Assembly (NCBI GenBank): GCA_013619035.1
Contig: JABXKX010000099.1
Coordinates: 1-17,963 of the forward strand
Reading direction: 5' to 3'
Origin: Peptostreptococcaceae bacterium
Lineage (GTDB): Bacteria; Bacillota_A; Clostridia; Peptostreptococcales; Acidaminobacteraceae
DNA length: 17,963 nt
Positions 1 through 17,963 of this stretch are shown one piece after another; within the stretch, counting starts at the first letter, position 1; each line of letters opens with the position of its first letter. Position numbers and translations under genes: made by a program. The notes below the pieces were generated by a model, which did no database searches, was not told the DNA's origin, and worked only from the letters and a program-made list of their open reading frames with translations.

Positions 1-1051
1 TAATTTCTACATTTTTATCTAATATCATATAGTTAATATTGGCGGTTTCATTAATAACACAGTTTTGCATGACCACTGAGTTTCTAACAATAGCGCCTTT
101 TTTGACATGTACACCTCTTGATAAAATCGAATTTTCGACAATACCTTCTATGATACAACCTGAACTGACAAGCGCATTGGCTGTATAAGAATCATCTGCA
201 TAATATGTAGAGGGTTCATCTTTTATCTTTGTATAAATTAAGCCGTTGGCATCAAATAATTCCGCTTGAACTTCTGGCATCAACATATCCATATTGGTTC
301 TATAATAATTTTGTATTGAGTTGATACATGCCAAATAACCATCAAAAGCAAACCCTTTGACTTTTAACTCACCCAGTTGTTTGAAAATACATTGTTTTAA
401 GAAATCCACATCACCTAAATGAATTGATTCTTCAATGATATCAATCAAAAGTTCTCTCTTCATCAAATACATTTCCAGAGACACATTGTAATATTTTTTC
501 TTACCTAAGTTTGTACCGATACTAACAATATCATCATTTTCATCAATATTAATGGCATCACAATCTACAAATCGTCTCACATTATTGTTCATACGTTTGT
601 ACATAATAGTAATATCCGAACCTGATTCTTTATGGTATTCTAACATCTCACTGTAATCAACATTGCAAATCATATATGATCTCGACAGAAAAACATAGGG
701 TTGTTTGGATTTTTTTATGTAACTCAACATGGAATTAAATATCTCGATATCGCCTTTTTTCTGTACAATATCTATAGAGGATGCTTCTGGATGAAAATAG
801 AATAAACCATCTTTTTTTCTATCCAAGTCCCAATACTTACCCGAACCAATATGATCGTACAACGATCTTGCTTTCCCTTGTGTACAAATAGCGATATTAC
901 CGATACCACTGTTAACCATATTAGACAACGTAAAATCAATTACTCTATATCTCCCGCCAATTGGTATCGATCCAATGGTTCTTATTTCTGTTAGGTTTTT
1001 TAATTTATCTGTAGATGCACTTAAATTTATAATGCCCATCATTTCATTCAT
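1..1051 (-). CDS. glgD: GlgD, glucose-1-phosphate adenylyltransferase-like subunit (3' end cut by window edge)
   Basis: This is the non-catalytic partner of GlgC that shapes ADP-glucose synthesis for glycogen in many Bacillota. About 350 codons are visible and the C-terminus lies outside the window. The start is ATG at 1049-1051, 6 nt after AAGGAG, which sits in the last codons of glgC; the gap to the glgC stop is only 3 nt. The fold matches GlgC: GGRYRVIDFTLSN near residues 32-44, WDLDR near 74-78, and a C-terminal left-handed beta-helix with repeated hexapeptide-like runs. The catalytic features are missing. The N-terminal GGxGSRL nucleotide loop is replaced by NLSASTDKLK, and the SGDH motif of GlgC is replaced by SRSY at residues 123-126, losing the catalytic Asp. 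GlgD in Geobacillus-type systems is known as a modulator that forms hetero-oligomers with GlgC; that role here is inferred from the family. Confidence 0.93.
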   Translation of the reverse strand, partial: MNEMMGIINLSASTDKLKNLTEIRTIGSIPIGGRYRVIDFTLSNMVNSGIGNIAICTQGKARSLYDHIGSGKYWDLDRKKDGLFYFHPEASSIDIVQKKGDIEIFNSMLSYIKKSKQPYVFLSRSYMICNVDYSEMLEYHKESGSDITIMYKRMNNNVRRFVDCDAINIDENDDIVSIGTNLGKKKYYNVSLEMYLMKRELLIDIIEESIHLGDVDFLKQCIFKQLGELKVKGFAFDGYLACINSIQNYYRTNMDMLMPEVQAELFDANGLIYTKIKDEPSTYYADDSYTANALVSSGCIIEGIVENSILSRGVHVKKGAIVRNSVVMQNCVINETANINYMILDKNVEI

Positions 1052-1054
1052 AAC

Positions 1055-2185
1055 TTACTCCTTATCTCCACTGACGATAATAATATTTCCCTCACTACCC
1101 TCAATAACGGTATTGGCCTTAACCACAACATCATTTAAGACAATCGTCTTATAAAGAACAACGTCTTCTTCTATAACGGCATCTGGCATAATAACAGACT
1201 CCGTTATCGTTGAGTTTTTTCCAATTTTAACTTTTGTGGAAATAATTGATTTCTTTACATTACCTTCTATGATACAACCATCATTGACAATCGATGATTC
1301 AACGTTTGCTGTAGGGGCTATAAATTGTGGCGGGCTAATGGTATTAGCTGAATAGACACGCCAATCTTTATCAAATAAATCAAGATCTGATTCCTGATCT
1401 AGAAGATCCATATTCGCTTCCCACAAACTTTCTACAGTACCAACATCACGCCAATACCCGTCAAATTCATAAGCAAATAAATCTGCATTGTCATTTAAAA
1501 GATTCGGAATAATATTTCCACCAAAATCATTATCTGATGAGTCATCTTTTTCATCATCCATAAGTGTTTCTCTTAAGAGTTTCCAATCGAAAATATAGAT
1601 ACCCATTGATGCTGTAGTCGTTTTAGGTTCTGCAGGTTTTTCAGAAAAATCATATATACGACCGGTTTCATCAGCACTCAAAATTCCAAAACGCGTTGCT
1701 TCTTCCATAGAAACACGTTTCACTGCGATAGTGACTTCTGCTTTCTTCTTTTTATGAAAAGCAAGCATCTTCGAATAATCCATATTGTAAATATGGTCCC
1801 CTGACAGTATCAAAACATATTTTGGTTCATATCGATCAATAAATGAAATGTTTTCATAAATTGCATTCGCTGTACCTTTATACCATCTACCACCCGACAA
1901 ATTGTGATATGGAGGTAAAACTCTTACACCACCATGTTGTCTATCTAAATCCCATGGACTACCAATACCAATATGCGAATTAAGCACATAAGGTTCATAC
2001 TGAGTTAATATGCCTACGGTATCTATTTCAGAGTTTGCACAGTTACTGAGTGCAAAATCAATTATTCTATACTTGCCACCGAATGGTACCGCTGGTTTTG
2101 CATTATGATGTGTCATTTCTTTTAATCTAGAACCTTGACCACCAGCTAGAATCATACCAATCATTTCTTTCCTAAATCTTATCAT
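1055..2185 (-). CDS. glgC: Glucose-1-phosphate adenylyltransferase catalytic subunit (ADP-glucose pyrophosphorylase)
   Basis: GlgC makes ADP-glucose and pyrophosphate from ATP and glucose-1-phosphate, the committed step of glycogen synthesis in the cytoplasm. The product is 376 aa, normal for the family. It shows the nucleotide loop AGGQGSRL near residues 14-21, [20 protein letters not shown] near 29-48, SGDH at 128-131 (catalytic Asp 130), FSEKP, YWRDVGT, and a C-terminal beta-helix domain. I chose the ATG at 2183-2185, 7 nt after GGAGGAG. A GTG two codons upstream (2189-2191) is in frame but too close to the ribosome binding site. An ATG seven codons downstream would still keep the conserved MIGMILAGG start, so the exact start is not certain. 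The gene overlaps the end of glgB by 14 nt, which suggests translational coupling. Confidence 0.96.
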
Positions 2186-4064
2186 TCTCACTCTCCTCCG
2201 TCTGTTCGTACTTAAAGTACATTGTTGCTAAGGGTGCTATATCAACCATAATTGATTGAGGTCGTCCATGTCTTGTTGTCTTGACAGAAACAAACTCTTT
2301 TTGAGTTGCATAACCTGAGCCACCATATTTTTTATCGTCTGTATTAAACACCTCTTTATATGTACCCATATAAGGCACACCTAACCCAAAACTGCTATAA
2401 ACTTCAGGTGTGAAATTACAAACAACTAATATGTGTTCTCCATCTTCCCCATTTCTAACAAAGGAAATAATACTTTGTTCATTATTGGCATAATCTATCC
2501 ATTCAAACCCTTTATACTGATCATCTAAATGATAAAAGGCATTTTCTTCTCTATAAAAGTGGTTTAAGTCTTTTGCACAATCTTGCATCAACTGATGATT
2601 GTCATAGTCTTTTAAGAACCAATCGATAGGTCTTTCATAATCCCACTCGATATATTGACCAATTTCACCACCCATGAAAACCAGTTTTTTTCCAGGATAA
2701 GCATACATATATCCTAAGAACATTCTTAAGTTAGCAAATTTTTGCCAGTAGTCGCCTGGCATTTTATTTAAGAGTGATTTTTTGCCATGAACCACTTCAT
2801 CATGTGACAGTGGTAATATAAAGTTTTCAGTAAATGCATACATCACTGAAAATGTAATCGCCTGATGATTGTTATGCCTATCTTCATATGACATTTCCAT
2901 ATATTCAAGCATATCGTTCATCCAACCCATATTCCATTTGAAATTAAAGCCTAATCCACCATCATGAATTGGTGCTGTTACCATAGGCCAAGCACTTGAC
3001 TCTTCTGCAATCATTAAAACATCAGGATGTCTTTTAAAGACTTCTTTGTTTAATTTTTGTAAAAACTTCACAGCATTGTCATTGACTTCACTTTGATGAG
3101 TTGTGTAACCTTGATATAACATAAACGCTACCGCATCCACTCTAATACCATCTATATGAAACTTCTCTAAAAAGAACATAGCATTCGAAATTAAGAAGGA
3201 TTGAACTTGTGTTTTAGAATAATCAAAGTTAGTGGTACCCCACAACTCATTATCTGCAAATTTCGGATCTGTATGTTCAAAGGTTTCTGTTCCATCAAAT
3301 CGTCTAAGACCATGTGCATCATTGCAGAAGTGACAAGGTACCCAATCCATAATGACACCAATTCCAGCTTTATGACAAGCATCAACAAACTCCATAAAAT
3401 CTTTAGGTGTACCGTACCTCGAGGTCATACTAAAATAACCTGTTGCCTGATAGCCCCAAGAGCCATCATACGGATGTTCGGTAAGTGGCATAATCTCAAT
3501 ATGTGTATAACCATTGTCTTTTACATAAGGAATCAAATCATCTTTAAGTTGATGATAAGTCATATAACCTTCTTCAAAGTGATCCCAAGATCCCAAATGA
3601 ACTTCGTAGACATTTAAAGGTGACTTAAACGGGTCATATGCTTTTCTTTTTTTCATCCAAGTTTGATCTTGCCATTTATAGCCTTTTAGATCATAAACTC
3701 TAGAAGCGGTTTGTGGTTTCACCTCTGAATAGAAAGCAAAAGGATCTGCTTTTAATACCACATGATCATGATGATCACAAACAGCATATTTATATAAAGT
3801 AAATTCATTTAATCCTGGTACAAAAATATGCCACAGACCTGTATCCTCTACAGGTATCATTGGCATATCATGTATATCCCAGTCATTAAAATCTCCTACT
3901 AAACTGACTTGTTTTGCACGTGGTGCCCATACTGTAAATTCGACCCCTGGCTGTTTATCTCTTGTCCTTAAATGCGCTCCCATCACTTCATAACTTTTAA
4001 AGTTTTCGCCTTTATTGTATAAGTAAATATCCAACGCATTTCTTTTTAATAATCTTTTTATCAT
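2172..4064 (-). CDS. glgB: 1,4-alpha-glucan branching enzyme
   Basis: GlgB cuts alpha-1,4 chains and re-attaches them as alpha-1,6 branches, turning linear glucan into glycogen. The product is about 630 aa. A CBM48 domain lies near residues 25-125 ([20 protein letters not shown] at 43-62), followed by a GH13 barrel and a C-terminal beta domain. The GH13 signatures are all present: DWVPCHF at 240-246, GIRVDAVAF with nucleophile Asp 310, MIAEES with the acid/base Glu at 354/355, and SHDEVVHGK with transition-state Asp 422. The chosen start is ATG at 4062-4064, 5 nt after GAGGGG; an in-frame GTG lies two codons upstream. It is the first gene of glgB-glgC-glgD. No glycogen synthase or phosphorylase gene is in view, so those probably lie further downstream beyond the left edge or elsewhere. 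Confidence 0.97.
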
Positions 4065-4084
4065 ATCCACCCCTCTTTTATCTC

Positions 4085-4090
4085 ATTATA
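4085..4090 (-). promoter_or_regulatory. Predicted -10 box for glgBCD
   Basis: A perfect TATAAT is read on the minus strand between the pyrR terminator and glgB. No good -35 lies 16-18 nt upstream; the best candidates are TTTTAA-like. Transcription starting about 7 nt downstream would give a very short leader of about 14 nt before the glgB ATG, just enough for the GAGGGG ribosome binding site. The weak -35 fits a promoter that needs an activator, but that is inference. Confidence 0.5.
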
Positions 4091-4145
4091 ACCTTTTTCT
4101 TACAAATTAAAACCGATGTTGCGTAAATATTCAGTTAATTCGGCG

Positions 4146-4159
4146 GGAAAACGTTCCCT
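4146..4159 (+). promoter_or_regulatory. Possible cre-like operator upstream of glgBCD
   Basis: The sequence GGAAAACGTTCCCT matches the Bacillus CcpA cre consensus TGWAARCGYTWNCW at 12 of 14 positions, including the central AACGTT. It lies about 70-80 nt upstream of the predicted glgB transcription start, a distance more typical of activation than of roadblock repression. The same bases can also form a 5-bp hairpin (GGGAA/TTCCC), so the match may be accidental. Confidence 0.25.
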
Positions 4160-4170
4160 ATTTTCCTTAT

Positions 4171-4200
4171 AAAAAAACTACCCAATTTTCATTGGGTAGT
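4171..4200 (-). terminator. Rho-independent terminator after pyrR
   Basis: Read on the minus strand, a 10-bp perfect stem (ACTACCCAAT / ATTGGGTAGT) with a GAAA tetraloop is followed by a run of seven T. It starts about 10 nt after the pyrR stop codon. It closes the rluD-pyrR unit and separates it from the glg operon. Confidence 0.92.
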
Positions 4201-4209
4201 AACATTTTT

Positions 4210-5677
<1,468 letters not shown>

Positions 5678-5695
5678 GTTGCCTCCACTTTTTAG

Positions 5696-5701
5696 ATTAT
5701 A
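5696..5701 (-). promoter_or_regulatory. Possible -10 box for rluD-pyrR
   Basis: A perfect TATAAT is read on the minus strand 19-24 nt upstream of the rluD ATG, just after the ileS 3' hairpin. The region 17-18 nt further upstream (TTCCAT) is a poor -35 and there is no TGn extension, so this may be weak or chance in AT-rich DNA. Confidence 0.35.
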
Positions 5702-5724
5702 TCGGAAAAACAAAAACAATGGAA

Positions 5725-5748
5725 GAGTCAGAGGGTATCCTCTGACTC
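5725..5748 (-). terminator. Terminator-like hairpin after ileS
   Basis: A perfect 10-bp stem (GAGTCAGAGG / CCTCTGACTC) with an ATAC loop lies immediately after the ileS stop. On the minus strand the tail is TTCCATTG and then two T-runs split by a G, so the U-tract is interrupted and begins late. It may terminate only part of the transcripts, letting the rest read into rluD. Confidence 0.6.
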
Positions 5749-5752
5749 ACTT

Positions 5753-8700
5753 TTATAACTTTGTTACATGAATAGCTGTATCATGTCCATTTAATTTGTA
5801 TGTTTCGAATGTGTTGCTTTCTACTCTTATAAGTTCTTTTGCAAGTGTTTCATCCATAATATAATCCTTATGAAGTTCAACTGCTTTTACAAATTCATCT
5901 GAAGAGTTGTATTCAATCTTAATATTATCCATCATTTCGAAGTCGTGTGACTTTCTTAACTGCTGGATTCTAGAGATAATTTCTCTAGCATAACCTTCCT
6001 GAATAAGTTCTTCAGTTAAGTTCGTATCTAAGATAATAAATAAGTTGTTTTCCATTCTTACTGTAAAACCTTCTTTAGCTGAAATAGAAACCATAACCAC
6101 CTCGTTGTTGATTTCAAATTCCTCTCCACCAAGATCTACAGCAATTGACTCACCAGCCTCTAATTTCATCGCTGTAGTAAAAGCATCCATTGAACCAAGA
6201 GCTTTACCCAACATACCTACCTTTTTACCTAAGATCGGTCCAGCAGTTTTGAAGTTCGGCTTTAATGAGAAGTTCATATACTCATCTAAGTTACTAACAA
6301 ATTGTACTTCTTTAACATTTAATTCTTCCATGATCAGATCAGATAAATCTTCGATAACTGATTTGTATTTACCATCTAACATCACATGAGCAATCGGTTG
6401 ACGTACTTTAATCTTTACAGATTCTCTAGCTGCTCTACCAAGTGTTACAAGCGATTTGATAAGATCCATTCTCTCTTCTGTTCTTGGATTGATCAATGCC
6501 TCGTTAGTTTCAGGATAAAGTGCTAAATGTACCGATCTTTCCCCAGTAAGATTTCTATAGATTTCTTCTGTTAAGTACGGTGCAAATGGTGCAGCTAACT
6601 CACAAATTGTAACAAGTACTTCATGAGTTGTGTTGTATACTGCTTTTTTATCTTCTGTTAATTCAGAATCCCAGAAACGTCTTCTTGATCTTCTGATGTA
6701 CCAGTTAGAAAGATCTTCATTAACAAACTCTTGTAATCCTCTTACAACTCTTGTTGTATCAAAGACATCCATATCTTTTCTAGCATTCTTAATCACATTA
6801 TTTAATTTAGATAAAATCCATCTATCAAGCTCTGGTCTATCTTGAGGCTCAACGTAGAAATCTTTTACATTGATACCATCTGTATTGGCATATAATGTGA
6901 AGAAGTTATAAACATTCTTAATCGTTCTGAAGAATTTACTTTCAACTTCTTGAACGCCCTCTTCGTCAAATTTAGTTGGAGTCCATGCTGGAGATCCATA
7001 GTATAAGTACCATCTTACAACATCAGCGCCATACTTATCGAATAATTCAAACGGATCCACACCATTACCTTTTGATTTAGACATTTTTTTACCGAATTTA
7101 TCCAAGATCAGGTCATTTACTAAAACATTTTTATACGGTGAAGCACCTTTAACAAATGTAGCAATTGCAAGTAATGAGTAATACCAACCTCTTGTTTGGT
7201 CAATACCTTCACAGATGAAATCAGCTGGGAATAAAGAATCAAAGTTCTCTTTGTTTTCAAACGGGTAATGATGTTGAGCAAAAGGCATTGCCCCTGAATC
7301 AAACCAACAGTCAATAACTTCCACAGTTCTTGTCATTGTACCATCACATTTATCACATTTGAAATGAATATTGTCCACATGTGGTCTATGAAGATCAATA
7401 GTCTCATCAATGTCTTCAATCGCTCTTTCAATTAACTCAGCTCTTGATCCAACTGATGTTTTATGTCCACAGTCACATTTCCAAATTGGAAGTGGTGTAC
7501 CCCAGTATCTTGTTCTAGAAATTGCCCAGTCATTTAGATTCTCTAACCAGTTACCAAAACGTTTTTCACCAACATAATTCGGGAACCAATTAACTGTATT
7601 GTTGTTTTCAATTAACTGTTCTTTCAGTCTTGTCATTTCAATATACCAGCTTGGCTTAGCATAGTATAATAACGGTGTATTACATCTCCAGCAATGTGGA
7701 TAGTTATGCATCATTTTTTCTTTTTTGTATACCTTATTTTGTTCACCTAAGTAAATCGTAATGTCTAAATCAGCATCCATTACAAACTTACCTTCCCAAG
7801 GTGTAGTTGTAAATTTACCATCTTCACCAACTGGTTGAAGTACCGGCAAATCATATTTTCTACCAACATTGTAGTCATCCTCACCAAATGCAGGTGCGAT
7901 ATGTACAATACCAGTACCATCTTCAGTAGTAACAAAATCAGCTAATGTTACATAGAAACCTTTTTTATCCGCTTTAACGAATGGTAAGAGTTGCTCATAC
8001 TCAATATGCTCAAGATCTGTACCTTTCATTTCTTCTAATATTTCATACTCAGCACCCATTACTTGTGATGCTAATTTCTTCTCAATAATAAATACTTCAT
8101 CATTTTGTTTAGCTTTGATGTACGTTTCCTTTGGATGTACTGCTAAAGCTACATTTGATGGTAATGTCCAAGGTGTTGTTGTCCAAACTAAGAAATACTC
8201 ATCAGCGTCAACACGTTTAAACTTAGCAGTCAATGTTTGTGATTTGATTTCTTGATAACCTTGAGCCACTTCATGCGAAGCAAGTCCAGTACCACATCTT
8301 GTACAGTAAGGTAAAATCTTATGACCTTCATAGATGTAATCTTGTTTATTGAACTGATCTAAGATCCACCATACAGATTCAATGTAATTATTATCTAAAG
8401 TAATATACGGGTTATCCAAGTCGATCAAATAAGCCATACGTTTTGTCATCTCTTTCCATTGAGACTCGTATTCAAATACAGACTCACGACATTTATCGTT
8501 AAAGTTTGCTAATCCATATTTCTCAATTTCAGTTTTATTGTTAAGACTTAACTTCTTTTCTACTTCAATCTCTACAGGTAATCCATGTGTATCCCAACCA
8601 GCTTTTCTTTTTACTCTATAGCCATTCATTGTTTTATAACGACAAACACTATCTTTAAGCGCTCTTGAAATAACATGGTGAATTCCCGGCTTACCATTTG

Positions 8701-8851
8701 CTGTTGGTGGGCCATCATAAAATACAAAATTTTTCTCTTCTGATCTTTCTTCTACACTTAGATGTAAAAGATCGATATTCTCCCAATAACTTGCGATCTC
8801 TTTTTCTGTTTCAAAGATCTTCTTATTAGAAAGTTCGTTATACTTCGACAT
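5753..8851 (-). CDS. ileS: Isoleucyl-tRNA synthetase, type 2 (IleRS2), with altered GIHH signature
   Basis: Charges tRNA-Ile with isoleucine. The product is 1032 aa, matching the long eukaryote-like type 2 family. The order is a Rossmann catalytic core, CP1 editing domain (TTPWTLPSNVALAVHP; GIVHIAPAFGEDD), internal Cys pairs (CTRC, CWRC, CDC, CDKC) for zinc, the KMSKS loop at residues 589-593, an anticodon-binding helical domain, and a C-terminal domain without the Cys-rich zinc finger that ends type 1 enzymes. GWDTHGLPVE follows the first signature. The class I HIGH motif, expected after PPTANGKP, reads GIHH at residues 56-59, i.e. HxGH with positions 1 and 3 exchanged; this was checked in the DNA at 8675-8686. 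Family literature links GxHH in IleRS2 to very strong mupirocin insensitivity. The start ATG follows AAGGAG. The gene has its own promoter and an isoleucine T-box. Confidence 0.98.
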   Translation of the reverse strand: MSKYNELSNKKIFETEKEIASYWENIDLLHLSVEERSEEKNFVFYDGPPTANGKPGIHHVISRALKDSVCRYKTMNGYRVKRKAGWDTHGLPVEIEVEKKLSLNNKTEIEKYGLANFNDKCRESVFEYESQWKEMTKRMAYLIDLDNPYITLDNNYIESVWWILDQFNKQDYIYEGHKILPYCTRCGTGLASHEVAQGYQEIKSQTLTAKFKRVDADEYFLVWTTTPWTLPSNVALAVHPKETYIKAKQNDEVFIIEKKLASQVMGAEYEILEEMKGTDLEHIEYEQLLPFVKADKKGFYVTLADFVTTEDGTGIVHIAPAFGEDDYNVGRKYDLPVLQPVGEDGKFTTTPWEGKFVMDADLDITIYLGEQNKVYKKEKMMHNYPHCWRCNTPLLYYAKPSWYIEMTRLKEQLIENNNTVNWFPNYVGEKRFGNWLENLNDWAISRTRYWGTPLPIWKCDCGHKTSVGSRAELIERAIEDIDETIDLHRPHVDNIHFKCDKCDGTMTRTVEVIDCWFDSGAMPFAQHHYPFENKENFDSLFPADFICEGIDQTRGWYYSLLAIATFVKGASPYKNVLVNDLILDKFGKKMSKSKGNGVDPFELFDKYGADVVRWYLYYGSPAWTPTKFDEEGVQEVESKFFRTIKNVYNFFTLYANTDGINVKDFYVEPQDRPELDRWILSKLNNVIKNARKDMDVFDTTRVVRGLQEFVNEDLSNWYIRRSRRRFWDSELTEDKKAVYNTTHEVLVTICELAAPFAPYLTEEIYRNLTGERSVHLALYPETNEALINPRTEERMDLIKSLVTLGRAARESVKIKVRQPIAHVMLDGKYKSVIEDLSDLIMEELNVKEVQFVSNLDEYMNFSLKPNFKTAGPILGKKVGMLGKALGSMDAFTTAMKLEAGESIAVDLGGEEFEINNEVVMVSISAKEGFTVRMENNLFIILDTNLTEELIQEGYAREIISRIQQLRKSHDFEMMDNIKIEYNSSDEFVKAVELHKDYIMDETLAKELIRVESNTFETYKLNGHDTAIHVTKL

Positions 8852-8893
8852 ACTCTCTCTCCTTTTAAACGCTTTATTGAACTAGTAAATCTC

Positions 8894-9037
8894 CTAACCA
8901 AATGTCTCATCAAGGTATTAAAAATCCCTCGACCAAACGCCCTTTCAGAGTATTATAAAATCCCTCGACCAAATGCCCTTTCAGGGTATTAAAAAATCCC
9001 CTGACTAAATACCTCATCAAGGTATTAAAAAATCCCT
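8894..9037 (-). repeat. Four tandem 36-bp repeats between the T-box terminator and ileS
   Basis: Four contiguous units of exactly 36 bp lie at 8894-8929, 8930-8965, 8966-9001 and 9002-9037. Each ends on the plus strand in ATCCCT or ATCCCC after an A-rich run, and most share GGTATTAAAAA. On the minus strand each unit starts with AGGGATTTT or GGGGATTTT, then AATAC, a small hairpin-prone part (for example CCCTGAAAGGG), then TTTGGTC or TTTAGTC. The first transcribed unit is continuous with the 3' arm and T-tract of the T-box terminator, so the units look like duplications of that segment. There are no spacers, so this is not a CRISPR array. The function is unknown. Confidence 0.9.
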
Positions 9038-9253
9038 TGACGTAAGTCAAGGGACGAAATATTTCCGCGGTACCACCCAAGTTGCATAAAGCCTCTTCAT
9101 TTAATGATATCGGTTTTAAACCGGAAAGAACTACTTAATTCATCCTTACAACTCGGAAGTGATCATCCATTTTAACATGTTACTGATTCACACCTGCCAT
9201 CAGCTCTCTTAGAACATCATTAAAAGTCTATCTTCGTCTACGTCTCTATTAAT
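9028..9253 (-). ncRNA. Isoleucine T-box leader (riboregulator) of ileS
   Basis: The T-box core GGGTGGTACCGCGG is at 9065-9078, with the UGG bulge that pairs with the tRNA acceptor end. The Stem I apex is formed by CTGAT (9199-9203) and ATCAG (9183-9187) around a GGTGTGA loop. The specifier region reads GATGATCACTTCCGAG, and the codon ATC at 9161-9163 fits isoleucine and the downstream gene. The terminator follows. Binding of uncharged tRNA-Ile is expected to stabilise the antiterminator and turn on ileS. The transcript start near 9253 is placed from the promoter; the end includes the terminator T-tract. Confidence 0.95.
9033..9054 (-). terminator. T-box regulated terminator of the ileS leader
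   Basis: A perfect 9-bp stem (TCCCTTGAC / GTCAAGGGA) with a TTAC loop runs directly into TTTTTT on the minus strand. Its 5' arm overlaps the 3' half of the antiterminator (CGTCCC), the standard mutually exclusive arrangement. Uncharged tRNA-Ile should favour the antiterminator and read-through into ileS. Confidence 0.92.
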
Positions 9254-9259
9254 ATATGC

Positions 9260-9288
9260 ATTATAACTGAAATTTAATCGTCCGTCAA
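9260..9288 (-). promoter_or_regulatory. Sigma-A promoter for the ileS T-box transcript
   Basis: The -35 TTGACG is at 9283-9288 and the -10 TATAAT at 9260-9265, with an ideal 17-nt spacer, so this is nearly consensus. The -35 is made of the Leu-Thr codons near the end of divIVA, so the promoter overlaps the upstream coding region. The upstream division operon has no terminator of its own here, and its transcripts would run into the T-box terminator. Confidence 0.9.
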
Positions 9289-9804
9289 CTCATCTTCAAC
9301 GACTAATCGATCTAAAACATCAATTTGTTCTCTTAGAATATATTGATACTTTTCTTTGAAGTCCATATAGTCTTTTTTTAGGTCTTCAACGGCATTTAAG
9401 ATTTCTTTATAATCATGTTTTGCTTGATCAATATTCTTATCCGCATCTGCTTTTGCTCGTAAGCGTGTTTCTTCAGCTTCAGTATCTGCAATTTTCATAA
9501 TTTTATTGGCTTCAGCTTCAGCAGTAGATACAACTCTTTTAGCCTCTTCTGCTGCTTTCTTCTTCATATCATTAGATGTAATCTGAGCAACTAATAACGC
9601 ATCTTTTAAAGATTCTTCTTGGTTTTGATATTCTGTTAACTTCATTTCAGATTCTGTTACCTGACTTTTCAAATAGTCAGATTCACGAATCGTCGCTTCG
9701 AGATGTTCAGATATTTTATCTAAAAACTCATCTACTTCAGCTCTATTATAACCATTGAGCGCTTTTGCAAAACTTTTGCCTGCTATATCATTTGGTGTTA
9801 ACAT
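9274..9804 (-). CDS. divIVA: DivIVA-family coiled-coil protein
   Basis: DivIVA binds negatively curved membrane at septa and poles and recruits division or polar partners in Bacillota. The 176-aa product has the conserved N-terminal membrane-binding domain (LTPNDIAGKSFAKALNGYNR, then EVDEFLDKISEHLE) in about the first 35 residues, followed by a long charged coiled coil to about residue 165 and an acidic tail. GGGAGG lies 4 nt before the ATG. It is the last gene of the gpsA-to-divIVA unit; the stop codon overlaps the region of the ileS promoter. Partners in this organism cannot be told from sequence. Confidence 0.96.
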   Translation of the reverse strand: MLTPNDIAGKSFAKALNGYNRAEVDEFLDKISEHLEATIRESDYLKSQVTESEMKLTEYQNQEESLKDALLVAQITSNDMKKKAAEEAKRVVSTAEAEANKIMKIADTEAEETRLRAKADADKNIDQAKHDYKEILNAVEDLKKDYMDFKEKYQYILREQIDVLDRLVVEDELTDD

Positions 9805-9813
9805 AGTACCTCC

Positions 9814-10599
9814 CTAAATATACTTTTTTATATCAACCTTATAACGTTCTTTTTTAGTCAGTCCATTGATTGAATCTATTTTGATACGTCCTTTGCCCTT
9901 CACAGAAATCAAATCTCCTTCAGAAAGTTCTTTTGAAGTTTGTATCGAAACATTATGATTTAATTTCACCCGTTCAGCTTTTATTAAATCTACGGCTTTA
10001 GATCTAGAGAGATTAAATCCACTCGCTATAATCGCATCTAACCTTAAACTCTTAACAGTGGTATGAATCCATTGTATGGATTCTACCTTTTCAATCAAGT
10101 GATCTTTATCTACAAGATCAGTCGAAACTGTTACTCGTCCAACTTTTGTGAGATGTGATAGTAAAAACGTTGCCACATGATCAGATGTCATGACTTGAAC
10201 ATGTCCGTTTTCCAATAAAATATCCCCTATAACCTCACGTTTAAGTCCTAGCCCTAACACAGCACCTAAAACATCTCTATGGCTCACATCGCCATATTTT
10301 TCATGATAGGTTATATCGACTATAGATAAGTCAGACTCTACAGATTCTAAATAATCAGGATACACAATCATTTTTTTATATTCTGCATCGTCATAACCAC
10401 CCTCTAAAGTATATTTTAAATCTGGATAATGAAAACAGATAGATTTAATATACCCTTGAATATCCGGCGAAAGAAAATCAGTTGAAACAACTTCATAACT
10501 TTTCATCACTTGATTTAGAATGTCTATAATCCGTTTAAGTTTTGGCAATTGTTCAGCGTCATAAATCTTCAGTTGACGTAGTACGTCTTCTTTATTCAC
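9814..10599 (-). CDS. ylmH: YlmH-family S4-domain RNA-binding protein
   Basis: YlmH proteins sit in the division cluster of Bacillota but bind RNA or the ribosome; a role in ribosome-associated quality control like that of RqcP has been reported for YlmH in Bacillus. The 261-aa product has the family length, an N-terminal YlmH-type domain, and a C-terminal S4 domain near residues 185-245 (RLDAIIASGFNLSRSKAVDL, then VKLN and KGKGRIKI). The start codon is GTG at 10597-10599, overlapping the yggT stop by one base (TAGTG). The upstream Shine-Dalgarno is weak, so translation is probably coupled to yggT. No other ATG is close enough to be a better start. Confidence 0.94.
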   Translation of the reverse strand: MNKEDVLRQLKIYDAEQLPKLKRIIDILNQVMKSYEVVSTDFLSPDIQGYIKSICFHYPDLKYTLEGGYDDAEYKKMIVYPDYLESVESDLSIVDITYHEKYGDVSHRDVLGAVLGLGLKREVIGDILLENGHVQVMTSDHVATFLLSHLTKVGRVTVSTDLVDKDHLIEKVESIQWIHTTVKSLRLDAIIASGFNLSRSKAVDLIKAERVKLNHNVSIQTSKELSEGDLISVKGKGRIKIDSINGLTKKERYKVDIKKYI

Positions 10600-10862
10600 T
10601 ATATCAACCCAACAACCACTTCTTGTAAAACAATCAAAATCAGATAAACGATAATAAATGAGAAGTCAAACGTACCGCCGCCAATACCCATCTTCTGTAA
10701 TAAATTTCTTACAGGTGAAATCATCGGCTCTGTTACTTCAAATAAAAATTTAATAATTGGGTTAGATAGATCTTTTACAAACCACGAACTAATAGCTCGC
10801 GCAAACATAAGCATCATCAATACATAGATGAATGCATTTAAAACTTGAAAAATTAAACTCAT
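10599..10862 (-). CDS. yggT: YggT (YlmG) family integral membrane protein
   Basis: A small 87-aa membrane protein with two hydrophobic segments at about residues 3-25 and 67-86. Between them is the family-typical loop (WFVKDLSNPIIKFLFEVTEP, then ISPVRNLL). YggT/YlmG homologues occur next to sepF in most Bacillota and in chloroplasts, and are tied to division or membrane protein organisation; the biochemical role is not settled. The ATG follows GGAG with a 9-nt spacer, and this site lies in the last codons of sepF; the gap to sepF is 2 nt. Confidence 0.92.
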   Translation of the reverse strand: MSLIFQVLNAFIYVLMMLMFARAISSWFVKDLSNPIIKFLFEVTEPMISPVRNLLQKMGIGGGTFDFSFIIVYLILIVLQEVVVGLI

Positions 10863-10864
10863 AC

Positions 10865-11356
10865 TTATCGTCTCCAGTCAAAGGTCTTATCTGCATCTGT
10901 ATCTGCAGAATCTTGTGATTTTTCTGCATCTAAGGTTACATTATTTGGTGCTAAAATGAAGATTTCTTTTGAGATTTTTCTCATTTCTCCATCTAAAGCA
11001 CAAATTGCACCACTACAGAAATTAAATATTTTTCTTGCTAGTTCTACTTCTACTTCTTCTAAATTAACCACTACAGGTTTTTTTAATTTTAGATTTTTTA
11101 CGATTTGTTCGGCATCAGAATACTGTGTTGGCTTATAAACTATAACTTTCAATTGATTTGCATTGTTATTATTTTTAATATCCACTAAATTAGTCCTCGG
11201 TCTCACATAAGCGTCCGTAACAAAATTACGGTCTTCATCGTCCTCTTCATCACTCGTTACTACAGATTCTTCAATTTCTTCTTCATAATCCTCTTCATAA
11301 CGGTCTTCATCACCTAATACAAAGAACTTCATCTTTTTCCAAATATTATCCGACAT
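10865..11356 (-). CDS. sepF: Cell division protein SepF
   Basis: SepF tethers FtsZ to the membrane and organises the Z-ring. The 163-aa product has an N-terminal amphipathic helix (MSDNIWKKMKFFVLG) for membrane binding, a strongly acidic linker at about residues 16-45, and the C-terminal SepF fold at about 65-145 (KVIVYKPTQYSDAEQIVKNL; VVVNLEEVEVELARKIFNF; GAICALDGEMRKISKEIFIL). A further acidic tail follows. The start is ATG at 11354-11356, 6 nt after AAGGAG; a longer in-frame version would reach into yggS and lacks a good ribosome binding site. Its partner ftsZ is the partial gene at the right edge of the window. Confidence 0.96.
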   Translation of the reverse strand: MSDNIWKKMKFFVLGDEDRYEEDYEEEIEESVVTSDEEDDEDRNFVTDAYVRPRTNLVDIKNNNNANQLKVIVYKPTQYSDAEQIVKNLKLKKPVVVNLEEVEVELARKIFNFCSGAICALDGEMRKISKEIFILAPNNVTLDAEKSQDSADTDADKTFDWRR

Positions 11357-11366
11357 CCCAATCTCC

Positions 11367-12062
11367 TTAAATATAATCTCTTTTCCCGTAAACACCTGTA
11401 CCCACTCTTAGCAGCGTAGCACCTTCTTCAATTGCAACTTCGAAGTCATTGGTCATACCCATTGAAAGATGTTTCATTTTTAACTGCTCATGCGACATAC
11501 TTTCTTGGATTTCATCAAATAACCTTTTCATGTTCTTAAAATAAATGCGTACCTCTTCTGGATCAGCTGCAAAAGGCGCTATAAACATCAACCCTTCAAC
11601 AATAAGATTAGGTAACATTAAAATATTCTCTATCAGTGATGTCACATCCTCTGATGCCATACCAAATTTAGATGTTTCTTTTGCCATATCTACTTGTAAT
11701 AGAATAGACATGTTTTTATTATGTGCTTCTGCCTTTTTACTAATTGCTTCAGCAAGTTTCAAACTATCAACAGAGTGTATTAAATCTACTTTATCAATAA
11801 TATATTTCACTTTATTGGTTTGCAAATGTCCAATCAAATGCCATTTTGCATCTTTTACATCATCGTATTTCCTTCTGATTTCTTGAACTTTACTTTCACC
11901 TAAATCCGTAACACCTGCATCAATTGAAGCATTCATTACATCTGCTTCAACTGTTTTTGAAACAGCAATTAATTGTACATCATCTCTACTTCTGCCTGCT
12001 TTATTACAAGCGTTTTGTATTCTTATTTCTATGTCATTTAAATTTTCTTCTAAATAATCCAT
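11367..12062 (-). CDS. yggS: YggS/PLPBP family PLP-binding protein
   Basis: A single-domain alanine-racemase-like barrel protein that holds pyridoxal 5'-phosphate and keeps vitamin B6 and amino-acid pools balanced; no enzyme reaction is established for the family. The 231-aa product shows the PLP lysine in AVSKT (Lys 36), GESKVQE, WHLIGHLQTNK, HSVDS, LLQVDMAKETSKFG, GLMFIAP, LSMGMTNDFEVAI and RVGTGVYG, all conserved YggS segments. AGGAGA lies 4 nt before the ATG. It sits between the HlyD-like gene and sepF, the usual place beside the division genes in Bacillota. Confidence 0.95.
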   Translation of the reverse strand: MDYLEENLNDIEIRIQNACNKAGRSRDDVQLIAVSKTVEADVMNASIDAGVTDLGESKVQEIRRKYDDVKDAKWHLIGHLQTNKVKYIIDKVDLIHSVDSLKLAEAISKKAEAHNKNMSILLQVDMAKETSKFGMASEDVTSLIENILMLPNLIVEGLMFIAPFAADPEEVRIYFKNMKRLFDEIQESMSHEQLKMKHLSMGMTNDFEVAIEEGATLLRVGTGVYGKRDYI

Positions 12063-12070
12063 ACTCTCTC

Positions 12071-13309
12071 CTAATCGATAGTATCACCAGGTAAATACTT
12101 CTCACCATGTACTAAAACCTGATCAAAGAAGCCCACTGTATCTATTCTAACATTTTTATCATCTACAAATTCATAAAACGCATCTTCTTTTACAATTGCT
12201 GTATCGCCTTGATGCACAATGATTTTGACAGGTTTAAAACTAACTTTCTTATATTTATCAACGATATAAACACCCCATTGATTGTTTTCGTCTTTAACCA
12301 GTGATGACGTTTTAATGGTCAAACCCCTATGCGTTTCTTGAGTAATACTGATATCTACAAATCGATCTTTATAGAAGTTATCGATGTAAGATTCTACTTT
12401 TATAGCAACTGCTACTTTAGATTCAGTTGGTATCAACTCAGCAATAAATCCTTTAACCGTCTGTGTGCCGACATTAATAACTAAATCCTCACTTAAATCA
12501 TACAGGTTTTGATCTCCTGGATCTACGAGTATAATCAAATAATAATATTCGTCATCGATAATCTTACACAGTGCATCACCGGATTGTACAATCCCTTGTG
12601 ATGCAATATAAGGTGGTATCGACAACGACATCACATCATCTAAAGCAATATTGATGATATTGGCATATGTCAGATCAGTTTCATACCCATCGATATAATA
12701 AGTTAATATGCCAGCCAGCGGTGTTTGTATCGGTGCACTTTCTCCAATGGTCAGTTCACCAGAACCCACTTCACTTTCATTGTATGTTTCATCACTGATG
12801 CCTTCTTCCATTAACAGTCTTCTCTGAATCTTAGCTTCTAACTCAAGAGACAAACTTTTAATTTCATCATAAGATTTCATATGTATTTTTTCAGAGATTT
12901 CACTTTTCAGTGTTTCAATTTCTGTTTCAACCTGTTGCATATTATACTTTTCTATTTCTATACTCGTCTGAGCTGAAACAACTTCTGATGAAACAACTTC
13001 AATGGACTCGTCTTTTGAAATATCCATAATACGTTGATTTCTTTTCACACGTTCACCATCATTGGCAACTTGAACAACGGTACCTGAACTGCTCGATTTA
13101 AGTATATGTTCCTTACGAAGAATCAACGCTCTGTAACTGTCTCTTACATTGATTTCATCATATGAGAGCGCATAGGATATTTCTTCTTTTGAAAAGTTAC
13201 CTTGAATTAACTTATAGATAACAAATACAATAATCACTATAATAATCAAGAGCCGTATGATACCTTTGACTCTTATTTTCTTTTTCCTGCGTCTGGATTT
13301 CTCCGACAT
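12071..13309 (-). CDS. HlyD-like membrane-anchored protein of unknown function
   Basis: The 412-aa product has a very basic N-terminus (RRRKKKIRVK), one membrane helix at about residues 17-36, then an extracellular part. A short beta segment with a lipoyl/barrel-sandwich pattern (SSSSGTVVQVANDGERVKRN, about 73-92) leads into a helical, probably coiled-coil hairpin at about 105-170. A second barrel half (PIQTPLAGILTYYIDGYE, about 200-220) and beta-rich C-terminal domains follow. This is the layout of HlyD/MFP adaptor proteins. No ABC transporter or permease gene lies nearby, and the neighbours are gpsA and yggS-sepF, so an export role is doubtful. Similar HlyD-like genes occur next to sepF in Clostridia, which suggests an envelope or division-linked job. 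GGGAG precedes the ATG; the gap to gpsA is 3 nt. Confidence 0.8.
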   Translation of the reverse strand: MSEKSRRRKKKIRVKGIIRLLIIIVIIVFVIYKLIQGNFSKEEISYALSYDEINVRDSYRALILRKEHILKSSSSGTVVQVANDGERVKRNQRIMDISKDESIEVVSSEVVSAQTSIEIEKYNMQQVETEIETLKSEISEKIHMKSYDEIKSLSLELEAKIQRRLLMEEGISDETYNESEVGSGELTIGESAPIQTPLAGILTYYIDGYETDLTYANIINIALDDVMSLSIPPYIASQGIVQSGDALCKIIDDEYYYLIILVDPGDQNLYDLSEDLVINVGTQTVKGFIAELIPTESKVAVAIKVESYIDNFYKDRFVDISITQETHRGLTIKTSSLVKDENNQWGVYIVDKYKKVSFKPVKIIVHQGDTAIVKEDAFYEFVDDKNVRIDTVGFFDQVLVHGEKYLPGDTID

Positions 13310-13312
13310 ATA

Positions 13313-14329
13313 TTACTCCCAAACTATATTTGATACTTCTTCCATCTCATGTTTTCTAGCACGTAACATCAAATTCCTCACAGCATCCTTAGCATCTGCC
13401 CCTTCATAGAGTACAGCATACAATTGATCCACTATCGGCATCTCTACTTCTAGTTTTTTAGCAAGATCATAAGCAGCTTTTGTCGCATAAATACCTTCTA
13501 CGACCATACCGACTTTATCTTGAGCTTCAGTTCTTGTTAAACCTTCTCCAATTAAAATACCACAACGTCTATTACGACTATGCATACTGGTACAGGTTAC
13601 AATTAAATCGCCAACACCAGCTAAACCTGTAAAGGTTTCATCTTTTGCACCTAATAACAAACCCAGTCTTGTAATTTCTTTCATACCACGTGTCATTAGA
13701 GCTGCTTTTGCATTGTCTCCAAAACCCATTCCATCAGTTATTCCAGCTGCTAATGCAATTATGTTTTTTAAAGCACCACCTAATTCTACACCCACAACAT
13801 CGGGATTGGTATACACTCTCAAATAGTTTGTAGAGAATAAATCCTGAACCAATTCAGCAGTTTCTTTTGATTTAGAAGCAGAGACCAATGTTGTTGGTAA
13901 TCTGCGACTGACCTCTTCTGCATGAGAAGGTCCTGATAATACAACAAATGGATTGTTCGGTTTAAATTCAGCGATGACTTCAGAAATTCTAAGTAACGTG
14001 CCGTTTTCGATACCTTTTGCCACATTGACGATAACCGTCTTATCTGAAATATACTGACCATGACTTGTCAGCACTGCACGGTATGCTTGGGAAGCAACTG
14101 CAATAACCAATACATCTGCATCTTCTAAACAATACTTCACATCTGAAGTTGGTTCTATATTATCAGGTAATACAACACCTCCAAGATACTTATCATTTCT
14201 TCTAGTCTCTTGCATGGCTTTTATATGTTCAGGCTCTCTGTCCCATATTTTTATATCATGACCATTGTCAGCAACAACGATACTAAGTGCCGTACCCCAA
14301 CTGCCAGCACCAATAAATGAAATTTTCAT
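13313..14329 (-). CDS. gpsA: NAD(P)-dependent glycerol-3-phosphate dehydrogenase
   Basis: Reduces dihydroxyacetone phosphate to sn-glycerol-3-phosphate, the backbone for phospholipids and lipoteichoic acids. The 338-aa product has the N-terminal dinucleotide fold (FIGAGSWGTAL, residues 5-15), NVAKGIE, LSGPSHAEEV (131-140), the catalytic-lysine segment GGALKNIIALAAG (Lys 188), and TGLAGVGDLIVTCTS. AGGA lies 7 nt before the ATG. It is the first gene of the long gpsA-to-divIVA unit, just after an extended -10 promoter. In many Clostridia plsY, which uses the product of this enzyme, sits between der and gpsA; it is absent here. Confidence 0.97.
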   Translation of the reverse strand: MKISFIGAGSWGTALSIVVADNGHDIKIWDREPEHIKAMQETRRNDKYLGGVVLPDNIEPTSDVKYCLEDADVLVIAVASQAYRAVLTSHGQYISDKTVIVNVAKGIENGTLLRISEVIAEFKPNNPFVVLSGPSHAEEVSRRLPTTLVSASKSKETAELVQDLFSTNYLRVYTNPDVVGVELGGALKNIIALAAGITDGMGFGDNAKAALMTRGMKEITRLGLLLGAKDETFTGLAGVGDLIVTCTSMHSRNRRCGILIGEGLTRTEAQDKVGMVVEGIYATKAAYDLAKKLEVEMPIVDQLYAVLYEGADAKDAVRNLMLRARKHEMEEVSNIVWE

Positions 14330-14364
14330 ATTTTTTTCCTTTCTTCATAAAGTTACACAAGTAA

Positions 14365-14373
14365 ATTATATCA
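14365..14373 (-). promoter_or_regulatory. Extended -10 promoter for the gpsA-divIVA operon
   Basis: TGATATAAT is read on the minus strand: TATAAT at 14365-14370 with the TGn extension at 14371-14373, about 36 nt before the gpsA ATG. No recognisable -35 lies 17 nt upstream, as is common for extended -10 promoters. Confidence 0.65.
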
Positions 14374-14419
14374 TATGACAAGGTCCTAATCTACAGCCTT
14401 TAGGATTTCATTATATTTA

Positions 14420-14460
14420 AAAATCCTCTCTCAGTTGAGTATCAACCAAAAGAGGATTTT
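14420..14460 (-). terminator. Terminator-like hairpin after der
   Basis: A 10-bp stem (AAAATCCTCT / AGAGGATTTT) encloses 21 nt that can form an inner hairpin (GTTGA / TCAAC). On the minus strand the 3' arm ends in GATTTTT and then AAATAT, so the U-run is partly in the stem. It begins 8 nt after the der stop. It also has a T-run on the plus-strand side, but no plus-strand gene is present. Confidence 0.75.
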
Positions 14461-14467
14461 ATATTTT

Positions 14468-15799
14468 TTACGAATCATAAATTGTAGATTTTTTTTGTCT
14501 AACTTTCATAACAATTGGTGTACCTTCAAAGACAAAGTTTCTTCTTATCTGGTTCTCTAAATATCTCATATATGAGAAGTGAGCCAATTCTTTATCATTA
14601 ACAAATGTCACAAACGTCGGTGGGTTCACTGATGATTGAGTCATGTAGTAAATCTTAAGTCTCTTACCTTTATCAGATGGTGGTTGATTCAACAAGATTG
14701 CATCATTGATGATATCATTTAATAATCCAGTTGAAACTCTTAGTGAGTTCTGATTAGAAACGTGGATTACCATATCCAACAATTTGTCCAATCTTTGATT
14801 GGTAAGCGCTGAAACAAACATAATTGGTGCATACGTCATAAATGCCAATTCGTTTCTAACTTCAGTTTCAAATTGTTTATAAGTATAGTTGTCTTTCTCA
14901 ACTAAGTCCCATTTGTTAACAGCGATTATTATAGCACGACCCGCTTCATGAGCATAACCCGCTACTTTTTTATCCTGCTCAGTAACACCTTCTGTTGCAT
15001 CAATTACAACGATACAAACATTACTTCTTTCAATGGCAGCCAAAGCTCTAAGAATAGAATATCTTTCAATATTTTCATTGACTCTACTTTTTCTTCTTAA
15101 ACCAGCTGTATCAATCAAGGTATATTTTTGACCGTTTCTTTCAAAAGGTGTATCAATCGCATCACGAGTTGTACCGGCAATTTCACTTACAATTACACGA
15201 TTTTCACCTAAGAAGCTATTTACCAATGATGATTTACCTGCATTAGGCTTACCAATTAAAGCTACTTTTATTAAGTCTTCATCTTCTTCTTCCACTTCAA
15301 TGTCTTTGAAATGCTCAACAATAATATCAAGTAAATCACCTAAGTTTAGAGCATTAACTGAAGAAATTGGAATTGGTTCACCTAATCCTAAGTTGTAAAA
15401 ATCATAAATTGTATCTGGCACTACAGACTGATCCATTTTATTTACAGTCAATACAATCGGCTTTTTAGCTTTTCTTAACATCATTGCAATTTCTTCATCT
15501 GCAGATGTAAATTCTTCTCTACCATCTACCATGAATACAATAACATCTGCTGTATCAATTGCAACCTGTGCTTGATCTCTCATTTGAGACATAATAATAT
15601 CTGTTGACTGTGGCTCAATACCACCTGTATCTATCATAACAAAATCGTGACTTAACCAATTCACATCTGCATAAACTCTATCTCTTGTTACACCAGGTGT
15701 ATCTTCTACAATAGAAATTCTTTGTCCTGCGATGCGATTAAAAAATGTCGATTTGCCAACATTCGGACGCCCTACTACTGCTACTATTGGTTTTGACAT
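14468..15799 (-). CDS. der: Ribosome biogenesis GTPase Der (EngA)
   Basis: An essential tandem GTPase for 50S subunit assembly. The 443-aa product has first G domain motifs GRPNVGKS (10-17), DTGG (57-60) and NKMD (120-123), then an acidic linker (VEEEDED), then second G domain motifs GKPNAGKSS (183-191), DTAG (230-233) and NKWD (295-298), and a C-terminal KH-like domain. All key nucleotide-binding motifs are intact. The ATG follows GGGAGG, which lies inside the last codons of the DUF512 gene; the two genes overlap by 16 nt. This pairing is familiar from Clostridia. Confidence 0.98.
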   Translation of the reverse strand: MSKPIVAVVGRPNVGKSTFFNRIAGQRISIVEDTPGVTRDRVYADVNWLSHDFVMIDTGGIEPQSTDIIMSQMRDQAQVAIDTADVIVFMVDGREEFTSADEEIAMMLRKAKKPIVLTVNKMDQSVVPDTIYDFYNLGLGEPIPISSVNALNLGDLLDIIVEHFKDIEVEEEDEDLIKVALIGKPNAGKSSLVNSFLGENRVIVSEIAGTTRDAIDTPFERNGQKYTLIDTAGLRRKSRVNENIERYSILRALAAIERSNVCIVVIDATEGVTEQDKKVAGYAHEAGRAIIIAVNKWDLVEKDNYTYKQFETEVRNELAFMTYAPIMFVSALTNQRLDKLLDMVIHVSNQNSLRVSTGLLNDIINDAILLNQPPSDKGKRLKIYYMTQSSVNPPTFVTFVNDKELAHFSYMRYLENQIRRNFVFEGTPIVMKVRQKKSTIYDS

Positions 15800-17130
15800 A
15801 ATTTCCTCCCTAATATTTGATCAAGAAAATCTTGACCTTCTACTTTTGTTACATAAACCGATTTGCCTAAACGCTTTTCAAACTCTGTTAGAGTCACATC
15901 GTCTAAGAAAATAGGTTCTCCAGTGCGTAACATGACTTCTGGAATTAATACATGTTCTTTAAGAACATGATCTTTACTTTTATTTATAATATCTCCAGCA
16001 GTTAATAGTCCTGCTACTGTAATGGTATGACCAAAAAAGTCATTCATTACTTTAATCACTTCCACATCGAGTGACGGATATTTATTATTTATTTTACCAA
16101 CCATCTCTTTCATAAATTCATAAGCTGATGAGCCTGTGAAAATAGTCGTTGATGGTATGTTTGATACTGATAACTCCTGTGTTAATGCTTGATCGAGTTC
16201 AAATTCGAACTTTTTCATCAAACCTACACCATTTTCAAGTTGAATAAAACCTTCATAATCATCATAGCCGGGAAGTGCTTCACCCGCTATCATATAAAAC
16301 TCATCTGATAAGAAAGCAAATCTAGAACCAGATTCTTTTAAGAACTCTTGTTGTAATACATTCACTTGATCAATCGCTTCTTTAGCAGAAACTTGATCAA
16401 AGACTGTTAAAGGTTTTAAACCCTCTCTATACTTGGTTATACCCACAGGTACAATGGCAACACTTTTTAAATTAGAAGACAAAGCATATAAGTCTCTTAG
16501 TGTTTTGTCTAAATTCTCTTTGTCATTGTAACCAGGACATAATACAATCTGTCCATTCACTTCAATATCATTTTCTATTAAATAACTCAGACGCTCCAAA
16601 ACATTACCAGCGAATTTATTATTAAGCATCAATCGTCTCACATCTGGATCAGTTGCATGAATAGAAACATTCAATGGACTGATTCTATATTCTACAATTC
16701 GTTCTAAATCTTGTTGTTTCAAATTGGTTAACGTAACAAAGTTACCTTGTAAGAATGACAATCTAGAATCATCATCTTTAAAATAAAGTGTCTCACGCAT
16801 GCCTTTTGGCATTTGATCAATAAAACAGAACACACAATTATTCGAACAACTATTTGCCTTGTCCATAATCGGATTTTCGAATTCAACACCTAATTCTTCA
16901 TAACATTCTTTATCTATTTCAAGTAGCCAAACTTCACCATTTACTTTTTCAACTTCTACTTCAACGTATTCGTCAGCCAGTTGATAAAAGTAGTCAATAA
17001 TATCATTGATTGGTTTCCCATTGATTTTCGTTAAACGATCTCCAACTTCTAAACCTAATTCTTCAGCTATTGAGTCTTTTTCAATTATAATAATTTTATT
17101 TTTATCTTTTGTAGCATAATTCTTTTCCAT
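15784..17130 (-). CDS. PDZ / radical-SAM DUF512 family protein
   Basis: The 448-aa product has an N-terminal PDZ-like segment at about residues 13-70 (SIAEELGLEVGDRLTKINGK). A radical-SAM-type cysteine cluster CxxxCxxC follows at Cys 95, Cys 99 and Cys 102 (NSCSNNCVFCFIDQMPKGMR), which should hold a 4Fe-4S cluster. The C-terminal half is the DUF512 domain, with FAFLSDEFYMIAG, IFTGSSAYEF and NDFFGHTITVAGLLTAGDI. The substrate is unknown. It has its own promoter and overlaps der, so it is probably co-expressed with a ribosome assembly GTPase, hinting at but not proving a link to translation. AGGTG precedes the ATG. The family call is strong; no reaction can be stated. Confidence 0.93.
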   Translation of the reverse strand: MEKNYATKDKNKIIIIEKDSIAEELGLEVGDRLTKINGKPINDIIDYFYQLADEYVEVEVEKVNGEVWLLEIDKECYEELGVEFENPIMDKANSCSNNCVFCFIDQMPKGMRETLYFKDDDSRLSFLQGNFVTLTNLKQQDLERIVEYRISPLNVSIHATDPDVRRLMLNNKFAGNVLERLSYLIENDIEVNGQIVLCPGYNDKENLDKTLRDLYALSSNLKSVAIVPVGITKYREGLKPLTVFDQVSAKEAIDQVNVLQQEFLKESGSRFAFLSDEFYMIAGEALPGYDDYEGFIQLENGVGLMKKFEFELDQALTQELSVSNIPSTTIFTGSSAYEFMKEMVGKINNKYPSLDVEVIKVMNDFFGHTITVAGLLTAGDIINKSKDHVLKEHVLIPEVMLRTGEPIFLDDVTLTEFEKRLGKSVYVTKVEGQDFLDQILGRKLCQNQ

Positions 17131-17152
17131 AAGTCACCTCTTCAACATTACA

Positions 17153-17181
17153 ATAATACATGTTGATACCCTTTTCGTCAA
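17153..17181 (-). promoter_or_regulatory. Sigma-A promoter for the DUF512-der transcript
   Basis: The -35 TTGACG is at 17176-17181 and the -10 TATTAT at 17153-17158, with an exact 17-nt spacer. It starts right after the nrdR terminator and lies about 25 nt upstream of the DUF512 start codon. Confidence 0.85.
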
Positions 17182-17187
17182 GAAAAT

Positions 17188-17214
17188 AAGCCATCACTTT
17201 AAAAGTAATGGCTT
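17188..17214 (-). terminator. Rho-independent terminator after nrdR
   Basis: Read on the minus strand, AAGCCATTACTTT pairs with AAAGTGATGGCTT (one G-U pair), followed by ATTTTCTT. It begins about 22 nt after the nrdR stop and closes the ftsZ-nrdR unit. Confidence 0.85.
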
Positions 17215-17236
17215 TTTATACTCAAAACCTGAGGTT

Positions 17237-17698
17237 TTATATCTTCTTTTCGTTTAAAAGCTTAGTCAGCTCATCTTTAAAAGTATTCAAATCCTTAAAC
17301 TGTCTATAGACACTGGCAAACCTGACATACGCAACTTCATCAAGAAGTTTTAGTTTCTCCATGATTAATTCACCAATTCGTTCTGAAGGAATTTCTCTTT
17401 CTAACTCATTATGTAAGGTACGTTCTACTTCGTCAATCATTTTTTCAATCATATCGATAGAAATAGGTCTTTTTTCGCACGCTCTAATCAGTCCATTAAT
17501 AAGTTTAGGTCTATTGTACGATTCTCTTGTACCATCTTTCTTTACAACAATCAAAGGAATTTCTTCAATTTTCTCATATGTTGTAAATCGATTCTTACAT
17601 TTCGAACATTCACGACGTCTTCTGATCACATGACCTTCATCAGTCGGTCGAGAGTCGATAACTTTAGATTCATCAAACTCACAATAAGGACATTTCAT
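17237..17698 (-). CDS. nrdR: Transcriptional repressor NrdR
   Basis: NrdR senses adenine nucleotides through an ATP-cone and represses ribonucleotide reductase genes by binding paired NrdR boxes. The 153-aa product has the family length. The N-terminal zinc ribbon has Cys 3, Cys 6, Cys 31 and Cys 34 with the intervening [20 protein letters not shown]. The ATP-cone follows from about residue 49 ([20 protein letters not shown]), ending in [20 protein letters not shown] lies 4 nt before the ATG and the gene starts 10 nt after the ftsZ stop, so the two are probably co-transcribed. No NrdR box was seen in the window and no nrd gene is nearby, so it must act elsewhere. Confidence 0.97.
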
Positions 17699-17708
17699 AA
17701 AGCCTCCT

Positions 17709-17963
17709 TTATCTCTTCTTTCTTAAGAAAGTAGGAATATCGAAGTCACTATCATCTTCAGTTTGCTCAACAACAGGCTCCACAGCTTCTACTTGCTTTT
17801 CTACTACCTTAACTTCTTCTTTTTTTTCTTCGATTTGTGGTAATTTAGAGTAAAGCACATCATCATCATCAAATCCAGTAGCGATAACCGTTACTCTAAT
17901 TTCGTCTGTTAAACTCGCATCCAGTGCAGCACCAAATATAATGTTTGCTTCAGGATCAGCGAT
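17709..17963 (-). CDS. ftsZ: Cell division protein FtsZ, C-terminal part (5' end outside window)
   Basis: FtsZ is the tubulin-like GTPase that forms the Z-ring. Only the last 84 residues are in the window. The visible part begins in the C-terminal domain ([20 protein letters not shown], then [10 protein letters not shown]), which is diagnostic, then a short acidic disordered linker (about 40 residues), and the C-terminal peptide [12 protein letters not shown], which binds SepF and FtsA. The stop is TAA at 17709-17711. SepF, the membrane tether for this peptide, is encoded about 6 kb downstream. Translated by hand from the DNA, with no frame problems. Confidence 0.95.

What the first reader, a model, noticed from the sequence alone, without database searches (positions are those of the whole stretch)
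8675..8686. IleRS with the class I HIGH signature rearranged to GIHH
After PPTANGKP, where class I synthetases carry HxGH, this enzyme has G56-I57-H58-H59. The DNA (gga att cac cat on the minus strand) confirms it. The rest of the enzyme is type 2 IleRS and the KMSKS loop is intact. A swap of positions 1 and 3 (GxHH) is described for some type 2 IleRS and gives extreme insensitivity to mupirocin. Here the gene sits in the canonical ileS position and has its own T-box, so it may be the housekeeping enzyme rather than an acquired resistance copy, suggesting natural resistance.
Basis: partly seen in the sequence, partly recalled or inferred. Interest (0 to 1): 0.75.

Follow-up and report, generated by a model that had tools for sequence, protein, structure and literature searches.

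The report
Housekeeping isoleucine enzyme with swapped motif
This bacterium's isoleucine-charging enzyme, probably its ordinary one, carries a rearranged catalytic motif already linked in the literature to strong insensitivity to the antibiotic mupirocin, and its close clostridial relatives share the rearrangement, so it looks like an inherited family trait and not a new or acquired one.

Summary
The ileS gene (5753-8851, minus strand, 1032 aa) reads G56-I57-H58-H59 at 8686-8675, with KMSKS intact at residues 589-593. It is a type 2 IleRS.

The motif is ordinary for its kin. The 120 best-listed homologs (of 7998 scored) all read GIHH. Of 80 related genome loci, 78 read GXHH and two lack the N terminus. 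Forty codon spellings occur, which rules out a sequencing error. On a tree built with the motif masked, the swap is one change. No genome is held for the window. In its relatives it appears to be the only IleRS: 39 of 41 genomes of the same family have exactly one match over the ileS cut-off, and a type 1 query finds this same gene first in the three closest genomes.

This matches the G/AXHH IleRS2 of Brkic et al. 2023 (PMC10485003), where the swap raises mupirocin Ki by up to 10^3-fold. Most likely it is the vertically inherited, T-box-controlled housekeeping enzyme, with predicted but unmeasured mupirocin insensitivity. New member of a known kind, low interest. Side leads: type 1 IleRS with HLGT; a terminator-derived tandem array.

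The parts
5753..8851 (-). ileS, type 2 isoleucyl-tRNA synthetase, 1032 aa, ATG start
   Evidence: ORF; TIGR00392 965.7 bits over cut-off 621.4; P. megaterium IleRS2 entries up to 1045.1 bits; Pfam PF00133, PF08264, PF19302
8675..8686 (-). GIHH signature motif (GGA ATT CAC CAT), residues 56-59, in place of HXGH
   Evidence: aligned to PmIleRS2 residues 54-57
7073..7087 (-). KMSKS loop, residues 589-593
9047..9249 (-). T-box leader RF00230
   Evidence: 118.6 bits, gathering 93; also upstream of ileS in 6 of 6 relatives scanned
9161..9163 (-). AUC, inferred T-box specifier codon for tRNA-Ile
   Evidence: read from the Rfam alignment and the sequence; which column is the specifier is recalled knowledge of T-boxes
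9260..9288 (-). promoter-like site TTGACG-17-TATAAT just upstream of the T-box
   Evidence: 11 of 12 consensus matches; 2 sites found in the region against 1.8 expected in shuffles, so weak on its own
9032..9055 (-). T-box intrinsic terminator hairpin with U run
   Evidence: 10 pairs; a 39-nt stretch holding it folds at -16.4 kcal/mol
8897..9041 (-). 36-bp tandem array, 4.1 copies, resembling the terminator 3' arm and U run
   Evidence: about one degenerate extra unit in L098, none seen in L001 (by eye)
9274..9804 (-). divIVA, next gene upstream
   Evidence: PF05103 116.6 bits
4757..5719 (-). RluD-type pseudouridine synthase, next gene downstream
   Evidence: PF00849 128 bits and S4
4210..4755 (-). 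pyrR-like phosphoribosyltransferase
   Evidence: PF00156 89.7 bits; the name pyrR is recalled from resemblance and position

Best explanation
The gene is the housekeeping, and probably only, isoleucyl-tRNA synthetase of an Acidaminobacter-like clostridium. It is a type 2 IleRS whose class I signature is the naturally occurring swap GXHH. By analogy with the solved GVHH variant of P. megaterium IleRS2, the third His (His58) takes the catalytic place of the first His of HXGH, and the same bulky side chain clashes with mupirocin, so the enzyme should be active yet very insensitive to the drug. Shown here: sequence, type, conservation, a single origin among the sampled clostridia, single copy in close relatives, T-box leader. 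Inferred: catalysis by His58, mupirocin insensitivity, and regulation by tRNA-Ile charging.
For: GIHH confirmed. 120 of the 120 best-listed homologs GIHH; 78 of 80 genome loci GXHH, 2 truncated; 40 codon spellings. Tree of 164 rows (162 different) with the motif masked: the swap needs 1 change, local support 99, separating 119 GXHH rows from 41 HXGH type 2 rows. Copy number: 5 of 5 genomes have one strong hit (65-89% identity) and one weak hit of 28-32% identity; 39 of 41 family genomes have exactly one match over the ileS cut-off; a type 1 query finds the same gene first in G001, G033 and G034. T-box in the window and in 6 of 6 relatives scanned. Brkic et al. 2023 (sections 4, 6, 8, 9, 11 and 31 read): 86 G/AXHH and 77 HXGH IleRS2; natural ALHH enzyme Ki 6.6 mM; motif exchanges change Ki about 175- to 823-fold (their Table 1). 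Phenotype, weak: on media with 100 mg/L mupirocin (plus acetic acid, some with norfloxacin) mainly clostridia grew, the passage naming Paraclostridium bifermentans and Paeniclostridium sordellii and stating that clostridia seem naturally resistant (PMC11064412, passages); two other Paraclostridium species lie among the GXHH rows (L006, L007).
Against: No kinetic or susceptibility data for this enzyme or organism. The window's genome is not held. Two of 41 family genomes have no match over the cut-off (G018, G028), probably assembly gaps but untested. The 34 matches below the cut-off were not identified: 33 are frames of 799-933 aa matched only from profile position 265 on, which I take for ValRS-like, and one (G016) is a 229-aa N-terminal piece, probably the rest of a gene split over contigs. 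Laboratory swaps cost up to 10-fold in kcat or KM (PMC10485003), so full activity is assumed. The culture evidence does not single out the swap: C. perfringens, C. baratii and C. colicanis are named in the same passage, and I did not determine their IleRS type.
Confidence: 0.92

Rival explanations
1. An acquired mupirocin-resistance IleRS of the MupA/MupB kind sitting beside a sensitive housekeeping type 1 enzyme elsewhere in the genome.
For: MupA and MupB are the top NCBIfam matches by score (992.7 and 972.5 bits), as expected for a type 2 IleRS. The window's genome is not held.
Against: Both are far below their cut-offs of 1900 bits; no second IleRS recognised in close relatives; no mobile genes recognised among the window ORFs (by inspection only; four ORFs were checked against Pfam); the gene groups with its clade; a T-box leader is present in 6 of 6 relatives scanned.
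Confidence: 0.03
2. The GIHH sequence is a sequencing or assembly error over a canonical HIGH motif.
For: None found.
Against: The 120 best-listed homologs and 78 of 78 readable loci carry GXHH, in 40 different codon spellings.
Confidence: 0.005
3. The enzyme is as described, but the swap is kept for a reason other than mupirocin (catalytic entrenchment, or another natural inhibitor of the adenylate pocket), with insensitivity to mupirocin a by-product. This concerns why it is kept and can be true together with the best explanation.
For: No reversion seen among 119 GXHH rows; I know of no documented contact of most of these anaerobes with mupirocin producers (recalled, not searched).
Against: No direct test; published data show that canonical and swapped motifs both work in type 2 enzymes, and a natural reversion is reported in Deinococcus-Thermus (PMC10485003).
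Confidence: 0.25

Closest known systems
G/AXHH type 2 IleRS (Brkic et al. 2023, PMC10485003; natural examples Deinococcus radiodurans ALHH and Streptomyces griseus)
   Same: Same swap of positions 1 and 3, in a type 2 enzyme, with intact KMSKS
   Different: Middle residue Ile; clostridial lineage; no kinetics available. Whether their 86 sequences include this lineage was not checked (supplements not open to me)
Priestia megaterium IleRS2, PDB entries 8C8U, 8C8V, 8C8W, 8C9D (identified)
   Same: Best solved-structure match, aligned over residues 13-1010; 8C8W is the GVHH variant
   Different: Natural PmIleRS2 is HVGH and sits beside an IleRS1 (PMC10485003); GVHH there is a laboratory variant
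MupA / MupB acquired mupirocin-resistance IleRS
   Same: Type 2 IleRS family
   Different: Scores 992.7 and 972.5 bits against cut-offs of 1900; not an extra copy in relatives
T-box leader (RF00230) of aminoacyl-tRNA synthetase genes
   Same: 118.6 bits, full-length model match, terminator present
   Different: Followed by a 36-bp tandem array of terminator-like units

Membership tests
Type 2 IleRS (IleRS2) | Closer to type 2 than to type 1 sequences | tested here: met
   PmIleRS2 entries up to 1045.1 bits against 404.6 (8c9f), 399.4 (1ffy) and 396.4 (8c9e) for type 1
Type 2 IleRS (IleRS2) | Lacks type 1 Tyr, NKIL and SSL signatures; has HYPFE (list from PMC4861432) | tested here: met
   PPTANG, no NKIL, no SSL, HYPFE at 528
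Type 2 IleRS (IleRS2) | No C-terminal zinc-binding Cys4 cluster | tested here: met
   Last Cys at residue 750 of 1032; 120 of 120 listed type 1 proteins have the cluster in the last 80 residues
G/AXHH IleRS2 | G or A, hydrophobic, H, H at the class I signature | tested here: met
   GIHH
G/AXHH IleRS2 | Mupirocin Ki in the millimolar range | not testable with these tools
   needs purified enzyme
G/AXHH IleRS2 | Catalytically competent | not testable with these tools
   inferred from conservation and single copy in relatives
Acquired MupA/MupB | Score above the curated NCBIfam cut-off | tested here: not met
   992.7 and 972.5 bits against 1900
Acquired MupA/MupB | Extra copy beside a sensitive type 1 ileS | tested here: inconclusive
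   Not so in 39 of 41 related genomes nor the three closest; window genome not held
T-box riboswitch, Ile | RF00230 match at gathering score with terminator | tested here: met
   118.6 bits over 93; terminator 9055-9032
T-box riboswitch, Ile | Ile specifier codon | tested here: inconclusive
   AUC aligns to the specifier position as I recall it

The most novel reading that the evidence does not exclude
The swapped motif arose once in the ancestor of this clostridial branch and became locked in by its protein background for a reason unrelated to mupirocin (catalysis, or another adenylate-pocket inhibitor), so that a large branch of anaerobes is intrinsically insensitive to this drug class as a by-product.
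Probability: 0.25. Interest if true: 0.35.

Novelty: new member of a known kind. Interest (0 to 1): 0.15.

Why it matters
It places a published enzyme variant in what looks like the housekeeping IleRS of a broad clostridial branch, including named human-associated genera, and predicts intrinsic mupirocin insensitivity there without any acquired gene. The practical value is in annotation: such genes top-score against MupA and MupB (below the cut-offs) and should not be called acquired resistance. The paired observation that many sampled clostridial type 1 enzymes end their signature in Thr (HLGT) instead of His suggests that the motif is less fixed in IleRS1 than the published survey of 158 sequences says.

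Tried and rejected
Sequencing error: rejected. Acquired MupA/MupB copy: rejected on curated cut-offs and copy number in relatives. Strict synteny argument: weakened; divIVA within 1.5 kb upstream in 21 of 69 relatives, ylmH in 2 more, neither in 46; rluD within 3 kb downstream in 3 of 66 (BLAST with window proteins, so distant orthologs may be missed). Susceptibility literature: the listings showed no paper on MIC or Ki for this clade by title or abstract start; of the papers listed there I opened passages of PMC4861432, PMC5147926, PMC9437257, PMC11064412 and PMC13085705 besides PMC10485003, and only the culture-plate passages of PMC11064412 and PMC13085705 bear on it. No structure prediction was run: close solved structures already settle the fold, and a model would not give Ki.

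Sampling limits and dropped rows. Left out of the tree: L045 (GLHH, but no open stretch over 600 aa in the script), L048 and L055 (N terminus cut off), L072 (PPTANN not caught by the pattern; GIHH read). The tree holds a few genomes twice (for example L003/L088, L040/L082, L010/L189, L020/L164, which are identical or nearly so). The 60 class-level genes were taken in order of family score from the listed rows of type 2 length, not at random, and the list was cut; at most 4 candidates per genome were scored, so second copies could have been missed there.

Full report
Observation. The minus-strand ORF 8851-5753 encodes a 1032-residue isoleucyl-tRNA synthetase. Residues 56-59 are Gly-Ile-His-His, from GGA ATT CAC CAT at 8686..8675, and KMSKS is at residues 589-593. 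TIGR00392 scores 965.7 bits over a cut-off of 621.4. The best solved relatives are four P. megaterium IleRS2 entries (1033.9-1045.1 bits, aligned over residues 13-1010 for the best); type 1 entries 8c9f, 1ffy and 8c9e score 404.6, 399.4 and 396.4 (P. megaterium entries identified, 1ffy recalled). Window residues 56-59 align with PmIleRS2 residues 54-57, HVGH in 8c8u and GVHH in 8c8w. Type 2 signatures listed in PMC4861432 (passages) are met: Thr instead of Tyr in PPTANG, no NKIL, no SSL, HYPFE at 528, last Cys at residue 750.

The motif is a clade trait. The 120 best-listed homologs (of 7998 scored) all read GIHH. Of 80 genome loci with record titles, 78 are readable and all are GXHH: 72 GIHH (one of them, L072, read), 4 GVHH (L019, L023, L024, L079, all titled Clostridioides difficile) and 2 GLHH (L040, L045); L048 and L055 lack the N terminus. 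The 20 best-scoring loci fetched from the family of G001, the genome of L001, are all GXHH (15 GIHH, 5 GLHH). The 119 GXHH sites found by pattern use 40 different codon spellings, so the residues are held while the DNA drifts.

Wider class. In a class-level sample of 196 genomes, 191 have a match at 1e-110, one each except G201 with two; at most 4 candidates per genome were scored. Of 63 type 2 genes read from it (60 fetched by score order, plus L123, L128, L130), 22 are GIHH and 41 are HXGH (38 HIGH, 3 HVGH). The other 27 of the 30 best-scoring loci of that search are type 1. A FastTree tree of 164 rows (160 type 2 with the window, 4 type 1), with the motif masked, separates the 119 GXHH rows from the 41 HXGH type 2 rows by one change, local support 99; the window sits next to L098 (98% identical), then L001, Acidaminobacter sp. 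JC074. The rows are not a random sample and only this class is covered, so this says nothing on GXHH enzymes elsewhere; Brkic et al. infer at least two origins overall.

Copy number. No genome is held for the window. In five relatives each genome has one strong hit and one weak hit of 28-32% identity in frames of 886-920 aa. In the family of G001, 39 of 41 genomes have exactly one match over the ileS cut-off; G018 has only a weak match and G028 none. Of 34 matches below the cut-off, 33 lie in frames of 799-933 aa matched only from profile position 265 on, which I take for ValRS-like proteins without having identified them; one in G016 is a 229-aa piece matching positions 8-200, probably the rest of a gene split over contigs. 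A type 1 IleRS query finds the same GIHH gene as the best match (33% identity) in G033, G034 and G001, the three genomes nearest to the window on the tree, with only weaker matches below it. So the close relatives appear to live on this enzyme alone. Brkic et al. state that the two types generally occur individually (section 4).

Control region. A promoter-like site (9288-9260; 2 sites in the region against 1.8 expected) precedes a full-length T-box (9249-9047, 118.6 bits) with a terminator at 9055-9032. AUC at 9163-9161 aligns with the specifier position as I recall T-box anatomy. T-boxes lie upstream of ileS in 6 of 6 relatives scanned. The gene thus appears to be regulated by the charging state of tRNA-Ile, as expected for a housekeeping synthetase (inference).

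Mechanism and prior knowledge. Brkic et al. 2023 (PMC10485003; outline, passages and sections 4, 6, 8, 9, 11 and 31 read) report 86 G/AXHH and 77 HXGH IleRS2 among 379 sequences. They measured Ki 6.6 mM for natural ALHH D. radiodurans IleRS2, falling 823-fold on change to HVGH, and gains of about 175- and 426-fold for the reverse exchange in two canonical enzymes (ratios from their Table 1). Their crystal structures put the third His in the catalytic place of the first; a model shows it clashing with mupirocin. The window enzyme fits this kind in every feature I could test. Its insensitivity is predicted, not shown. Culture evidence agrees but is not specific: media with 100 mg/L mupirocin and acetic acid, some with norfloxacin, gave mainly clostridia, the passage naming Paraclostridium bifermentans and Paeniclostridium sordellii but also C. 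perfringens, C. baratii and C. colicanis, whose IleRS I did not examine (PMC11064412, passages). Another paper reports its best coverage of Clostridiaceae on a mupirocin medium (PMC13085705, passages).

Side findings. (1) Of the 27 type 1 loci (the best-scoring ones, not random), 12 read HXGT and 15 HXGH at the signature; among the 120 best-listed homologs of one HLGT enzyme, 104 read HLGT, 15 HXGH and 1 was not readable by the pattern, with Acetivibrio and Ruminiclostridium among the HLGT names. Brkic et al. state that HXGH is present in all their IleRS1; one search for 'HXGT' with the enzyme name found no paper. (2) The window leader has a 36-bp, 4.1-copy array (8897-9041) resembling the terminator 3' arm and U run; by eye the sister L098 has about one degenerate unit and L001 none, so it probably expanded recently. 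The first extra unit can form a terminator-like hairpin (-7.9 kcal/mol), the others weaker structures (-3.3 to -5.0), and a strict terminator scan finds only the T-box terminator itself. The 209-nt stretch folds with z -4.12, as expected in part from the repeats and the terminator alone.

Verdict. Real, correctly read, and ordinary for its clade: most likely a housekeeping GXHH type 2 IleRS.

Noticed in passing
L101-L129 without L123 and L128 (type 1 loci) and P0121-P0240: Many clostridial type 1 IleRS carry HXGT (fourth His replaced by Thr) at the class I signature: 12 of 27 best-scoring loci and 104 of 120 best-listed homologs of one of them, including Acetivibrio and Ruminiclostridium, although the published survey says HXGH is present in all its IleRS1.
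   Followed up: partly
window 8897-9041: 36-bp tandem array (4.1 copies) resembling the T-box terminator's 3' arm and U run, between the T-box and ileS; about one degenerate unit in sister L098, none seen in L001. It may add weak terminators downstream of the attenuator; a strict scan finds none beyond the T-box terminator.
   Followed up: partly
G017, G019, G020, G021, G024, G034, G044: These genomes have a second, shorter (799-849 aa) weak IleRS-profile match besides the usual one of about 880-930 aa; it may be a second valyl-tRNA synthetase (not identified).
   Followed up: no
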